Shown in pieces: positions 1-64,000 of a stretch of DNA of 64,000 bases (the stretch's first letter is position 1; each line of letters begins with the position of its first letter). The stretch covers positions 1 through 64,000 of the forward strand of contig JAKALM010000016.1 in assembly GCA_021824145.1 (NCBI GenBank), read 5' to 3'. The notes beneath the pieces were generated by a model. It worked only from the letters and a program-made list of their open reading frames with translations, had not been told where the DNA came from and searched no databases. Position numbers and translations under genes: made by a program. Origin of the DNA: Bacteroidota bacterium (GTDB lineage Bacteria; Bacteroidota; Ignavibacteria; Ignavibacteriales; Ignavibacteriaceae).

Positions 1-2
1 AT

Positions 3-278
3 TCTTTAAATAACAATGGCAGCCTTAGGTGGAAAGTTTCTTTAGATGGCTATCATGTTACCAGCCCAATCGTTTGTGATAAGAACGGAAACATTTTTGC
101 GGGGCTGATAAAAGATTATGGCGATTCTTATATTTATTCAATTACTTCAAGTGGAAACATAACATGGAAACTTCCCGTAAAAGATGAGCCTTCTCTTGGT
201 GCTTCTCCAGCTATTGCGGAAGATGGTACGATGTTCTATCCAACTTTTCTTTCAAATAGTATTTTGATAATTAAATGA
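3..278 (+). CDS. C-terminal end of a PQQ-like beta-propeller protein (partial)
   Basis: An open frame enters from the left window edge and ends at TGA 276-278, giving about 91 residues. The visible part has two propeller-blade-like repeats, RWKVSLDGYHVTSPIV followed by a DKNGNIFAGL turn, then TWKLPVKDEP with ASPAIAEDGTMFY. This alternation of a tryptophan-containing strand with SPxIxxDGxxF is typical of PQQ-type or WD-like outer-surface propellers. There is no T9SS sorting tail, so this end is not itself a secretion signal. The start and full architecture lie outside the window, and function cannot be assigned. Confidence 0.6.
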   Translation, partial: SLNNNGSLRWKVSLDGYHVTSPIVCDKNGNIFAGLIKDYGDSYIYSITSSGNITWKLPVKDEPSLGASPAIAEDGTMFYPTFLSNSILIIK

Positions 279-373
279 AGGATGAGGAGAAGAAAAGATT
301 TGTACTGTTTTCTTCTTTTGGATTTTAACTTACTTCTTCATTCGATATTCTTTATTCAAAAATAATTTCCCAA

Positions 374-1831
374 TCATTTAAGCCCCAGCTCTTTCGCCAT
401 TCTATAATAATTAGACGGCGCAAGCCCAAGCTTTCTTGCCGCATCAGTATCGGATGAGGAATTTTTTCGGATGTAAATAAAATATTTTTCTCTTACCATC
501 TTTTCCATCTGCGAAAGCGGAAGCTCATTTCCTTTGAACAATGTCTCGAATGAATCTGTAAATTGAGTTTCGTTTTCATCATACAGCGAGCCCAAAGCAC
601 GTTTAGTATTTTGTTCGTCAATTATAGCGCTGTCAACAAAAAGCATTCTTTGCACAACGTTTTTCAGCTCCCTTACATTTCCGGGCCATGAGTAGTTGAT
701 GAGCAGTTCCAATGCATCGGAATTTATTGACGGCTTTTCTTTTCCCATGCTTTGGCTGTAAAAAGTTAAAAAGTGATCAATCAAAATCGGGATGTCTGTT
801 TTTCTTTCTTTCAAATCGGAAACTTTTATATAGATAACATTCAGCCGGTAATAAAGATCTTCACGGAAGCGTTTTGCTTTAACTTCTTCCTCAATGTTTC
901 TGTTTGTCGCTGCAATAATTCTGATGTTCACTTTTACTTTTTCTGTGCGTCCGATTTTTTCAAGTTCGCCTTCCTGAATTACGCGCAGCAGCTTTACCTG
1001 CGCAGAAAGCGGAAGCTCCGTAATCTCATCTAAAAATACGGTTCCGTTGTGTGCAATCTCGAAAAGTCCCGGCTTACGTTTATCAGCACCGGTAAACGAG
1101 CCTTTTTCGTAACCGAATAATTCGCTTTCAATTAATTCCTGCGGAACGCTTCCGCAATTTATAGTAACAAAGTTTTCAAACTTTCTATCGCTCTTATAAT
1201 GAATGTTGTAAGCAACAAGCTCCTTGCCTGTGCCGGAAGAGCCGCTTATTAAAATGTTCACATCGCTTTGCGAATATTTAATTATATCATTCTTCAAATG
1301 CTGAACGGAAGAAGATTCGCCGATAATTCTTTTTTGAAATAAAATATCCTCAACATTTTTTATCAGCTTCTGGTTTGATCTGATCCAGGCTTTTTCAATT
1401 CTCGATTTCTCGCTCGCATTCAAAATGCTTAAGATAAAATCCGTCGGCTGGTAAATATAATCTTCAATATCGCCGGGATATTTAGTGCAGTACCAGAATG
1501 CGCCCGCTTTCATTAAGCGCTGCGCAAAATTGTAATCGGTTATGTTAATCGTCATTTTGGTAATTACAATTATTTGCGTTGATGATTCGATCTCTCTGAT
1601 TTTTTGAATCAGCTTCTCGCCCATAATTCCGCCGGAAAGATTGAAATCCATAATTACAACATCAAAAAAAGACGGCTTGGATTTAATTAAATCTATTGCA
1701 TCATTTCCATCGGAAACAACATCGGTAATGATAATTCTATCGGCAAACGGCTCGATGGTTTTCTTTACACGAATAACATCAAACTCTTCATCTTCTACAA
1801 GTAAAATATTTATTACATTTTCTGTCGACAT
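374..1831 (-). CDS. Sigma54-dependent NtrC-family response regulator
   Basis: A 485-residue transcriptional activator with three domains. The receiver domain (about 1-125) has the acidic pair E13/D14, phospho-acceptor D62 in VIMDFN, T91 and K117. The AAA+ domain (about 165-395) has Walker A GSSGTGKE near residue 197 and the sigma54-contacting loop GSFTGA near 243, a conservative variant of GAFTGA. A Fis-type helix-turn-helix closes the protein (DTDAARKLGLAPSNYYRM). The family binds upstream sites and remodels RpoN holoenzyme after phosphorylation. It is the last gene of the minus-strand trio behind the sensor kinase and binding protein. The sigma54 promoter at 5066-5081 is its most likely target. 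That target is inferred from position and sigma type, not shown. Confidence 0.93.
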   Translation of the reverse strand: MSTENVINILLVEDEEFDVIRVKKTIEPFADRIIITDVVSDGNDAIDLIKSKPSFFDVVIMDFNLSGGIMGEKLIQKIREIESSTQIIVITKMTINITDYNFAQRLMKAGAFWYCTKYPGDIEDYIYQPTDFILSILNASEKSRIEKAWIRSNQKLIKNVEDILFQKRIIGESSSVQHLKNDIIKYSQSDVNILISGSSGTGKELVAYNIHYKSDRKFENFVTINCGSVPQELIESELFGYEKGSFTGADKRKPGLFEIAHNGTVFLDEITELPLSAQVKLLRVIQEGELEKIGRTEKVKVNIRIIAATNRNIEEEVKAKRFREDLYYRLNVIYIKVSDLKERKTDIPILIDHFLTFYSQSMGKEKPSINSDALELLINYSWPGNVRELKNVVQRMLFVDSAIIDEQNTKRALGSLYDENETQFTDSFETLFKGNELPLSQMEKMVREKYFIYIRKNSSSDTDAARKLGLAPSNYYRMAKELGLK

Positions 1832-1911
1832 TAAAAACCTTTTTTAATAACTATTTTTTTAAAATCGCTATTTTAAAATTACTTAGAAAATATTTTTAAT
1901 TTTAAGTTGTA

Positions 1912-2016
1912 AACCGTTGAAACGGTTAGTGATTGAAATGATCTATTTATTAACCCACGGATTAATCCGTGGGTTAAAAGAAAACAACCATACACACCTA
2001 AACTGTTTCAACAGTT
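1912..2016. repeat. Composite palindromic repeat between kinase and regulator genes
   Basis: Three dyads lie in a row. At 1912-1927 is AACCGTT-GA-AACGGTT. At 1950-1977 is a perfect 28-bp palindrome whose left arm is TTAACCCACGGATT. At 1999-2016 is AAACTGTT-TC-AACAGTTT. The first and third units are also near-inverted copies of each other, so the element can fold into one long stem with the central palindrome at its tip. It fills most of the gap between the kinase stop and the regulator start. It resembles the miniature palindromic elements scattered in Bacteroidota and Chlorobi genomes. It may affect read-through or mRNA stability between the two genes. Confidence 0.8.
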
Positions 2017-2075
2017 TTTCAGAATTATATTTTTTTTGCACAAACGTTTAAATTCCACAAACAAGTTTAAATTAT

Positions 2076-3554
2076 TTACGCTTTAATTAAAATTACAAAT
2101 TCGCTTCCTCCGCCGGATAAATTTTGTGCATCAATATCCCAACCGCATTTTTTAGACATTTCGTAGGCGATGTAGCAGCCGTATCCAACGTTTTGTATAG
2201 CAGAATCTTTTGTAGAAACATTTTCCCTGAAGATTAATTTTACTCCGTGTTCATCTCTTAAAAGCAATTTTTGCGTAATACCGTTTCCATTATCTGTAAT
2301 AATTATTCTCAACAATTTTTCTTCAGATGAATATTGAGTTTTAATTTTAATATTTAACTCTTCCACGCCGGCGTGATCTATGCTGTTTTGAACAATCGGC
2401 TCAATTATTTCCCAAATTACAAATTCATTAATGTTTAGTACCGGAAGATTTTTTCCTTCTTCAAATGTTAAATTAAAAGTTCCGCTTTTCTTTGAACTGC
2501 GGAGAAAAATATGATTAACAATAAACCGGATTACTTCATTCAAATCTGTTCTAAAAATAGGATTGCGGATTGTCTGCACCGGCGGCTCATACCATTTCAT
2601 GTCGTAAATGATTCGCGAAATAAAATTAGCATACTTTGTAACTCGGTATTTTATTTCATTAATATTTTGAGGGGAAAGCAGCGATAAATCGCCTTTTATA
2701 AATCCCATAATTTTTTCGGCTTTATGGTGAGTGTGATAAATTCTTTTTGTAAAACTCATTTCTTTTTGATAGTTGATCTGCTTTTTTAAATTGTCTTCAT
2801 GCTCAATTAAAAACAGTTTTTGCGTTTCGTCTCTTTCTTTCACAGTGTAAGATGAAACGAAATACATTGAGAGAAGTCCAAGCGAAATAAGCGACAAATA
2901 CAAAATAGAAGTTTCATCGTAATTAGAAATTATTTTGCTGGAGATAAATGAAAAGTCCGGAGTGTTCTTCATATAAACTGCACCGATATATTCTCCGCGA
3001 AGTACCAGCGGTACAAAGGTGTTAAACGTATTCTTATTTGTAATTATACTTTTTATTTGTTCGCTCGATGCTAAAGAAGCGTGAATGCTTTTGTAAAGAG
3101 AAACTGCCTGAGGATGAAGTTTGTTAATATTTATGTTTGCTGTTGAATCAAGATAAAGAACGCGGAACAAAGTTTTTCCATCATCAATTGCATAAATATT
3201 ATTTCCTTTTTTTATTAAGATGCATAGCTCTTCAATGTTGTGCTGCAAAACTTCCTGGCTGAAAATAATATCGAATGCTTTTGTAATTCTGTTTGCGGTT
3301 TCGTCATCAATATCTTTCTTTCGATTAATCGTTTCCAGCAAAAGCTCAAAGGTGGTTGTGGAAAGATTTGCAAGTCTTTCGGCAGAATCTTTCTGATACC
3401 AGCTTTGCGTGCTGTCGAAGAACGACCTGATTGAAGATTTGTTAATGAATGACACAATCAGCTGGAAAGTAAAAAGGACAATGAATATCACCGTCAAATG
3501 TTTAAATTGAAAATGATATTCTTTAAGCTTCTCGATAAATTTTTTTTCGCTCAT
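2076..3554 (-). CDS. Membrane sensor histidine kinase
   Basis: A 492-residue inner-membrane kinase. It has a first membrane helix at about 18-38, a periplasmic sensor region of about 170 residues, a second helix at about 210-231, a coiled-coil/dimerisation segment, and a C-terminal HATPase domain from about 330. The ATP-binding features are the N box (IIEPIVQNSIDHAG), the G1 box (ITDNGNG) and a G2-like GYGCYIAYEM. The dimerisation region reads YHTHHKAEKIMGF instead of a standard HExxxP H-box, so the phospho-acceptor histidine is not obvious. It lies between the solute-binding protein gene (10 bp away) and the regulator gene. The binding protein probably presents a bound sugar to the periplasmic domain; this is inference from gene order. 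Confidence 0.88.
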   Translation of the reverse strand: MSEKKFIEKLKEYHFQFKHLTVIFIVLFTFQLIVSFINKSSIRSFFDSTQSWYQKDSAERLANLSTTTFELLLETINRKKDIDDETANRITKAFDIIFSQEVLQHNIEELCILIKKGNNIYAIDDGKTLFRVLYLDSTANININKLHPQAVSLYKSIHASLASSEQIKSIITNKNTFNTFVPLVLRGEYIGAVYMKNTPDFSFISSKIISNYDETSILYLSLISLGLLSMYFVSSYTVKERDETQKLFLIEHEDNLKKQINYQKEMSFTKRIYHTHHKAEKIMGFIKGDLSLLSPQNINEIKYRVTKYANFISRIIYDMKWYEPPVQTIRNPIFRTDLNEVIRFIVNHIFLRSSKKSGTFNLTFEEGKNLPVLNINEFVIWEIIEPIVQNSIDHAGVEELNIKIKTQYSSEEKLLRIIITDNGNGITQKLLLRDEHGVKLIFRENVSTKDSAIQNVGYGCYIAYEMSKKCGWDIDAQNLSGGGSEFVILIKA

Positions 3555-3564
3555 GGCTAAAACT

Positions 3565-4875
3565 TCATTTTAATAAAATACTCTTTGAGTTTAGTTTGTC
3601 GTATGCTTTTGAAAGTGCATCGTGCGGAGACAATTCTCCTTTTACAGAAAGGTTGATGTAATAGGAAAGAATATCTGAAACGCTTGTATACTGTTCGGAA
3701 AATGGCCGGTAAATTCCATTCTTAAGAAATCTTAAATACAAATTCAATTTAGGATGTTGTTTGATATAAAGGGAATCATTATAAATATTGTTATTAATCG
3801 GAATGTAGCCTCCATTTTCAAAAAGAATTTTTTGGGCTTCTTCGCTCATAACAAATTTTATAAACTGAATTGCTTCGGGAACTTTTGTAGAGAACCTGGA
3901 AACCATCAAGTCCCATCCTCCGAAAACTGAAACCGGCTTTGAACCTTCAAGATGAGGTGTTGGAACTTCTTTAATATCATTTTTCAAATTTAAATATTTA
4001 TTTCCAACGAGATTATTTTCAAATAAGCCTGTCCAACCGCGAAGGAAAACAGCATTCTGCTTAAGAAAATAATTGTACGAATCGTCTTCTTTAAATCTTA
4101 AAACATCTCTTGGTGAGATTTTATATTTGTTCACAAGGTCATCTAAAAATTGAAGAGCTTTTTCAGCTTGAGGAGTTTTTAACAGAAGAGAATCCTTATT
4201 CATCAAGCTGCCGTTCATGTTTGCTAAGATTTCATTGTAAATGCAAATCAACCCTTCATAATCGTCGGCTTGAAAAACAAAAAGCGGATTATTTTTGAAT
4301 TTATCTTTTAGTGAAATCATCTCCTGCCAAGTAATTGATTTGTTAAGCTTTTCTTCAATTGATTTTGCGTCCGGCAGCTTATCAATCAAATCTTTTCTGT
4401 AATACATTAAAGCAATATCAATATAAATTGGAATTGCAACTAAAGTATCGTTGAAGAAACAAGTTTTAAGAGCATAACTTAAAATTTTGTTTTTTTCAGA
4501 CTCGGTGAAATAATCTTGTATAGGAATAGACCACTTGGCAAATCGCGGTACCCAAATTTGGTCAACTGAAAAAACATCAATTCGGTCGCTCTTACTTCTG
4601 AAGTATCTTGCTAAAAGTTCTTTTCTGTCATTTGTGCTGAACTTGCTGAATGGAAGATCGAGAGGAATGACTTGAATCTGCCCTTTATATTTTTTGTTAA
4701 ACAAATCAATTACTTTTTGATGTGCCGGCGAAATATTATCGGCAAAATAAATTTTAACAGGAGAGCCGAATTCTCTGTCATTTATGTTGTAAGATGGAAG
4801 GACATAAATGATAAGCATAAAAACAGTAACGAGAATTGTACTAACAATAACGTAAAAAGTTTTTGAAAATTGCAT
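3565..4875 (-). CDS. Membrane-anchored extracellular solute-binding protein (sugar type, sensory)
   Basis: A 436-residue protein of the family 1 sugar-binding fold. Typical segments are a substrate-lobe start VKIYFADNISPAHQKVIDLFN, RGWTGLFENN, VSVFGGWDLMVSRFS and FVMSEEAQKILFENGGYIP. The N terminus holds one hydrophobic helix (about residues 7-28) with no lipobox, so it is probably tethered to the inner membrane on the periplasmic side. No ABC permease or ATPase gene is nearby. Instead it heads an operon with a kinase and a sigma54 activator, and is divergent from the glucan genes. This points to a sensor role for an oligosaccharide, probably beta-glucan derived. Ligand identity is inferred from neighbours only. 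Confidence 0.85.
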   Translation of the reverse strand: MQFSKTFYVIVSTILVTVFMLIIYVLPSYNINDREFGSPVKIYFADNISPAHQKVIDLFNKKYKGQIQVIPLDLPFSKFSTNDRKELLARYFRSKSDRIDVFSVDQIWVPRFAKWSIPIQDYFTESEKNKILSYALKTCFFNDTLVAIPIYIDIALMYYRKDLIDKLPDAKSIEEKLNKSITWQEMISLKDKFKNNPLFVFQADDYEGLICIYNEILANMNGSLMNKDSLLLKTPQAEKALQFLDDLVNKYKISPRDVLRFKEDDSYNYFLKQNAVFLRGWTGLFENNLVGNKYLNLKNDIKEVPTPHLEGSKPVSVFGGWDLMVSRFSTKVPEAIQFIKFVMSEEAQKILFENGGYIPINNNIYNDSLYIKQHPKLNLYLRFLKNGIYRPFSEQYTSVSDILSYYINLSVKGELSPHDALSKAYDKLNSKSILLK

Positions 4876-5065
4876 AATGTATTCGTATTAAAATTAAAAT
4901 GAGTTTATCAATTTAATAATTAAATCTTATCAAAATAATAAAACGCAAATGAAATTACCGGATGACCCGTGAGATGCATTTTAATCTTTTGGGGAAATTT
5001 GTACCAACAAACATTTTAAAAAAGAACCTAATACAAAAATATAACCACGGAAATAATTTTAAATA

Positions 5066-5081
5066 GGGCATAGATTTTGCC
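5066..5081 (+). promoter_or_regulatory. Sigma54 (RpoN) -24/-12 promoter of the glucan operon
   Basis: The sequence GGGCATAGATTTTGCC places GG (5067-5068) and GC (5079-5080) exactly 10 bases apart, as sigma54 requires. It matches TGGCAC-N5-TTGCW at all but three positions. Transcription would begin near 5092, about 75 bases before the transporter start at 5168. The divergent operon encodes a GSFTGA-bearing sigma54 activator, which strengthens the call. Confidence 0.78.
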
Positions 5082-5167
5082 ACTAATATAGATATTTTTT
5101 CTATCAACAAATTTTTCATATTGAAATAAAAAGTTTAATTTAACGGTAAAAATATAAGGAGTCGAGA

Positions 5168-6493
5168 ATGGCAATAACCGGCGCACCTGCAACTATGAAT
5201 AGATCTGTTCCAAAAGAAGAGGCTAATTACACACCAGCTTTAACAGTTTTAACTTCACTTTTTTTTATGTGGGGTTTTTTAACATGCTTGAACGACATTT
5301 TGATTCCTCACCTAAAAGCTGTATTTACTTTAAATTATGCCGAAGCAATGTTGATTCAATTTAGTTTTTTCGCTGCATATTTTATCGTTTCTCTTCCTTC
5401 GGGAATCATTGTTGAAAAAATCGGTTACAAGCGTGGTATTATAACTGGATTAATTACAGCAGGTATTGGCTGCTTAGCATTTTATCCAGCTGCCGGAACT
5501 CAATCGTATGTTTTGTTTTTAGTTGCTTTGTTTATTCTCGCTTCAGGTATTACTCTTCTTCAAGTTGCGGCTAATCCGTATGTAGCAATTCTCGGTAAGC
5601 CGGAAACAGCGTCAAGCAGATTAAATTTAACACAAGCCTTTAACTCACTTGGAACCACAATCGCACCATATTTTGGTTCGTTGGTTATTCTTTCAATTGC
5701 AGTAAAAAGCGCTGAAGAAATAAAAAAATTAAACGCAACAGATCTTTCGGCATATCAATTAACCCAAGCAAGCGCAGTTCAGGTTCCTTATTTATGGCTG
5801 GCTGCTGCACTTTTTGTAATTGCAGGAATATTTGCAATCGTAAAACTTCCGCAAATTGAAGCTTCATCAATTACATCAAGTAATGGTGAAGGAAAAAATT
5901 TCGAACATCATCACGAAAGTGCCTGGCATTTTAGACATTTAATTTTAGGAGCCATAGGAATTTTTGTTTACGTAGGCGCTGAAGTTTCTATTGGAAGTTT
6001 TTTAGTTAATTACATCGGACATCAAGATGTTCTCGGAATTCCAGCCGACCAAGCAGGCAAGTTCGTTTCGTTTTATTGGGGCGGCGCAATGGTTGGAAGA
6101 TTTATCGGCTCGGCAATTCAAAGAAAAATAAAACCAGGAATTGTTTTAGCATTCAATGCCGTATTTGCAATTCTTTTAGTAATTACTTCAATGTTATCGT
6201 TTGGCTACTTGGCAATGTGGTCAATTCTTTTGGTTGGATTATTCAATTCAATTATGTTCCCAACTATATTTACACTTGCCATTGACGGTTTAGGCAAACA
6301 TACTGGACAAGCTTCGGGAATTCTTTGCATGGCAATTGTCGGTGGTGCAATAATACCGGTGCTTCAAGGATTTATTGCCGATAACATTGGAATTCATCAC
6401 GCGTTTATTTTGCCTGTACTTTGTTATTTATTTATTATGTACTATGGATTAAAAGGACATATTCCGCATTTACCAAAAACAGCACAAGCATAA
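5168..6493 (+). CDS. FucP/GluP-type MFS sugar transporter
   Basis: A 441-residue inner-membrane permease with about 12 hydrophobic helices. It belongs to the fucose/glucose-galactose branch of the major facilitator superfamily, shown by [19 protein letters not shown] near residue 32, [14 protein letters not shown] and [18 protein letters not shown] near 155-172. A polar loop with three histidines (about 232-250) separates the two halves. The start has an AGGAG site 8 bases upstream. It is the first gene behind the sigma54 promoter and is followed one base later by a ROK kinase. Together they would import and phosphorylate the hexose, probably glucose, released by the downstream glucanases. 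The substrate is inferred. Confidence 0.92.
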
Positions 6494-6494
6494 A

Positions 6495-7466
6495 ATGAAT
6501 AAAAAAGAATTAACACTTGGAATTGATATCGGCGGAACGAACTCGGCGTTTGGTTTTGTTGATAGAAACGGCGAATGCATTGCAGAAGCTTCCATACCAA
6601 CTTTATCGGAAAATCCCGCAGAGGATTTATTTAAAAGAATAAAAGATAAAGTTGATGAGATATATAAAGACCTAATTAAAAAAGATTACAAGCTTTTAGG
6701 AATTGGAATCGGCGCACCCAATGCAAATTATTACAAAGGAACTGTTGAGCTTCCACCAAATTTAAAATGGGAAATTGTAAACATTGTTGAAATTTCAGAA
6801 AAGATTTTTTCTCTCCCTACAGTAATTACAAACGACGCTAATGCCGCGGCAATTGGCGAAATGAAATTTGGTGCGGCCAAAGGAATGAAAGATTTTATTG
6901 TAATAACACTTGGAACCGGATTGGGGAGTGGCGTTGTCGTAAATGGTGAATTGGTTTACGGCGCTGACGGCTTTGCCGGAGAAATTGGTCATACAATTTA
7001 TGATTACAACGGAAGAGAGTGCGGCTGCGGAAGAAGAGGTTGTTTGGAAACCTATGCTTCGGCGCCAGGAATTAAAAGAACTGTTTTTGAATTGCTTGCT
7101 AACTCAAATAATCCGAGCGAATTGAGAAAGGTTTCTTTCGAACAGCTTACAGCAAAAATGATTTCTGATGCCGCTTTAAAGGGTGACAAAATTGCTCTTC
7201 AAGCTTTTGATTTTACAGGAAAAGTTCTCGGATTAAAATTAGCTGATTCGGTTGCGCACTTAAGTCCCGAAGCAATTATTTTATTTGGCGGCCTTGCTCT
7301 TGCCGGAGATTTTATTTTCGCCCCGACAAAAAAATACATGGAAGAAAACATGCTTAATATTTTCAAAAATAAAGTAAAGCTTATTCCATCCAAATTAACA
7401 AAAGGAAACACAGCGGTGCTGGGAGCTGCCGCCTTAATTTGGAATGAACTTGAAAAGATGAAGTAA
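6495..7466 (+). CDS. ROK-family sugar kinase (probable glucokinase)
   Basis: A 323-residue cytoplasmic kinase. It has the phosphate-binding motif DIGGTNSAFGF at the N terminus, the catalytic aspartate D114 in TNDANAAA, and the ROK zinc site made of H166 (GEIGH) and C176, C178 and C183 (CGCGRRGC followed by LETYAS). Length and motifs match bacterial glucokinases and N-acyl-hexosamine kinases of the ROK family. It follows the transporter by one base and precedes glucanase genes, so glucose is the most economical substrate. The motifs alone do not exclude mannose or fructose. No DNA-binding N-terminal domain is present, so it is an enzyme, not a ROK repressor. Confidence 0.92.
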   Translation: MNKKELTLGIDIGGTNSAFGFVDRNGECIAEASIPTLSENPAEDLFKRIKDKVDEIYKDLIKKDYKLLGIGIGAPNANYYKGTVELPPNLKWEIVNIVEISEKIFSLPTVITNDANAAAIGEMKFGAAKGMKDFIVITLGTGLGSGVVVNGELVYGADGFAGEIGHTIYDYNGRECGCGRRGCLETYASAPGIKRTVFELLANSNNPSELRKVSFEQLTAKMISDAALKGDKIALQAFDFTGKVLGLKLADSVAHLSPEAIILFGGLALAGDFIFAPTKKYMEENMLNIFKNKVKLIPSKLTKGNTAVLGAAALIWNELEKMK

Positions 7467-7495
7467 TATCTTCAATGAAAGCAAAAGGGTTTGTT

Positions 7496-8320
7496 ATGAA
7501 AAAAAATATTCTAATTTTATTTTTGGTAATAATCTTCAGTGCGTCGATTATTGGCTGCAAGAAAAACAACGAAATTACAAATCCCGATTCAACAAACACT
7601 GAACAAACAATTACTCCGCCGCCTGGATATAAATTGGTTTGGAACGATGAATTTAATTCTTCAACTCTCGACACTTCAAAATGGAATTATGAAGTTAATG
7701 GAGACGGCGGCGGCAACAACGAGCTTCAATATTATACAAACTTTCCTGAAAATTGTTTTATAAAAGACAACTGCCTTGTTATTCAGGCTTTGCAAAAAAG
7801 TTATCTTGGTAAAGATTATACATCCGCAAGATTGAACTCAAACAACAAGGGCGATTGGAAATACGGAAGGTTCGAAGTCCGCGCAAAACTTCCATACGGG
7901 CAAGGGCTTTGGCCAGCAATCTGGATGCTTCCGACAGATTGGGTTTACGGCGGCTGGCCTGCAAGCGGCGAGATTGATATTATGGAAGAACTTGGTCAGC
8001 AGGCAAATAAAGTTTACGGTACTATTCATTATGGAAATCCTCATCAGCAGCAAGGCGGAAATTATACTTTGCCAAGCGGATATTTTTTAAGCGACTTTCA
8101 TATCTTCGCTTGCGAATGGGATTCGACAAGCATCAGTTTTTTTGTAGACAGCACAAAATATTTTACTGCAAATATTACAAAACCGTTTGATCAAAGATTT
8201 CATTTTGTATTAAATGTTGCTGTCGGCGGCAACTGGCCTGGCAGTCCAGATTATAGAACTTCTTTTCCACAACAAATGATTATCGATTATGTTCGCGTTT
8301 TTCAAAAAATTTCTAACTGA
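7496..8320 (+). CDS. GH16 endo-beta-1,3-glucanase (laminarinase-type) lipoprotein
   Basis: A 274-residue glycoside hydrolase. The first 21 residues form a lipoprotein signal ending in SIIGC, so the enzyme is probably anchored by Cys21. The catalytic motif of laminarinase-type GH16 is present as GEIDIMEELG, with E159 as nucleophile, D161 and E164 as acid/base. Further family marks are YKLVWNDEFN near the mature start, GRFEVRAKLPYGQGLWPAIWML and VGGNWPG near the end. An in-frame ATG at 7475 exists, but the one at 7496 has an AAAGGG site and gives the proper signal peptide. It probably cuts beta-1,3-glucan at the cell surface to oligosaccharides for the GH5 and GH3 enzymes. Confidence 0.92.
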   Translation: MKKNILILFLVIIFSASIIGCKKNNEITNPDSTNTEQTITPPPGYKLVWNDEFNSSTLDTSKWNYEVNGDGGGNNELQYYTNFPENCFIKDNCLVIQALQKSYLGKDYTSARLNSNNKGDWKYGRFEVRAKLPYGQGLWPAIWMLPTDWVYGGWPASGEIDIMEELGQQANKVYGTIHYGNPHQQQGGNYTLPSGYFLSDFHIFACEWDSTSISFFVDSTKYFTANITKPFDQRFHFVLNVAVGGNWPGSPDYRTSFPQQMIIDYVRVFQKISN

Positions 8321-8475
8321 TTACGAATACAGTTCTGTTTTAAAAATCAAAACCGTATTTGAACTTATTGCAATTGGAGTTTTTGTTTTTGTTCTTCTTT
8401 TCATTCTTCTGTTTCAATTAGTTTAGTTTCGTTCAGTTATATTTTTGCCTTCAAGATTTTTCCTGAGAGAAATTT

Positions 8476-9702
8476 ATGTTTAATATCTCAAAACTTTTTT
8501 CAGTTATATTCTTAATAGTTTGTTTCAATTTCAGTTCTTTTTCTCAGAACAAATTTATTTCAACTGATGGGAAAATTATTGTTGGTTTTAATGGTAATGA
8601 ATTAAGGCTAAAGGGCATTAACATTGGCAACTGGCTTGAGCCAGAAGGTTATATGTTTAAGTTCAACAAAGCAGAATCTTCAAGAAAAATTTTGGAGGTG
8701 TTTAATGAAGCAATTGGCCCCAATGCAGCGGAAATATTTTGGAATACTTTCAGAGAAAATTACATTACCGAAAATGATATAAAATTTATAAAAGATTGCG
8801 GTTTCAATTCAATTCGAGTTCCATTCGATTACAAACTTTTTACTGGAATAGATTTTTATTCTAATTGTGCACAGCCGGGATTTAAATTGCTCGACAATGT
8901 TATTAACTGGTGTTCGAAATATAAAATTTTTGTTATACTCGATATGCATTGCGCGCCCGGCGGCCAAACCGGCGCCAACATTGACGACAGCTGGGGTTAC
9001 CCTTATTTATATGAAAACGCTGAAAGCCAAAACTTAACAATTAAACTCTGGGAAGAAATTGCAAAAAGATATAAAGATGAAAAGTATGTTCTCGGTTACG
9101 ATCTTTTAAATGAACCAATCGCTCCGTATTTTGATACAGAAAAATTAAATGCGATGCTTGAGCCGCTTTATATCAGAATTACAAAAGCAATTCGAACTGT
9201 CGATAAAAATCATATTGTAATTCTTGGCGGCGCACAATGGGATTCCAATTTCGATATCTTCCACAAACCATTTGATCCAAAGCTTGTTTATACTTTTCAT
9301 ATTTATTGGAGCGACACGACCCAATCAGTCATTCAAAAATTTATTGATTTCCGCAACAAATATAATGTGCCAATTTGGCTTGGTGAATCCGGCGAAAACA
9401 CAATGCAATGGATTTCTTCTTTTAGAAAGCTTTTAGATAATAATGATATTGGCTGGTGTTTTTGGACTTTCAAAAGACTCGACACTGACCGCAGTATTGT
9501 TTCAATCAATCAACCGGACGGCTACAATAAAATAATTGATTTTGCAAATACCAACAGACAAACATTCGAGGAAATTAGAAAAGCTTTGCCGAATAAAGAC
9601 ACCGTTATGAAAGTCACTGAAGAATATTTGAATAATATCAAATTAAAAAACTGCAAAGTGAATGAAGAATATTTAAAATCTTTAGGATTAAAAAGCAATT
9701 AA
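8476..9702 (+). CDS. GH5-type secreted glycoside hydrolase
   Basis: A 408-residue enzyme with a cleavable signal peptide ending near SSFSQ. GH5 features are LKGINIGNWLEPEG at the first strand, SIRVPFDY, LDMHCAPGGQ, the acid/base E213 in LLNEP and the nucleophile E304 in WLGESGE. The NIGNWLEPEG and HCAPGGQ segments resemble exo-1,3-beta-glucanases and related beta-glucan GH5 enzymes, but the subfamily cannot be fixed from sequence reading. It is 155 bases after the GH16 gene and 31 bases before the GH3 gene. The likely role is trimming beta-glucan oligosaccharides in the periplasm or outside the cell. A cellulase-like specificity is the main alternative. Confidence 0.85.
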   Translation: MFNISKLFSVIFLIVCFNFSSFSQNKFISTDGKIIVGFNGNELRLKGINIGNWLEPEGYMFKFNKAESSRKILEVFNEAIGPNAAEIFWNTFRENYITENDIKFIKDCGFNSIRVPFDYKLFTGIDFYSNCAQPGFKLLDNVINWCSKYKIFVILDMHCAPGGQTGANIDDSWGYPYLYENAESQNLTIKLWEEIAKRYKDEKYVLGYDLLNEPIAPYFDTEKLNAMLEPLYIRITKAIRTVDKNHIVILGGAQWDSNFDIFHKPFDPKLVYTFHIYWSDTTQSVIQKFIDFRNKYNVPIWLGESGENTMQWISSFRKLLDNNDIGWCFWTFKRLDTDRSIVSINQPDGYNKIIDFANTNRQTFEEIRKALPNKDTVMKVTEEYLNNIKLKNCKVNEEYLKSLGLKSN

Positions 9703-9733
9703 TTAAAAGTGGAAATTTTTCAGGAGAATTTTT

Positions 9734-12229
9734 ATGAATAAACTATTAATAATTATACTAATACTTGCTGGTATGATTATGACGACAAGATCAAATGCAC
9801 AAAAAAAAGAACCGTATAAAAATCCAAAACTTCCAGTTGAGAAACGCGTTAAAGATTTGCTAAGCAGAATGACGCTTCAAGAAAAATTAGATTTGCTTGG
9901 TGGAACTGGTTTTGCAACAAAACCAAACAAACGGCTTGGTATTCCCGAATTAAGAATGTCTGACGGCCCGCTCGGTGTTCGTTGGGATTCATCAACAGCC
10001 TTTCCTTCCGGCATCTGCATGGCTGCGACCTGGGATACTTCTCTGATTAATAAAATCGGGAAATCAATTGGCGAAGAATTGAAAGGAAAAGGAAGGGATG
10101 TAATACTTGGGCCTTGCGTAAACATTGCAAGAATCCCAATGGGCGGAAGAAATTTTGAAAGTTTTGGCGAAGATCCGTATCTAGACTCGAGATTGGCTGT
10201 AAGCTATATAAAAGGAGTGCAAAGTGAAGGTGTTGCTGCAACTGTAAAACATTTTGCTGTAAACAATCAAGAATTTGAAAGAATGTTTACAGATGTTAAA
10301 ATTGATGAGCGCGCATTGAATGAAATTTATTTACCAACTTTCAAAGCTGCTGTAACCGAAGCTGATGTTCTTTGCGTTATGGCCGCTTACAATAAAGTAA
10401 ATGGTGCATATTGCAGTGAGAATCATTACCTTCTTAACAAAAAGTTAAAAGACGACTGGAAATTTAAGGGATTGGTTATGTCTGATTGGGGAGCCGTTCA
10501 CAGCACGATTCCAACGGCTCAAAACGGACTTGATCTTGAAATGCCCGAAGGAGAATTTTTAAATGATAAAACTTTAACCGATGCGATTAACTCCGGCGAA
10601 GTAAATATTAAAACAATTGATGACAAGGTTTATAGAATCTTAACTGTAATGTTTAAGCTCGGGTTGTTCGAGCATCAATTCTCGCCGAATAAAAATTTAA
10701 TCAACACCAAGGAGCATCAGAAAGCCGCGTACAAAACTGCTGTTGAAGGAATTGTTCTATTGAAAAATAATAATAATGCTCTACCACTGAATTTCAAAAA
10801 TATAAAATCAATTGCGGTAATTGGTCCTAACGTAGCAATTGCAAGAATCGGCGGTGGCGGAAGTTCGATGGTTACGCCGGTTTATTCTGTTAGTCCGCTT
10901 GAAGCGTTGAAAAGCAAGCTTCCTAAGAAAATAAAAATAAGCTACGCTCCTGGAATTAAACTGGAGGGTGATTCTAGTCCGATTGAAACAAAATATTTTA
11001 CACAGCCCGATAAAAATGAACCGGGGCTTCTTGCGGAATATTTCACAAACAAAAATTTGGAAGGTAAGCCAGCCGTTACAAAAATTGATAAGCAAGTTGA
11101 TTTCAACTGGGGCGGAGGATCTCCGTTTACAAATTTTCCAAATGATAATTTTTCTGTGAGGTGGACGGGCAAATTAAAGGCTCCGGAGACTGGTGACTTT
11201 TTAATTGATGTTGTAAGCGATGACGGCGTTCGTCTTTTTATAAATAATGAATTAGTTATCAATGATTGGAACGATCACGCGGCGCAGTCAAATACATATA
11301 AAATGCATTTTGAAAAAGATAAATCATATAAAATTAAACTTGAATATTATGAGCACGGCGGAGATGCGCTTGTTAGTCTTGGTTGGCGTTCACCAAATGA
11401 TAAATTAATGAATGAAGCTATTTCAGCGGCTAAAAATTCTGATGTTGCAATTTTGTTCGTTGGAACTTCTAGCAATTTTGAAAGTGAAGGATTCGACCGA
11501 ACTAGCCTTAAACTTCCTGATGATCAGGATGATTTAATTAATAAAATTGCTTCCGTAAATAAAAATACAATTGTGGTTGTAACTAGCGGCTCGCCGGTTT
11601 TGATGGGCAATTGGATTGACAATATAAATGCTGTTGTAGAAAATTGGTTCGGCGGAGATGAAATTGGAAATGCAATTACTGATGTTCTAATTGGAAATTA
11701 TAATCCTTCGGGCAAACTTCCAATTACTTTTCCAAAACGGTGGGAAGATTGTTCTGCTTACAATTCATATCATAAACAGGACAGTGTGTCTGTATACAGC
11801 GATGGAATTTTTGTCGGCTACAGATTCTTTGATAAAAATAATATAGAACCGTTATTTCCTTTTGGCTATGGACTTTCATACACAAAGTTTGACTATAAAA
11901 AAATTAATGTAAAATCATCTGGCGATAAGTATACTATAACATTCGATTTAAAAAATACCGGAAAAGTTAAGGGAACAGAAATTCCACAACTTTATATTCA
12001 CGATACGAAACCCATTATCGAAAAAGCACCAAAGGAATTGAAAAGATTTGACAGGGTTACGTTAAATCCTGGAGAAACAAAAAATATAAAATTTGAATTA
12101 TCGAAAAATGATTTTAAGTACTTTGATCCGGCAAAGCACGAATGGCAAGTTAATCCAGGCAATTATGAAATACTGATTGGATCGTCATCAAGGGATATAA
12201 AACTAAAAGAAAGTATAAACCTAAAATAG
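9734..12229 (+). CDS. GH3 beta-glucosidase with inserted PA14 domain
   Basis: An 831-residue secreted enzyme with a signal peptide ending near RSNAQ. The N-terminal barrel carries the nucleophile D251 in VMSDWGA and the substrate-binding KHFAVNNQE. The second alpha/beta domain is split by a PA14 module at about 428-555 (LLAEYFTN start, DDGVRLFIN, SLGW end). A fibronectin-III-like domain follows from about 735. This arrangement is known from KglucI-type beta-glucosidases, where PA14 shapes the substrate pocket. It would release glucose from beta-linked oligosaccharides for the transporter and kinase encoded upstream. It sits in the glucan operon, 31 bases after the GH5 gene. Confidence 0.94.
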   Translation: MNKLLIIILILAGMIMTTRSNAQKKEPYKNPKLPVEKRVKDLLSRMTLQEKLDLLGGTGFATKPNKRLGIPELRMSDGPLGVRWDSSTAFPSGICMAATWDTSLINKIGKSIGEELKGKGRDVILGPCVNIARIPMGGRNFESFGEDPYLDSRLAVSYIKGVQSEGVAATVKHFAVNNQEFERMFTDVKIDERALNEIYLPTFKAAVTEADVLCVMAAYNKVNGAYCSENHYLLNKKLKDDWKFKGLVMSDWGAVHSTIPTAQNGLDLEMPEGEFLNDKTLTDAINSGEVNIKTIDDKVYRILTVMFKLGLFEHQFSPNKNLINTKEHQKAAYKTAVEGIVLLKNNNNALPLNFKNIKSIAVIGPNVAIARIGGGGSSMVTPVYSVSPLEALKSKLPKKIKISYAPGIKLEGDSSPIETKYFTQPDKNEPGLLAEYFTNKNLEGKPAVTKIDKQVDFNWGGGSPFTNFPNDNFSVRWTGKLKAPETGDFLIDVVSDDGVRLFINNELVINDWNDHAAQSNTYKMHFEKDKSYKIKLEYYEHGGDALVSLGWRSPNDKLMNEAISAAKNSDVAILFVGTSSNFESEGFDRTSLKLPDDQDDLINKIASVNKNTIVVVTSGSPVLMGNWIDNINAVVENWFGGDEIGNAITDVLIGNYNPSGKLPITFPKRWEDCSAYNSYHKQDSVSVYSDGIFVGYRFFDKNNIEPLFPFGYGLSYTKFDYKKINVKSSGDKYTITFDLKNTGKVKGTEIPQLYIHDTKPIIEKAPKELKRFDRVTLNPGETKNIKFELSKNDFKYFDPAKHEWQVNPGNYEILIGSSSRDIKLKESINLK

Positions 12230-12248
12230 AATTTATCTGAAAGTTAGA

Positions 12249-14081
12249 ATGAAAATATTTTTTAAATTTTTGATTATTTTGTTATTAATTATTAACGGAA
12301 AAGAATTCGCACAGGATATAAATAAATTTGTCGGCACGGTTGGAAATCAAAAGATAAGCGAGCGTGAATTTAAAATCAGATACGAGCTTGTTCCGCACCT
12401 TTCGCGCGATCAATTCAGTGAAGATTCATCAAAGCAGGATTTGCTTTATTCTATCATTGCCGAAAAACTTTTAGCGCTTGAAGCAAATAGTCTCGGCTAC
12501 GATACAACCGAATATTTTAAAAACGCGATGCAGCAAATTAGAGATTTGTACGTCCGAGATGCTTTATACAAAAGAAAAGTGGATAGCCAAGTAAAAATTT
12601 CTCAATCAGATATTCAAAAAGCTTTGGATCGATATTCTCAATCACTTGAAGTTAAAATTATTTCTACAAGAGACTCGTCCACTATTTTTTCTTATTATAA
12701 TGCGCTTAAAAATGGTGCGCCGTTCGATTCAATCGAAAAAATTTCTGATCCGATTGAATTTGATTCAAACAAAGCGCCGATGAAAATTACCTACGGACAA
12801 ATGCAGGATGATTATGTGGAAGATACTTTGTACAATCTGAATATTGGAAGTTATTCCTCGCCAGTAAAAGCAGAAGGAAGCTGGTTTATTTTTAAACTTG
12901 TTGGAAAAAGCAACAGGCCATCGGCAAATGCTAATAATCCGAATTACGACAAAACTGTTTTAAGTACAATCAGAATGAGGAAGTCTCGAATTATTGGAGT
13001 AAAGTTTTTAGAAAATTTTTATAAGAACAAGAAAGCGGAAGTTGACAGTACTCTATTTATAACTTTGGCAGAAAAAATTTCATCGGTTCTTTCCAACAAA
13101 AAAATGAATCATGATTATGGGCGCGAAGGTCTTCTTTATCTAGACGAAGGAAACATTTTAAAAATAATAAATGAACTTGGAACTGGTTCTAATGCTGATC
13201 TCGTTCACATTGAAAAAAATCCAATTAAGGTAAAAGAATATTTGTTCAGTTTGATCGAATATCCATTTTTAATTAAAGATCCGACTTTTCAAAATGTCGC
13301 CTATGAATTAATGGCAAGCATCAACAAATATATTCAATATAAATTTTTAGCCGAAGAAGGATTTAAAGAAGGACTGCAAAATATTCCTGAAGTTAAAGAA
13401 GACATTAACATTTGGAAAGATGATTATCTTGCCAAGATGTTGAAAAATACTTTCCGAGATTCGGTTAGTGTTTCTGACGAAGAATTAAAAAATTATTACA
13501 TGACCAACAATGATTACGAAAAGGTTGACATCTTAGAAATTTTAAATAGCGATCTTCAAGTAATCGAAACTGTATTTAATGAACTTAAAGCCGGAAAAGA
13601 TTTTCGCGCTCTTGCCTCTGAATATACTCAAAGGAGCTGGACAAAAAACAGGGGCGGCGAGTTTGGTTACTTTCCAACTTCTTCATTCGGCGAAATAGGA
13701 AGAATTGCTTCCCGATTAAAATTAAACCAAATCTATGGACCAATAAAAACCGATTCCGGTTATTCGGTTATTAAACTTATTGGGAAAAAAATTGATTCAA
13801 CTAAAACAGATGAAGATTTTGATTCGGTAAAAACTCAATTGAAATATGATTTGCTTGGCAAAAAATTCGATCAAAAATTTTATAAATATATAGCAGGACT
13901 AGCTGACAAATATCATTTTTCGGTAAATGAAAAAGTTTTTCAGAGCATAAAAGTTACAAGTATTCCAATGTTCACTTACAGAAACATCGGCTTCGGCGGA
14001 AGAATAGCTGCGGTTCCTTATCTTGGCCAGTGGTACGAATGGTTAAACTATTATAACAATAAAACGAATGTTGTTCCATAA
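12249..14081 (+). CDS. Periplasmic parvulin-type peptidyl-prolyl isomerase / SurA-like chaperone
   Basis: A 610-residue exported protein with a signal peptide (about 1-21, ending EFAQ). The early part (about 25-110) resembles the SurA/PpiD N-terminal chaperone helices, with VGNQKISEREFKIRYE. A parvulin domain is visible at about 425-520 (AGKDFRALASEYTQRSWTK, GGEFGYFP, YGPIKTDSGYSVIKLIGKK). It sits 19 bases after the GH3 gene and 7-19 bases before the T9SS-targeted GH16 gene. A dedicated folding helper for these secreted enzymes is therefore plausible. It could equally serve the general envelope pathway. Its length exceeds the usual SurA size of about 430, with a long middle region of unknown role. 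Confidence 0.82.
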   Translation: MKIFFKFLIILLLIINGKEFAQDINKFVGTVGNQKISEREFKIRYELVPHLSRDQFSEDSSKQDLLYSIIAEKLLALEANSLGYDTTEYFKNAMQQIRDLYVRDALYKRKVDSQVKISQSDIQKALDRYSQSLEVKIISTRDSSTIFSYYNALKNGAPFDSIEKISDPIEFDSNKAPMKITYGQMQDDYVEDTLYNLNIGSYSSPVKAEGSWFIFKLVGKSNRPSANANNPNYDKTVLSTIRMRKSRIIGVKFLENFYKNKKAEVDSTLFITLAEKISSVLSNKKMNHDYGREGLLYLDEGNILKIINELGTGSNADLVHIEKNPIKVKEYLFSLIEYPFLIKDPTFQNVAYELMASINKYIQYKFLAEEGFKEGLQNIPEVKEDINIWKDDYLAKMLKNTFRDSVSVSDEELKNYYMTNNDYEKVDILEILNSDLQVIETVFNELKAGKDFRALASEYTQRSWTKNRGGEFGYFPTSSFGEIGRIASRLKLNQIYGPIKTDSGYSVIKLIGKKIDSTKTDEDFDSVKTQLKYDLLGKKFDQKFYKYIAGLADKYHFSVNEKVFQSIKVTSIPMFTYRNIGFGGRIAAVPYLGQWYEWLNYYNNKTNVVP

Positions 14082-14100
14082 AATATAATTGAGATTAAAT

Positions 14101-16215
14101 ATGCTGAAAGTTCGTAATACAATTTTTTTGTTCTTAATTTTTTTCACACAAATTTTTCCCCAGAATTATAAGCTTGTCTGGTCTGATGAATTTAACGATT
14201 CGACTTTGAATCAAGCTAACTGGACTTACGAAATCGGCAACAACAATGGCTGGGGCAACGGTGAGTTAGAATACTATACCAACCGCCTTCAAAACTGTAG
14301 TGAGCATAATGGAATCTTGAATATAACTGCTCAAAAAGAAAGTTATTATAATTACGGCTACACATCCACGCGAATTAAAACGCAGGGAAAGTTTTCTATT
14401 GCCTACGGTAAGATTGAAGCAAGAATGAAGCTCCCTTTTGGACAAGGAATGTGGCCGGCGTTCTGGATGCTTGGTGACAATATTACCCAAGTCAGCTGGC
14501 CATATTGCGGCGAAATTGATATAATGGAAATGATTGGCGGGCAAGGAGGGGAAAATACTGTTTACGGCTCCGCGCATTGGTATGGCGGCAATTATTCGAA
14601 GAGTTACAAATTGGCTTCGGGCACCTTTGCAGATGCATTTCATGTCTATGATGTTACATGGACTCCGACTCAGATCGTCTGGCATGTAGATGGAATAATT
14701 TATAATACGCTGGATATTACTCCTTCGGCACTAAACGCATTTCAAAAAAAATTTTTTATAATTCTTAACCTTGCTGTTGGCGGCGGTTGGCCCGGAAATC
14801 CTGACAGTACAACAATCTTCCCTCAATCACTGCAGATAGATTACGTTCGGGTGTATGCTGATTCAGCATCTTATCCTTCAACGACAATTGAATCGCCTCT
14901 AAACAATTCAACATTCAACGCAAACTCAAATATTTTAATTACTGCAAATGCATCTTATCCAAAAGGCGATATTAAAAAAGTAGAGTTTTATCAGGACCAT
15001 GAAAAAATTGGCGAGACTGATGTTAGTCCCTATCAAATGACGTGGAATAATGTTTCCGCTGGTAATTATAAAATCAGATCCATTGCTTACACAAACGATG
15101 GCTTATCAATTAAATCTGATTTTACAAATATCACCGTTGGCGGCGGTGCAAACGCTTCTCCTTACGGAGGAACGCCCGCACAAATTCCCGGAACTATTGA
15201 AGCTGAAAATTATGATCTCGGCGGACAGAATGTTTCATTCGGTTCTACCGCTGCAATTAATACCGGAGGGTTTTACAGATTGTCGGATGGAATTGATATT
15301 GAACAATGTACCGACATAAACGGCGGCTACGATGTTTTTAATAATCAGCTTGGTGAATGGATGCAATACACAGTTAATGTAAATCAAACCGGAACATATC
15401 AAATCTCTGCTCGCGTTGCTTCAATTTTAAATTCCAGTGCAATGCATTTTGAAGTTGATGGAACAAACGTAACTGGTACAATAAATGTAACAAGCACAGG
15501 CGGCTGGCAGACGTGGTCAACAGTAACTTCGAATAGTTTTAATCTGCAGGCGGGAACTCATACAATAAAACTTGTTGTTGAATCTGGTTTGTTCAGCATT
15601 AATAAATTTGATGTTTATCCGCCGAACACTGCGCCGTCAATAAATTTATTATATCCAACAGGTGGAGAACAACTCGCTTCGGGCAATATAATTAATATTA
15701 AATGGACAAGTGCTTTGGTAAATCAAGTTGAAATCGGATATACAACAAATGGCGGAACGAGCTGGTCTTTTATTACAACCGGAACAGAGGCAAGGTTTGG
15801 CGTGTGGCGCTGGAAAGTTCCATCAATTACATCAACCGATTGTAAGATCATAATTTTTAATAAGGATAATGTTTCTATCAAAGATTCTTCTAAGTCTTCT
15901 TTTTCAATAAGCAGTTCTATAAATGCAGTGGAAAATAATTCTAATACACCAATGCATTTTTCGCTCGATCAAAACTATCCCAATCCGTTTAATCCAACAA
16001 CATCAATCAGCTTTCAACTTTCAAAAAGCGGTTTTGTTACTTTGAAAGTCTTTGATGTTCTTGGAAATGTTGTAAGCACATTGGTGAATGGTTATAAATC
16101 AGAAGGCAAATATTCAATCAACTTCGATGCATCTCATCTTACAAGCGGAATCTATTATTATCAGCTTCGTGCGGAGAAATTTCTTTCAACCAAAAAAATG
16201 TTACTGATGAAATGA
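14101..16215 (+). CDS. GH16 glucanase with Ig-like, CBM6 and T9SS sorting domains
   Basis: A 704-residue secreted modular enzyme. After a signal peptide come a GH16 domain (about 20-260, catalytic E138, D140 and E143 in GEIDIMEMIGG), an Ig-like domain (about 262-350), a CBM6 (about 362-510, starting IPGTIEAENYDLGG and ending INKFDVYP), a second beta-sandwich, and a C-terminal T9SS type A sorting domain with NYPNPFNPTTSISF and a final SGIYYYQL strand. T9SS cargo is sent to the cell surface or released. CBM6 often binds beta-glucans. A TTG at 14089 could also start the frame, but ATG 14101 gives a better signal peptide. It is the last gene of the glucan operon. Confidence 0.93.
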   Translation: MLKVRNTIFLFLIFFTQIFPQNYKLVWSDEFNDSTLNQANWTYEIGNNNGWGNGELEYYTNRLQNCSEHNGILNITAQKESYYNYGYTSTRIKTQGKFSIAYGKIEARMKLPFGQGMWPAFWMLGDNITQVSWPYCGEIDIMEMIGGQGGENTVYGSAHWYGGNYSKSYKLASGTFADAFHVYDVTWTPTQIVWHVDGIIYNTLDITPSALNAFQKKFFIILNLAVGGGWPGNPDSTTIFPQSLQIDYVRVYADSASYPSTTIESPLNNSTFNANSNILITANASYPKGDIKKVEFYQDHEKIGETDVSPYQMTWNNVSAGNYKIRSIAYTNDGLSIKSDFTNITVGGGANASPYGGTPAQIPGTIEAENYDLGGQNVSFGSTAAINTGGFYRLSDGIDIEQCTDINGGYDVFNNQLGEWMQYTVNVNQTGTYQISARVASILNSSAMHFEVDGTNVTGTINVTSTGGWQTWSTVTSNSFNLQAGTHTIKLVVESGLFSINKFDVYPPNTAPSINLLYPTGGEQLASGNIINIKWTSALVNQVEIGYTTNGGTSWSFITTGTEARFGVWRWKVPSITSTDCKIIIFNKDNVSIKDSSKSSFSISSSINAVENNSNTPMHFSLDQNYPNPFNPTTSISFQLSKSGFVTLKVFDVLGNVVSTLVNGYKSEGKYSINFDASHLTSGIYYYQLRAEKFLSTKKMLLMK

Positions 16216-16223
16216 TCGCTGCA

Positions 16224-16251
16224 GTAGAGACGCAAAGCTTTGCGTCTCTAC
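16224..16251. repeat. Perfect 28-bp palindrome between convergent genes
   Basis: Arms GTAGAGACGCAAAG and its exact complement meet without a loop. The element lies nine bases after the GH16 stop and overlaps the last codons and stop of the convergent quinone oxidoreductase gene. It can form a strong hairpin in either transcript, but no T-run follows. It may work as a bidirectional terminator, a mRNA-end stabiliser, or be a copy of a dispersed palindromic repeat. Confidence 0.8.
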
Positions 16252-17228
16252 GAAATATTCAAAATAATTTTTCCGATATTTTTATTTGCTTCAATGCGCT
16301 TGTGTGCCTCCGAAACATCTTTCCAATCATAAATTTTATCGATTATTGGTTTCAACTTTCCGTTTGAAAATTTATCGAGCGCATAGGAAGAAAATTCTTT
16401 AACAAGATTAGTTCGGTAATCAAGGCTTCTTGAGCGAAGCGCAGAGCCGATTATCGAGAGCCGCTTGCTAACCATGTTTCTTAAATCAAGCTCGCTTATT
16501 TTGCTTCCGCCAAGAGTAGAAAGCATGATAAGCCTTCCGTCAACCCTCAAGCAATTAATATTTTTTTGGAAATATGGCCCGCCGATAAAATCGATTATAA
16601 CATCAACACCTTGATTTTCGGTGTATTTCATTACTTCATTGAAAAAATCTTCCTGCTTATAATCGATTGCCTTTTCCGCTCCAAGTTTAATGCAAGCTTC
16701 ATGTTTTTCTGGTGAAGAAGTAACAATAATTTTTGCATTAAATTCTTTTGCAAATTGAATTGCCGCTGTTCCAACTCCGCTTGCGCCGGCATGAATTAAA
16801 ACTGCTTCGCCGTTCTGAATTTTTCCGTAATAAATTAACGCCTGGTATGCTGTTAAAAAAACTTCTGGAATTGCAGCCGCTTCCGCCAAGCTTAAATTAT
16901 TCGGAATGGGCATTGCCATTTCCTCTTCGATAACTGCATACTCCGCATAGCCTCCGCCTGGAATTAAACCAAAAACTTTATCTCCCTTTTTCCATTTCGT
17001 AACTTCGCTTCCGATTTCGTCAACCACTCCGGAAATCTCTAAACCTAAAATTGGACTTGCGCCTTTCGGCGGCGGATATTTTCCTTCACGCTGCATTATA
17101 TCAGCGCGGTTAACACCAGCGGCTTCTACTTTTATTAATATTTGTTTTAAATTTGGTTTAGGTTTTTCGAATTCACCAATTTTTAATTCATCGGCTGTGC
17201 AGCCGTCTTTGTATAGAATTGCTTTCAT
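16248..17228 (-). CDS. Zinc-free quinone oxidoreductase / PIG3-type medium-chain dehydrogenase
   Basis: A 326-residue NAD(P)H-dependent oxidoreductase of the medium-chain dehydrogenase superfamily. It has the N-terminal GroES-like fold with GVNRADIMQREGKYPPP and PILGLEISGVVDEIG, and a Rossmann domain with HAGASGVGTAAIQFAK near residue 143. The zinc-ligand pattern of true alcohol dehydrogenases is absent, which puts it in the QOR/PIG3 branch. Length is typical. It is a single gene, convergent with the glucan operon. Its stop codon lies inside the 28-bp palindrome. The substrate is unknown. Confidence 0.9.
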   Translation of the reverse strand: MKAILYKDGCTADELKIGEFEKPKPNLKQILIKVEAAGVNRADIMQREGKYPPPKGASPILGLEISGVVDEIGSEVTKWKKGDKVFGLIPGGGYAEYAVIEEEMAMPIPNNLSLAEAAAIPEVFLTAYQALIYYGKIQNGEAVLIHAGASGVGTAAIQFAKEFNAKIIVTSSPEKHEACIKLGAEKAIDYKQEDFFNEVMKYTENQGVDVIIDFIGGPYFQKNINCLRVDGRLIMLSTLGGSKISELDLRNMVSKRLSIIGSALRSRSLDYRTNLVKEFSSYALDKFSNGKLKPIIDKIYDWKDVSEAHKRIEANKNIGKIILNIS

Positions 17229-17272
17229 AAAATTACCTCAATTTATATATATCTCAGCTATATGAATCGCTG

Positions 17273-17300
17273 TTAACTTTCATTTACAATTGAAAGTTAA
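17273..17300. promoter_or_regulatory. Inverted repeat upstream of the toxin-antitoxin pair (candidate operator)
   Basis: TTAACTTTCA and TGAAAGTTAA are perfect 10-bp arms with an 8-bp AT-rich spacer. The repeat is centred about 60 bases before the TTG start of the first gene of the pair and about 58 bases before the divergent oxidoreductase start. Its place and symmetry suit a repressor site for autoregulation. Binding is inference. Confidence 0.45.
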
Positions 17301-17348
17301 ATTTCTTAAAATTAAATTAGATGTGAAATAATAAAGAAAGGATAAAAA

Positions 17349-17615
17349 TTGACAACCATATCCTCCGAGACAATAAAAAACCTTTACTATACAAATGTAA
17401 TTTTTGAACTTCATCAAGCTAGTGAGAAAATATTATTATTTGAAAAAAAATATAATAAGGATTTTTCATCATTTGAAAAAAACATAAAAGAAACCAAAGA
17501 TGAAAATTATGAAATGTGGGATGATTATATGGAATGGAAGGCATATCAAAATTCTTATCAACAGCTTTTAATTCAGAAAAAAGATATAGAAGATGGTAAC
17601 ATTAAAGTTACTTGA
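17349..17615 (+). CDS. Small acidic protein paired with TumE-like toxin (putative antitoxin)
   Basis: An 88-residue charged, mainly helical protein, with the conserved-looking MWDDYMEWKAYQN near residues 57-69. The start is TTG at 17349 with an AAAGGA site 8 bases upstream; there is no earlier ATG, and the next one is deep in the protein. Its end overlaps the TumE-like gene by 23 bases, so translation is probably coupled. No helix-turn-helix is visible, unlike the HTH-type TumA antitoxin. Antitoxin function is inferred from gene order, size and overlap. Confidence 0.6.
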   Translation: MTTISSETIKNLYYTNVIFELHQASEKILLFEKKYNKDFSSFEKNIKETKDENYEMWDDYMEWKAYQNSYQQLLIQKKDIEDGNIKVT

Positions 17616-17928
17616 TGAATCAGAAGTAATAGAAAAGTATGATTTTCTTGAATATAAAATTTTTCCGAAAGGATTTTATATTAAAATAAAAGCGTACATA
17701 AAAGATAATTCCGAATTATTTATAAGAGAATATTCCGACGAATATGAAAGAAATTATTCTTATCATTGGCAAAAAAAAGATGGCAGCTTGTTAATCAGAT
17801 GGGATAATGCGCCGCATTATAAAGATATTACAACATTTCCCCACCATAAACATATCGGTAATAAAGTCCTTCCCAGCAATGAAAACATATTAAAAGAAGT
17901 TTTGGAATTTATTAAAAAGACAATTTAA
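17593..17928 (+). CDS. TumE-family (DUF6516) putative toxin
   Basis: A 111-residue protein. It has the family pattern YSYHWQKKDGSLLIRWDN followed closely by APHYKDITTFPHHKH, which is the signature I recognise for the TumE/DUF6516 family of toxin-antitoxin proteins. The invariant W-DNAPHH-TFPHHKH core suggests a small nucleic-acid-acting enzyme or RNA-binding fold; the biochemical activity is not settled from sequence. The ATG at 17593 lies inside the upstream gene. The pair is flanked by AT-rich spacers and a candidate operator, and sits at the edge of an accessory region with restriction genes. Confidence 0.72.
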   Translation: MVTLKLLDESEVIEKYDFLEYKIFPKGFYIKIKAYIKDNSELFIREYSDEYERNYSYHWQKKDGSLLIRWDNAPHYKDITTFPHHKHIGNKVLPSNENILKEVLEFIKKTI

Positions 17929-18185
17929 TGATGCATTAATCTTAATGGGGTTTGATTTAATCGTTAAAAATATTTTTTAGTGTTGGATTTTATTTTACAA
18001 ATTAATTAATTTGCATCCAGTTAAATATGACTCTGCAATTTTTATTTAGGGGAGTCAATTCTAACTCGCTTCAAATTTTCTAAGTTACTTTGTTCTGAAA
18101 AATAATGTGCTATTGTATTGTAAATTAATTGCCTTCAAGCGGGGCAGCAAATAAACATAAACTAAAATAAATGGTGAGGTACAAT

Positions 18186-18662
18186 ATGGTGCTCAACAAA
18201 GTCAGTGCAGTAATAACTCAAGAATCGGTAGATACAACTAATACCGATTTAAAGAAGATCGGCTCGGATCATAACTATTTAATTTCCTTAACATCAGAAG
18301 AACGGCAGGCATTGCCTAAGCCCGGCACAAAAAGTCTTGATTTTATGGAAAAGTGTTTAGCGCTCGGTAAGCAGAATCCAAATTTTCTTCCCCGTAATTT
18401 CAGTCTTGAAGAAATGGAAAAGGACATAAGTCTTTATAGAATGATGAACCAGATAAATCAACCATTATCAGCTTTAGCTCAAAAATTTGCCGACACAACA
18501 ACAGAAGCGTATGCAGAAGGCTATATTTCTGCATTAAAAATTTACAATTTAGCAAAAGACGCTGGTGAAGAATTGGCTGGTTTTGATGATGTGATCGATG
18601 AACTAGCACAAAGATTTACGCGTAAATCTAAGTTAAAAACTACCACGCCGCCAACGGCTTGA
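18186..18662 (+). CDS. Hypothetical 158-aa helical protein
   Basis: I do not recognise a named domain. The ATG at 18186 is preferred over 18171 because GGTGAGGT sits six bases before it. The protein is predicted to be mostly helical, with LTSEERQALPKPGTKSLDF in the first third and FADTTTEAYAEGYISALKIYNLAK in the second half, then a basic threonine/proline-rich tail. There is no signal peptide or membrane helix. It stands alone between the toxin-antitoxin pair and the type IIG gene, and is closed by a strong terminator at 18696-18743. The strong ribosome site and terminator suggest substantial expression. Confidence 0.65.
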   Translation: MVLNKVSAVITQESVDTTNTDLKKIGSDHNYLISLTSEERQALPKPGTKSLDFMEKCLALGKQNPNFLPRNFSLEEMEKDISLYRMMNQINQPLSALAQKFADTTTEAYAEGYISALKIYNLAKDAGEELAGFDDVIDELAQRFTRKSKLKTTTPPTA

Positions 18663-19056
18663 CAATTTGTCGCATTTTTGTCAAAACGATCCTATAAAAA
18701 GGTTCATTTTCCATCATTTTTGATAGGTTGATGAACCTTTTTTGTTGATTGGCTGTTCATGGGGTGTCATCGATGAACATTCGGTAATAGTGGATTGACT
18801 TCTTTTGATGATAGTTGAACTAAAACTGTTGAATGATAAACATGGCAGATGAACTTTCTATCCAGTCGTGTTCATAGTTCCTCTTTTCGGGATGGGCATT
18901 CAATCAGATTGGATAAAGCTTAAATAAAAATTGATCGGTGATGTATCTTTGAAGCGGGAGGATGAACGTTGAAAATACAAAATTTGTTTTTGCCTCTGTT
19001 GAAATGAAATTATTTCTTCTATTTTTGCATTAACATAATCTTTTTAAGGTGGAATA
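18663..19056. other. Intergenic region with clustered ATGAAC/GTTCAT hexamers
   Basis: The 394-base gap before the type IIG gene holds the terminator above and seven copies of ATGAAC or its complement between 18702 and 18967. They lie at 18702, 18731, 18755, 18773, 18849, 18870 and 18962. Four are extended to GATGAAC. The copies at 18755 and 18773 form an inverted pair with 12-base spacing and enclose the 10-bp palindrome TCATCGATGA. No ORF of note is seen. It could be a regulator-binding array or decayed repeats. Confidence 0.5.
18696..18743 (+). terminator. Rho-independent-type terminator
   Basis: AAAAAGGTTCAT pairs with ATGAACCTTTTTT across a loop of about 23 bases, ending in a run of six T. 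It lies 34 bases after the stop of the 158-aa hypothetical gene. Confidence 0.8.
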
Positions 19057-21924
19057 TTGACTGACTTCGAATCGGCATTTCTTCAAATCAAATCGCTTGC
19101 AGAAACCTTCAAGCAAAATGAAACTAAATTCCTTTCAACCTCTTACCAGGAAGCAGATGTAAGAAATGATTTCATTAATAAATTCTTCATTGCTTTAGGT
19201 TGGGACGTAAGACACGAACATCAATTAAATCCCTATGAGCAGGAAGTAAAGGTTGAAAAGCCTGTGCTCATTGCAAGCCAGCAAAAGCGTGCCGATTATG
19301 CTTTCTTTATAGATCCTAATTATAGAGACGTTAAATTCTTTGCCGAAGCAAAAAAGCCAAGCCGTAACCTTTTTAATAAAGATGATTATTTTCAAACCTG
19401 CCGCTACGGATGGAACGCCGGTACTCCTATCGCTGTTCTTACAGACTTTGAAGAGTTCCACATTTTAGACTGCCGTTTTAAACCGGATATTAATAACATC
19501 ATTGATAATAAGATTGAAAGATTTCATTACTCCGATTACCTTGATAAAGAAAAACTATCTAAAATTTACTATCTCTTTTCGCGCGAAGCTGTAGCAAACA
19601 ATTCTTTAGAAAAATTTGCGGACAGCCTTCCTAAGCCCCGCGGTAAATCGGGCAAAAAAGGATTATTCAAGGGCGGCTATCAATCTATTGATGAATCTTT
19701 CCTTGAAGAGCTTGATGAAATCCGGCTTTCACTTGCTAAAGCTTTTAAAAATAATAACCAGGAATTAAACAGCGATGAACTTACCGAAATGACTCAGCGG
19801 ACTATCGACCGTCTCGTGTTCATTAGATTTCTTGAAGATAAAATAATTGAACCGGATGATTATATTGGAAAATTTGCTGTCTCTAAAAAGCCATGGGAAG
19901 ATTTTATTTCTGCTTCACGTACATTCGACGCTAAATACAACGGCATTGTATTTAAGAAACATAAAATAGACACAAATACTTTTCTGGAACCGGATGAAAA
20001 AATTTTTTCCTCTATCTGCAATAATCTTGCGCATAAAAATGCGCCATATAACTTTGACCAGATTCCTATTCATATTCTCGGCTCTATCTATGAAAGATTT
20101 CTCGGCAAGGTTGTTACTGCTACGGATAAGCGTGTTAAAATTGATGATAAGCCCGAAGTTAGAAAAGCCGGTGGAGTTTATTACACTCCTCAATATATTG
20201 TAAACTACATTGTCGATAATACTGTTGGCAAATTAATTGAAGGTAAAGAGCCGAAAGAAATTGCAAATATGAGGTTCGCAGATATTTCATGCGGCAGCGG
20301 TTCTTTTCTTATTACTGTGTTTGACAGGCTTCTCGATTACCATAAGAAATGGTATCAGAAGAATCCCAAGCAGGCAAAGAAGGACGGATGCCATCTGGAC
20401 GACGGTAAGTGGGTATTGTCATTAAAGCAAAAGCAAAAAATTCTTACACAGAATATTTACGGTGTGGATATCGACCATCAAGCTGTGGAAGTTACACAGC
20501 TATCACTTTATCTAAAGCTGCTTGAAGACGAGACAACAGCAACTGCAAACGATACATGGGTAATGTTTAAAGAAAAGCTTCTGCCAAGCTTAAATAAAAA
20601 TATTATATGCGGAAACTCCTTAATCGGCACAGACATTTTTGAAGAAGATTTATTCACACCCCTCTCCTTACTAAGGAGAGGGGCTGGGGGTGAGGTCGAC
20701 GAACTGAAACTCAAGCCCATGAACTTTGAAGACGCCTTTCCCGACATAATGAAGAACGGCGGCTTCGATGCGATTGTGGGTAATCCACCATATGTAAATC
20801 TGGTTTCACTTGACGAATTTGAAAGGAAATATTTCCAAAAGAATTACAAAACATGTAAAAATAAAAGTGATTTGTATTCCTTCTTTTTAGAGAAAGCAGT
20901 ATTACTCTCTAAAAAGGATTCTTTTAAATTTGGATATATAGTCCCACATACTTGGACTGCAACAGAAAGCTTTGAACCTCTTAGAAAAATCCTTATAGAT
21001 AATGACTATATTGAAAGCATTACTGTTTTGGGTTTTAATGTTTTTAAAAAAGTTATTGTAAGTACGCTAATAGTTATATGTTCTCCTGGAAATCACTCAA
21101 TAAGAGTACTTAACAATAAATTTAACGAGAAATTTAAAATAAGTACTAAAACATTATTAGCTAATAATTATCATATAGACCTGGATTGGAATCAAAATAG
21201 ACAAGCATTATTAGATAAATTAAAACTAAAAACCATTCCTCTTGAGAATATTATACAGTTTTCAAGAGGAATAAAGACTAGTAATGATAAAAGATTTATT
21301 TCAACTATACAAAAAAATTCGGACTATAAAAGAATATTTCGTGGTCGAAATATAAAAGCATATCAATTAAACTGGAATGGGGAGTATATTTGGTACAGAC
21401 CTGATTTGATGAAACAAAAAGTTGGTTGTCTCCCCCATTCAAAAGAATTTTTTGAGGCGCCTCAAAAACTTATAACGCAAAGAGTAAATAGTTCGATGCA
21501 ATTACTTGTTGCTTATGATAATGAGAAGAATTATTTTCTTGATACAACTAATGTTTCTAGATATGATTCTTGGGATAAGAAACACTCTTTTAAATATATT
21601 TGTGCAGTACTTAATTCAAAACTAATTAATTATTGGTATTGTAATAATTATAAGATGCCTACAATTGGGCTTTATGAATTACATTCCATTCCTTTCAAGC
21701 AGGTCGATTTCAAAATAAATTTAGAAAAATCACTTCACGATAAACTCGTTCATCTTGTTGATCAAATGCTCGAATCAAAAAAGAAATTGCAAGAAGTAAA
21801 AACCGAAAGCGAAAAAAACTACCTTGAAAACAAATGCAATACAATCGACAGGCAAATAGACACCATCGTTTACGAGCTATACGGTTTAACGGAAGACGAA
21901 ATTAAAATAGTGGAAGGAAATTAA
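19057..21924 (+). CDS. Type IIG restriction enzyme/DNA methyltransferase (Eco57I-like)
   Basis: A 955-residue fusion of nuclease, methylase and target-recognition domains. The N-terminal nuclease has RADYAFF and FFAEAKKPS, matching a PD-(D/E)XK site. The N6-adenine methylase has motif I ADISCGSGSFL near 408 and motif IV VGNPPYVNL near 575. The last 300 residues look like a TaqI-type specificity domain. The start is TTG at 19057 with AAGGTGG just upstream. Such enzymes cut unmodified DNA and methylate their own site, needing AdoMet. A palindromic repeat is inserted in frame at codons 534-547, between motifs I and IV. No frameshift is seen, so the gene looks intact. No separate specificity subunit is near. 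Confidence 0.9.
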   Translation: MTDFESAFLQIKSLAETFKQNETKFLSTSYQEADVRNDFINKFFIALGWDVRHEHQLNPYEQEVKVEKPVLIASQQKRADYAFFIDPNYRDVKFFAEAKKPSRNLFNKDDYFQTCRYGWNAGTPIAVLTDFEEFHILDCRFKPDINNIIDNKIERFHYSDYLDKEKLSKIYYLFSREAVANNSLEKFADSLPKPRGKSGKKGLFKGGYQSIDESFLEELDEIRLSLAKAFKNNNQELNSDELTEMTQRTIDRLVFIRFLEDKIIEPDDYIGKFAVSKKPWEDFISASRTFDAKYNGIVFKKHKIDTNTFLEPDEKIFSSICNNLAHKNAPYNFDQIPIHILGSIYERFLGKVVTATDKRVKIDDKPEVRKAGGVYYTPQYIVNYIVDNTVGKLIEGKEPKEIANMRFADISCGSGSFLITVFDRLLDYHKKWYQKNPKQAKKDGCHLDDGKWVLSLKQKQKILTQNIYGVDIDHQAVEVTQLSLYLKLLEDETTATANDTWVMFKEKLLPSLNKNIICGNSLIGTDIFEEDLFTPLSLLRRGAGGEVDELKLKPMNFEDAFPDIMKNGGFDAIVGNPPYVNLVSLDEFERKYFQKNYKTCKNKSDLYSFFLEKAVLLSKKDSFKFGYIVPHTWTATESFEPLRKILIDNDYIESITVLGFNVFKKVIVSTLIVICSPGNHSIRVLNNKFNEKFKISTKTLLANNYHIDLDWNQNRQALLDKLKLKTIPLENIIQFSRGIKTSNDKRFISTIQKNSDYKRIFRGRNIKAYQLNWNGEYIWYRPDLMKQKVGCLPHSKEFFEAPQKLITQRVNSSMQLLVAYDNEKNYFLDTTNVSRYDSWDKKHSFKYICAVLNSKLINYWYCNNYKMPTIGLYELHSIPFKQVDFKINLEKSLHDKLVHLVDQMLESKKKLQEVKTESEKNYLENKCNTIDRQIDTIVYELYGLTEDEIKIVEGN
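20657..20698. repeat. Palindromic repeat inserted in frame in the type IIG gene
   Basis: CCCCTCTCCTTA and TAAGGAGAGGGG are perfect 12-bp arms around one base (20659-20683), followed by a GGGGGTGAGGTC tail. In the reading frame it encodes TPLSLLRRGAGGEV, which is unlike the surrounding charged linker. The same 12-bp arms recur at 21936-21960, and both elements end in GGTGAGGTC. It sits in a linker just before the NPPY motif, where an insertion is tolerable. Confidence 0.88.
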
Positions 21925-22012
21925 CCTCACCCCTTCCCCTCTCCTTAGTAAGGAGAGGGGTTTATTAGTCCCTCTCCTTCATAAGGAGAGGGTGGCTTTA
22001 GCCGGGTGAGGT
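21925..22012. repeat. Compound palindromic element upstream of the DUF559 gene
   Basis: Outer arms CCTCACCC (21925-21932) and GGGTGAGG (22004-22011) enclose two hairpins. One is CCCCTCTCCTTA-G-TAAGGAGAGGGG (21936-21960). The other is CCCTCTCCTT-CAT-AAGGAGAGGG (21970-21992). The element starts directly after the stop of the type IIG gene and ends 13 bases before the DUF559 start. It belongs to the same family as the in-frame copy at 20657-20698. Confidence 0.9.
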
Positions 22013-22025
22013 CAAAAGGTATAAC

Positions 22026-22397
22026 ATGACAATACACTACAACAAACAATCCGAAAAGCAAAACCGGAGACTCCTGCGCAAAAACCAAACGCAAGCTGAA
22101 GAATTAGTTTGGATGTATCTAAGAAAAAGACAAATGAAAAATCAAAAATTCAGAAGGCAATATTCAATTGATAAATACGTCATCGACTTCTACTGCCCCC
22201 AACTAAAATTAGCTGTTGAGCTTGACGGAGACGTGCATGACATGCCGGAACAAAAAGAACATGATATTGATAGACAAAATTATTTGGAAAAATTCGGTAT
22301 TAAATTTCTGCGAATAAGAAACAAAGAACTGTTCGGTAATCCGAACAAAGCTTTTGAAAAAATAGAAAAAGTTATCGGCAGCTTATTATGCAGTTAG
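22026..22397 (+). CDS. DUF559-family nuclease-like protein
   Basis: A 123-residue protein of the DUF559 group, related in fold to very-short-patch-repair and other PD-(D/E)XK endonucleases. The pattern is present: KFRRQYSIDKYVIDFYC (D54, C57), AVELDGDVH (E65, D67, H71) and a final IKFLRIRNKEL. The N-terminal part QTQAEELVWMYLRKRQMKNQ is the usual helical lead-in. The ribosome site AAAAGG lies between the repeat end and the ATG. The gene is immediately preceded by a compound palindrome whose relative sits in the neighbouring restriction gene. Function of the family is not established; repair, restriction and repeat mobility are all possible. Confidence 0.88.
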   Translation: MTIHYNKQSEKQNRRLLRKNQTQAEELVWMYLRKRQMKNQKFRRQYSIDKYVIDFYCPQLKLAVELDGDVHDMPEQKEHDIDRQNYLEKFGIKFLRIRNKELFGNPNKAFEKIEKVIGSLLCS

Positions 22398-22484
22398 TAA
22401 GGGAGGACAAAATAGAAACCGAAAAAATTTCTAATAACATGATAGATTACTTGTCTGTGCATTTATTTTTTTGCTATTATTATA

Positions 22485-22512
22485 CATGCAGACTAAAGTC
22501 CGCGCTTTAAAA
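22485..22512. repeat. Degenerate palindrome GCAGACT...AGTCCGC
   Basis: TGCAGACT-AA-AGTCCGCG has one mismatch from a perfect dyad and is followed by CTTTAAA. It resembles the GCGGACTTTAGTCCGC type of dispersed repeat. It lies in the gap between the DUF559 and glycosylase genes, about 90 bases after the former. Confidence 0.5.
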
Positions 22513-22559
22513 TTGACAAAAGGTTTTGTGTCAGCCGCAATTTTTATTTGGAAATAGAA

Positions 22560-23261
22560 ATGCAACCGCAAAAAAATAAAATATATTATTCATCAACCTT
22601 CGCTTCCCGCGCCATTAACTTTTTCCTCAATTTTACTCCACATAGCGGCCTTCCCAAAAACATTCAAACAATGAATCCGTATGAAACAGAAGAAGTAAAA
22701 AACATCATTATAGAATTCTACAAAAAATATTTTGATGACAACCACAATAGAATTTTAGCGCTCGGAATAAATCCTGGAAGGTTTGGCGGCGGCATTACTG
22801 GTATCTCATTTACTGATCCAATTGCGCTCGAAAAGTACTGCGGTATTAAAAATAGCTTCGATAAAAAGAAAGAAATCTCCAGTGAATTTATTTATTCTTT
22901 TATTTCAAAGTTCGGCGGCACTGAAAGGTTTTATTCAAAATATTTTATTAGCGCGCTTTATCCGCTTGCACTTATTAAAGACGGCCTGAACTATAATTAC
23001 TACGATGAAAAAAAACTGTATAAAATTTTGAAGCCTGCGATTGTAGAATCTATTAAAGCCCACATTGAATTTGGTACAAGAACGAATTTGGTAATTTGCC
23101 TTGGGCGGAAGAACGGTTTCTACCTAAAAGAAATAAATGAAGAGAATAATTTTTTTGAAAAAATAATTGTGCTCGATCATCCGAGGTACATTATGCAATA
23201 CAAAAGAAAAGCGATGAACAAATACCTGAAAGATTATCTTCAAGCTTTTAATAATTCATAA
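22560..23261 (+). CDS. SMUG2-like uracil-DNA glycosylase family protein (DUF4918)
   Basis: A 233-residue protein of the uracil-DNA glycosylase superfamily. The water-activating motif is LGINPGRFGGGITG (69-78 for the core), close to the GMNPGPFG of SMUG1. The DNA-intercalation motif is VLDHPRYIMQY near the C terminus. SMUG-type enzymes excise uracil or oxidised pyrimidines. The asparagine after GI matches the SMUG type. A TTG at 22548 could start it four residues earlier. It follows the DUF559 gene by 162 bases and ends the accessory block. A repair role is likely; a link to the nearby restriction genes is only positional. Confidence 0.82.
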   Translation: MQPQKNKIYYSSTFASRAINFFLNFTPHSGLPKNIQTMNPYETEEVKNIIIEFYKKYFDDNHNRILALGINPGRFGGGITGISFTDPIALEKYCGIKNSFDKKKEISSEFIYSFISKFGGTERFYSKYFISALYPLALIKDGLNYNYYDEKKLYKILKPAIVESIKAHIEFGTRTNLVICLGRKNGFYLKEINEENNFFEKIIVLDHPRYIMQYKRKAMNKYLKDYLQAFNNS

Positions 23262-23321
23262 GAACAAATCATCTGGAATTATGGAGAATTGGAATTTTGT
23301 CTGCATACATTATTCCGTTCT

Positions 23322-24359
23322 TCACAACTGCAGCAAATCGTTTAAAACTCCGTAAGCAGTGTCGATGAGCGTGGGATTTTCCTGCACAATCATAATTGGA
23401 TTCATCAAATCAGTTTCTATTCGCAGTACCGAACCGCTTCCTGTTACTTTAGAAAAAATATGATCGTCTGGAACTTCTTCAACAGCAACCCGGGTAATTA
23501 ATTTTTCATCTTTATAAAATGCGCGGCACACAAGCTTAAGATGATACCCGCGCTCATAAGCATTTTGCGCCTGCGCCGGAGTATAATCTCTTATTCCTTC
23601 TCTCAGAACATCAAAAGGAGTAATTGAAACATCCATCAAAACATTAGTTAAAACTGCTATTTTTGCGGCGGCATCCCAGCCGTCAACATCATTTGCAAAA
23701 TCTGATTCCACAAATCCCAGCTGCTGCGCTTCTTTAAGAGCATGATCAAAAGAATTTCCATTTTCCATTTGAGAAAAAATAAAATTTGTAGTTGAATTTA
23801 AAACCCCAGAAAGCCCATTTACCTTGCAGCCCTTCAGCCCATTTTTGTAAAGATTGAAAATCGGCGCGCCATCCATTACAGCCGACTCGAACAAAAACTT
23901 ACAATTATTTTTTTGTGCAAGCGAATGAAGCTCTTGATAAGCAAATGCTTCCGGGCCTTTGTTTGCAGAGACAACATGCTTCCCGCGACTTAAAGCATTT
24001 TTCACATGTGAAATTGCTGGCTCGCCCTTTTCTTTGATTGACAGAGTCGTCAGTTCGACTAGTACATCGTAATCCAAATTTTTTATTGCTTCCTCAACGC
24101 TCATATCGGAATAATCTGCGTTGTGTTTTGAAAATCTTCCGCTCTTCTCAAATTCATTGAATGTTTTTTCTAAATTAACCCCATGCTGATTAATTATGGC
24201 TCCGTGCGAATTGGTAAATATTCCAACAACGATTGGATTAAAACCTGCAAGCTTCGGAAATTTTTCTTTCGGTGAAATTAAAACTTCTGCAACTTTTCTT
24301 CCCACATTGCCGAAGCCGATAAATAATAATTTCGGTTGTACGGATTTCGTTTTTGTCAT
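23322..24359 (-). CDS. hom: Homoserine dehydrogenase
   Basis: A 345-residue enzyme converting aspartate semialdehyde to homoserine with NAD(P)H, in threonine and methionine synthesis. It has the Rossmann motif FIGFGNVGRKVAEVL near residue 12, the catalytic-lysine segment HVVSANKGPEAFA, and the family signature VLNSTTNFIFSQMENG through GFVESDFANDVDGWDAAAK. It lacks a C-terminal ACT domain, so feedback inhibition by threonine may be absent. Its ATG overlaps the stop of the upstream SufS-like gene by four bases, which indicates one transcript. No other threonine pathway gene is adjacent. Confidence 0.9.
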   Translation of the reverse strand: MTKTKSVQPKLLFIGFGNVGRKVAEVLISPKEKFPKLAGFNPIVVGIFTNSHGAIINQHGVNLEKTFNEFEKSGRFSKHNADYSDMSVEEAIKNLDYDVLVELTTLSIKEKGEPAISHVKNALSRGKHVVSANKGPEAFAYQELHSLAQKNNCKFLFESAVMDGAPIFNLYKNGLKGCKVNGLSGVLNSTTNFIFSQMENGNSFDHALKEAQQLGFVESDFANDVDGWDAAAKIAVLTNVLMDVSITPFDVLREGIRDYTPAQAQNAYERGYHLKLVCRAFYKDEKLITRVAVEEVPDDHIFSKVTGSGSVLRIETDLMNPIMIVQENPTLIDTAYGVLNDLLQL

Positions 24360-25606
24360 TTTAAATTTTTCTTTGTAATTGATTTTACTTCATTTACCAA
24401 TCTGTTTATTTCATCCATCGTATTGTATAAAGAAATTCCTGCCCTAATCAATCCGCCTTTTTCAAACAAACCCAAGACTTCAATGGCGCGGATAGCATAA
24501 AAGTTTCCATCCCAAACACAAATTCCTTTTTCACCAAATTTTTTGCACGCTTCTGAGGGTTCGATGCCGTCAATAGTAAATGAAACCGTCGGCGCCCTAA
24601 GTTGATCATTAAACGGCTGCCCATAAATTGTAACTCCATTTATTTTTTTCAGTTCACTATAAAGTGTTGAAGCAAGATGATGTTCATGTAAATTAATATT
24701 TTTCATTGCATCAACAAGCTTGGAACGCAAATTATTTCCCTCGCCAAAAGAAGCGATGTATTCTACGGCAGCTTTTACACCGGCAATAGCCGCATGGTTG
24801 AGTGTCCCAGTTTCAACTCTATTTGGAGCTTTAGGATCTTGTGTTCGAAGCCTGTCTGTTTGAAGTTGTTCAAGCAAGCCTTCTCGGGAATATAAAATTC
24901 CAACATGCGGACCATAAAATTTATAAGCCGAGCAAATTAGAAAATCAACACCTAAAGATTTAACATCAATTGAAAAATGCGGCGCGTAATGAACTGCATC
25001 AACCATCAGCCATGCGCCAACTTCATAAGTAAGCTGGCGAACTAATCTAATATTGTTTACTGTTCCAAGCGCATTTGATGACATTCCAATTGCAACAAGC
25101 CGTGTGCGCTCATTAATTTTTTCTTTGAAATCAAAATAATCTAGAGTGCCGTCCTGTTTAAGCAAAACTTCTCTTACAATAATTCCCTGCTCGCGCAAAT
25201 TAAGCCACGGTCCGCGGTTTGCTTCGTGATCAAGTTGTGTAATTACAATTTCATCGCCTCTTTGCAGCGATCTTCCGATTGCTTTGCTCAAAGAAAAATT
25301 AAGCGTGGTCATGTTTGCGCCGAATGAAATACAAGCCGGACTTTCTGCACCAAGAAATTCCGCGGCAGTTTTTCTTGCTTGAAAAATTATTTCATCAGAT
25401 TCAATTGAAGTGGGAAAATATCCGTGAGTGTTTGCATTTGAATTTTTATAATAATTTGAAATTGCATCTATTACTTGTTGTGGAACTTGACTTCCCCCTG
25501 GACCATCTAGATAAGCCAATTGATATCCATTCACTCTTTTACTCAGTGATGGAAAATCATTTCTTCGTTTAATAATATCTTTGATTTGTTCCGCTTTTGC
25601 TTTCAT
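24356..25606 (-). CDS. SufS-like cysteine desulfurase / class V aminotransferase
   Basis: A 416-residue PLP enzyme. The PLP lysine is K229 in SAYKFYGPHVG, and the class V pattern MVDAVHYAPHFSIDVKSLG precedes it. The N-terminal YLDGPGGSQVPQQVIDAI and HGYFPTSIESD are typical of the TIGR01976-type cysteine-desulfurase-like group, not of housekeeping IscS. The usual catalytic cysteine loop is not evident, so activity on cysteine is uncertain. It is translationally coupled to homoserine dehydrogenase, suggesting amino-acid sulfur metabolism. Other amino-acid lyase activities are possible. Confidence 0.85.
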   Translation of the reverse strand: MKAKAEQIKDIIKRRNDFPSLSKRVNGYQLAYLDGPGGSQVPQQVIDAISNYYKNSNANTHGYFPTSIESDEIIFQARKTAAEFLGAESPACISFGANMTTLNFSLSKAIGRSLQRGDEIVITQLDHEANRGPWLNLREQGIIVREVLLKQDGTLDYFDFKEKINERTRLVAIGMSSNALGTVNNIRLVRQLTYEVGAWLMVDAVHYAPHFSIDVKSLGVDFLICSAYKFYGPHVGILYSREGLLEQLQTDRLRTQDPKAPNRVETGTLNHAAIAGVKAAVEYIASFGEGNNLRSKLVDAMKNINLHEHHLASTLYSELKKINGVTIYGQPFNDQLRAPTVSFTIDGIEPSEACKKFGEKGICVWDGNFYAIRAIEVLGLFEKGGLIRAGISLYNTMDEINRLVNEVKSITKKNLK

Positions 25607-25645
25607 CTAAAAATTTCCTTTTTGATGATGGAAATAAATTATGAG

Positions 25646-26437
25646 TTATTCAAAATTCTTTTTTAGAAAACTTAAAATTGCTTTACTTACAGCTTCGGGA
25701 TTTTCAATTGGTGTCATGTGCGCCGCCTTAGGAATTAAAACAAACTCCGATGATTTAATTTTATCCGCCATACTTTTCATTACTTCGGGCGGAGATAATT
25801 TGTCTTCTTCACCGCAAATAACCAACGTGGGAATTTTTATTTTTTCCAAATAAGGTGTTGTGTCGGTTCTGCCCTGCATTGCAAGCAAACAGCCTTTTAC
25901 GCCTACCGGATCCGACTTTAATGATCTTGTTAATGTTTCTTTATATTCTTTTAAATTCTTAACCGACTCTTCAGTAAAACATCCCGACACAAAATCTTCA
26001 ACAAATTTTTGAACTCCTAATTCATTAATTTTTTTAATGCCTGCCGCCCGTTTAAGTTTTCCTTCGTTATTATCTGCTTCTGGTTTTGTATCGCAAAGAA
26101 TTAATCCGCCTAGTATTTCTTCAAATCTTTCAACAGCACGCAGAGAAATATAGCCGCCCATCGAAAGCCCGCAGACAACTGGTTTATCAAGTTTAAGTTC
26201 ATTAATAATTTCTTCAAGATCATCAACAAAAGATTCCATCGTAAATTGTCCGTCGCCACAGGGAGAACCTCCAAGCCCGCGAATATCATAAGAAATGCAG
26301 AAATATGTTTTCTGCAAAATTGAAATTACATTTTCCCACATTAAATGATCGTAAGGGAAACCATGGATAAAAATGATTGGAGTGGCTACTGAGTTCCCTT
26401 GTTTGTATATTGAAATAATTTGTTTTTGGGATTTCAT
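25646..26437 (-). CDS. Alpha/beta-fold hydrolase
   Basis: A 263-residue cytoplasmic hydrolase with the nucleophile elbow GLSMGG (S92), the oxyanion-region HGFPYDHLMW, the acidic residue in GEEDKLSPP and the histidine in KAAHMTPIENP. These match the epoxide hydrolase/3-oxoadipate enol-lactonase-like group. Catalytic triad and length are complete. It lies 39 bases downstream of the SufS-like gene start on the same strand, upstream in the likely operon. Substrate unknown. Confidence 0.88.
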   Translation of the reverse strand: MKSQKQIISIYKQGNSVATPIIFIHGFPYDHLMWENVISILQKTYFCISYDIRGLGGSPCGDGQFTMESFVDDLEEIINELKLDKPVVCGLSMGGYISLRAVERFEEILGGLILCDTKPEADNNEGKLKRAAGIKKINELGVQKFVEDFVSGCFTEESVKNLKEYKETLTRSLKSDPVGVKGCLLAMQGRTDTTPYLEKIKIPTLVICGEEDKLSPPEVMKSMADKIKSSEFVLIPKAAHMTPIENPEAVSKAILSFLKKNFE

Positions 26438-26498
26438 AGATTCTGCTTCAACTTAATTTATTTGCAATTATATCATTAATAAAATTAAGGATTATATC

Positions 26499-27347
26499 AT
26501 GAAAAATAAATTTCAATCTATTTTGATTATATCTATTATTTTAACTTTCCAATCATTTGCCCAGCAAGATTCAACATTAAACAAATGGATTCCTTCCGCA
26601 ATTGCCGGCTTGAATATAAGCCAGCTTGCTTTAAGCAACTGGACTCAGGGCGGCGAAAATTCATTAACCTGGACACTAAACGGAAATTTAGGATTAAAAT
26701 ATTCTTCAACGGAATGGATTTTTAAAAACAGCCTAAAAGTTGCTTATGGAAGAACAAAACTAGGCGGTTCAGATTTTAAAACAAACGATAACGAATTTTA
26801 TATGGAAGATGTTTTATCAAGATCATTCGGCTGGGCAGTTGATCCGTTTATCAGCAACACAATTCGAACAACTGTTACCGCGGGATATAATTATACAAAC
26901 AATACGGCAATTGAAATTGCAAACTTTTTTGACCCTGGTTATGTAACGCAAAGCTTGGGATTTACTTATGATAAACTTTCTAACTTTAATACGCGGCTCG
27001 GTATAGGTTTTCAAGAGGTTTTTACAAATAAATTCAGGCAGTATTCGGATGATCCAAATACAGTAAACAAAGTTGAAGCTTTTAAACTTGAAACTGGTAT
27101 TCAATCTGTAACCAGCGGTAAATTTAATGTGGCACAAAATTTATTATTCACCAGCAGCTTAACGTTATTTTCAAGATTCGAAAGCCTTGATGTTTGGGAT
27201 GTTCGCTGGGATAACGCTTTGATTGCAAAAATAAACGACTGGATGAATGTAAATTTAACTTATCTTTTAATTTACCAGAAAGACCAATCTCTTACGACCC
27301 AAATGAAAGAAGGTCTTCAAATAGGTATTGTTTATGCGATTCTTTAA
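26499..27347 (+). CDS. DUF3078 outer-membrane beta-barrel protein
   Basis: A 282-residue exported protein with a signal peptide ending SFAQQ. The family mark is LNISQLALSNWTQGGENSLTW, followed by repeated amphipathic strands with alternating aromatic residues and a terminal YLLIYQKDQSLTTQMKEGLQ. DUF3078 proteins are found mostly in Bacteroidota relatives and are predicted outer-membrane barrels of unknown function. It is a single gene divergent from the hydrolase and followed by a stem-loop at 27376-27399. Confidence 0.85.
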   Translation: MKNKFQSILIISIILTFQSFAQQDSTLNKWIPSAIAGLNISQLALSNWTQGGENSLTWTLNGNLGLKYSSTEWIFKNSLKVAYGRTKLGGSDFKTNDNEFYMEDVLSRSFGWAVDPFISNTIRTTVTAGYNYTNNTAIEIANFFDPGYVTQSLGFTYDKLSNFNTRLGIGFQEVFTNKFRQYSDDPNTVNKVEAFKLETGIQSVTSGKFNVAQNLLFTSSLTLFSRFESLDVWDVRWDNALIAKINDWMNVNLTYLLIYQKDQSLTTQMKEGLQIGIVYAIL

Positions 27348-27375
27348 TTGAATTATTTCTTGAAAAAGAAAATGT

Positions 27376-27399
27376 TTTGCATCAAACAGCCGATGCAAA
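27376..27399 (+). terminator. Putative stem-loop after the DUF3078 gene
   Basis: TTTGCATC and GATGCAAA pair exactly around an 8-base loop, 28 bases after the stop. The T-rich tract comes only about 11 bases later, so efficiency is uncertain. Confidence 0.4.
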
Positions 27400-27455
27400 T
27401 TCTAAAAATATTTTTTAATATTTTTTGGCTGTTTTAGAAAATATATTTTTATGAT

Positions 27456-28919
27456 ATGAAGATTGCATTTCTCACTTCGGAAGCTGTGCCGTTTGCTAAA
27501 ACCGGCGGACTTGCTGATGTTGCCGGTGCGCTTCCAAAAGCATTGGAGCTTTTAGGATGTGAAGTTAAACTTTTCATTCCCAAATATTATTTAATCGACG
27601 AAGAAGAATTTAATCTGCATTATAATTGGGAGATTGGCGAAATCCCAATAAAAATTTCCAAGCACACTCGTTCCGTTCACGTTTATCAATCACTTTTGCC
27701 AGGCTCTAATGTTGAGGTTAATTTTATTGACTGCCCACATTATTACCACCGCGATCAAATTTATACCGACGGCTTTGATGAGGATGAAAGATTTATTCTT
27801 TTCAACCGGGGCGTTATTGAAACTCTGCAGCGAATGAAATGGGCGCCGGATATTATTCATTGCAATGATTGGCCAACCGGCTTGGCTCCGCTTTACTTAA
27901 AAGAGAATTACGCGTGGGATAAATTATTCCAATCTACTGCTTCGCTTTTTACAATTCATAACATCGGCTATCAAGGAAGATTTTCAAAAGACTCAATTAA
28001 ACATGCATCGATCCGGGAAGATTTATTTTATCCTGGCAGTCCGGTTGAATACCACGGTGATTTTTCTTTCATGAAAACCGGAATAATGTTTTCGGATATT
28101 ATCAACACTGTTAGCGAGACTTACGCGAAAGAAATTTTAACGCCGGAGTTTGGCGCCGGAATGGAAAATTCTCTTGATAAAAGAAAAGATGATCTGTACG
28201 GAATTTTAAACGGCGTTGATTATTCAGAATGGAACCCGCTGACTGATAAATTTATTCCTTATCATTATTCTTCCGATGATTTGAAAAACAAAATCAAAAT
28301 TAAACAAGAGCTTCTTAAAAAATTTAAAATAGAGTTTGATGAAAAAATTCCGTTGATTGGAATTGTTTCTCGGATGGTTAGTCAAAAAGGATTTGATTTA
28401 GTTGAAGAAGCCGCGAACGATCTGATGAAGTTAAATGCTCAGTGGATTATACTTGGCAGCGGAGAAGACCGCTACGAAGAAATGTTTAGAAATCTTCAGC
28501 AGACTTATCCGGATAAAGTCGCCGTTTATATTGGCTTTAACAATGAGCTTTCACATTTAGTTGAAGCTGGTGCGGATATTTTTTTAATGCCTTCGCTTTA
28601 TGAACCTTGCGGGCTTAATCAAATTTACAGCTTGAAATACGGCACTGTTCCGGTTGTTAGAAAAACCGGCGGACTTGCCGATACTGTAATTGACCGTAAG
28701 ATTCATAATTCGGGAACCGGCTTTACGTTCACGGATTATTCTGCAAAAGCATTAATAGATGCGGTAAAGAAAACGATTGACGCTTACGCCGAAAGAGAAT
28801 CCTGGCAAAAAATTCAAGTAAACGGAATGGCGGAGAATTTTTCGTGGGAAAATTCTGCAAAAAAATATATTGATCTTTATAAACTCGCCGCTCAAAAAAA
28901 GCAAAATTCTAAAGCTTAA
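27456..28919 (+). CDS. glgA: Glycogen/starch synthase, ADP-glucose type
   Basis: A 487-residue GT5 glucosyltransferase that elongates alpha-1,4-glucan. The ADP-glucose motif KTGGLADVAGALPKAL starts at K15. The C-terminal lobe has IGIVSRMVSQKGFDLVEEA and MPSLYEPCGLNQIYSLKYGTVPVVR followed by TGGLADTV. Length and all motifs are complete. No glgB, glgC or glgP gene is adjacent. It may store glucose imported by the glucan locus, but the distance gives no direct support. A hairpin lies at its 3' end. Confidence 0.95.
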   Translation: MKIAFLTSEAVPFAKTGGLADVAGALPKALELLGCEVKLFIPKYYLIDEEEFNLHYNWEIGEIPIKISKHTRSVHVYQSLLPGSNVEVNFIDCPHYYHRDQIYTDGFDEDERFILFNRGVIETLQRMKWAPDIIHCNDWPTGLAPLYLKENYAWDKLFQSTASLFTIHNIGYQGRFSKDSIKHASIREDLFYPGSPVEYHGDFSFMKTGIMFSDIINTVSETYAKEILTPEFGAGMENSLDKRKDDLYGILNGVDYSEWNPLTDKFIPYHYSSDDLKNKIKIKQELLKKFKIEFDEKIPLIGIVSRMVSQKGFDLVEEAANDLMKLNAQWIILGSGEDRYEEMFRNLQQTYPDKVAVYIGFNNELSHLVEAGADIFLMPSLYEPCGLNQIYSLKYGTVPVVRKTGGLADTVIDRKIHNSGTGFTFTDYSAKALIDAVKKTIDAYAERESWQKIQVNGMAENFSWENSAKKYIDLYKLAAQKKQNSKA

Positions 28920-28944
28920 CAATCATTTTATAAAAATGATTGTT
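28918..28944 (+). terminator. Stem-loop at the glgA 3' end
   Basis: AACAATCATTTT pairs perfectly with AAAATGATTGTT around three bases. It begins within the TAA stop of glgA. No long T-run follows, so it may be a weak terminator or a 3'-end stabiliser. Confidence 0.55.
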
Positions 28945-29042
28945 ATTCAATTCAAATAACTTTAGTTTTCTCAAAGATTATTCTAATTCTTTGTAAAACC
29001 TAAAACTGAAATGACAACAGAACTTACAAAATGGAGAATTAA

Positions 29043-30170
29043 ATGAACGCCGCTGATACAATAAACACCCCGGAAAAAACTAAGCAAAGCACAAGAGTTT
29101 CATCAATTGATGCATTCAGAGGATTCACTGTGCTTGCAATGATTTTTGTTATTCAAGTTGCTGGTTATACCAACCTGCCTTTAACAATGTCCTGGTTCGG
29201 AAGCCCGCCGGTTTCAACTTTCAAACACGCCGGCGATGCAATTAACGCAACTGGAATTGGATTAACTTTTACAGACCTTGTCGCTCCTTTCTTTGTTTTT
29301 ATTGTTGGAATGGTTTTGCCGTTAAGTAAAAAAAGAAGAGGCGCCGAGTGGTGGAAGCACGTTGGTAAAAGAACTTTCTTGCTTATCGCTCTTGGAGTAA
29401 TTTATATTTCGCTTGCGCTTGGTTCCACAAACGAATGGGGCGGCTTATCTTACTGGTGGGGAATTCTTCAGGCAATCGGAGTTGCTTATTTTATGGGCGC
29501 CGCATCAATGATGCTGAATAAATGGCAGCGATGGATTTTAGTTTTTGTAATTGCCGGCTTTCATCTTTTTATGTCGATGAATTTCAATTGGTGGCTGCAT
29601 CTCGGCGATCCGAGCAAAGGATTTTGGACAATCGCAAATCTTTCCGGCGATCCGCTTAGGCCGCTTACAATTCATTGCACACCGTGGGCTTCAATATCAT
29701 ACGGAATGATTACAATTGTCGGAACGCTGCTCGGAGAATCTTTGCTAAGCCATTCGCATAAAACAATAATTACACAATCAATTTTAATCGGCGTAGTTCT
29801 TTGCGCAATCGGTTATGCACTTCATTTATATGATTGGCCAAACTTTGCAATGAATAAAGACACGGTTTCTGCGTCTTACGCAATTTTCACTTCGGGATTT
29901 TCTGCAATCACTTTTCTAATCTTTTATTTAATTATGGACGTTGCAAAATATCAAAAGTGGGCGTGGGCATTTATCGTGTTTGGATCAAATGCGCTGCTTG
30001 GTTATTTCCTTCAACCGATCGTTAGAATTTTCGCTTTTGCTTTGGGTTTCAAACCATATTTAATCGGCTTAAGCGGCTGGTACGCAATGTTTATCGGACT
30101 TGTTTGGACGGCGGTTCTTTGGCTGGTTCTATTGTGGTGCAACAAACGAAATATTTATTGGAGAATATAA
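29043..30170 (+). CDS. HGSNAT-like membrane acyltransferase (DUF5009/COG4299)
   Basis: A 375-residue polytopic inner-membrane protein with about ten helices. The family motifs are RVSSIDAFRGFTVLAMIFVI at the N terminus, a histidine in TFKHAGDAIN (H62) and FTDLVAPFFVFIVGMVLPLS (D78). Homologues include human heparan-alpha-glucosaminide N-acetyltransferase, which acetylates a sugar across a membrane. Bacterial members are widely found near carbohydrate genes but their substrates are unknown. The GGGWW-like loops here are tryptophan-rich. It is likely co-transcribed with the small gene that follows 7 bases later. Confidence 0.85.
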   Translation: MNAADTINTPEKTKQSTRVSSIDAFRGFTVLAMIFVIQVAGYTNLPLTMSWFGSPPVSTFKHAGDAINATGIGLTFTDLVAPFFVFIVGMVLPLSKKRRGAEWWKHVGKRTFLLIALGVIYISLALGSTNEWGGLSYWWGILQAIGVAYFMGAASMMLNKWQRWILVFVIAGFHLFMSMNFNWWLHLGDPSKGFWTIANLSGDPLRPLTIHCTPWASISYGMITIVGTLLGESLLSHSHKTIITQSILIGVVLCAIGYALHLYDWPNFAMNKDTVSASYAIFTSGFSAITFLIFYLIMDVAKYQKWAWAFIVFGSNALLGYFLQPIVRIFAFALGFKPYLIGLSGWYAMFIGLVWTAVLWLVLLWCNKRNIYWRI

Positions 30171-30177
30171 AAATAAA

Positions 30178-30669
30178 ATGAAGGATTTAGATTTCGATCC
30201 TTACAAAACGAAAAATGAATTCCGGCAAAACTACAAGCTTCATGACCTTGCTGAAACCTACGGCAAAAATCTTTTAATACAATGGGGTTTTGAATTTAAG
30301 GAATTCGGAAAAGACAACCGTCATCAAAAAGTTTGGGAAGGCGGCGAAGACCAGCCGGATTTGATTATCGAATATAAAGGTAAAAGAGCTTTAATTGATT
30401 GGAAAGGAAAACACCATCCTGCGTGGCTTGCTAACCAGCGAGCAGTAAACTCTTATGAAAATTGGAATAACAAATTAAAACTTCCGGTGCTTATTTGTTT
30501 TGCATTGTTCAACAATAATGATTCATTTCTTGAATTTAAATTTGCCTGTCTGGGAGTTCACAAATATTCTTCATCCGAAAAGAAAGAGTGGGACAAAAAC
30601 ACAACAGTTGAATTTCAAAAAGATTTGCCCGATTTTTCGAAACCAAACGTACTGATGTATCTTATTTAA
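30178..30669 (+). CDS. Hypothetical PD-(D/E)XK-like protein
   Basis: A 163-residue soluble protein. The start is taken as ATG 30178, seven bases after the upstream stop; an overlapping frame extends back to 30100 but would run through the acyltransferase gene. It has a possible nuclease-fold active site, QPDLIIEYKGKRALIDWKGK, i.e. D followed after 13 residues by D-W-K, resembling the D-x(n)-(D/E)-x-K core. No DNA-binding domain is visible. I do not recognise a named family, and the nuclease assignment is a motif-level guess. Confidence 0.6.
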   Translation: MKDLDFDPYKTKNEFRQNYKLHDLAETYGKNLLIQWGFEFKEFGKDNRHQKVWEGGEDQPDLIIEYKGKRALIDWKGKHHPAWLANQRAVNSYENWNNKLKLPVLICFALFNNNDSFLEFKFACLGVHKYSSSEKKEWDKNTTVEFQKDLPDFSKPNVLMYLI

Positions 30670-30708
30670 TTCTGCCAACGCTGTTTTATATTTCTGAGAA
30701 AATATTTT

Positions 30709-31254
30709 ATGCTTTTTAATTTAAAGCTAAAACAAGATTTAGAAATAGTTTTCAGAACCTCAAATTCATCCGATGAATTATTTGATTCTTTCCGCGTTGC
30801 AATTGATAATAAATTTGATGACGAAGATCTTTATAAAATTTTACTTAGGAATAAGGCTCTTTCCGCCGATGAAATTTCTATGTTCGCGGAAAAAATCTGT
30901 AAAGAATTCCCAGACCTTTCTTATAACATTTATTTTTGCGTTGCACAGCTTTTTGAGTCGATTTCATCTTATGGAAAATATCTGGATAGATCATTTACAT
31001 ATTACATAAAAGCTGCCGGCAGCAAGCCAGCTCTTCACGAACCATATATGGCAATTGCAAAAATGTATAATGCCGATTTTAATATTCCAAAGTTTGAATC
31101 GATTGTGAATGCTATTGAAGACGCTTTACAAAATGTTAATTTAAAAAGCTCGCTTTGCTTTGCACTTTCAGACCTTTATAAAAAAATTAACAATAATGAA
31201 AAAAGCTTGGACTATCAAAAGTTGGGGGAAACTTATCAAAGGGATGGTAAATAA
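30709..31254 (+). CDS. Hypothetical TPR-like helical protein
   Basis: A 181-residue protein with helical repeat character: YYIKAAGSKPALHEPYMAIAKMYNAD and LCFALSDLYKKINNNEKSLDYQKLGE resemble tetratricopeptide units. There is no signal peptide or catalytic motif. It follows the PD-(D/E)XK-like gene by 39 bases and ends two bases before the convergent patatin gene stop. A scaffold or interaction role would be usual for such repeats; nothing more specific can be said. Confidence 0.6.
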   Translation: MLFNLKLKQDLEIVFRTSNSSDELFDSFRVAIDNKFDDEDLYKILLRNKALSADEISMFAEKICKEFPDLSYNIYFCVAQLFESISSYGKYLDRSFTYYIKAAGSKPALHEPYMAIAKMYNADFNIPKFESIVNAIEDALQNVNLKSSLCFALSDLYKKINNNEKSLDYQKLGETYQRDGK

Positions 31255-31256
31255 TT

Positions 31257-33965
31257 TTAATAATAATAGCCTATTGAAAAATAGAAGAACGTATCTCCAA
31301 AGCTAAGCGGATTTCCCGGAAGATTTTTCACAAACAAAAAACTTTTCCCAATAGAAAAATCTGCTGGACCGATTGGCGTATCAAAAGAAAGCGTTGTACC
31401 GATTCCATGCCTTAAATCTTTAAATCTAATTTCTTCCTGTTCCGGCCATGCATATCCCAAATCGTATCTAGCTTTAAAATAAGTATCAAAGAAAATTTTA
31501 AATGGAAGTTCATATCGATATTCTAATGAAGCAAGAAATATTTGCCTTCCCCTAAACTCGTTATCGCGCATACCGAAAAATGAATTTTGCCCGCCGAGAG
31601 AATATTGCTCGCTAAGCGGTAAGGTTTTATCTGCAAAACCTAGTTCAAATCTTGGAGAAAGTGTGCTTGCGCCGCCAAAAGTAAAATAGCTTTTATAATA
31701 AAAATTAATATTTGTAAAGCCAATATCTCCACCAAGAATTGTTTGTGCCGATTCGTACTCGCCTTTAAAATAAAATCCGCGCCGGGGATATGGATATTTG
31801 TCCTGCGTATCTATCGTAGAACTTGCTTTCAAACTTACTATATTATCTCGATATGGCATTTGAAGATTCTGCTGCAAATTTTCAACTTGGTCAACTTGGT
31901 ATTTCCCTTCAAAAATCAAATTACCAAAACGTTCTACTTGGGTTCCAAGCGATACCGATCCGCCGTAAAAAATTTGCCGGTATTCGCCATTCTGCTTTCT
32001 TTCAAAATGAGATGTGCCTTTAAAAACATCCTGATCATAAGTATAAATATCATCAAACTTATAATATGCATTTATTTTATAAGTTAAGTATGTATTAAAA
32101 ATTCTATTCGATTTATGTTCAAGACTGTAAGCTCTGTTTCTTGTTCCACCAAAAAGTAAAAGCCCTAACTCTGTTCCTGAGCCGAAAAGATTTTCATCTA
32201 CCAGATCAAGACTAAGCTGCGCTTTATTTTCGTTATCTATTCTAAAACCAACGCGCAGCAGGCTTGCTGTTTTCTCTTTAACATCTATTATCAAAGTATT
32301 TTTGTCTCCATCCCTCTTAACATTCAGAAAAATTTCGTCAAACAGATTTGTACTTCGCAAGTTTGTCAAGCCCTGCTTGATATCATTATAGTTAAAATAA
32401 TCACCAGCTTTTAAAGGAAGCTCTCTTGTAATTATTGTGGGAAGCGTATACTTATTTCCCTCAATTTTAATTGAAGTAATTTTGCCTTCATCAAAATAAA
32501 TATTTAGCGCTCCTGATTTTTCATCAAAATCTACTTTTTGAACTTCTGCTAAAGAAAATCCTTTTTGTCTATAAAGATTTAAAACTTGAATTAATTTTGT
32601 TACGAGCCTTTGCGCATTATAAGGAGCGTTTATCATTGTATTTAGAATTGAATATGCATTTGCTCTATTAATTAAGGTAACGCCGATAATGTTTACCGTA
32701 TTTACTTGCGGATTTTCTATGGCAACAAAATTTATTTTAGCATAATTTTTATACTGATTTACTTCTGCTTTAAGGCTTTTATAATTACCGCTTGAATAAA
32801 TAGTATTTAAATCTTTCAAGATTTCAAAATTGGAAACAGAATCTTGCGTAGCATATTTTTGAATATATGGTGATTCTAAACTGCTGGTGTTGCTGTCAAC
32901 CAAAACATCGTGTACATAAAATTCCTTCAAACCTAATTTTTTATAAAATAACGAATCTATTTGTAATTTTATTTTTTCTGCTAACGGAATTGCTGCTTTA
33001 TAGCCTTGTGAGATTAAAGAATCTGGATGAGAAAAATCATTAATTGCAATGTCATCAAGATCGGGCGTAATAATACTGTTAGCAAGCCTTAGCTGTGCTT
33101 CGTTCAATCGTCTCATTGGAATGCTTACAACTTGATCTGCAACTTCCCAAGGAAGAGACAGTTCTCCTTCCGGATGCAATTCGCTTGTGGTGTTAACGGC
33201 AATTATATAATCACCGCCTAGCTCAGATGCAATTTTTACAGGAATATTTGCAACTAATCCACCATCAACAAGAGTTAGTGAATCGACATTTACGGGAGAC
33301 AAAAAAAATGAAACGCTTGAACTTGCCCGCATTGCTTCGCTTAAAGATCCGCCGTCTAAAATTACGGGCTGCCCAGTAACCAAGTTCGTGCAAACTGCCC
33401 TATACTTTTTTGCTAATTCATCAAAACTGGAATCTATGTGAATGGGCGCTTGAAAGGTAAGTAGATTTAAAAAATTTGAAAGTTTCTGTCCGCTGTTTAA
33501 CGAAGTTGGCAGAACTAAGCCCAGCCCTTTTAACCTTAAAGAAAAAATTGCTTTGTCTTCTGTAATTTTTTGATCGACAAATAATTCTCTTCTATTTGTT
33601 TCTCTATCCGACGATAATAAATTATCCCAATCTGTATTCTGTGCTATTGAATCCAATTGATCTAAAGTATAACCAGATGCATATAGCCCGCCAACAATGC
33701 TTCCCATACTAGTACCAACAATTATATTTATTGGTATATTAAAATCTTTTAATGCCTTCAGTACTCCAATTTGAGCCAACCCTCTGGCTCCGCCGCCGCT
33801 CAATGCAACAGCAATTTCGGGCATTTGGGAAGAAACGTTTTCAGATAATCCAAAAGGCAATCTCTTTATTTTTGTTTCAACAGTTAAAGTATGTGTGGTT
33901 TGTGCAAATGACAAATTAAGAATTAAAGGAAGGGAAATTAAAAATATTTTTTTTAAGAATATCAT
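31257..33965 (-). CDS. Patatin-like phospholipase fused to POTRA and outer-membrane barrel
   Basis: A 902-residue exported protein with a signal peptide ending LSFAQ. The patatin domain (about 50-260) has the oxyanion GGGARGLAQIG, the nucleophile serine in GTSMGS and the aspartate in LVDGGLVANIP. A POTRA-like region (about 490-570) with ITRELPLKAGDYFNYNDI follows, then a D15/BamA-type barrel (about 575-902) ending in an aromatic-rich strand FYFSIGYYY. This resembles type Vd autotransporters (PlpD). The lipase may act on membrane phospholipids or be surface-exposed. Whether the patatin is released is unknown. Confidence 0.9.
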   Translation of the reverse strand: MIFLKKIFLISLPLILNLSFAQTTHTLTVETKIKRLPFGLSENVSSQMPEIAVALSGGGARGLAQIGVLKALKDFNIPINIIVGTSMGSIVGGLYASGYTLDQLDSIAQNTDWDNLLSSDRETNRRELFVDQKITEDKAIFSLRLKGLGLVLPTSLNSGQKLSNFLNLLTFQAPIHIDSSFDELAKKYRAVCTNLVTGQPVILDGGSLSEAMRASSSVSFFLSPVNVDSLTLVDGGLVANIPVKIASELGGDYIIAVNTTSELHPEGELSLPWEVADQVVSIPMRRLNEAQLRLANSIITPDLDDIAINDFSHPDSLISQGYKAAIPLAEKIKLQIDSLFYKKLGLKEFYVHDVLVDSNTSSLESPYIQKYATQDSVSNFEILKDLNTIYSSGNYKSLKAEVNQYKNYAKINFVAIENPQVNTVNIIGVTLINRANAYSILNTMINAPYNAQRLVTKLIQVLNLYRQKGFSLAEVQKVDFDEKSGALNIYFDEGKITSIKIEGNKYTLPTIITRELPLKAGDYFNYNDIKQGLTNLRSTNLFDEIFLNVKRDGDKNTLIIDVKEKTASLLRVGFRIDNENKAQLSLDLVDENLFGSGTELGLLLFGGTRNRAYSLEHKSNRIFNTYLTYKINAYYKFDDIYTYDQDVFKGTSHFERKQNGEYRQIFYGGSVSLGTQVERFGNLIFEGKYQVDQVENLQQNLQMPYRDNIVSLKASSTIDTQDKYPYPRRGFYFKGEYESAQTILGGDIGFTNINFYYKSYFTFGGASTLSPRFELGFADKTLPLSEQYSLGGQNSFFGMRDNEFRGRQIFLASLEYRYELPFKIFFDTYFKARYDLGYAWPEQEEIRFKDLRHGIGTTLSFDTPIGPADFSIGKSFLFVKNLPGNPLSFGDTFFYFSIGYYY

Positions 33966-34094
33966 TTATATAAATGTATTGTGTCTCCAAGAAAAAATAA
34001 TTTTTCTCCACCTAATTAAATACATCTCTCAACAAAACTTAATTTCAATTTTTTGAAGCCACAGAAGAATTTAAATTTCAGATAAAATATAAAA

Positions 34095-35978
34095 TTAACG
34101 TTTTCTTTTTTGCTGTACTTTTGCGTTTTGTTCGGCGGCTTCCATCAGCTTGGCCATAAATCCTTTTGATTTTTTAGGATTGTTTACAGGCTGCAGCTCC
34201 ATTCCATCGTGTTTATGATTTATATAATATTGCTGGCCAATTGAAAACAAGTTAAACATAAAATAATATAAGTTTAAACCTGCAGGAAAACTCATAAACA
34301 ACAGCGTTAAGAAAATTGGCATTATATAAATTAATGCCGCCTGTTTGGGATCTTTAACAGTCATCTTTTGCTGAATGAACTGTGTAATGCCCATCAACAA
34401 AGCTAAGCCGCTAATTTGATCAATATTAAAAAATGGAATTTTAAACGGCAACGTATAAATAACATCTGGACGTGAAAGATCAGTAATCCAAAAAACAAAC
34501 GGTTGTTGGCGAAGTTCGATGGCAACTTTAAGCAAGCCCCACAACGCAATAAATACGGGCATTTGTAAAAGTATCGGCAAACAACCACCGGCGGGATTAA
34601 CACCGTAAGTCGAATAAAGCTTCATCGTTTCTTTATTCATTTTCTGTGGATCGTCTTTATACTTTTCTTTCAACTCATTTATTTTGGGTTGAAGCAGTTG
34701 CATTTTCTTCATTGATTGAAAACTCGATTTAGTCAATGGATATAAAACGAGCTTTATAATTAGTGAAAAAACAACTATTACCCAGCCATAGTTGGGTATA
34801 AATAAATGCAAGAAATTGAAAAGAGGAAGAAGAACATACTGAGCAATGGGTTGAACTATAAATTTAAGCCATGCCATACTGCTAAACTCAACCATCTGAT
34901 CAAAATTATTTCCGTAAGATTTAAGAATATTATAATCTGCCGGGCCGATATAAATAGTAAAGTTTCTTTGTTCAAAGTTCGAATTATTAAATGGAAGAGC
35001 CAATCTAATATTATAATAAGATCTCTCGCCATTGTTCATATATGCAACTTTGGTTCCTTCGATATTTGCGCCATCGACTTTTGAAGGATCTTGTGGAGCA
35101 ATAATCGCTGCAAAATATTTATTGCGAGCAGCTATCCAATCAACTCGGCCTTTAAAATCCTTTTCTACCTTTTCATCGTTTTTTGAAGCTTCTACAACAA
35201 CATGTTCCCCGCCATAATATACGCTGGCATTTGAATAAATTGCTTCGTCAACTGAATTTTCCTCAACAAATCTTAATCCTTTATTCCAAACAAAATCAAT
35301 ATCGTTGTCGCTTATAATATTTCCCAGCCCAACAAGCTGCAGATTACATTGCATGCTGTATTTATCACCAAAGAAAATATATTTTTTCTCAATATATTTG
35401 TCTGGGGCAACATTATAGATAAAAGAAATTACTAAAGAATCTTTTCCAGAAATTCTATAATATGGTTTGCCTGCCAAAGTTTCAAAATTTATTTTTGATG
35501 TATTTATCGCCTTTCCGTCAGATGAAACGAACAACAAATCTGGCCCACCACCACCTTCAGGATAATTCACAAGCTGAACGTGCGTGTCATAAAAATTTGT
35601 ATCTTTCTTGGCGTTAGTAGAATACCAATTTTTATATTTTTTCAAAAAGTATTTTTTTATATCCCCGCCCTTGCTAGTTAATTCTAATTTTACAAGATCG
35701 TTTTCAATTGTAATTGTTTTATCTGTTCCAATTGAAGAAGAAAAATATTTTCCAAACATCAGGCTATCGCCTACGGCCAAATGCTGATTTGAAACCGATT
35801 GCTTATTTATTGTCGGTTTTTTATTCTCATCTTTTTGAAATTTATTAGTGTCCTTATTTACCAGGGTTGTATCTTGTGGTTTTTCAAATTTGTTCGGTTG
35901 CTGTGGTGAATTTAAGTAGAGCCACAAAACCAAAATTGCGCCCATCAGAACAAAAGCTATCGTTGTTTTTTTATCCAT
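34095..35978 (-). CDS. yidC: YidC membrane protein insertase
   Basis: A 627-residue inner-membrane protein that inserts and folds membrane proteins with or without SecYEG. It has an N-terminal anchor (about 7-24), a large periplasmic P1 domain (about 60-350), and the conserved five-helix core from about 370, with YPLTKSSFQSMKKMQLLQPKI and NPAGGCLPILLQMPVFIALW. The tail is lysine-rich, as in ribosome-binding YidC. The groove residue that is arginine in many homologues is lysine here (LIIKLVLYP). It closes the rpmH-rnpA-yidD-yidC operon near the origin. Confidence 0.97.
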   Translation of the reverse strand: MDKKTTIAFVLMGAILVLWLYLNSPQQPNKFEKPQDTTLVNKDTNKFQKDENKKPTINKQSVSNQHLAVGDSLMFGKYFSSSIGTDKTITIENDLVKLELTSKGGDIKKYFLKKYKNWYSTNAKKDTNFYDTHVQLVNYPEGGGGPDLLFVSSDGKAINTSKINFETLAGKPYYRISGKDSLVISFIYNVAPDKYIEKKYIFFGDKYSMQCNLQLVGLGNIISDNDIDFVWNKGLRFVEENSVDEAIYSNASVYYGGEHVVVEASKNDEKVEKDFKGRVDWIAARNKYFAAIIAPQDPSKVDGANIEGTKVAYMNNGERSYYNIRLALPFNNSNFEQRNFTIYIGPADYNILKSYGNNFDQMVEFSSMAWLKFIVQPIAQYVLLPLFNFLHLFIPNYGWVIVVFSLIIKLVLYPLTKSSFQSMKKMQLLQPKINELKEKYKDDPQKMNKETMKLYSTYGVNPAGGCLPILLQMPVFIALWGLLKVAIELRQQPFVFWITDLSRPDVIYTLPFKIPFFNIDQISGLALLMGITQFIQQKMTVKDPKQAALIYIMPIFLTLLFMSFPAGLNLYYFMFNLFSIGQQYYINHKHDGMELQPVNNPKKSKGFMAKLMEAAEQNAKVQQKRKR

Positions 35979-35988
35979 TAAATTTCCA

Positions 35989-36198
35989 TCAAATTAGCGG
36001 ATCATATCCGCCCTTGTTAAAAGGATTGCATCTTAAAATTCGCCAAGTTGCTTTGGCTCCGCCTTTAATTACGCCATACTTTTGAAACGCTTGAACCGCA
36101 TATTCAGAACATGTTGGGTAAAATCTACAGGACGGCGGAAACATGGGCGATAAGAATTTTTGATACCCCCGAATAAGTAATACAAAAATTTTTCTCAT
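35989..36198 (-). CDS. yidD: YidD membrane insertion efficiency factor
   Basis: A 69-residue basic protein with the family signature [16 protein letters not shown] and [12 protein letters not shown]. YidD sits at the inner membrane by an amphipathic N-terminal helix and assists YidC. Its start overlaps the rnpA stop by four bases, and its stop is 10 bases before yidC. Confidence 0.96.
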
Positions 36199-36596
36199 CG
36201 CATTTTTTTTCTAATAATTGTTATAATCTCCAATACCGAGGGCATAAAATCGTTCAAATATAAATTTCTATTTTCTTTCTGAGTAAAAGATTGAGAAGAA
36301 AAAATTATTTTAATGTCTAATTTTTTTTCCAAACATTCGTTAAGTATTGCGCCTTTGTTTAATCTAAAAGATTCTTTAATTAATCTTTTTACTCTATTTC
36401 TCCAAACAGCACTTCCTTGCTTTTTGCTTACTACAGCAGCAATTTTCAATCCAGCATTATTTTTTGCTTTATTAAAAGAATAAATTGCTTTAATTGTTTT
36501 GTTTGATGAATAAACTGTGCTGCCAGTGGAATATATTGTTTCAAAATCTTTTCTTTTTTTAATCCTTTCTTTTTTAGAAAGACTAAAATTTTTCAA
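36195..36596 (-). CDS. rnpA: Ribonuclease P protein component
   Basis: A 133-residue basic protein that binds the RNase P RNA for tRNA 5' processing. The RNR motif is [14 protein letters not shown] and the N terminus [19 protein letters not shown] is typical. The start is TTG at 36594-36596, two bases after the rpmH stop, so translation is probably coupled. The RNase P RNA gene is not in the window. Confidence 0.95.
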
Positions 36597-36598
36597 AG

Positions 36599-36748
36599 CT
36601 ATTTTTTCTCACTACTAACAGTTAATTTTTTTCTTCCCTTTGCTCTTCTTCTAGCTAAAACTTTTTTTCCATTTTTACTTTTTATTCTTTCGCGAAAGCC
36701 GTGCTTATTTTTTCTTTTTCTTTTGCTTGGCTGAAAAGTCCTTTTCAT
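36599..36748 (-). CDS. rpmH: 50S ribosomal protein L34
   Basis: A 49-residue basic protein read on the minus strand from ATG 36748 to TAG 36599, beginning [20 protein letters not shown] and containing [14 protein letters not shown], as in all L34 proteins. AAGGAG lies eight bases before the start. It is the first gene of the yidC operon and is divergent from dnaA, the usual arrangement at bacterial origins. Confidence 0.97.
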
Positions 36749-37177
36749 TTAAAAACTCCTTATATAAATCATTTTTAATTAAGAACTACAAATATACAAC
36801 AAACAATTTTTTATTTCATAATACAGAAATGGTACCTAAATTAAATTATTTTTAAATTATTGAAAAATTAATTTGCTCGATAATATTTTACTTCATATTT
36901 TTTCATCAAGCGTGACAGCCAAAACCTTGTTAATATTTTGTTAACAACCGTGTTTTGTGAAAATGTTTCACGGGAGCTTCTTTTGGATTTTGGGGTTTTT
37001 TAAATTTAATTTTTGTTGATATTTTAAAATAAGCGCCCTAAGTTGTTTTGTTTTAATGTTTTATTGACACCAACTTAATGTTGGTTTTTTGTTGATAACT
37101 TTTTGTACTTAAAAATTTTACTTAAAATAATGTTATTTTTTCTATTTTTTAAAACCCTGGTTTGTTAATAAGTCTTT
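36749..37177. promoter_or_regulatory. Divergent rpmH/dnaA control region
   Basis: A 429-base AT-rich gap with no ORF. It must hold the promoters of rpmH (minus) and dnaA (plus). It has weak DnaA-box-like words: TGTTGATAA at 37090-37098 (one mismatch to TGTGGATAA) and TGTTGATAT at 37014-37022. A dyad GTGAAA-ATG-TTTCAC lies near 36957-36971. DnaA may autoregulate here; I cannot point to a firm promoter. Confidence 0.5.
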
Positions 37178-38575
37178 ATGATTGATACCATTTTTACAGA
37201 AAATCACACAATTCAAGAGCCCAATTTAATTTGGAGAGAGTGCCTCAAAACCATCAAAGAAAACGTCACCCTAATGACTTATAATACTTGGTTCGTCCCT
37301 ATAAAACCAATAGAATTAAAAAATTCGGTGTTGAAAATTCAACTGCCTAGTAGATTTTTTTGGGAATGGATCGACGAACATTATAATACTTTAATAACAA
37401 AAACCATTCACGAAATTATTGGTCCCGAAGCCAAGCTTGCTTATGTTATAATAGATGTGCCAACAGCTGAAGAAAACAACAAAACACAAGAACCAAAACA
37501 ACAAATTAAAGCCCCCGAAGATCAAAAACCAAAACCAGAATTTGAAACTTTTTTAAATCCAAGATATACCTTTGAGAATTTTATAAAAGGAGAGGGAAAT
37601 CAACTTGCGCGGGCTGCTGCGGGAGCTATTAGCGACAACCCTGGCGGAACTTCATTTAATCCACTTTTTGTTTATGGCGGTGTTGGTCTTGGGAAGACGC
37701 ACTTAATCCAAGCAATTGGAAATAAAATTTTACAAAATTATCCAGATAAAAAAGTAATTTATTTATCTGCCGATATTTTTACTATTGAATTTGTTGAGGC
37801 AATACAAACCAATAGATTAAACGATTTTTCTCAGTTTTATAGAAAAATGGATGTGTTAATTATTGACGATATTCAGTTTCTTATGGGAAAGGAAAAAACA
37901 CAGGATTTGTTTTTCCAAATTTTTAATACGCTCCACCAATCAAGAAAACAAATTATACTATCCAGCGATAAGCCGCCAAAAGATTTGAAGGGTTTGGATG
38001 AACGATTAATATCAAGATTTCAGTGGGGATTAACTGCAGACATTCAACCGCCTGACTTAGAAACTAGAATTGCTATTCTTAAAAGAAAAGCCGAAGATTA
38101 TGGAATGAATGTTTTGGGAGACATTCTTGAATATATTGCAACAAATATTACATCAAATATTCGTGAACTTGAGGGCTGTTTAATTAAACTTCTCGCAAAT
38201 GCATCTTTAAATTCAAAAGAAATAAATCTAGAACTAGCAAAAAAAACAGTAAAAGAAATTGCAACAGATAGAAAAGTAAATATTAACATTGAATCAATAA
38301 CAAAAGTTATTTGTGATTATTTTAAAATTGATGAAAATAAAATAAGAGACAAAACTCGGAAAAAAGAAATTGTTATGGCGCGGCAGGTTGCAATGTATCT
38401 TTCAAAAGAAATGACAAAATCTTCACTAAAAACTATTGGGTTGCATTTTGGCGGAAGAGATCACGCAACAGTTATTCACTCATGTTCAACGATTGAAAAC
38501 TTAAAACAATCAGACACTTATTATAAAGACTTAATAGAAACCTTAAGAAGCAATATTGAACTTAATTGCTCCTAA
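37178..38575 (+). CDS. dnaA: Chromosomal replication initiator DnaA
   Basis: A 465-residue AAA+ initiator. Domain I (about 1-90) begins IWRECLKTIKENVTLMTYNTWF. A polar linker (about 95-125) is followed by domain III with Walker A GGVGLGKTH near 168 and Walker B DVLIIDDIQFL, and domain IV with the DnaA signature HFGGRDHATVIHS near residue 427. DnaA binds boxes at oriC and opens the DNA. A terminator follows at 38597-38627. The AT-rich gap downstream is the best origin candidate. Confidence 0.98.
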   Translation: MIDTIFTENHTIQEPNLIWRECLKTIKENVTLMTYNTWFVPIKPIELKNSVLKIQLPSRFFWEWIDEHYNTLITKTIHEIIGPEAKLAYVIIDVPTAEENNKTQEPKQQIKAPEDQKPKPEFETFLNPRYTFENFIKGEGNQLARAAAGAISDNPGGTSFNPLFVYGGVGLGKTHLIQAIGNKILQNYPDKKVIYLSADIFTIEFVEAIQTNRLNDFSQFYRKMDVLIIDDIQFLMGKEKTQDLFFQIFNTLHQSRKQIILSSDKPPKDLKGLDERLISRFQWGLTADIQPPDLETRIAILKRKAEDYGMNVLGDILEYIATNITSNIRELEGCLIKLLANASLNSKEINLELAKKTVKEIATDRKVNINIESITKVICDYFKIDENKIRDKTRKKEIVMARQVAMYLSKEMTKSSLKTIGLHFGGRDHATVIHSCSTIENLKQSDTYYKDLIETLRSNIELNCS

Positions 38576-38596
38576 TCATTTAAATAAATAACAAAC

Positions 38597-38627
38597 AAAA
38601 AAAGTTCCCACAGCAGGAACTTTTTTT
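38597..38627 (+). terminator. dnaA terminator
   Basis: AAAAAAAGTTCC and GGAACTTTTTTT form a perfect 12-bp stem with a 7-base loop, ending in seven T, 21 bases after the dnaA stop. Confidence 0.88.
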
Positions 38628-38965
38628 ATTTTAAATACTTGTTGATTGTTTGTTTATAATTATAATATAATCTGTTAATATTTAGTTGGTAATAAACACA
38701 CTGTTAATTTCTCGATAATTCTTAAAAGTTATTCACATCAATAATTATTAAAAATCATTTAATTAAATCTAAAAAACAGACTTAATATCCTAATTAACAA
38801 ATTAACATTACATTTATTAATATTAATTATTAATTAATTACCTTATTATTAATAATAAGTGTGTGGAATAAACAAATTTTAAAATCAACTAATTATAATT
38901 TTATTGATTATTATAAACTTTTAAACTAATTTTTATTTATGACAATGTAAGGTTAAGATATATTT
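38628..38965. other. Putative oriC: AT-rich dnaA-dnaN side region
   Basis: This 338-base stretch is extremely AT-rich, especially 38755-38860, with repeated TTAATTA and ATTAACA words that suit a DNA-unwinding element. It contains an exact DnaA box TTATTCACA (38729-38737) and a near box TGTGGAATAA (38862-38871, one inserted base). It lies directly after dnaA, a common origin position. Only one good box is seen, so the assignment is moderate; the region upstream of dnaA is the alternative. Confidence 0.5.
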
Positions 38966-39388
38966 ATGAAAAATTCGAAAGGAATGTTTGTGAAAAGAAA
39001 TTACTTATTTCTTGTCTTTTTTGTTTTTGGTTTAATTAGTTTTGGAGGATGTTCTTCAACATCGAACAACAGCGTTACATTTACTAACTATACACAGGGA
39101 GACCTTTATATAAATTTTAGGGGTTCTTTAATTAATGTTCCTGCAGGGCAAAATTCAGTAATAAAAGAAATACCCAAAGGAACATATAATTACGCAACAA
39201 CATTTTCGGTTCCAGCCGGAACAACAAGTTCAAGTTCACAAGGAAATTTAAACGGAACAATAAAAGTTCAGGCAGGTACAAAAATTTTATTTTTATATTC
39301 CAGTACTTTTTCTAATGGTGCTTATACTGTTTTTGTTACGATGTCTAACAGTGATGACCAAAATGCAACAACACTAACAGCTCCATAA
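38966..39388 (+). CDS. Small hypothetical lipoprotein between dnaA and dnaN
   Basis: A 140-residue exported protein. The signal is RNYLFLVFFVFGLISFGGC, with a lipobox Cys, followed by a serine-rich stretch and a beta-rich domain (VTFTNYTQGDLYINFRGSL, then VPAGQNSVIKEIPKGTYNYA). This looks like a small beta-sandwich. Possible starts are ATG 38966, ATG 38984 and GTG 38990; the GTG has AAAGGA six bases upstream and gives the shortest n-region. No family is recognised. It is an unusual guest between the origin and dnaN. Confidence 0.7.
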   Translation: MKNSKGMFVKRNYLFLVFFVFGLISFGGCSSTSNNSVTFTNYTQGDLYINFRGSLINVPAGQNSVIKEIPKGTYNYATTFSVPAGTTSSSSQGNLNGTIKVQAGTKILFLYSSTFSNGAYTVFVTMSNSDDQNATTLTAP

Positions 39389-39524
39389 ATATTAAATATT
39401 CAAGAAAAAACATTAAAATATTTTTTAAAATTCATTTCAGAAATTAACCACAACACTTAACTATATCGTTGAGATTAGTAAGTATTTTTTGTATTTTTTG
39501 TCGCTTCAAAAGGAGATTATTTAG

Positions 39525-40634
39525 ATGGAATTTAAAGTTAACAGCAAGGTTTTAGAAAAACTATTATCAAAAATAATCCCGGCAGTTCCTAACAGAACAC
39601 CAATGCCGATATTAGAAAATTTTTTATTTGATATTAAAGAAGGTGCATTAACTGTAAGCGCTACCGATCTTGAAATTGCACTAAGATCATCAATAAACGT
39701 TTCGGCAGATGACAACATAAAAATGGTTATCCCTGCGCGTTTGTTATATGATATTTTAAGAACGCTGGATGAAACACAAATTAAATTTGAAACCGAGCCA
39801 AATTCAAAATTAAAACTAACAACCGAGAATGGAACTTATAATTTAAGTTATACCTCTCCAGAGGATTTTCCCGCAATCCCCTCTGTTAATGAAGAAAAAC
39901 AAATAAAAATAAGTGGAAGTGAACTAAAAAAAGCAATCGACCAAACATCCTTTGCAATGAGTAAAGAAGACATGCGGCCAGCAATGACGGGCACACTTTT
40001 AGAATTTACAGGAGATGGATTAAAGTTTGTAACAACAGATGGGCATAGGCTTGTTAAGTTAGTTAATAAAAACATTAAGACAGAATTAGAAGAACAATAT
40101 ATAATTCCCGAAAGAGCAATCTCGGTATTGTCAAAACAACTTACCGATAATGAAGTAAAAATTTGTTTAAGTAAAACCAACATTTCATTTAACATTGGAG
40201 ATTTGGAATTTATATCTCGTCTAATTGGAGATAAATATCCATCATACAACAGCGTCATTCCTTTGGAGAATGAAAATTCCATGAAAGTTAAGACCAGCGA
40301 TCTTCTTTCAACAATAAAAAGGATGAGTTTGTTTTCTGCTTCAAGTTCAAAGCAGGTAAAATTTTCTATTAAAAAAAATAATTTAGAAGTTTCTGCCGAA
40401 GATATAGACCACGGTTCTAACGCAAAAGAAAAAATTGCTTGTGAATATGTTGGCGAGGCTATGGATATTGGTTTTAATACTTCGTATGTAAACGATGTAT
40501 TATCTCATGTAAATGGCGAAGAAGTAATTTTTAAATTACATTCTCCTACAAAAGCCTGTATTATTGAACCATCATCAATTAAGGAAGACGAAGAATTGAT
40601 GATGCTTCTTATGCCGGTTCGATTAAATAATTAA
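39525..40634 (+). CDS. dnaN: DNA polymerase III beta clamp
   Basis: A 369-residue sliding clamp. The three repeated clamp domains are visible, with MEFKVNSKVLEKLLSKIIPA at the start, RPAMTGTLLEF and DGHRLVKL in the middle, and the C-terminal MLLMPVRLNN, which is the conserved M-P-M-R-type ending. AAAAGGAGA precedes the start by eight bases. It is followed one base later by recF. Confidence 0.97.
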   Translation: MEFKVNSKVLEKLLSKIIPAVPNRTPMPILENFLFDIKEGALTVSATDLEIALRSSINVSADDNIKMVIPARLLYDILRTLDETQIKFETEPNSKLKLTTENGTYNLSYTSPEDFPAIPSVNEEKQIKISGSELKKAIDQTSFAMSKEDMRPAMTGTLLEFTGDGLKFVTTDGHRLVKLVNKNIKTELEEQYIIPERAISVLSKQLTDNEVKICLSKTNISFNIGDLEFISRLIGDKYPSYNSVIPLENENSMKVKTSDLLSTIKRMSLFSASSSKQVKFSIKKNNLEVSAEDIDHGSNAKEKIACEYVGEAMDIGFNTSYVNDVLSHVNGEEVIFKLHSPTKACIIEPSSIKEDEELMMLLMPVRLNN

Positions 40635-40635
40635 T

Positions 40636-41748
40636 ATGATTTTGTCCTCCATTCATTTGAAAAACTTTAGGAGCCATAAAAATACTTACTTAGATTTTTC
40701 CGATGAATTGAACTATATTGTTGGAGGAAATGGACAGGGAAAAACATCAATTTTAGAAGCAATCTATTATCTTTGTACTACAAAAAACTGCAGTTCAAAA
40801 TCTGATAGTGAAGTTGTTCGGTTTAAAGAAGATGATTTTGAAATAATGGGTGAATTTAAAAATTCAACGCAAAACACAGCAAGAATTTTTTATTCACTTA
40901 AGGAAAACAAAAAATATTATTTTCAAAACGGAAAGCAGATTTATCGTGCGGCAGAAATAATAGGTAAGTTTCCCGTTGTTTTATTAACACCTGCGGATCA
41001 TTCTATAACCCAAGGACCGCCAAGCGACAGAAGAAAATTTGTTGATTCGGTAATTTCCCAAGCGAGCGAAACGTATTTAAATTTCTTGTTGGATTACAAT
41101 AAAACCTTAAGACACCGCTCAACAATACTTAACCATCTCAAAGAGTCTCGAAGAGAAGATTTATATGGCGAGCTTGAAGCATGGACTCAGAAATTGGTTC
41201 GAACAGGAACGGAAATAATAAAACGAAGAAAAATTTTTATTGATGAATTTAATTCGTTTGTTAAGTCATCATATAAAATTATTATGGAAGATAACGAGAT
41301 TCCGGAAATTTCATACTTCTATTTAAATGGCTGCGATCAAGTAGAAGTTGAAAAATATTTTTATGGTTTGATATCTGAAAAAGAAGAAGAAGAAATTAGA
41401 AGGGCTACAAATTTATTTGGGCCGCATAGAGATGATTTTATTTTTAAAGTAAACCAAATAAATCTTAAAGATTTTGGTTCTCAAGGCCAACACAAAACAT
41501 TTCAAACTGCGTTAAGATTTGCGCAGTATTTTTATCTTAAAGATAAAATAGGAAGGCAACCGCTGTTTTTGCTTGATGATGTTTTTGGTGAATTAGACAG
41601 CAAGCGTTCTATTAAGATCAGTGAATATTTGAAAAAAGTTGGCCAAGCGTTTATAACATTAACAGATTTTACAAACTATGATTTTTTAATAAAAAACGAA
41701 AAAGACAGAACAATTCTTTTGAATAATGGAGAAATTAGCTATGCCTGA
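40636..41748 (+). CDS. recF: DNA replication/repair protein RecF
   Basis: A 370-residue SMC-like ATPase that helps load RecA at gaps. It has Walker A GGNGQGKTS near residue 31, the ABC-type signature DFGSQGQHKTFQTALRFAQ and Walker B LFLLDDVFGELD. Length is normal. The start is one base after the dnaN stop, and its end overlaps the DciA-like gene by eight bases. Confidence 0.96.
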   Translation: MILSSIHLKNFRSHKNTYLDFSDELNYIVGGNGQGKTSILEAIYYLCTTKNCSSKSDSEVVRFKEDDFEIMGEFKNSTQNTARIFYSLKENKKYYFQNGKQIYRAAEIIGKFPVVLLTPADHSITQGPPSDRRKFVDSVISQASETYLNFLLDYNKTLRHRSTILNHLKESRREDLYGELEAWTQKLVRTGTEIIKRRKIFIDEFNSFVKSSYKIIMEDNEIPEISYFYLNGCDQVEVEKYFYGLISEKEEEEIRRATNLFGPHRDDFIFKVNQINLKDFGSQGQHKTFQTALRFAQYFYLKDKIGRQPLFLLDDVFGELDSKRSIKISEYLKKVGQAFITLTDFTNYDFLIKNEKDRTILLNNGEISYA

Positions 41749-42028
41749 TAGTTTCAGAAGCTTAGCCGAAATATTTGACAAGGAACCCGGATTAAAAAAT
41801 ATAAAAAAAATCATTAACGAATCGGATGTTATAAGAGAGTTTAATAAAATATTTCCTGATTTCGAAAAGGTTGTTGTTCCTGTAAAAGTTGTAAAAAAAA
41901 TTTTGTTTTTAAGAGTTGAAAATCCAACATGGAGAAGCGAATTAAAATTCAAGGAAAAGCTTATAATAGATAAAATCAATAAGTATTTTAATGAGCAAAG
42001 GATTTTAAAAATTAATTTTAGCAGATAA
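41741..42028 (+). CDS. DciA-like DUF721 protein
   Basis: A 95-residue protein of the DUF721/DciA family, which in many bacteria lacking DnaC loads the DnaB helicase. The core is VKKILFLRVENPTWRSELKFKE, with the conserved W-x-x-E-L segment. ATG 41741 is preferred because GGAG lies nine bases before it; an in-frame ATG at 41726 also exists. Its place between recF and gyrB is a common one for this family. Confidence 0.85.
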   Translation: MPDSFRSLAEIFDKEPGLKNIKKIINESDVIREFNKIFPDFEKVVVPVKVVKKILFLRVENPTWRSELKFKEKLIIDKINKYFNEQRILKINFSR

Positions 42029-42039
42029 AGTGAAATTGA

Positions 42040-44040
<2,001 letters not shown>

Positions 44041-44066
44041 AAATTTAATATAAAGACTAAAAGATA

Positions 44067-46529
44067 ATGGCAACTATATTCGAAAAAATAATTCCTGTTT
44101 CTTTAGAAGAAGAAATGAAATCTTCTTACATCGACTATTCAATGTCTGTAATTGTTGCTCGCGCACTTCCAGATGTAAGGGATGGATTAAAACCAGTTCA
44201 CCGAAGAGTTTTGTTTGGAATGTCTGAGCTTGGAGTAGCATACAACAAACCTTACAAGAAATCCGCAAGAATTGTTGGGGAGGTTTTGGGTAAATACCAT
44301 CCACACGGAGACACAGCTGTTTATGATACCATGGTGAGAATGGTTCAAGATTTTTCTTTGCGATATCCTTTGGTTGATGGCCAGGGTAATTTTGGATCAG
44401 TTGACGGCGATTCTCCTGCTGCAATGCGTTATACAGAAGCCAGGCTTGCCAGGATCGCAGATGAAATGCTTCGCGATCTTGATAAAAATACAGTAGACTT
44501 TGCGCCAAACTTTGATGACTCTCTTCAAGAGCCGACAGTTTTGCCATCTTATTTACCAAACTTGCTTGTAAATGGCTCTAGCGGAATTGCTGTTGGAATG
44601 GCGACAAATATTCCACCGCACAATCTAAATGAAGTAATAGACGGACTTGTTGCATTAATTAAAAATCCAGAATTGACTTCCGAAAAATTAATGAAATTTG
44701 TAACCGCTCCGGATTTTCCAACTGGCGGAATTATTTACGGCTACGAAGGAGTTAAAGAAGCTTATACAACGGGAAGAGGAAGAATTATTGTCCGTGCAAA
44801 AGCAAATGTAGAAACTCTAAAAAACAGCAGAGAAAATATTGTCATAACAGAACTTCCTTATCAAGTAAACAAAGCAAATTTAATTGAAAAAATTGCCGAC
44901 CTGGTTCGCGAAGGAAAAATTAATGATATTTCAAATATTCGCGATGAATCCGATCGCGATGGAATGCGTGTTGTAATTGAATTGAAACGCGATGCACAGC
45001 CGTCTGTTGTGTTGAACCAACTATTCAAACACACGCAAATGCAGACAACGTTTGGCGTAATAATGCTGGCACTTGTCCACGGCGTTCCAAAAGTTCTTAC
45101 GCTTAAAGAAACAATGCAGCATTTTCTTACGCACAGAATGGATGTTCTTATTAAAAGAACAAGATTCGATCTTGACGCCGCCGAACGGCGCGCTCATATT
45201 TTAGAAGGCTACATTATTGCTCTTGATAATATTGATGAAGTTATTGAGACGATAAAAAAATCAAGAGACGTTGAAACAGCAAAAACCAACTTGATGAGAA
45301 AATTCAAGCTGAGCGAAATTCAGGCAAAAGCAATTCTTGATATGCGGCTTCAAAGATTGACCGGATTGGAAAGAAAGAAAATAGAAGACGAATATAGAGA
45401 AGTAATAAAATTAATTGAAAAACTAAAAGGAATTTTAGGAAGCGAAGAAAAAAGATTTTTAATTATTAAAGATGAACTTCTAGAACTCAAAGAGAAATAC
45501 GGGGACGAAAGAAGAACGGAAATCATCCACAATTATGAAGAATTTTCCCTTGAAGACATCATTGCCGAAGAAGATGTAGTTGTTACAATTTCGCACAAAG
45601 GATTTATAAAAAGATTTCCAGTAAGCGGATATAGAAAACAAGGACGAGGAGGGAAAGGCGTAACCGGCGCTGGTACGAAGGACGATGATTTTATTGAACA
45701 TATGTTTATAGCATCAACGCATCATTATATTTTATTCTTCACCGACAAAGGGAAAGTTTATTGGTTAAAAGTTTTTGAAATTCCAGAAGGCGGCAGAGCA
45801 ACTCGCGGAAGGTCAGTATTGAATTTAATTGAGAAAGATCAGGACGAAGAAATAACAGCTTTTGTTGCAGTTAAAGAATTTAAAGATGATAATTATTTAA
45901 TCATGGCAACCGAGCGCGGAACAATTAAGAAAACGGTTTTATCGGCTTACGGCAATGTTCGTAAAGGTGGAATCAATGCCATCAACATTGTGAAAGGCGA
46001 TAGGCTTATTGCTGTTAAAATGTCTGACGGAAGCAATGATATTGTTCTTGGAACGAAGAGTGGATTTGCAATTCGATTTAATGAAAAAGATGTTCGTGAT
46101 ATGGGCAGAGTTGCAACAGGCGTTCGCGGAGTTAAGCTTGGCAAGGGAGATATAGTCGTCGGGCTTTTGGTGATTAAAAGAAATGATAATATTCTTGTTG
46201 TTACAGAAAACGGTTACGGCAAGCGATCCGACATAAACGATTACCGAATTACGCATCGCGGCGGAAAAGGTGTTATCACCGTTAAGACAAACGAAAAAGT
46301 TGGCAAGATGATTGCAATGATGGAAGTTGTTGATGGGGATGAATTAGTCATTATCTCATCTCGCGGAATGGTAATTAGGCAAAGCGTGAAAGATATCCGC
46401 GTTATGGGAAGAAATACTCAGGGCGTAAGAGTGATTCGATTGAATGAAGGAGATAAGATAGCTGATATTGCTAAAGTTGTTCCAGAAGAAGACGAAGGTG
46501 AAGGAAGCAACGGCAAAGAAGGAAATTAA
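44067..46529 (+). CDS. gyrA: DNA gyrase subunit A
   Basis: An 820-residue DNA-cutting subunit. The catalytic tyrosine is Y122 in [18 protein letters not shown]. The N-terminal quinolone-pocket segment [19 protein letters not shown] is intact, with serine replaced by threonine before AVYD. The C-terminal beta-pinwheel has a GyrA-box-like QGRGGKG at 525-531, one residue different in spacing from QRRGGKG. An acidic tail closes the protein. It is paired with gyrB and followed by a terminator. Confidence 0.97.
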
Positions 46530-46549
46530 ATTTTAAAATCTTGAGCAAA

Positions 46550-46576
46550 AGAGCAGACAAAAATCTGCTCTTTTTA
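46550..46576 (+). terminator. gyrA terminator
   Basis: AGAGCAGA pairs with TCTGCTCT around a 6-base loop, and the stem runs into TTTT. It lies 21 bases after the gyrA stop. Confidence 0.85.
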
Positions 46577-46659
46577 TAGTGAGATAAAAAATTAATTTAG
46601 AATAATCTGTCTAACTTTTTATATTTGAAATATTAATATCAAAAATTCGGGGATCTATC

Positions 46660-47379
46660 ATGTTACGAAAAATATTATCAATTGGTTTTTGTTTTATTTT
46701 TTCAATTCCGTTTAATCTTTTTTCTCAACACGAAATAAAAATTGCTGAAACGGAAAGCAAAGTTCCTGAACTTGAACAATTTCATGAAATAATTTACTCA
46801 ATATGGCACACTGCATATCCGGCAAAAGATTGCGCCGCACTTAGAAGCTATACAAAAGAAGTAAATATTTTATCTGAGAAAATTAATTCTGCAAAACTGC
46901 CCGGAATTCTTCGGGACAAAAAAGCGAAGTGGGAAAAAGGATTGATTGAATTTAAAAAATCTGTAGATGAATATAATAAGCAAGCGGATGGAACTAACGA
47001 TGCTGCACTATTAAAAGCCGCCGAAGAATTACATTCGAATTACGAAATACTCGTTAGAATTATTCGTCCGGTTTCAAAAGAGATTGACGAATTTCATAAA
47101 GTGCTTTATGTAATTTATCATACTTATTTACCAAACAAAGAATATGATAATATTCATTCAGCGAGCAGTAACCTTTTAACCAAAGCAGAAGCAATTACGA
47201 AAGCAAAAATTCCGAGCAAATTTGAATCGAAGTCCGAAAAGATCAAATCGGCTGCAACTGATTTATTAGATGCAGTAAAAAGTTTAAGCTCGCTTGATAA
47301 ATCCATAGCTACCGGAGATATTGACGCAGCTGTTGAAAATATTCATACAAAATACCAAAAGCTCGAAGAACTTTTCTAA
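46660..47379 (+). CDS. Secreted helical protein with internal duplication
   Basis: A 239-residue exported protein, signal peptide ending NLFSQ. The mature part is two copies of a helical unit of about 100 residues. Copy 1 has QFHEIIYSIWHTAYPAKD with H42 and H50; copy 2 has EFHKVLYVIYHTYLPNKE with H146 and H154. The histidines sit exactly 104 residues apart between copies. Later segments KINSAKLPGILRDKKAKWEKG and AITKAKIPSKFESKSEKIKS also match. The fold is probably a pair of four-helix bundles. Paired histidines could bind metal, but no family is recognised and this is only a suggestion. Confidence 0.7.
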   Translation: MLRKILSIGFCFIFSIPFNLFSQHEIKIAETESKVPELEQFHEIIYSIWHTAYPAKDCAALRSYTKEVNILSEKINSAKLPGILRDKKAKWEKGLIEFKKSVDEYNKQADGTNDAALLKAAEELHSNYEILVRIIRPVSKEIDEFHKVLYVIYHTYLPNKEYDNIHSASSNLLTKAEAITKAKIPSKFESKSEKIKSAATDLLDAVKSLSSLDKSIATGDIDAAVENIHTKYQKLEELF

Positions 47380-47441
47380 GCGATTTATAACCACTTCAAT
47401 TTGCATTGACATTTCACAATTCAATTTGCAAAATATGAATT

Positions 47442-48200
47442 ATGAAAACTGCTTTTGTAAGGTTTTATGAAGAGCTGAACTACTTTCTTCCTAAAGAAAA
47501 AAAGAAAGTAAGATTTGAGCATAATTTTAAAGGCTCTCCATCGGTTAAAGATATGATTGAATCTCTTGGAGTTCCGCACTGCGAAGTTGATTTAATTTTG
47601 GTTAACGGAACTTCGGTTGATTTTAAATATCTAGTTAAAGATAAAGACAACATTAGTGTTTATCCGGTTTTTGAATCTTTAGACATAAAAAAAGTTCAAC
47701 ACTTAAGAGCAGAACCTCTCCGGCTTCCTAAGTTTATTCTTGATGTCCACCTTGGTGCTTTGGCAAAATATTTGAGAATGTTTGGAATCGATTCTCTTTA
47801 TAGAAATAATTTTTCCGACAAAGAATTAATAAAAATTTCATTGGAAGAAAGAAGAACAATTCTTACAAGGGATATTAGTCTTTTAAAAAATGGGAATGTA
47901 ATGCGCGGATATTTTGTACGAAACATCATTCCGGAAGAACAAGCGAAAGAAATTATTATTAGATTTGATCTTAGAAGAAAAATTAAAAAATTTTCTCGTT
48001 GTCTTGAATGTAATTCTAACTTGATAGAAATTGAAAAAGAAAAAATAATTAATCAGCTTCCACCCAAAGTTAGAGCAGTTCAAAATAAGTTTTATATTTG
48101 TGAAAAATGTAATAAGCTTTTCTGGCAAGGCAGCCATTTTAATAATATGAATGTAATGGCTGACAAAATCCTTTCCGGATTAAAAATAATTTGTTCATAA
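47442..48200 (+). CDS. Mut7-C RNase domain protein with ubiquitin-like N terminus
   Basis: A 252-residue protein of two parts. The N-terminal half (about 1-85) is a ubiquitin-like MoaD/ThiS-type fold (Ub-Mut7C). The C-terminal half is Mut7-C, a PIN-like RNase domain, with PKFILDVHLGALAKYLRMFG and RTILTRDISLL carrying the acidic residues, then a zinc ribbon CLECNSN and CEKCNKLFW. The family is broadly conserved and predicted to act on RNA. No further role is known to me. It sits between a secreted protein and a phosphoesterase. Confidence 0.88.
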   Translation: MKTAFVRFYEELNYFLPKEKKKVRFEHNFKGSPSVKDMIESLGVPHCEVDLILVNGTSVDFKYLVKDKDNISVYPVFESLDIKKVQHLRAEPLRLPKFILDVHLGALAKYLRMFGIDSLYRNNFSDKELIKISLEERRTILTRDISLLKNGNVMRGYFVRNIIPEEQAKEIIIRFDLRRKIKKFSRCLECNSNLIEIEKEKIINQLPPKVRAVQNKFYICEKCNKLFWQGSHFNNMNVMADKILSGLKIICS

Positions 48201-48227
48201 CCACCTGTGTTATAAATAAAAAATTAG

Positions 48228-49454
48228 ATGCAGATTTTTATTCGTACAATCCTGTTTGCCTTATTGGTATTTCTTGTTGAATTTTATTTTCTGCGGAAGT
48301 TTAGAAAATCTTTTGAAATCATTTTTAAAAAAACCGCCAATATAAAAATTCGCAAGGCAATCAAAATTTTTGTCAGCATCATAAATATTTACCCAGCATT
48401 TCTGATATTGGATTGGGTTCTTGCTGAGATTACAGATGCACCAGTTTTCATTCCGCAAAATATTTTTTTTGATTGGATAATTCTTTTTCCGTTTTGGATT
48501 TTCATCTTAATTGCCATCCAATGCAATCTATTATTTTTGATTATAGATTTTATCAATATTCTTTCAATTTCGATAAGAAAAAGATTTAAAGAAAAGTATT
48601 ATTCTGCCGAAGCTGCTATTATTTTAATTTTGATTGTGTCATTTGGAATTTATGTTCCAGCAAGAGTTATTTATGATTACAACACAATTCAAATAAGAAG
48701 TGTTGATTATGAGAAAAAAAACCTTCCCGCACAGTTAAATAATTTTTGCATTGTTCTTATTTCGGATATTCATGCTGATAGATATACAAACGCAGCCAGA
48801 CTTCAAAAATTTATTAACGGTGTAAATTCAACAAATCCAGATATTGTTTTAATCGGCGGCGATATGATTAGCTCGTCTTCAGAATATATTGATACCGCCG
48901 CAAAATATTTAGGAATGATAAAATCAAAATTCGGAATCTATTCTTGCGTCGGCGATCATGATAACTGGGCATACAGAAATGATTCACAAAAAAGTCTTGA
49001 AGAAATTGAAAGTGTACTTAAAAAGCATAATATTTTTATGATTGATGATGGAAACAAAGCATTAAACATAAATGGGGCAAGCGTTGAGATTACTTTTATA
49101 ACCAACACATATGTTGAGCACATTACAAATTCGATTTTGGACAAACTAACTTCGGATACAACAAATTTTGGTTTGAAAATATTAATCAGCCACCAGCCCA
49201 AACAAAATATTGTTGATAAAGCTGTAAAAGCAAACTATGATCTTATTTTTGCTGGACATACCCACGGCGGCCAAATAACATTTTTATTTCCTTTTAAAAA
49301 TTTAACGCCAACTATGCTTGAAACAAAATATATCCGGGGCAATTTCAATTTTGGCAAAACACTAATGATAGTTACACGCGGCTTAGGAATGTCGCTCATT
49401 CCGATGCGATACAATTCTACGCCGGAAATAACAGTTATCAATATTTCTAAATGA
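48228..49454 (+). CDS. Membrane metallophosphoesterase
   Basis: A 408-residue inner-membrane protein with about four N-terminal helices (to about residue 155) and a C-terminal calcineurin-like phosphoesterase domain. Metal-binding motifs are SDIHADRY, GGDMI, GDHDNW, ISHQ and GHTHGGQI, all in order. This is the YkuE/YaeI-like group, some members of which cleave UDP-diacylglucosamine or lipid phosphates. The substrate is not known here. The start is ATG 48228. Confidence 0.9.
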   Translation: MQIFIRTILFALLVFLVEFYFLRKFRKSFEIIFKKTANIKIRKAIKIFVSIINIYPAFLILDWVLAEITDAPVFIPQNIFFDWIILFPFWIFILIAIQCNLLFLIIDFINILSISIRKRFKEKYYSAEAAIILILIVSFGIYVPARVIYDYNTIQIRSVDYEKKNLPAQLNNFCIVLISDIHADRYTNAARLQKFINGVNSTNPDIVLIGGDMISSSSEYIDTAAKYLGMIKSKFGIYSCVGDHDNWAYRNDSQKSLEEIESVLKKHNIFMIDDGNKALNINGASVEITFITNTYVEHITNSILDKLTSDTTNFGLKILISHQPKQNIVDKAVKANYDLIFAGHTHGGQITFLFPFKNLTPTMLETKYIRGNFNFGKTLMIVTRGLGMSLIPMRYNSTPEITVINISK

Positions 49455-49519
49455 ATATTTTGCAATTGCACCAAATAAATTATTTTTGCATGGTTTGCTA
49501 ACCAATTAAATTTTTATTC

Positions 49520-50341
49520 ATGCAAAAATTTATTTTAAGTGAAATAAATATCTATCCCATCAAATCGCTTGGTGGAATAATCTTAAAAACCGCAATGGTA
49601 GAAAAAAGAGGTTTGAGGCTTGATCGTCGCTGGATGCTGGTTGATGACGAAAACAAATTTATTTCACAGAGAGAATATCCCCAAATGGCTCTTATAAAAG
49701 TTGAAGCTGGGGTTAACGGATTGAAAGTAAGCCATAAGAAGTATTTTGGTGAAAGCATTTTCATTCCATTTAACAATCATACAGTAGAAGAAATAGAAGT
49801 AAAAATTTGGAATGATGTCTGTTTAGCACAATTATTAAATAAAAATTATGGAAGTTGGTTTTCGAAAATTCTTGGTATAAAATGTAATCTTGTTTTCATG
49901 CCAGATGGCAGCATACGGAAAGTTGATACTAAATATTCTAATGGAAATGAAATTGTAAGTTTTGCGGATGCATATCCTTTTTTGTTAATTGGACAATCTT
50001 CTCTTGATGAATTAAATTCAAAATTAAGTGCGCCAGTTCCAATGAATCGATTTAGGCCTAATTTGGTTTTTACAGGCGGGAATGCTTTTGTTGAAGATAA
50101 ATGGAAAAAATTTAAAATTGGAGATGTTGAATTCGAATGTGTTAAGCCATGCGCGCGATGTACAATTACCACAGTAAACCAGGATACAGCGGAAATGAAA
50201 AAAGAACCGCTAGCTACGCTTTCAAAATTTAGAAAATTTGGGAACAAAGTTTTATTTGGCCAAAACCTTATTCACAAAGGAGAAGGAGTTATTAAAATTG
50301 GTGATGAGCTGACAATATTAGAGGAAAAAATCGATATATGA
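49520..50341 (+). CDS. MOSC-domain molybdenum-cofactor-type protein
   Basis: A 273-residue protein with the MOSC N-terminal beta-barrel (IYPIKSLGGIILKTAMVEKR, DRRWMLVDDENKF) and the MOSC domain (APVPMNRFRPNLVFTGG, then CVKPCARCTITTVNQDT). The cysteine in KPCARC is the conserved MOSC residue. Members include mitochondrial amidoxime-reducing component and YcbX, which handle N-hydroxylated compounds with molybdenum cofactor. No 2Fe-2S domain is fused here. Electron partner unknown. Confidence 0.9.
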   Translation: MQKFILSEINIYPIKSLGGIILKTAMVEKRGLRLDRRWMLVDDENKFISQREYPQMALIKVEAGVNGLKVSHKKYFGESIFIPFNNHTVEEIEVKIWNDVCLAQLLNKNYGSWFSKILGIKCNLVFMPDGSIRKVDTKYSNGNEIVSFADAYPFLLIGQSSLDELNSKLSAPVPMNRFRPNLVFTGGNAFVEDKWKKFKIGDVEFECVKPCARCTITTVNQDTAEMKKEPLATLSKFRKFGNKVLFGQNLIHKGEGVIKIGDELTILEEKIDI

Positions 50342-50388
50342 AATTAAAAAACATATTAATATATTAAACTTAAAATAGAGATTTATTT

Positions 50389-50883
50389 ATGGGAAATAAT
50401 AGACCATCGTGGGACGAATATTTTTTAAAACTTGCAATGCTTGCCTCAGAGAGATCTACTTGCCCAAGGATGCATTGCGGATGTGTTTTTGTAAAAGATA
50501 GGTTTGTACTTGCAACCGGTTACAACGGATCTTTGCCCGGCCATCCACATTGCGATGATGTTGGCTGCCTCGTTGTTGATAATCATTGTGTAAGAACCAA
50601 CCATGCAGAGATTAACGCATTAACTCAAGCAGCAATACACGGAGTCAATATAAAAGGAGCCACAGCATATATTACAAACATGTCTTGTACAACGTGTGCA
50701 AAAGCTTTGATTGCTGCCGGAATTATTCGAGTTGTTGTGTTTTCAGATTTTCACGATACTCTTGCAACTCAGTTTTACTCTGAATCTGGAGTTGAAATTG
50801 TAAAGCTTGATATGCCGGATAGAATGATAAAATATGATATTGAAAAATATTCTTCGGCAAGAAAAACAGAGAAGTCTAAATAA
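50389..50883 (+). CDS. dCMP deaminase family protein
   Basis: A 164-residue zinc deaminase. The active site is NHAEINAL with the metal ligand His and proton-shuttling Glu, and the two cysteines are in MSCTTCAKALIAAG. The N-terminal WDEYFLKLAMLASERSTCPR and a second zinc-binding segment with HPHCDDVGC are typical of ComEB-type dCMP deaminases. It produces dUMP from dCMP for thymidylate synthesis. It is followed by a bidirectional terminator. Confidence 0.92.
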   Translation: MGNNRPSWDEYFLKLAMLASERSTCPRMHCGCVFVKDRFVLATGYNGSLPGHPHCDDVGCLVVDNHCVRTNHAEINALTQAAIHGVNIKGATAYITNMSCTTCAKALIAAGIIRVVVFSDFHDTLATQFYSESGVEIVKLDMPDRMIKYDIEKYSSARKTEKSK

Positions 50884-50910
50884 AAAACATTAAATGGTAA
50901 AATAAAATTT

Positions 50911-50937
50911 ATAGAGATGGTATGTAGCCATCTCTAT
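50911..50937. terminator. Bidirectional terminator between dCMP deaminase and thioredoxin
   Basis: ATAGAGATGG and CCATCTCTAT form a perfect 10-bp stem around a 7-base loop. T-rich sequence follows on the plus side. It is the only stem-loop between the two convergent genes. Confidence 0.7.
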
Positions 50938-50957
50938 ATTTTAATTAATATTCTTAT

Positions 50958-51320
50958 TTATGCCTGAACTGTCAACAATTCTTCTTCAATTGCTTTTCGA
51001 AGAGTTTCTTTTGGCAAAGCGCCAACAGCCATTTTCGGTTGGCCCTCTTTCGGAACAAACAATAAAGATGGGATACTTCTAATCCCAAATGCGGCGCCCA
51101 ACTCTTGTTCAACGTCTGTGTTTATTTTATAGAAATTTACTTTACCAGCAAGCTCTTTTGAAAGCTCTTCCATTACAGGTGCAACCATACGACAAGGACC
51201 GCACCACGGTGCCCAAAAGTCAATTACGCACGGAAGGTCTCCTTCAAATTTCCATTCCTGGTTTACTTCATAATTAAAAACTTTTTTAAGAAAAGTTTCT
51301 TTGGTTAAATCTTCTGGCAT
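50958..51320 (-). CDS. trxA: Thioredoxin
   Basis: A 120-residue cytoplasmic thioredoxin with WAPWCGPCRM at the active site and the cis-proline segment RSIPSLLF. Length is about ten residues more than the classic enzyme, mostly at the N terminus. It is the last gene of a minus-strand redox cluster, 55 bases after the DUF302 gene. Confidence 0.95.
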   Translation of the reverse strand: MPEDLTKETFLKKVFNYEVNQEWKFEGDLPCVIDFWAPWCGPCRMVAPVMEELSKELAGKVNFYKINTDVEQELGAAFGIRSIPSLLFVPKEGQPKMAVGALPKETLRKAIEEELLTVQA

Positions 51321-51375
51321 TTTTTTACCTTTTAATTAATTTATTACTTGTTCGACTAAAATTTTATGAAAGAGA

Positions 51376-51759
51376 TTATACTCTTTCTAAAGCAGAAAGA
51401 AGTTTTGATTTTACATCTTCTGCAAAAGCTTCCATATCTTTATTTTCTAAAAGTTGAGGCATAACCATTGGGTTAAAGACAGATACAACGGTCTTTTCAT
51501 TCTTCTCATATACAATAACATTGCATGGAAGCAATAAACCAAGTTCCTCTTCAATCTGCAGTGCCTTGTGTGCAATTGGCGGGTTGCATGCGCCTAGAAT
51601 TTTATACTTCTTAAAATCTACATTTAGTTTCTTTTTAAGAGTTTCCTTTACATCTATTTCTGTCAATACACCAAAGCCTTCTTTTTTGAGTTCGTCAGTG
51701 ATTTTTTCAACTGCTTGCTCAAATGAAAGGTTGGTTGTTTTTGAATATCCATATTTCAT
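51376..51759 (-). CDS. DUF302 protein
   Basis: A 127-residue soluble protein of the DUF302 family, with FGVLTEIDVKETLKKKL, YKILGACNPPIAHKAL and GLLLPCNVIVYEKN. The family is common beside thioredoxins, rhodaneses and sulfur-transfer genes, and its two cysteines (GACNP and LLPCN) are conserved. Its chemistry is unknown. It starts one base from the stop of the membrane thioredoxin gene, so the pair is tightly coupled. Confidence 0.88.
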   Translation of the reverse strand: MKYGYSKTTNLSFEQAVEKITDELKKEGFGVLTEIDVKETLKKKLNVDFKKYKILGACNPPIAHKALQIEEELGLLLPCNVIVYEKNEKTVVSVFNPMVMPQLLENKDMEAFAEDVKSKLLSALERV

Positions 51760-51760
51760 A

Positions 51761-52159
51761 TTATCTCATCTCCATTAATTGTTTTTCAATTATATCTTGT
51801 TGTTTGAACCCCACAAATACTTTGCTAATCATTCCATCCTTAACAGCTACCGTTGTTGGTGTAGCTTTTATTCCAAAGATTCTTGCTGCCTGCATATCTT
51901 TTGAAATATCAACATCAAAAACATTTTTATAATTTTTTTGCAAATCTTTAATTACGGGAGTTTGCATTTTGCAAGCCCTACAGCTTGGACTAAAAAAATA
52001 AACAAGTCCTGCAGTTCCATTTTTTTCAAGTAATTTGAGTTTTCCGGATAAACCGGTTAGTTTCTTGCCCTTTGTGCTCTTTGCAGCAAAAACCATTATA
52101 AGCTGCAAACTCATGAAAACCGCAATAACTCCTAAAACTATATAAACGAAAATCATCAT
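51761..52159 (-). CDS. Membrane-anchored thioredoxin-like protein
   Basis: A 132-residue protein with an N-terminal helix (about 3-24) and a thioredoxin domain whose active site is SPSCRACKM, a CxxC with arginine and alanine between the cysteines. The cis-proline is in IKATPTTVAV. The anchor places the domain in the periplasm or at the inner face of the membrane; the positive residues after the helix favour a cytoplasmic domain. It lies between the DUF2892 and DUF302 genes. Confidence 0.85.
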   Translation of the reverse strand: MMIFVYIVLGVIAVFMSLQLIMVFAAKSTKGKKLTGLSGKLKLLEKNGTAGLVYFFSPSCRACKMQTPVIKDLQKNYKNVFDVDISKDMQAARIFGIKATPTTVAVKDGMISKVFVGFKQQDIIEKQLMEMR

Positions 52160-52176
52160 AAAATTATTCTCTTAAA

Positions 52177-52389
52177 TTAATTTTTATCTTTTTCTTTAAC
52201 GGTTTTTATATTTAGTCGGACATAACAAGGGCAAAAACTTGTTGCTCCAGTAAAGAACATTATAATTGCCAAAAAGCCCAGCAAAAATGCCATTCCACCA
52301 GATATTTGGTGGGTTAAAAATAATATAAGAATAACGAGCGCAAATGCTATTCTTATCAATCTATCAAATGTTCCTACATTTTTTCTCAT
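52177..52389 (-). CDS. DUF2892 membrane protein
   Basis: A 70-residue protein with two helices. The DUF2892 pattern is clear: KNVGTFDRLIRIAFALVILI at the start and TGATSFCPCYVRLNI at the end. This unit is often fused to rhodanese domains (YgaP-like), and here it stands beside a separate rhodanese gene. The CPC cysteines may take part in sulfur transfer, though this is inference. Confidence 0.9.
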   Translation of the reverse strand: MRKNVGTFDRLIRIAFALVILILFLTHQISGGMAFLLGFLAIIMFFTGATSFCPCYVRLNIKTVKEKDKN

Positions 52390-52403
52390 AAATTTGATTC
52401 AAA

Positions 52404-52793
52404 TTATTTTAAATTATTTCTATTCCAACTAATTATTCCACCAGAAAGATTTGCGCTGTTAAATCCTTTTTTCTTTAACTTTATTGCCGCAGTCAAGCTT
52501 CTGTTTCCCGAACGGCAATAGCAAATTATTTCTTTATTTTTAAACCTTGTCAACTCGTCCAGCCTATTTTCAAGTTCATATAATGGAATGTGAAAAGAAC
52601 CTTTTATTAAATTTTCTTTTCGTTCCATTGGTGTTCTTACATCCAACAAAATTACATTGATGCTTTTTTTAAGCATCTCAGCAGCTTCAATTGGATTGTA
52701 GTGTTTTATTGTTTTGTTTCTAAAATATCTTCTTATATAAAGAAGAATAACTAAAGCGGCAAAAATCAGCAAAATAATTTGAGTTGTCGTCAT
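52404..52793 (-). CDS. Membrane-anchored rhodanese
   Basis: A 129-residue sulfurtransferase with an N-terminal helix (about 4-22) and a rhodanese domain. The active-site loop is CYCRSGNRS, with the catalytic cysteine before RSGNRS. The acidic start LLDVRTPMER is typical. ATG 52793 is preferred over an upstream in-frame ATG at 52841, because the latter adds 16 polar residues before the helix. First gene of the redox/sulfur cluster. Confidence 0.9.
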   Translation of the reverse strand: MTTTQIILLIFAALVILLYIRRYFRNKTIKHYNPIEAAEMLKKSINVILLDVRTPMERKENLIKGSFHIPLYELENRLDELTRFKNKEIICYCRSGNRSLTAAIKLKKKGFNSANLSGGIISWNRNNLK

Positions 52794-53066
52794 AATTCTC
52801 TCATCAATTAATATATTTTTTGCCGCAAATATACGATACATTCACTACGAAAAGGATTCAGCAGTATGTTCTAAAATATATTTTGTTAAAAATTTAAGCT
52901 GAAATATGTCTTAGTGTGATTTATATTCGGCTTTATTAACCATAAGACAATAATGAAAAAACCAGTAATTGTTGCAAGGAACAAAACAATTGTTTTAAGG
53001 TAAAATATGGTATTGTCCTTGATTAATTAGGTATAATATTTAATTATATTATTAATTAAACAAACA

Positions 53067-53095
53067 TTGACAAAAATCCTAAATTTATTTATGTT
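53067..53095 (+). promoter_or_regulatory. Candidate sigma70-type promoter of the ammonium transporter gene
   Basis: TTGACA (53067-53072) and TATGTT (53090-53095) are 17 bases apart. The leader to ATG 53118 would be short, about 16 bases. The rest of the 324-base gap (52794-53117) is AT-rich with no ORF, and no sigma54 site is seen in it. Confidence 0.4.
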
Positions 53096-53117
53096 CGCAT
53101 AAAATTTTGGATGAGAA

Positions 53118-54482
53118 ATGAAGACGTTTTGGAAAGTAGCATTGGGCGTGTTGTTATTAATTTCATTATTCGGAGCTTTTTTCCCAATAAACTCTGGTAA
53201 TTTAATCCCTGTTTCTATTAATGCTGCCGATGTAGCTTGGATGCTTACAGCAACCGGATTAGTATTGTTGATGACTCCTGGACTTTCGTTTTTTTACGGC
53301 GGAATGGTTAGTTCAAAAAATATTATTTCTACAATGCTTCAAAGTTTTATTGCAATGGGAGTAATTAGCATTTTATGGATTTTTGTAGGGTTCAGTTTGG
53401 CCTTTGGAAAAGATATTGGTGGAATTATAGGAAATCCATTCACATTTTTTATGTTTAGGAATGTTGGATTATCAATTTATCCAAGCTTAGCACCAACAAT
53501 TCCACTACTTCTTTTTGCTTTGTTCCAATTAAAGTTTGCAATTATAACTCCAGCACTGATAACAGGTTCTTTCGCTGAGAGAGTTAAGTTTTCATCTTAC
53601 ATTGTATTTATGATTATGTTTAGTCTTTTTATTTATGCGCCCCTTGCCCATATGACATGGCATCCCGATGGAATTTTGAGGAAGCTTGGTGTTTTGGATT
53701 TTGCTGGAGGAACAGTTGTCCATATTTCTGCTGGTTTGGCTGCATTAGCTGGTGCAATAAAATTAGGCAGAAGAAATTCTCATATAAATGGAGAAAAGCA
53801 TGAGCCGGCAAATATTCCATACGTAATTTTAGGTACCGGACTGCTTTGGTTTGGGTGGTTTGGATTCAATGCTGGATCAGCGCTTGGTGCAAATGCAACC
53901 GCTGTGCTGGCATTTGGAACAACTAACACGGCATCAGCAGCTGCTGCAATTGCATGGATTCTTTTAGATGCAATTAGAGGGCGCAAACCATCAGCCCTTG
54001 GCGCTTGTGTTGGTGCAGTTGTTGGGCTTGTAGCAATTACCCCAGCTGCCGGCTATGTTGATATTGGCGCAAGTATTTTTATTGGAACCTCAGCAAGCAT
54101 AATTAGTAATTTGGCAGTTTCTTGGAAAACTAGATCAACACTTGATGATACACTTGATGTTTTTCCTTGTCATGGCCTTGGTGGAATAGTAGGAATGATT
54201 CTTACGGCGGTATTTGCACAAAAAGTTGGTTTAATTTACGGACACACAGAGACTTTTATTGCTCACCTTATTGGATTATCAATCGTTTCCACATTTACTT
54301 TTGGCGGTTCATTTCTTTTATACAAAATAACAGATTTAATTACTCCGTTACGAGTGACTGAACATGAAGAAATATTGGGCTTGGATTTGAGCCAGCACGG
54401 CGAATCTATTAATACAAATAATTTTTCTGAAGAATTCGTTTTGGAAAGGAAAATCAAGGAAATACTAATTGAAAAGATTTGA
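53118..54482 (+). CDS. Ammonium transporter (Amt family)
   Basis: A 454-residue channel with about 12 hydrophobic segments, the first possibly a signal. Family features include DVAWMLTATGLVLLMTPGLSF, the pore histidine regions APLAHMTWHPDG and DVFPCHGLGGIVGMI, and AGGTVVHISAGLAALAGAI. It conducts ammonium into the cell. A charged tail after the last helix (about 420-454) is the usual regulatory region. No glnK/glnB gene follows, which is unusual, as Amt is often paired with a PII protein. Confidence 0.95.
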   Translation: MKTFWKVALGVLLLISLFGAFFPINSGNLIPVSINAADVAWMLTATGLVLLMTPGLSFFYGGMVSSKNIISTMLQSFIAMGVISILWIFVGFSLAFGKDIGGIIGNPFTFFMFRNVGLSIYPSLAPTIPLLLFALFQLKFAIITPALITGSFAERVKFSSYIVFMIMFSLFIYAPLAHMTWHPDGILRKLGVLDFAGGTVVHISAGLAALAGAIKLGRRNSHINGEKHEPANIPYVILGTGLLWFGWFGFNAGSALGANATAVLAFGTTNTASAAAAIAWILLDAIRGRKPSALGACVGAVVGLVAITPAAGYVDIGASIFIGTSASIISNLAVSWKTRSTLDDTLDVFPCHGLGGIVGMILTAVFAQKVGLIYGHTETFIAHLIGLSIVSTFTFGGSFLLYKITDLITPLRVTEHEEILGLDLSQHGESINTNNFSEEFVLERKIKEILIEKI

Positions 54483-54558
54483 ATTTTCTATATTGAAAAA
54501 TAATTGCTCAAATGAATTTTGATATTACTTTACATTATTGTTTCGGGTAGTATATCGC

Positions 54559-54598
54559 ATTCAGAGTGTATTCAAAGCGAATTCAGAGTGTATTCAAA
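54559..54598. repeat. Tandem direct repeat, two 18-bp copies
   Basis: Two exact copies of ATTCAGAGTGTATTCAAA separated by GCGA. Each contains a TTCA-N7-TTCA pattern. Only two copies are present, so it is not a CRISPR. Confidence 0.85.
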
Positions 54599-55000
54599 TT
54601 CTTTGATAGATTTTCGATCAACCAAAAGATGATTGGCAAAATAAAAGTTAACCCGTTGTTCGAATTAAGCTAGGCATGTTTAAAATGGTTCAAAGGTCTG
54701 TTGTTAAAGAATTTATTCATGTACTGCATGCATTTTAGTGGATGGACAATTTCCGAAAAATCTGGTTTGTGCTTTTTGGTTATAAACACTTTACAATTTT
54801 CAAACCGTTTCCTTTCTTAATTTATGCAACTGGTTTATAAAATATAATTTGTTATACATTCAATTATTAAGAATGATTTAATCTACAGAAATGATTAATG
54901 GATTAAAACCGAATAGAATTTATCCACAAACGAAGATATAATCATAAACGAGCTAAGTTAACTAATCATTTGAATTGTTTTTTAGAAGTGAATGAGAACA

Positions 55001-55032
55001 AAAAAATCCCTATGTTTTTTTGACATAGGGAT
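55001..55032 (-). terminator. Terminator of the minus-strand barrel gene
   Basis: On the minus strand ATCCCTATG pairs exactly with CATAGGGAT around a 9-base loop and is followed by TTTTTT. It lies 18 bases after the stop of the gene at 55051-55593. Confidence 0.85.
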
Positions 55033-55050
55033 ATTAAAAAATAAGTTTAA

Positions 55051-55593
55051 TTAAAATTTAAAGTCTACACCGAGATCTATTCCAGAATATCCTAAAGTAC
55101 CAAAACCAATTCTTCCAGTTACTGCAACAGTTGGTGATACCCAATATCTTAAACCACCCTGAGCCGCCAACCACAATCCGCCATAAGTTGGAGAAGAATA
55201 ATTATAGCCGGATGGACCGCTCCAGCTTACAGAACCAGCATCATATGCAAGTACAAGTCCGGCATAAGGATCTAACTCGTCATTGTTAACAACAAAGTGA
55301 TAATTTCCCTGAAGACCAATTAATATATTGGTATATTTCCACTGACCAGCAAAATAATTTTCGCTATAACCCCAGTATCTAAAAATTCCACCAATTCCAA
55401 CCAAACCAAAATTTTCCATGTTGATTGCATATTCATAACTAGCGCCAAAGTCAGGTGTACTTCCTAAAAAAGCAAATCCAATAGAAGGACCCAAATAATT
55501 TTTATTGGCTTCAAATTGTGCATTTGCAGTAGCGGCAAACATAATTAAAGTGACCATAACAAATGCGGTAAAAACAAACAACTTCCTTTGCAT
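55051..55593 (-). CDS. Small outer-membrane beta-barrel-like protein
   Basis: A 180-residue exported protein with a signal peptide ending ATANAQ. The mature sequence is glycine- and aromatic-rich, with alternating strands such as YLGPSIGFAFLG, GLVGIGGIFRYWG and GGLRYWVSPTVAVTGRIGFG, and it ends in a phenylalanine (LGVDFKF), as typical for outer-membrane barrels. It resembles the OmpW/OmpX-size class. It has its own terminator. Specific function unknown. Confidence 0.8.
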   Translation of the reverse strand: MQRKLFVFTAFVMVTLIMFAATANAQFEANKNYLGPSIGFAFLGSTPDFGASYEYAINMENFGLVGIGGIFRYWGYSENYFAGQWKYTNILIGLQGNYHFVVNNDELDPYAGLVLAYDAGSVSWSGPSGYNYSSPTYGGLWLAAQGGLRYWVSPTVAVTGRIGFGTLGYSGIDLGVDFKF

Positions 55594-55731
55594 AATTCTC
55601 CTCCATTAAATTGTTTTATGTAAGTTATTTTTTGATGGCCGTATTATTATAATATTTTTTCCCCAATGAATAAAGTTTTTTAAATAAAATTTATTCAAAA
55701 AAAAAGATTTTGTTTTATTATCAGAATTAGG

Positions 55732-56010
55732 CTAGAAATAATTTTTTCCAACAGTAACAAAGTAGATTTTGCCCTTATAAAGTAAGTTGGTAGTTGAAAT
55801 ATTTTTGAAGTCTCTACTATTAAAAATGCTTATTCCCTCGCCGGTGCCAATCCAAATATAGCCAAGAGAATCCTGACAAACAGATACAACATTATCTGAG
55901 ATCAATCCGTCTTTCATCGTGTAATTATGAAAAGGTAATATTTGCCCAAGAAGTGTCTTATAAGACAAAATACTAAGAACGCAGAGAAATATAAAAATTT
56001 GTTTTCTCAT
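55732..56010 (-). pseudogene. N-terminal fragment of a two-component-propeller sensor
   Basis: A 92-residue frame with a signal peptide followed by HNYTMKDGLISDNVVSVCQD and LGYIWIGTGEGISIF. This is the first Reg_prop blade of hybrid two-component sensors, which are normally over 700 residues. The frame stops after a short unrelated tail, and no continuation is present downstream. It is probably a remnant of a truncated sensor gene. Confidence 0.65.
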
Positions 56011-56140
56011 CTATTTTTAAGTCATGGTTATTCTTAAACTTAATAAAAAAACCAATTAAATAACTTGAATGTATAAACAACAATGTAATATTAATTAACT
56101 TTAATATATTTTTGTGTCCGAGATATTTCATAAACAAATT

Positions 56141-57040
56141 ATGCAAAATTTCAGATTAAAAGTTTTTCGCTCAGTTGCAAGTAATTTGAGTTTTACAAAA
56201 GCCGCAAACGAACTTTTTATAACTCAGCCGGCAATTACCAAACACATCCATTCGTTAGAAAAGGAATTTGGGTTAAGATTATTTAATCGTAAAGGTAATA
56301 AAATTTATTTAACGCCCGCCGGAAATGTTTTGCTCGAATATTCAAATAAGATTTCTAATCTTGAACTAAAACTAGAAAATGAATTAAATAAATTTAAAGA
56401 GAAATTAACTGGTAAGTTAAGAATAGGCGCAAGTACTACAATTGCTCAATATGTTATTCCACAAGTAATTTCAAAATTTCATGATAAATTTCCAAATGTA
56501 AAGTTAACATTGCTCTCTGGGAATACAGAACAGATTGCAGATGCCCTAAATAAAAGTGAAATTGATTTGGGAATAGTTGAAGGGAAGGTTAAAAATCGAG
56601 ATATACGATATATTCATTTTATTTCCGATGAGCTAGTTGTTGCCGCAAACCCCAAAAATAATTTGTTCACAAAGGAAGAAATTTCTTTTCAGGAACTTTT
56701 ATCGCTGCCGCTTATTTTGAGAGAAAGGGGTTCCGGCACTCTGGAAGTTATTGAGCATGCATTAAAATCCAAGAAAATAAAACTCTCTTCATTAAATATA
56801 GTTATGTACTTAGGAAGCACAGAAGCTATCAAACGTTATTTGGAAAACGACAATAGCATCGGATTTATTTCTACACGAGCCATTGAACGCGAATTAAGTT
56901 TGGGGACATTAAAAATAATTAAAGTTAAAGATTTTAAAATAACCCGCAGTTTTGATTTCATTACTCTCCAAGGATCAAATCCAACACAATCGGCAGCACA
57001 ATTTATAAAATTCACAAAGAATCTTTATAACCAAAAGTAA
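56141..57040 (+). CDS. LysR-family transcriptional regulator
   Basis: A 299-residue regulator. The N-terminal helix-turn-helix reads VFRSVASNLSFTKAANELF and ITQPAITKHIHSLEKEFGL. The substrate-binding domain follows from about residue 90 (LRIGASTTIAQYVIPQVI). ATG 56141 gives the usual length; GTG 56114 would add nine residues. It lies 89 bases before a YeiH-type transporter gene on the same strand and probably controls it, as YeiE does for YeiH in other bacteria. Confidence 0.9.
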   Translation: MQNFRLKVFRSVASNLSFTKAANELFITQPAITKHIHSLEKEFGLRLFNRKGNKIYLTPAGNVLLEYSNKISNLELKLENELNKFKEKLTGKLRIGASTTIAQYVIPQVISKFHDKFPNVKLTLLSGNTEQIADALNKSEIDLGIVEGKVKNRDIRYIHFISDELVVAANPKNNLFTKEEISFQELLSLPLILRERGSGTLEVIEHALKSKKIKLSSLNIVMYLGSTEAIKRYLENDNSIGFISTRAIERELSLGTLKIIKVKDFKITRSFDFITLQGSNPTQSAAQFIKFTKNLYNQK

Positions 57041-57129
57041 TAACGTATAACAAATTTCAATTTGAGTGTGCAAATACCACAGAATATTTTTGTCCATTCT
57101 TTTTATAACAATAAAAACCGACAAATAAT

Positions 57130-58086
57130 ATGAATGAAGATAAAAAGCCATTACAGAAAAAAATTTCAACAAAAGAAATTGTTTTTTTTGCTGGATTAAT
57201 ATTTTGTTTATCACCGCTAGCATCGCCTCCGATTGCTTTAGCAATAGGACTAATTATAGCTTTAACAATTGGTCATCCTTTTATTCATTTAAATCACAAA
57301 GCAACAAAAATTTTGCTTCAGGTTTCAGTTGTCGGATTAGGATTTGGAATGAACCTTGGCAAAATTATGCAAGTTGGCAAAGAAGGAATAATGTTCACAA
57401 TAGTTTCAATTTTTGGAACACTGGGGCTTGGATTTATAATCGGCAAATGGCTAAGCATTCATAAAAAAACTTCTCATTTAATTTCTTCTGGAACAGCAAT
57501 CTGCGGCGGAAGTGCAATTGCAGCTGTCGGCCCTATTTTAAATGCAAATGATCAAGAGATGTCGGTAGCCTTAGGAACAGTTTTTATTCTTAACTCAATT
57601 GCGCTTTTTATATTTCCGATGATTGGGCATTGGTTGAATTTGTCGCAAACACAATTTGGATTTTGGGCAGGCATTGCAATTCACGATACAAGTTCAGTCG
57701 TTGGCGCCGCTGCAAAATATGGAAAAGTTGCTTTACAAACAGCAACCACAGTTAAGCTTGCGCGCGCACTTTGGATTGTACCTGTTGCACTTCTTACTTC
57801 CGTATTCTTTAAAAATAAAACATCAAAAATTTCAATTCCCTATTTTATTTTCCTTTTTATCTTAGCATCAATTTTGCGGACGTACATTTTGCCAGTTGCA
57901 GAAATTTCTGGCCTCATTGTTAATGCGGCAACTGTTGGATTAACAGTTACACTTTTTCTAATTGGTGCCGGCCTTTCAAAAAATGTTTTGAAAAGTGTTG
58001 GAGTAAAACCATTGCTTCAAGGCGTAATGCTTTGGGTAATAATTTCTGTAAGTTCATTGTTTATAATTTTGAAACTTGTAAATTGA
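57130..58086 (+). CDS. YeiH-family putative sulfate exporter (UPF0324)
   Basis: A 318-residue inner-membrane protein with about ten helices. Family motifs are VVGLGFGMNLGKIM, SSGTAICGGSAIAAVGPI and IAIHDTSSVVGAAAKYG. The YeiH/UPF0324 family is annotated as putative sulfate exporters, but the transport substrate has little direct evidence. Pairing with a LysR regulator matches the YeiE-YeiH arrangement. Confidence 0.88.
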   Translation: MNEDKKPLQKKISTKEIVFFAGLIFCLSPLASPPIALAIGLIIALTIGHPFIHLNHKATKILLQVSVVGLGFGMNLGKIMQVGKEGIMFTIVSIFGTLGLGFIIGKWLSIHKKTSHLISSGTAICGGSAIAAVGPILNANDQEMSVALGTVFILNSIALFIFPMIGHWLNLSQTQFGFWAGIAIHDTSSVVGAAAKYGKVALQTATTVKLARALWIVPVALLTSVFFKNKTSKISIPYFIFLFILASILRTYILPVAEISGLIVNAATVGLTVTLFLIGAGLSKNVLKSVGVKPLLQGVMLWVIISVSSLFIILKLVN

Positions 58087-58252
58087 AAATACTTCATTAT
58101 TTTGATTCTATAATTTTTTAATCGGCGAATCACACTTTACATTTTAAAGCTTCTTATCAAATTCCTTTTTGATATTAAAAGTGTATCACTTATTTTTTTG
58201 GTTATTATTTAATCAAAAAAAATATATTAAATAAGAATTTTTTCGGAGAGGC

Positions 58253-60148
58253 ATGATGAATCTCTATTTTCGATTACAACTTCGACTAACCTTATTTTTG
58301 ACTTTATTCGTTCTCGCATTTTCTAGCCACATAAATGCTCAAAATAAAGATTCTCTTTATACTGCACAAAACTATTCCAAGCAAGAATACATGATTCCGA
58401 TGCGTGATGGTGTAAAACTATTTACCGTTGTTTATTCTCCGCGCGACACTTCAATCGATTATCCAATACTTCTTAACCGCACGCCATATAGCGTTGGTCC
58501 ATATGGTAAAGACAATTATAAGTCAGAACTTGGTCCCTCGGATCTGTTCGAAAAAGAAAAATTCATCTTTGTTTATCAGGATGTTCGTGGAAGATTTATG
58601 TCCGAAGGAACTTTTGTCGAAATGCGTCCTTACATTGCAAAAAAGAAAAGCAACAAAGATGTAGATGAATCCAGTGACACTTACGATACAATTGACTGGC
58701 TGATAAAACATGTTTCAAACAACAACGGCAAAGTTGGTATTTACGGCATTTCTTATCCTGGCTTTTATGCAGCAATGGCAACAATTGATGCGCACCCCGC
58801 GCTCAAAGCGGCTTCTCCGCAAGCACCAATTGCAGATTGGTTTATTGACGATGACTTTCACCGCCACGGCGCTTTCTGGCTGCCTCATGCTTTCTGGTTT
58901 TATACAGTATTTGGAATCCCACGTCCAGTACCCATCGATCATTGGCAGGCACCGGTGTTTACAACTTCCAACCCGGACGGCTACGATTTCTTTTTGAAGA
59001 TGGGCTCATTTAAAAACACAACAGAAAAATTCTTTAAGCACAAAATTCCTTTCTGGGATACTTTGATGGCTCATCCGGATTACGACGATTTCTGGCAAGC
59101 ACGCAACACGCTTCCTCATTTTAAAAATATTAAACCAGCGGTAATGACTGTCGGCGGCTGGTTTGATGCGGAAGATCTTTACGGCGCGCTTAATACATAC
59201 AAATCAATCGAAAAGAATAACCCGCAAATTCATAATACTTTGGTTATGGGACCGTGGTATCACGGCGGATGGGAAAGATCGATAGGCGAGAATCTGGGCG
59301 ATATTCATTTCGGCAGCAATACGAGCGTATTTTATCAAGATAGTATCGAGTTTCCATTCTTCAATTATTATTTGAAAGGAATAGGCAATCCACAAATACC
59401 CGAAGCTTATGTCTTCGAAACTGGTGCGAATGGGTGGAAGAAGTTTGATGAGTGGCCGCCGAAAAATGTAAAGGAAGAAAATTTATTTTTCGAAAAAGAT
59501 AAAGGACTGTCATTCGTTTCTTCTGAAGAAAAAGGAAAATCCTTTGACGAATATATCAGCGACCCAAATCATCCCGTACCCTACACAAATCATATTACAG
59601 AACGAATGATCCGCAGATACATGGATGAAGACCAGCGTTTTGCATCTAAAAGAAATGATGTACTGGTTTATGAAACCAAACCTCTTGATGAAGATATTAC
59701 AATCGCCGGACCAATTGAAGCGAATCTTTTTGTCTCCACTTCCGGAACAGATGCTGATTGGGTTGTAAAGCTAATTGATGTTTTTCCAGATACCGCGAAA
59801 AATTTTTCTCCCAATCCGTGTGAAGTTAAAATGGGAGGCTATCAGATGATGGTTCGCGGAGATATTATTCGCGGCAAATATAGAAACAGCTATTCAAAGC
59901 CGGAGCCGTTTGTGCCGAACAAAATAACTAAAGTAAGTTTTCAGCTTCAGGATATTTTCCATTCTTTTAAAAAAGGCCATCGGATAATGGTGCAGGTGCA
60001 GAGCAGTTGGTTTCCGCTTGCAGACCGCAATCCACAAAAGTTTGAAAATATTTATTTTGCTAAGGATTCTGATTTTCAGAAAGCAACGCAAAGAGTATTT
60101 CATTCAAAGGAATATCCTTCTAATTTGAAAGTATTAATATTGAAATGA
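58253..60148 (+). CDS. CocE/NonD-family X-Pro-type hydrolase
   Basis: A 631-residue exported hydrolase (signal peptide ending HINAQ). It has the S15-type nucleophile in YGISYPGFYA (S167), the acid in GWFDAEDLYG and the histidine in GPWYHGGWERS. A C-terminal jelly-roll domain follows from about 430 (ETKPLDEDITIAGPIEANLF). Members cleave X-Pro dipeptides, cephalosporin esters or cocaine, so the substrate is not fixed. GGAGAGG precedes the start. It precedes a YhcH-like gene and amino-acid permeases, suggesting peptide use. Confidence 0.9.
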   Translation: MMNLYFRLQLRLTLFLTLFVLAFSSHINAQNKDSLYTAQNYSKQEYMIPMRDGVKLFTVVYSPRDTSIDYPILLNRTPYSVGPYGKDNYKSELGPSDLFEKEKFIFVYQDVRGRFMSEGTFVEMRPYIAKKKSNKDVDESSDTYDTIDWLIKHVSNNNGKVGIYGISYPGFYAAMATIDAHPALKAASPQAPIADWFIDDDFHRHGAFWLPHAFWFYTVFGIPRPVPIDHWQAPVFTTSNPDGYDFFLKMGSFKNTTEKFFKHKIPFWDTLMAHPDYDDFWQARNTLPHFKNIKPAVMTVGGWFDAEDLYGALNTYKSIEKNNPQIHNTLVMGPWYHGGWERSIGENLGDIHFGSNTSVFYQDSIEFPFFNYYLKGIGNPQIPEAYVFETGANGWKKFDEWPPKNVKEENLFFEKDKGLSFVSSEEKGKSFDEYISDPNHPVPYTNHITERMIRRYMDEDQRFASKRNDVLVYETKPLDEDITIAGPIEANLFVSTSGTDADWVVKLIDVFPDTAKNFSPNPCEVKMGGYQMMVRGDIIRGKYRNSYSKPEPFVPNKITKVSFQLQDIFHSFKKGHRIMVQVQSSWFPLADRNPQKFENIYFAKDSDFQKATQRVFHSKEYPSNLKVLILK

Positions 60149-60167
60149 AAATATAAATTAGATAAAT

Positions 60168-60626
60168 ATGATCATTGATAAACTAGAAAATATCTGCAAC
60201 TACTCCGGGCTGGGAGAGAGAATTAATAAAGCCCTCCATTTTCTTAAGCAGAGTAATTTTAAAAAGATGGATAGCGGACGCTTTGAAATTGATGGATCAA
60301 ATATTTATGCTACGATCAGTCGTTACCAATCTAAGTCATTAGAAAACAGCAAATGGGAATCTCATAAAAAATATATTGATGTTCAGTTCGTTGCTGAAGG
60401 AAGTGAGCAAATCGGATATTCAAATTTGAATAACATGATAGTTAAAGAAATTTATAGCGAAGAGAAAGACGTTCAATTTCTCGAAGGTGAAGGCGATTTT
60501 ATAACTGCAGAGAAAGGCACTTTTGTAATCTTTTTCCCGCAGGACGTACACATGCCGGGAATTTCAATTTTAAATAGCCAGCAAAGTTTTGTAACAAAAG
60601 TTGTTGTAAAAGTAAAAATAGATTAA
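60168..60626 (+). CDS. YhcH/YjgK/YiaL-family cupin protein
   Basis: A 152-residue protein of the DUF386 family: WESHKKYIDVQFVAEGSEQI and FFPQDVHMPGIS carry the conserved glutamate/histidine metal-binding pattern. E. coli relatives occur in sialic-acid and pentose operons and may bind a sugar or act as mutarotase-like enzymes. Here it lies 19 bases after the S15 hydrolase gene and 22 bases before a permease gene. Confidence 0.88.
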   Translation: MIIDKLENICNYSGLGERINKALHFLKQSNFKKMDSGRFEIDGSNIYATISRYQSKSLENSKWESHKKYIDVQFVAEGSEQIGYSNLNNMIVKEIYSEEKDVQFLEGEGDFITAEKGTFVIFFPQDVHMPGISILNSQQSFVTKVVVKVKID

Positions 60627-60648
60627 AAAATTTTGAAAGGACTTAATA

Positions 60649-62154
60649 TTGTTAAAACAATTATTCAGAACAAAAAGTCTTGATGCTTTGGTTCACGAAG
60701 GGGAAGAGCCGGAACATCAGCTTAAGCGTGTGCTCGGTGCGTTCGATGTAACAATGCTTGGCATCGGCGCAATTATAGGTGCGGGAATATTTGCCACTAT
60801 CGGCACAGCCGCAGCTGGCGATTTATCTAGGCCTGGCGCAGGTCCTGCGCTAATGTTTTCTTTTGTACTAACGGCAGTGGCATGCGGGTTTGCTGCTTTA
60901 TGTTACGCCGAGTTTGCTTCAATGGTTCCTATCTCAGGAAGCGCATATACTTATTCTTACGGAACATTGGGTGAACTAGTTGCTTGGATTATAGGATGGG
61001 ATTTAATAATTGAATATGCCGTTGGTAATGTTGCTGTTGCAATAAGCTGGGCCAATTATTTTAAAACATTAGTTGCGGGATTCGGAGTAAACATTCCCGA
61101 TTGGATGTCTATCGATTATCGTACGGCAGCAAAAATTCCCGGCTTGCTTGAACATGCGCCGCACGCATTCGGCATTCCGATCGTTTTCAATTTGCCTGCT
61201 TTTTCTATAGTTGCTTTGATAACAGTTGTTTTAGTAATCGGAATTCGTGAAAGTTCAAGATTAAATACTATAATGGTTCTTATTAAACTTGCGGTGTTGG
61301 GATTGTTTATCTGGATAGGATTTCATTACGTAAAGCCTGCAAACTGGACTCCTTTTGCACCAAATGGTTGGTCGGGAATTCAAGCCGGTGCTGCAGTTGT
61401 GTTTTTTGCTTACATCGGATTTGATGCCGTCTCAACGGTTGCTGAGGAAGTTAAAAATCCTAAACGAGATCTTCCCATAGGAATAATAGGCTCATTAATT
61501 ATTAGTACAATTATTTATGTCTTGGTTGCCGCCGTCTTTACAGGAATTATTCCTTTTAAAGCATTAGTTAAAACACTTGCAACAAGCCAAGCAGAGCCGC
61601 TCACCCTTGCTATTCAGTATGCCAACATTGAAAAGTGGGGTAACTTTCTTGTTGGCATTATTGCCTTTGGATCGGTCATTGCTCATACTGCGGTGCTTTT
61701 AGTATTCCAGCTTGGACAACCGCGCATTTTCTTTTCGATGGCAAGAGACGGACTGTTGCCGCAAAGCTTTGCAAAGGTTCATCCGAAGTTTAAGACCCCA
61801 TATGTTACTACAATTCTTACGGGATTGGCTGTTGGTATAACGGCAATGTTTACAACAATCGATGAAATGGTTGATCTAACAAATATCGGAACCTTGTTTG
61901 CGTTTATACTTGTTGCTGCCGGAATATTAATTCTTCGTAAAAAAGAACCGGATAGACCTCGTGCTTTTAAAACACCGTGGGTTCCTGTAATTCCTGTACT
62001 TGGTATAATTGCTTGTCTATATTTAATCCTCGGCTTACCGTGGATTACTTATATAAGATTTATAATTTGGTTGTTGGTTGGGTTGGTTGTTTATTTTGCT
62101 TATGGTTATAAGAAGAGTAAACTGCATAAAGAAATTAAAGCTCAAGAAAATTAG
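60649..62154 (+). CDS. Cationic amino-acid/APC-family permease
   Basis: A 501-residue APC-superfamily permease with about 12 helices. Marks include FDVTMLGIGAIIGAGIFATIG, the fourth-helix YCNVA-like region and PTFTIFFSMARDGLLPQ-like HPKFKTPYVTT. The closest group is the CAT/YfnA type. The start is TTG at 60649 with AAAGGA eight bases upstream. It is the first of two APC genes and is separated from the second by a long hairpin. Confidence 0.9.
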   Translation: MLKQLFRTKSLDALVHEGEEPEHQLKRVLGAFDVTMLGIGAIIGAGIFATIGTAAAGDLSRPGAGPALMFSFVLTAVACGFAALCYAEFASMVPISGSAYTYSYGTLGELVAWIIGWDLIIEYAVGNVAVAISWANYFKTLVAGFGVNIPDWMSIDYRTAAKIPGLLEHAPHAFGIPIVFNLPAFSIVALITVVLVIGIRESSRLNTIMVLIKLAVLGLFIWIGFHYVKPANWTPFAPNGWSGIQAGAAVVFFAYIGFDAVSTVAEEVKNPKRDLPIGIIGSLIISTIIYVLVAAVFTGIIPFKALVKTLATSQAEPLTLAIQYANIEKWGNFLVGIIAFGSVIAHTAVLLVFQLGQPRIFFSMARDGLLPQSFAKVHPKFKTPYVTTILTGLAVGITAMFTTIDEMVDLTNIGTLFAFILVAAGILILRKKEPDRPRAFKTPWVPVIPVLGIIACLYLILGLPWITYIRFIIWLLVGLVVYFAYGYKKSKLHKEIKAQEN

Positions 62155-62171
62155 AATCTCGGAAAGTAATG

Positions 62172-62218
62172 TATGATTGCATGACTCAAAACAAAAAGTT
62201 GTTTGTCATGCAATCATA
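62172..62218. promoter_or_regulatory. Long hairpin between the two permease genes
   Basis: TATGATTGCATGAC and GTCATGCAATCATA are perfect 14-bp arms, and AAACAA/TTGTTT extend the stem inside the loop. No T-run follows. It may be a terminator-like or processing element that sets the ratio of the two permease messages. Confidence 0.6.
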
Positions 62219-62273
62219 TAATTGTACAAATTTAAATTATAAATTTATTCCTCCTAAATAATTATTATTAAAA

Positions 62274-63611
62274 ATGTCTGAACCCAAACTTTTGCGCGGA
62301 CTTGGATTGAAAGAAGCAACCGCGCTTAATATGATTGATATGATCGGCATCGGTCCGTTTATTGTATTGCCAATTGTAATTCAAGAAATGAATGGCCCGC
62401 AGTGTTTGCTCGCGTGGGTTCTAGGAGCTGTTCTTGCGTTTATGGATGGCGCTGTTTGGTCAGAGCTTGGTGCCGCAATGCCGGCTGCGGGCGGCAGCTA
62501 TGTTTTCCTAAAAGAAATTTATGGCCCAAAGCGATGGGGGAAATTATTTTCTTTCCTTTTAATTTGGCAGACAATCTTTCAAGCGCCGTTGGTTATTGCT
62601 TCAGGTGCTATTGGATTTTCTCAGTACTTTACTTTTCTGGTTCCGCTCAACTCAATTGAACAAAAAATTGTTTCGGGACTTTTAGTAATTGCAATTGTTA
62701 TTCTTCTTTACCGGAAGATTACTACTGTTGGAAAAATTTCTTTATTCCTTTGGATTGGAGTTATTGCAACAATTTTGTGGCTGATATTCGGTGGCGTAAC
62801 TCATTTCAATCCTAAAATTGCTTTTGATTTCCCGCCAAATGCATTTGATTTTTCTTTTATCTTTTTTGTAGGACTTGGCAGCGCATCTGTTCAAACAATT
62901 TATACTTATCTTGGCTACTATAACATCTGTAACCTTGGTTCAGAATTAAAAGAACCGGATAAAAATATTCCTAAAAGTATTTTCATTTCAATTATCGGAA
63001 TAGCAATTCTATATTTGGCAATGCAGCTAAGCGTACTAGGTGTTGTACCATGGCGCGAAGCAATGAAATCGCAGTTTATAGTCAGCACATTTGTTCAAAA
63101 AATTTATGGATCGGATGCGGCAATCATTGCAACGGTTTTAATTTTGTGGATTGCATTCTCGTCATTATTTTCTGCAACGCTTGGTTACTCAAGAATTCCA
63201 TATGCGGCGGCAACCGATGGAACATTCTTTAAAATATTTGCAAAGACTCATCCAAAGAAAAATTTTCCTCACGTTTCTTTATTAGTGCTTGGTGCAATTG
63301 CATTTGTTTTCAGTTTATTGTTCAGATTGAAAGAAGTTATAAGCGCAATACTTGCGATGAGAATTCTAGTTCAGTTTATCGGTCAAGCAGTTGGAATAAT
63401 GATATTAAGAAAAACCAAACCGGCAAACTTCTTCCCTTTCAAAATGTGGCTGTATCCCCTTCCGGCTCTTATTGCTATTTTGATGTGGATTGGAATTTTC
63501 TTCTCAACAGGAATGTACTTTGCGCTTGGCGGAATTATTGTAATGTCTATCGGTGTGTTAGTATTTTTGATTCGTTCTTATATTAATGGGAGCCGGCCAT
63601 TCGAAAATTAA
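62274..63611 (+). CDS. APC-family permease
   Basis: A 445-residue permease with about 12 helices and APC features LKEATALNMIDMIGIGPFIV and AAMPAAGGSYVFLKEIYG. The middle has a glutamate-rich region SELKEPDKNIPKSIFIS typical of the family. It differs from the preceding 501-residue permease in length and motifs, so it is a separate paralogue group. Substrate unknown. It ends 36 bases before the convergent clpB stop. Confidence 0.88.
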   Translation: MSEPKLLRGLGLKEATALNMIDMIGIGPFIVLPIVIQEMNGPQCLLAWVLGAVLAFMDGAVWSELGAAMPAAGGSYVFLKEIYGPKRWGKLFSFLLIWQTIFQAPLVIASGAIGFSQYFTFLVPLNSIEQKIVSGLLVIAIVILLYRKITTVGKISLFLWIGVIATILWLIFGGVTHFNPKIAFDFPPNAFDFSFIFFVGLGSASVQTIYTYLGYYNICNLGSELKEPDKNIPKSIFISIIGIAILYLAMQLSVLGVVPWREAMKSQFIVSTFVQKIYGSDAAIIATVLILWIAFSSLFSATLGYSRIPYAAATDGTFFKIFAKTHPKKNFPHVSLLVLGAIAFVFSLLFRLKEVISAILAMRILVQFIGQAVGIMILRKTKPANFFPFKMWLYPLPALIAILMWIGIFFSTGMYFALGGIIVMSIGVLVFLIRSYINGSRPFEN

Positions 63612-63612
63612 A

Positions 63613-63640
63613 ACGGAGGTGCATTTAAGTGCATCTCCGT
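63613..63640. terminator. Convergent terminator between permease and clpB
   Basis: ACGGAGGTGCA pairs with TGCATCTCCGT with one G-U pair and a 6-base loop. It lies right after the permease stop and eight bases before the clpB stop. Confidence 0.75.
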
Positions 63641-63647
63641 ATTAAGT

Positions 63648-64000
63648 TTAATTAGTTTGTTTATTTCCTTTATTAAAATGAAGCTGGCCTCTTTTACCAA
63701 GTTCAACTTTAATTTTATCTCCGTCTAAAAACTTTCCTGCAAGAAGTTCCTGCGAAAGCGGATTAACCAAATGGCGCTGTATTGTTCGCTTCAATGGCCG
63801 TGCGCCGAAAGTAACATCATAACCGAGCTTAGCTAGCCAATCCTTCGCTTCATCATTAACATCAAGAACGATTTCCTTTTGGCTGAGCATTTTCTGCACA
63901 TTTTCAATTTGAAGATCAACAATTTTTCTGATTTCATTTCTCGTCAATGGTTTGAAAAGAACTACTTCATCAATCCTATTTAAGAATTCTGGACGAATTG
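63648..64000 (-). CDS. clpB: C-terminal part of ClpB disaggregase (partial)
   Basis: The frame enters from the right window edge and ends at 63648, giving about 117 residues. It reads RPEFLNRIDEVVLFKPL, the sensor-2 arginine segment GARPLKRTIQRHL and NPLSQELLAG, the C-terminal D2 small domain of ClpB/Hsp104. ClpB dissolves protein aggregates with DnaK. The start is outside the window. It is convergent with the permease gene. Confidence 0.9.
   Translation of the reverse strand, partial: IRPEFLNRIDEVVLFKPLTRNEIRKIVDLQIENVQKMLSQKEIVLDVNDEAKDWLAKLGYDVTFGARPLKRTIQRHLVNPLSQELLAGKFLDGDKIKVELGKRGQLHFNKGNKQTN

Follow-up and report, generated by a model that had tools for sequence, protein, structure and literature searches.

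Does the compound palindrome that lies immediately in front of a DUF559 gene in a Bacteroidota bacterium (GTDB lineage Ignavibacteria; Ignavibacteriales; Ignavibacteriaceae; assembly GCA_021824145.1, contig JAKALM010000016.1, positions 1 to 64,000) belong to a mobile element linked to that gene, or is it there by chance? The initial annotation of this stretch of 64,000 nucleotides, which is called the window here, proposed a REP-type element spread by a DUF559 nuclease, comparable in logic to RAYT transposases with REP sequences. We examined the structure of the palindrome, its distribution relative to DUF559 genes within and beyond the class, the occupancy of individual sites, and the predicted fold of the DUF559 protein.

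A compound palindrome precedes a DUF559 gene

The palindrome occupies 87 bases (21925-22011, forward strand), starting right after the stop codon of a type IIG-like restriction-methylase gene (19057-21924, forward strand; Pfam Eco57I, E 4.4e-37; PADLOC REase_MTase_IIG). It consists of a left tag, CCTCACCC (21925-21932), hairpin 1 with 12-bp perfect arms, CCCCTCTCCTTA-G-TAAGGAGAGGGG (21936-21960), hairpin 2 with 10-bp perfect arms, CCCTCTCCTT-CAT-AAGGAGAGGG (21970-21992), a small hairpin, TGGCTTTAGCC (21993-22003), and a right tag, GGGTGAGG (22004-22011), which faces the DUF559 gene. By eye, other genomes have other sequences that can pair in the place of the small hairpin (GTCCTTCGGAC in genome G169 and GTTCCTTCGGAAC in genome G215). 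The DUF559 gene (22026-22397, forward strand; 123 amino acids; PF04480, E 1.7e-30) starts 14 bases after the palindrome, and not 13 as initially annotated. A related single hairpin+tag unit lies in frame inside the restriction-methylase gene at 20659-20695 (forward strand), where it reads TPLSLLRRGAGGEV; this gene is regarded as a host of the unit and not as part of the element.

We next asked whether these structures exceeded chance expectation. The compound palindrome can fold as one continuous stem, in which the two tags pair and the first arm of hairpin 1 can pair with the second arm of hairpin 2, with an energy of -29.7 kcal/mol and a z score of -7.81, and none of 200 shuffled sequences folded as well. 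The window holds 12 perfect hairpins (arms of at least 10, loop of at most 8), compared to 0 to 4 in 12 dinucleotide shuffles. Another perfect palindrome, GTAGAGACGCAAAGCTTTGCGTCTCTAC (16224-16251), lies at a gene boundary and may belong to yet another dispersed class. In the whole genome, the pattern CCCTCTCCN{1,20}GGAGAGGG occurs five times and the reversed control pattern does not occur, while only one DUF559 match was found. Contigs C7 and C23 of this genome hold further copies with tag and hairpin. The C23 site, in the spacer before pgk, has a diverged copy in genome G307 and, by eye, no copy in G302, G260, G266, G303, G304, and G251, all of the same genus. No repeat like the compound was found in the 300 bases after the DUF559 gene of the window (score 7 direct and 11 inverted, compared to background pieces of the window scoring up to 19), and thus this copy is one-sided. 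No known Rfam RNA was matched in the window between 18000 and 24000, and the DUF559 protein gave only partial, weak matches to PADLOC defense genes.

Repeats are enriched near DUF559 genes

In the order, 42 of 59 genomes have DUF559 and 38 of 59 have the tag+arm pattern, for which the reversed control gave 0 to 2 occurrences per genome. For the 25 genomes in which the positions of the pattern were listed, 134 repeat sites were compared to 64 DUF559 matches. Eleven sites were within 200 bp of a DUF559 match, with 0.076 expected by chance, and 16 were within 500 bp, with 0.135 expected. Conversely, 118 of the 134 sites were more than 500 bp from a DUF559 match, and only 12 of the 64 DUF559 matches had this exact repeat within 500 bp; other DUF559 genes have other variants. 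We also used a test without a fixed motif, in which 250 bp upstream was compared with 250 bp downstream. A score of at least 25 was obtained for 20 of 40 standalone DUF559 loci and for 17 of 1245 control positions, and in a set of named loci from several phyla, which includes the query's own locus, a score of at least 30 was obtained for 46 of 72 loci and for 20 of 1418 control positions. The flanks of standalone DUF559 genes also resembled those of other loci, with 86 of 138 flanks matching a DUF559 flank of another locus, compared to 6 of 241 control windows.

At the genome level, 187 of 294 genomes of the class have DUF559 and 159 have the hairpin. The hairpin is present in 129 of the 187 genomes with DUF559 and in 30 of the 107 without it (odds ratio [OR] 5.7, p 1e-11; stratified by family, OR 6.8, p 6e-9), and five or more copies are present in 67 of 187 and 5 of 107, respectively. 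Copies at the DUF559 loci themselves add to this association, and the copy threshold removes that only in part. Some of the 30 genomes without a DUF559 match have the hairpin often (G047, 32; G030, 18; G206, 18). Y1_Tnp, the enzyme family of RAYTs, is found in 231 of the 294 genomes. Within Y1 strata, DUF559 had an OR of 5.1 (p 1e-9) for the presence of the hairpin and 10.8 (p 3e-8) for five or more copies, whereas within DUF559 strata Y1_Tnp had an OR of 2.7 (p 0.002) and 1.8 (p 0.22), respectively. When stratified by family as well, the two effects on presence were about equal (6.0 for DUF559 and 6.4 for Y1_Tnp), which slightly lowers our confidence in the explanation favored below. Y1 enzymes, or a general load of mobile DNA, may thus matter too.

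Small GIY-YIG genes of the same class of genomes were meant as a negative control, but this control did not come out clean. A flank score of at least 30 was measured for 13 of 26 GIY-YIG loci (control positions, 7 of 132), more than for the 7 of 23 DUF559 best-hit loci in the same analysis (control, 0 of 92). Their repeats are of a different dispersed palindrome class (TGTCATnCTGAG..GTCGAAG.ATGACA), although some may be tandem gene copies; tandem arrays of GIY-YIG matches with equal scores were seen in genomes G165 (contig C1, 120132-122135), where they are 450 bases apart, and G283 (contig C2, 77137-77927). Motifs of the CCCTCTCC/CCTCACCC type were present in 32 of 56 DUF559 loci of the class, 52 of 70 named DUF559 loci, and 0 of 26 GIY-YIG loci (control windows, 5 of 56, 5 of 61, and 0 of 26), and motifs of the GTCGAAG type were present in 5 of 56, 14 of 70, and 13 of 26 (controls, 4 of 56, 11 of 61, and 5 of 26). 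Both motif sets were chosen after the flanks had been seen, and these counts are therefore descriptive. These results show that repeat flanks are not special to DUF559.

DUF559 domains lie in frame within unrelated genes

Many DUF559 domains lie in long open frames, bounded by peptides such as SPSPSGRGAGGEG and PSPPAPLPEGEG, which by eye are translated palindromes. The initial annotation had suggested that DUF559 proteins often carry N-terminal extensions that are translated copies of such repeats, and the open frames of several DUF559 genes do run up through translated repeats. In the named set, 48 of 80 domains are in frames of at least 240 amino acids, a share that is biased because the query came from such a case. 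Host proteins were assigned by Pfam. These were MetH at three different places (between the two B12-binding domains in locus L040, before them in L149, and before the activation domain in L152), UvrC (L032), HsdR (L039, L051), HsdM (L045, L054, L145), HsdS (L143, L154), ValRS (L142), MetRS (L150), LeuRS (L050, L178), a DEAD/DUF3418 helicase that we take for HrpA (L166), a RecQ-type helicase (L056, near its C-terminus), a Mur-ligase-like protein (L164), glycoside hydrolase 2 (L044), and DNA methylases (L049, L055, L057). DUF559 is also fused in frame ahead of HisA in Segetibacter records (L200, L202, L205, L208) and ahead of TrpA in a Chitinophagales record (L207), with repeat-like peptides at the joint; the L200 and L207 fusions are supported by Pfam. 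No splicing domain was reported in the Pfam scans of 26 host frames, although in L057 (3283-6750) DUF559 lies between stretches that by eye look like intein splice motifs. In locus L015 (genome G172, contig C16), a frame that by eye resembles a REP-associated Y1 transposase lies downstream of a DUF559-bearing HsdS-like frame.

Empty, full, and scarred sites at metH

A 78-amino-acid MetH stretch was used to find metH in 58 of the 59 genomes of the order, and nine of these have the full insertion as judged by frame length (1375 to 1406 amino acids). Of 30 loci that were read, five are full, two (L104 and L123) keep a remnant without nuclease, and 23 have the plain linker of 45 to 48 amino acids. 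Full and empty alleles occur within one genus: G257 versus G000, G251, G260, and G266; G298 versus G125; and G215 versus G019. On a tree of the host protein (34 loci, 9 full), the full state needs 8 changes, whereas shuffled labels need 8.2 on average and 300 of 500 shuffles are as low, so that occupancy shows no relation to host phylogeny. In contrast, on a tree of 158 DUF559 domains, which has few columns and many open forks, the metH group needs only 2 changes (shuffled, 8.9). The uvrC, metRS, hisA, hsdM, and Mur-ligase-like groups need one change each, but hsdR needs 2 for 6 rows, leuRS needs 2 for 2 rows, and the HsdS-inserted domains cluster little (5 changes for 7 rows). Same-site clades with scattered presence are what homing predicts, although repeated loss from an old insertion is not excluded. 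Co-conversion around the metH site was weak, with an identity excess of full-full over full-empty pairs of about 0.03 near the site, though the residue before P in the linker motif is E in 10 of 11 full or remnant alleles and in 0 of 23 empty ones.

E. coli ycjD and boxC-like repeats

In E. coli, ycjD, between sapF and fabI, is a DUF559 gene with GGAGAGGG-TTA-GGGTGAGG units beside it, which probably correspond to the repeats known as boxC. One genome has 12 strict units and no reversed ones. The start of ycjD overlaps a separate hairpin (CACCTCATTCTGACA..TGTCAGAATGAGGTG), and a shorter relative of that hairpin follows sapF in a strain without ycjD. The ycjD region (721 bases) is covered by at least 80% in 3333 of 5426 genomes. 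In a spread listing, 37 ycjD+ chromosome rows had a median of 17 places matching any part of the query by blastn, compared to 13 for 7 ycjD- rows and 4 for 15 further ycjD- rows (p 2.8e-9 for plus against all minus). These counts are confounded with lineage, and some ycjD- rows keep 10 to 16 places. The sites also vary between strains. At gntP-fimH, the three short alleles fetched lack the unit; at ybdD-cstA, three of six alleles have it and three lack it; and at wzxC-wcaK, the one allele fetched lacks it. At argE-ppc and ypfG-tkt, presence and absence are not clean, since other alleles carry other sequence there that by eye is REP-like. No clear target-site duplication was seen in the alignment of five E. 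coli sites. The presence of ycjD where eefRABCD is absent has been reported (PMC12817139), with no mention of repeats in the parts of that work examined.

Predicted fold of the DUF559 protein

The structural model of the window protein has a mean pLDDT of 90. Its best PDB match is NGO0050 (3hrl, E 1.8e-6), followed, among characterized enzymes, by the homing endonuclease I-Bth0305I (3r3p, E 3e-4, TMt 0.72) and, lower, by Vsr (1cw0, E 0.012); mitochondrial ribosome proteins also match. The protein is thus predicted to be a Vsr-like PD-(D/E)XK nuclease, and a DUF559 gene has previously been placed in the EDxHD family (PMC9403480).

Discussion

The interpretation made in the initial annotation is supported, in that both enrichment of the repeat near DUF559 genes and empty sites (metH, the spacer before pgk, and E. 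coli gntP-fimH and ybdD-cstA) were found; the in-frame insertions in essential genes, the E. coli pair, and the predicted homing-endonuclease fold were not part of it. The explanation that we favor, with moderate confidence, is that the DUF559 gene and the palindromes form one selfish mobile system, in which a small homing-endonuclease-like nuclease has its own class of palindromes (tag plus hairpin, often two units inverted). We infer that this protein breaks or nicks DNA at or near its targets and that repair copies either the whole cassette (palindrome-DUF559-palindrome) or palindromes alone into new places. Neither cutting nor movement has been shown, and that DUF559 itself recognizes or moves the repeats stays an inference. 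Palindromes without the gene would be non-autonomous copies or scars left when the gene is lost between flanking repeats. Compound units on both sides, as the peptides in the uvrC insertions suggest, would allow such a loss with a palindrome left behind, like the metH remnants. Insertions that keep the frame would be tolerated inside genes as loops.

Other explanations were considered and appear less likely. It is possible, though unlikely, that DUF559 is a plain site-specific homing endonuclease whose targets are the host genes, with the palindromes only gathering at its ends as linkers, terminators, or recombination scars. The predicted fold, the insertion-site clades, and the patchy metH occupancy agree with this, but solo palindromes far from DUF559 are common, repeat number goes with DUF559, and standalone DUF559 genes between ordinary genes share the repeats. 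Somewhat less likely still is that another enzyme, such as a Y1 (RAYT-like) transposase, moves the palindromes while DUF559 is a passenger or profits from the repeats as landing places. The frequency of Y1_Tnp and its own effect on repeat presence, the repeats in genomes without DUF559, and the REP/REPIN-like architecture favor this possibility. However, DUF559 keeps its effect within Y1 strata, Y1_Tnp has little effect for five or more copies, and the repeats adjoin DUF559, whereas by inspection of partial lists for the same genomes no Y1 place lies within 10 kb of a repeat site.

A role for DUF559 as a Vsr-like repair nuclease, as reported for Caulobacter VsrA (PMC12907096), with the nearby repeats being incidental or sites that need repair, is doubtful. 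A UDG-superfamily gene does follow the DUF559 gene in the window (22548-23261) and Vsr is among the fold matches, but this role does not explain in-frame insertion in many unrelated genes, flank repeats, or patchy alleles, and the neighboring methylase matches adenine-type families. Finally, strong hairpins occur in many spacers, but that the palindromes are ordinary terminators or mRNA-stabilizing hairpins, near DUF559 by chance or for its expression, is very improbable given the in-frame copies in coding sequence, the repeats on both sides of the gene, the presence and absence between strains, and the enrichment over other positions. A feature of this genome alone and a part of the neighboring restriction system only were also rejected, since the association extends to many genomes and DUF559 stands beside or inside many unrelated genes.

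Among known systems, REP/REPIN (BIME) palindromes with RAYT (TnpA-REP) transposases share with the present element a short palindrome with a conserved tag, two inverted units that can form one long hairpin, dispersed copies, a nuclease gene flanked by copies, and a repeat number that goes with the nuclease. They differ in that the tag here is CCTCACCC/GGGTGAGG-like and not GTAG/CGTC (PMC3733652), the adjoining enzyme is DUF559 and not a Y1 HUH enzyme, and insertion occurs in frame in essential genes. EDxHD/Vsr-like homing endonucleases (I-Bth0305I) resemble DUF559 in predicted fold, with patchy occupancy of one site and insertion-site clades, but the copies scanned here lie free-standing or directly in frame, without a splicing domain in the Pfam scans, and are bounded by dispersed palindromes. 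Rickettsia palindromic elements also lie in frame inside coding genes (PMC3733652) but are found in other taxa, and the palindromes described here have a candidate nuclease partner. Caulobacter VsrA shares the DUF559 domain but is reported as a repair-type nuclease, with no mention of repeats in the part of that work examined. No paper linking DUF559, or ycjD, with palindromic repeats was seen in searches of open-access literature, which do not cover subscription papers and most preprints, and searches for the repeat DNA or peptides gave only what look like chance strings in the part of the results viewed.

The GIY-YIG results suggest a wider rule, which is tentative and on present evidence somewhat less likely than not: small standalone nucleases of unrelated folds may each carry and spread their own class of dispersed palindromes, DUF559 the CCTCACCC/CCCTCTCC class and GIY-YIG the TGTCATnCTGAG..GTCGAAG class, beside the known Y1/REP pairs. 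Such pairs would be a general class of minimal mobile elements, able to enter essential genes in frame, and would explain many orphan bacterial palindromes, E. coli boxC among them. Dispersed palindromes are an old puzzle of bacterial genomes, for which REP with RAYT appears to be the main case with a partner enzyme. A DUF559 partner would give an enzyme to a second large class, boxC-like repeats of E. coli included, and make its movement testable in a strain. It would also give a role to a common domain of unknown function and would show a mobile element that lives inside essential proteins (MetH, UvrC, tRNA synthetases) with no sign of splicing in the Pfam scans, which bears on protein evolution and on gene annotation.
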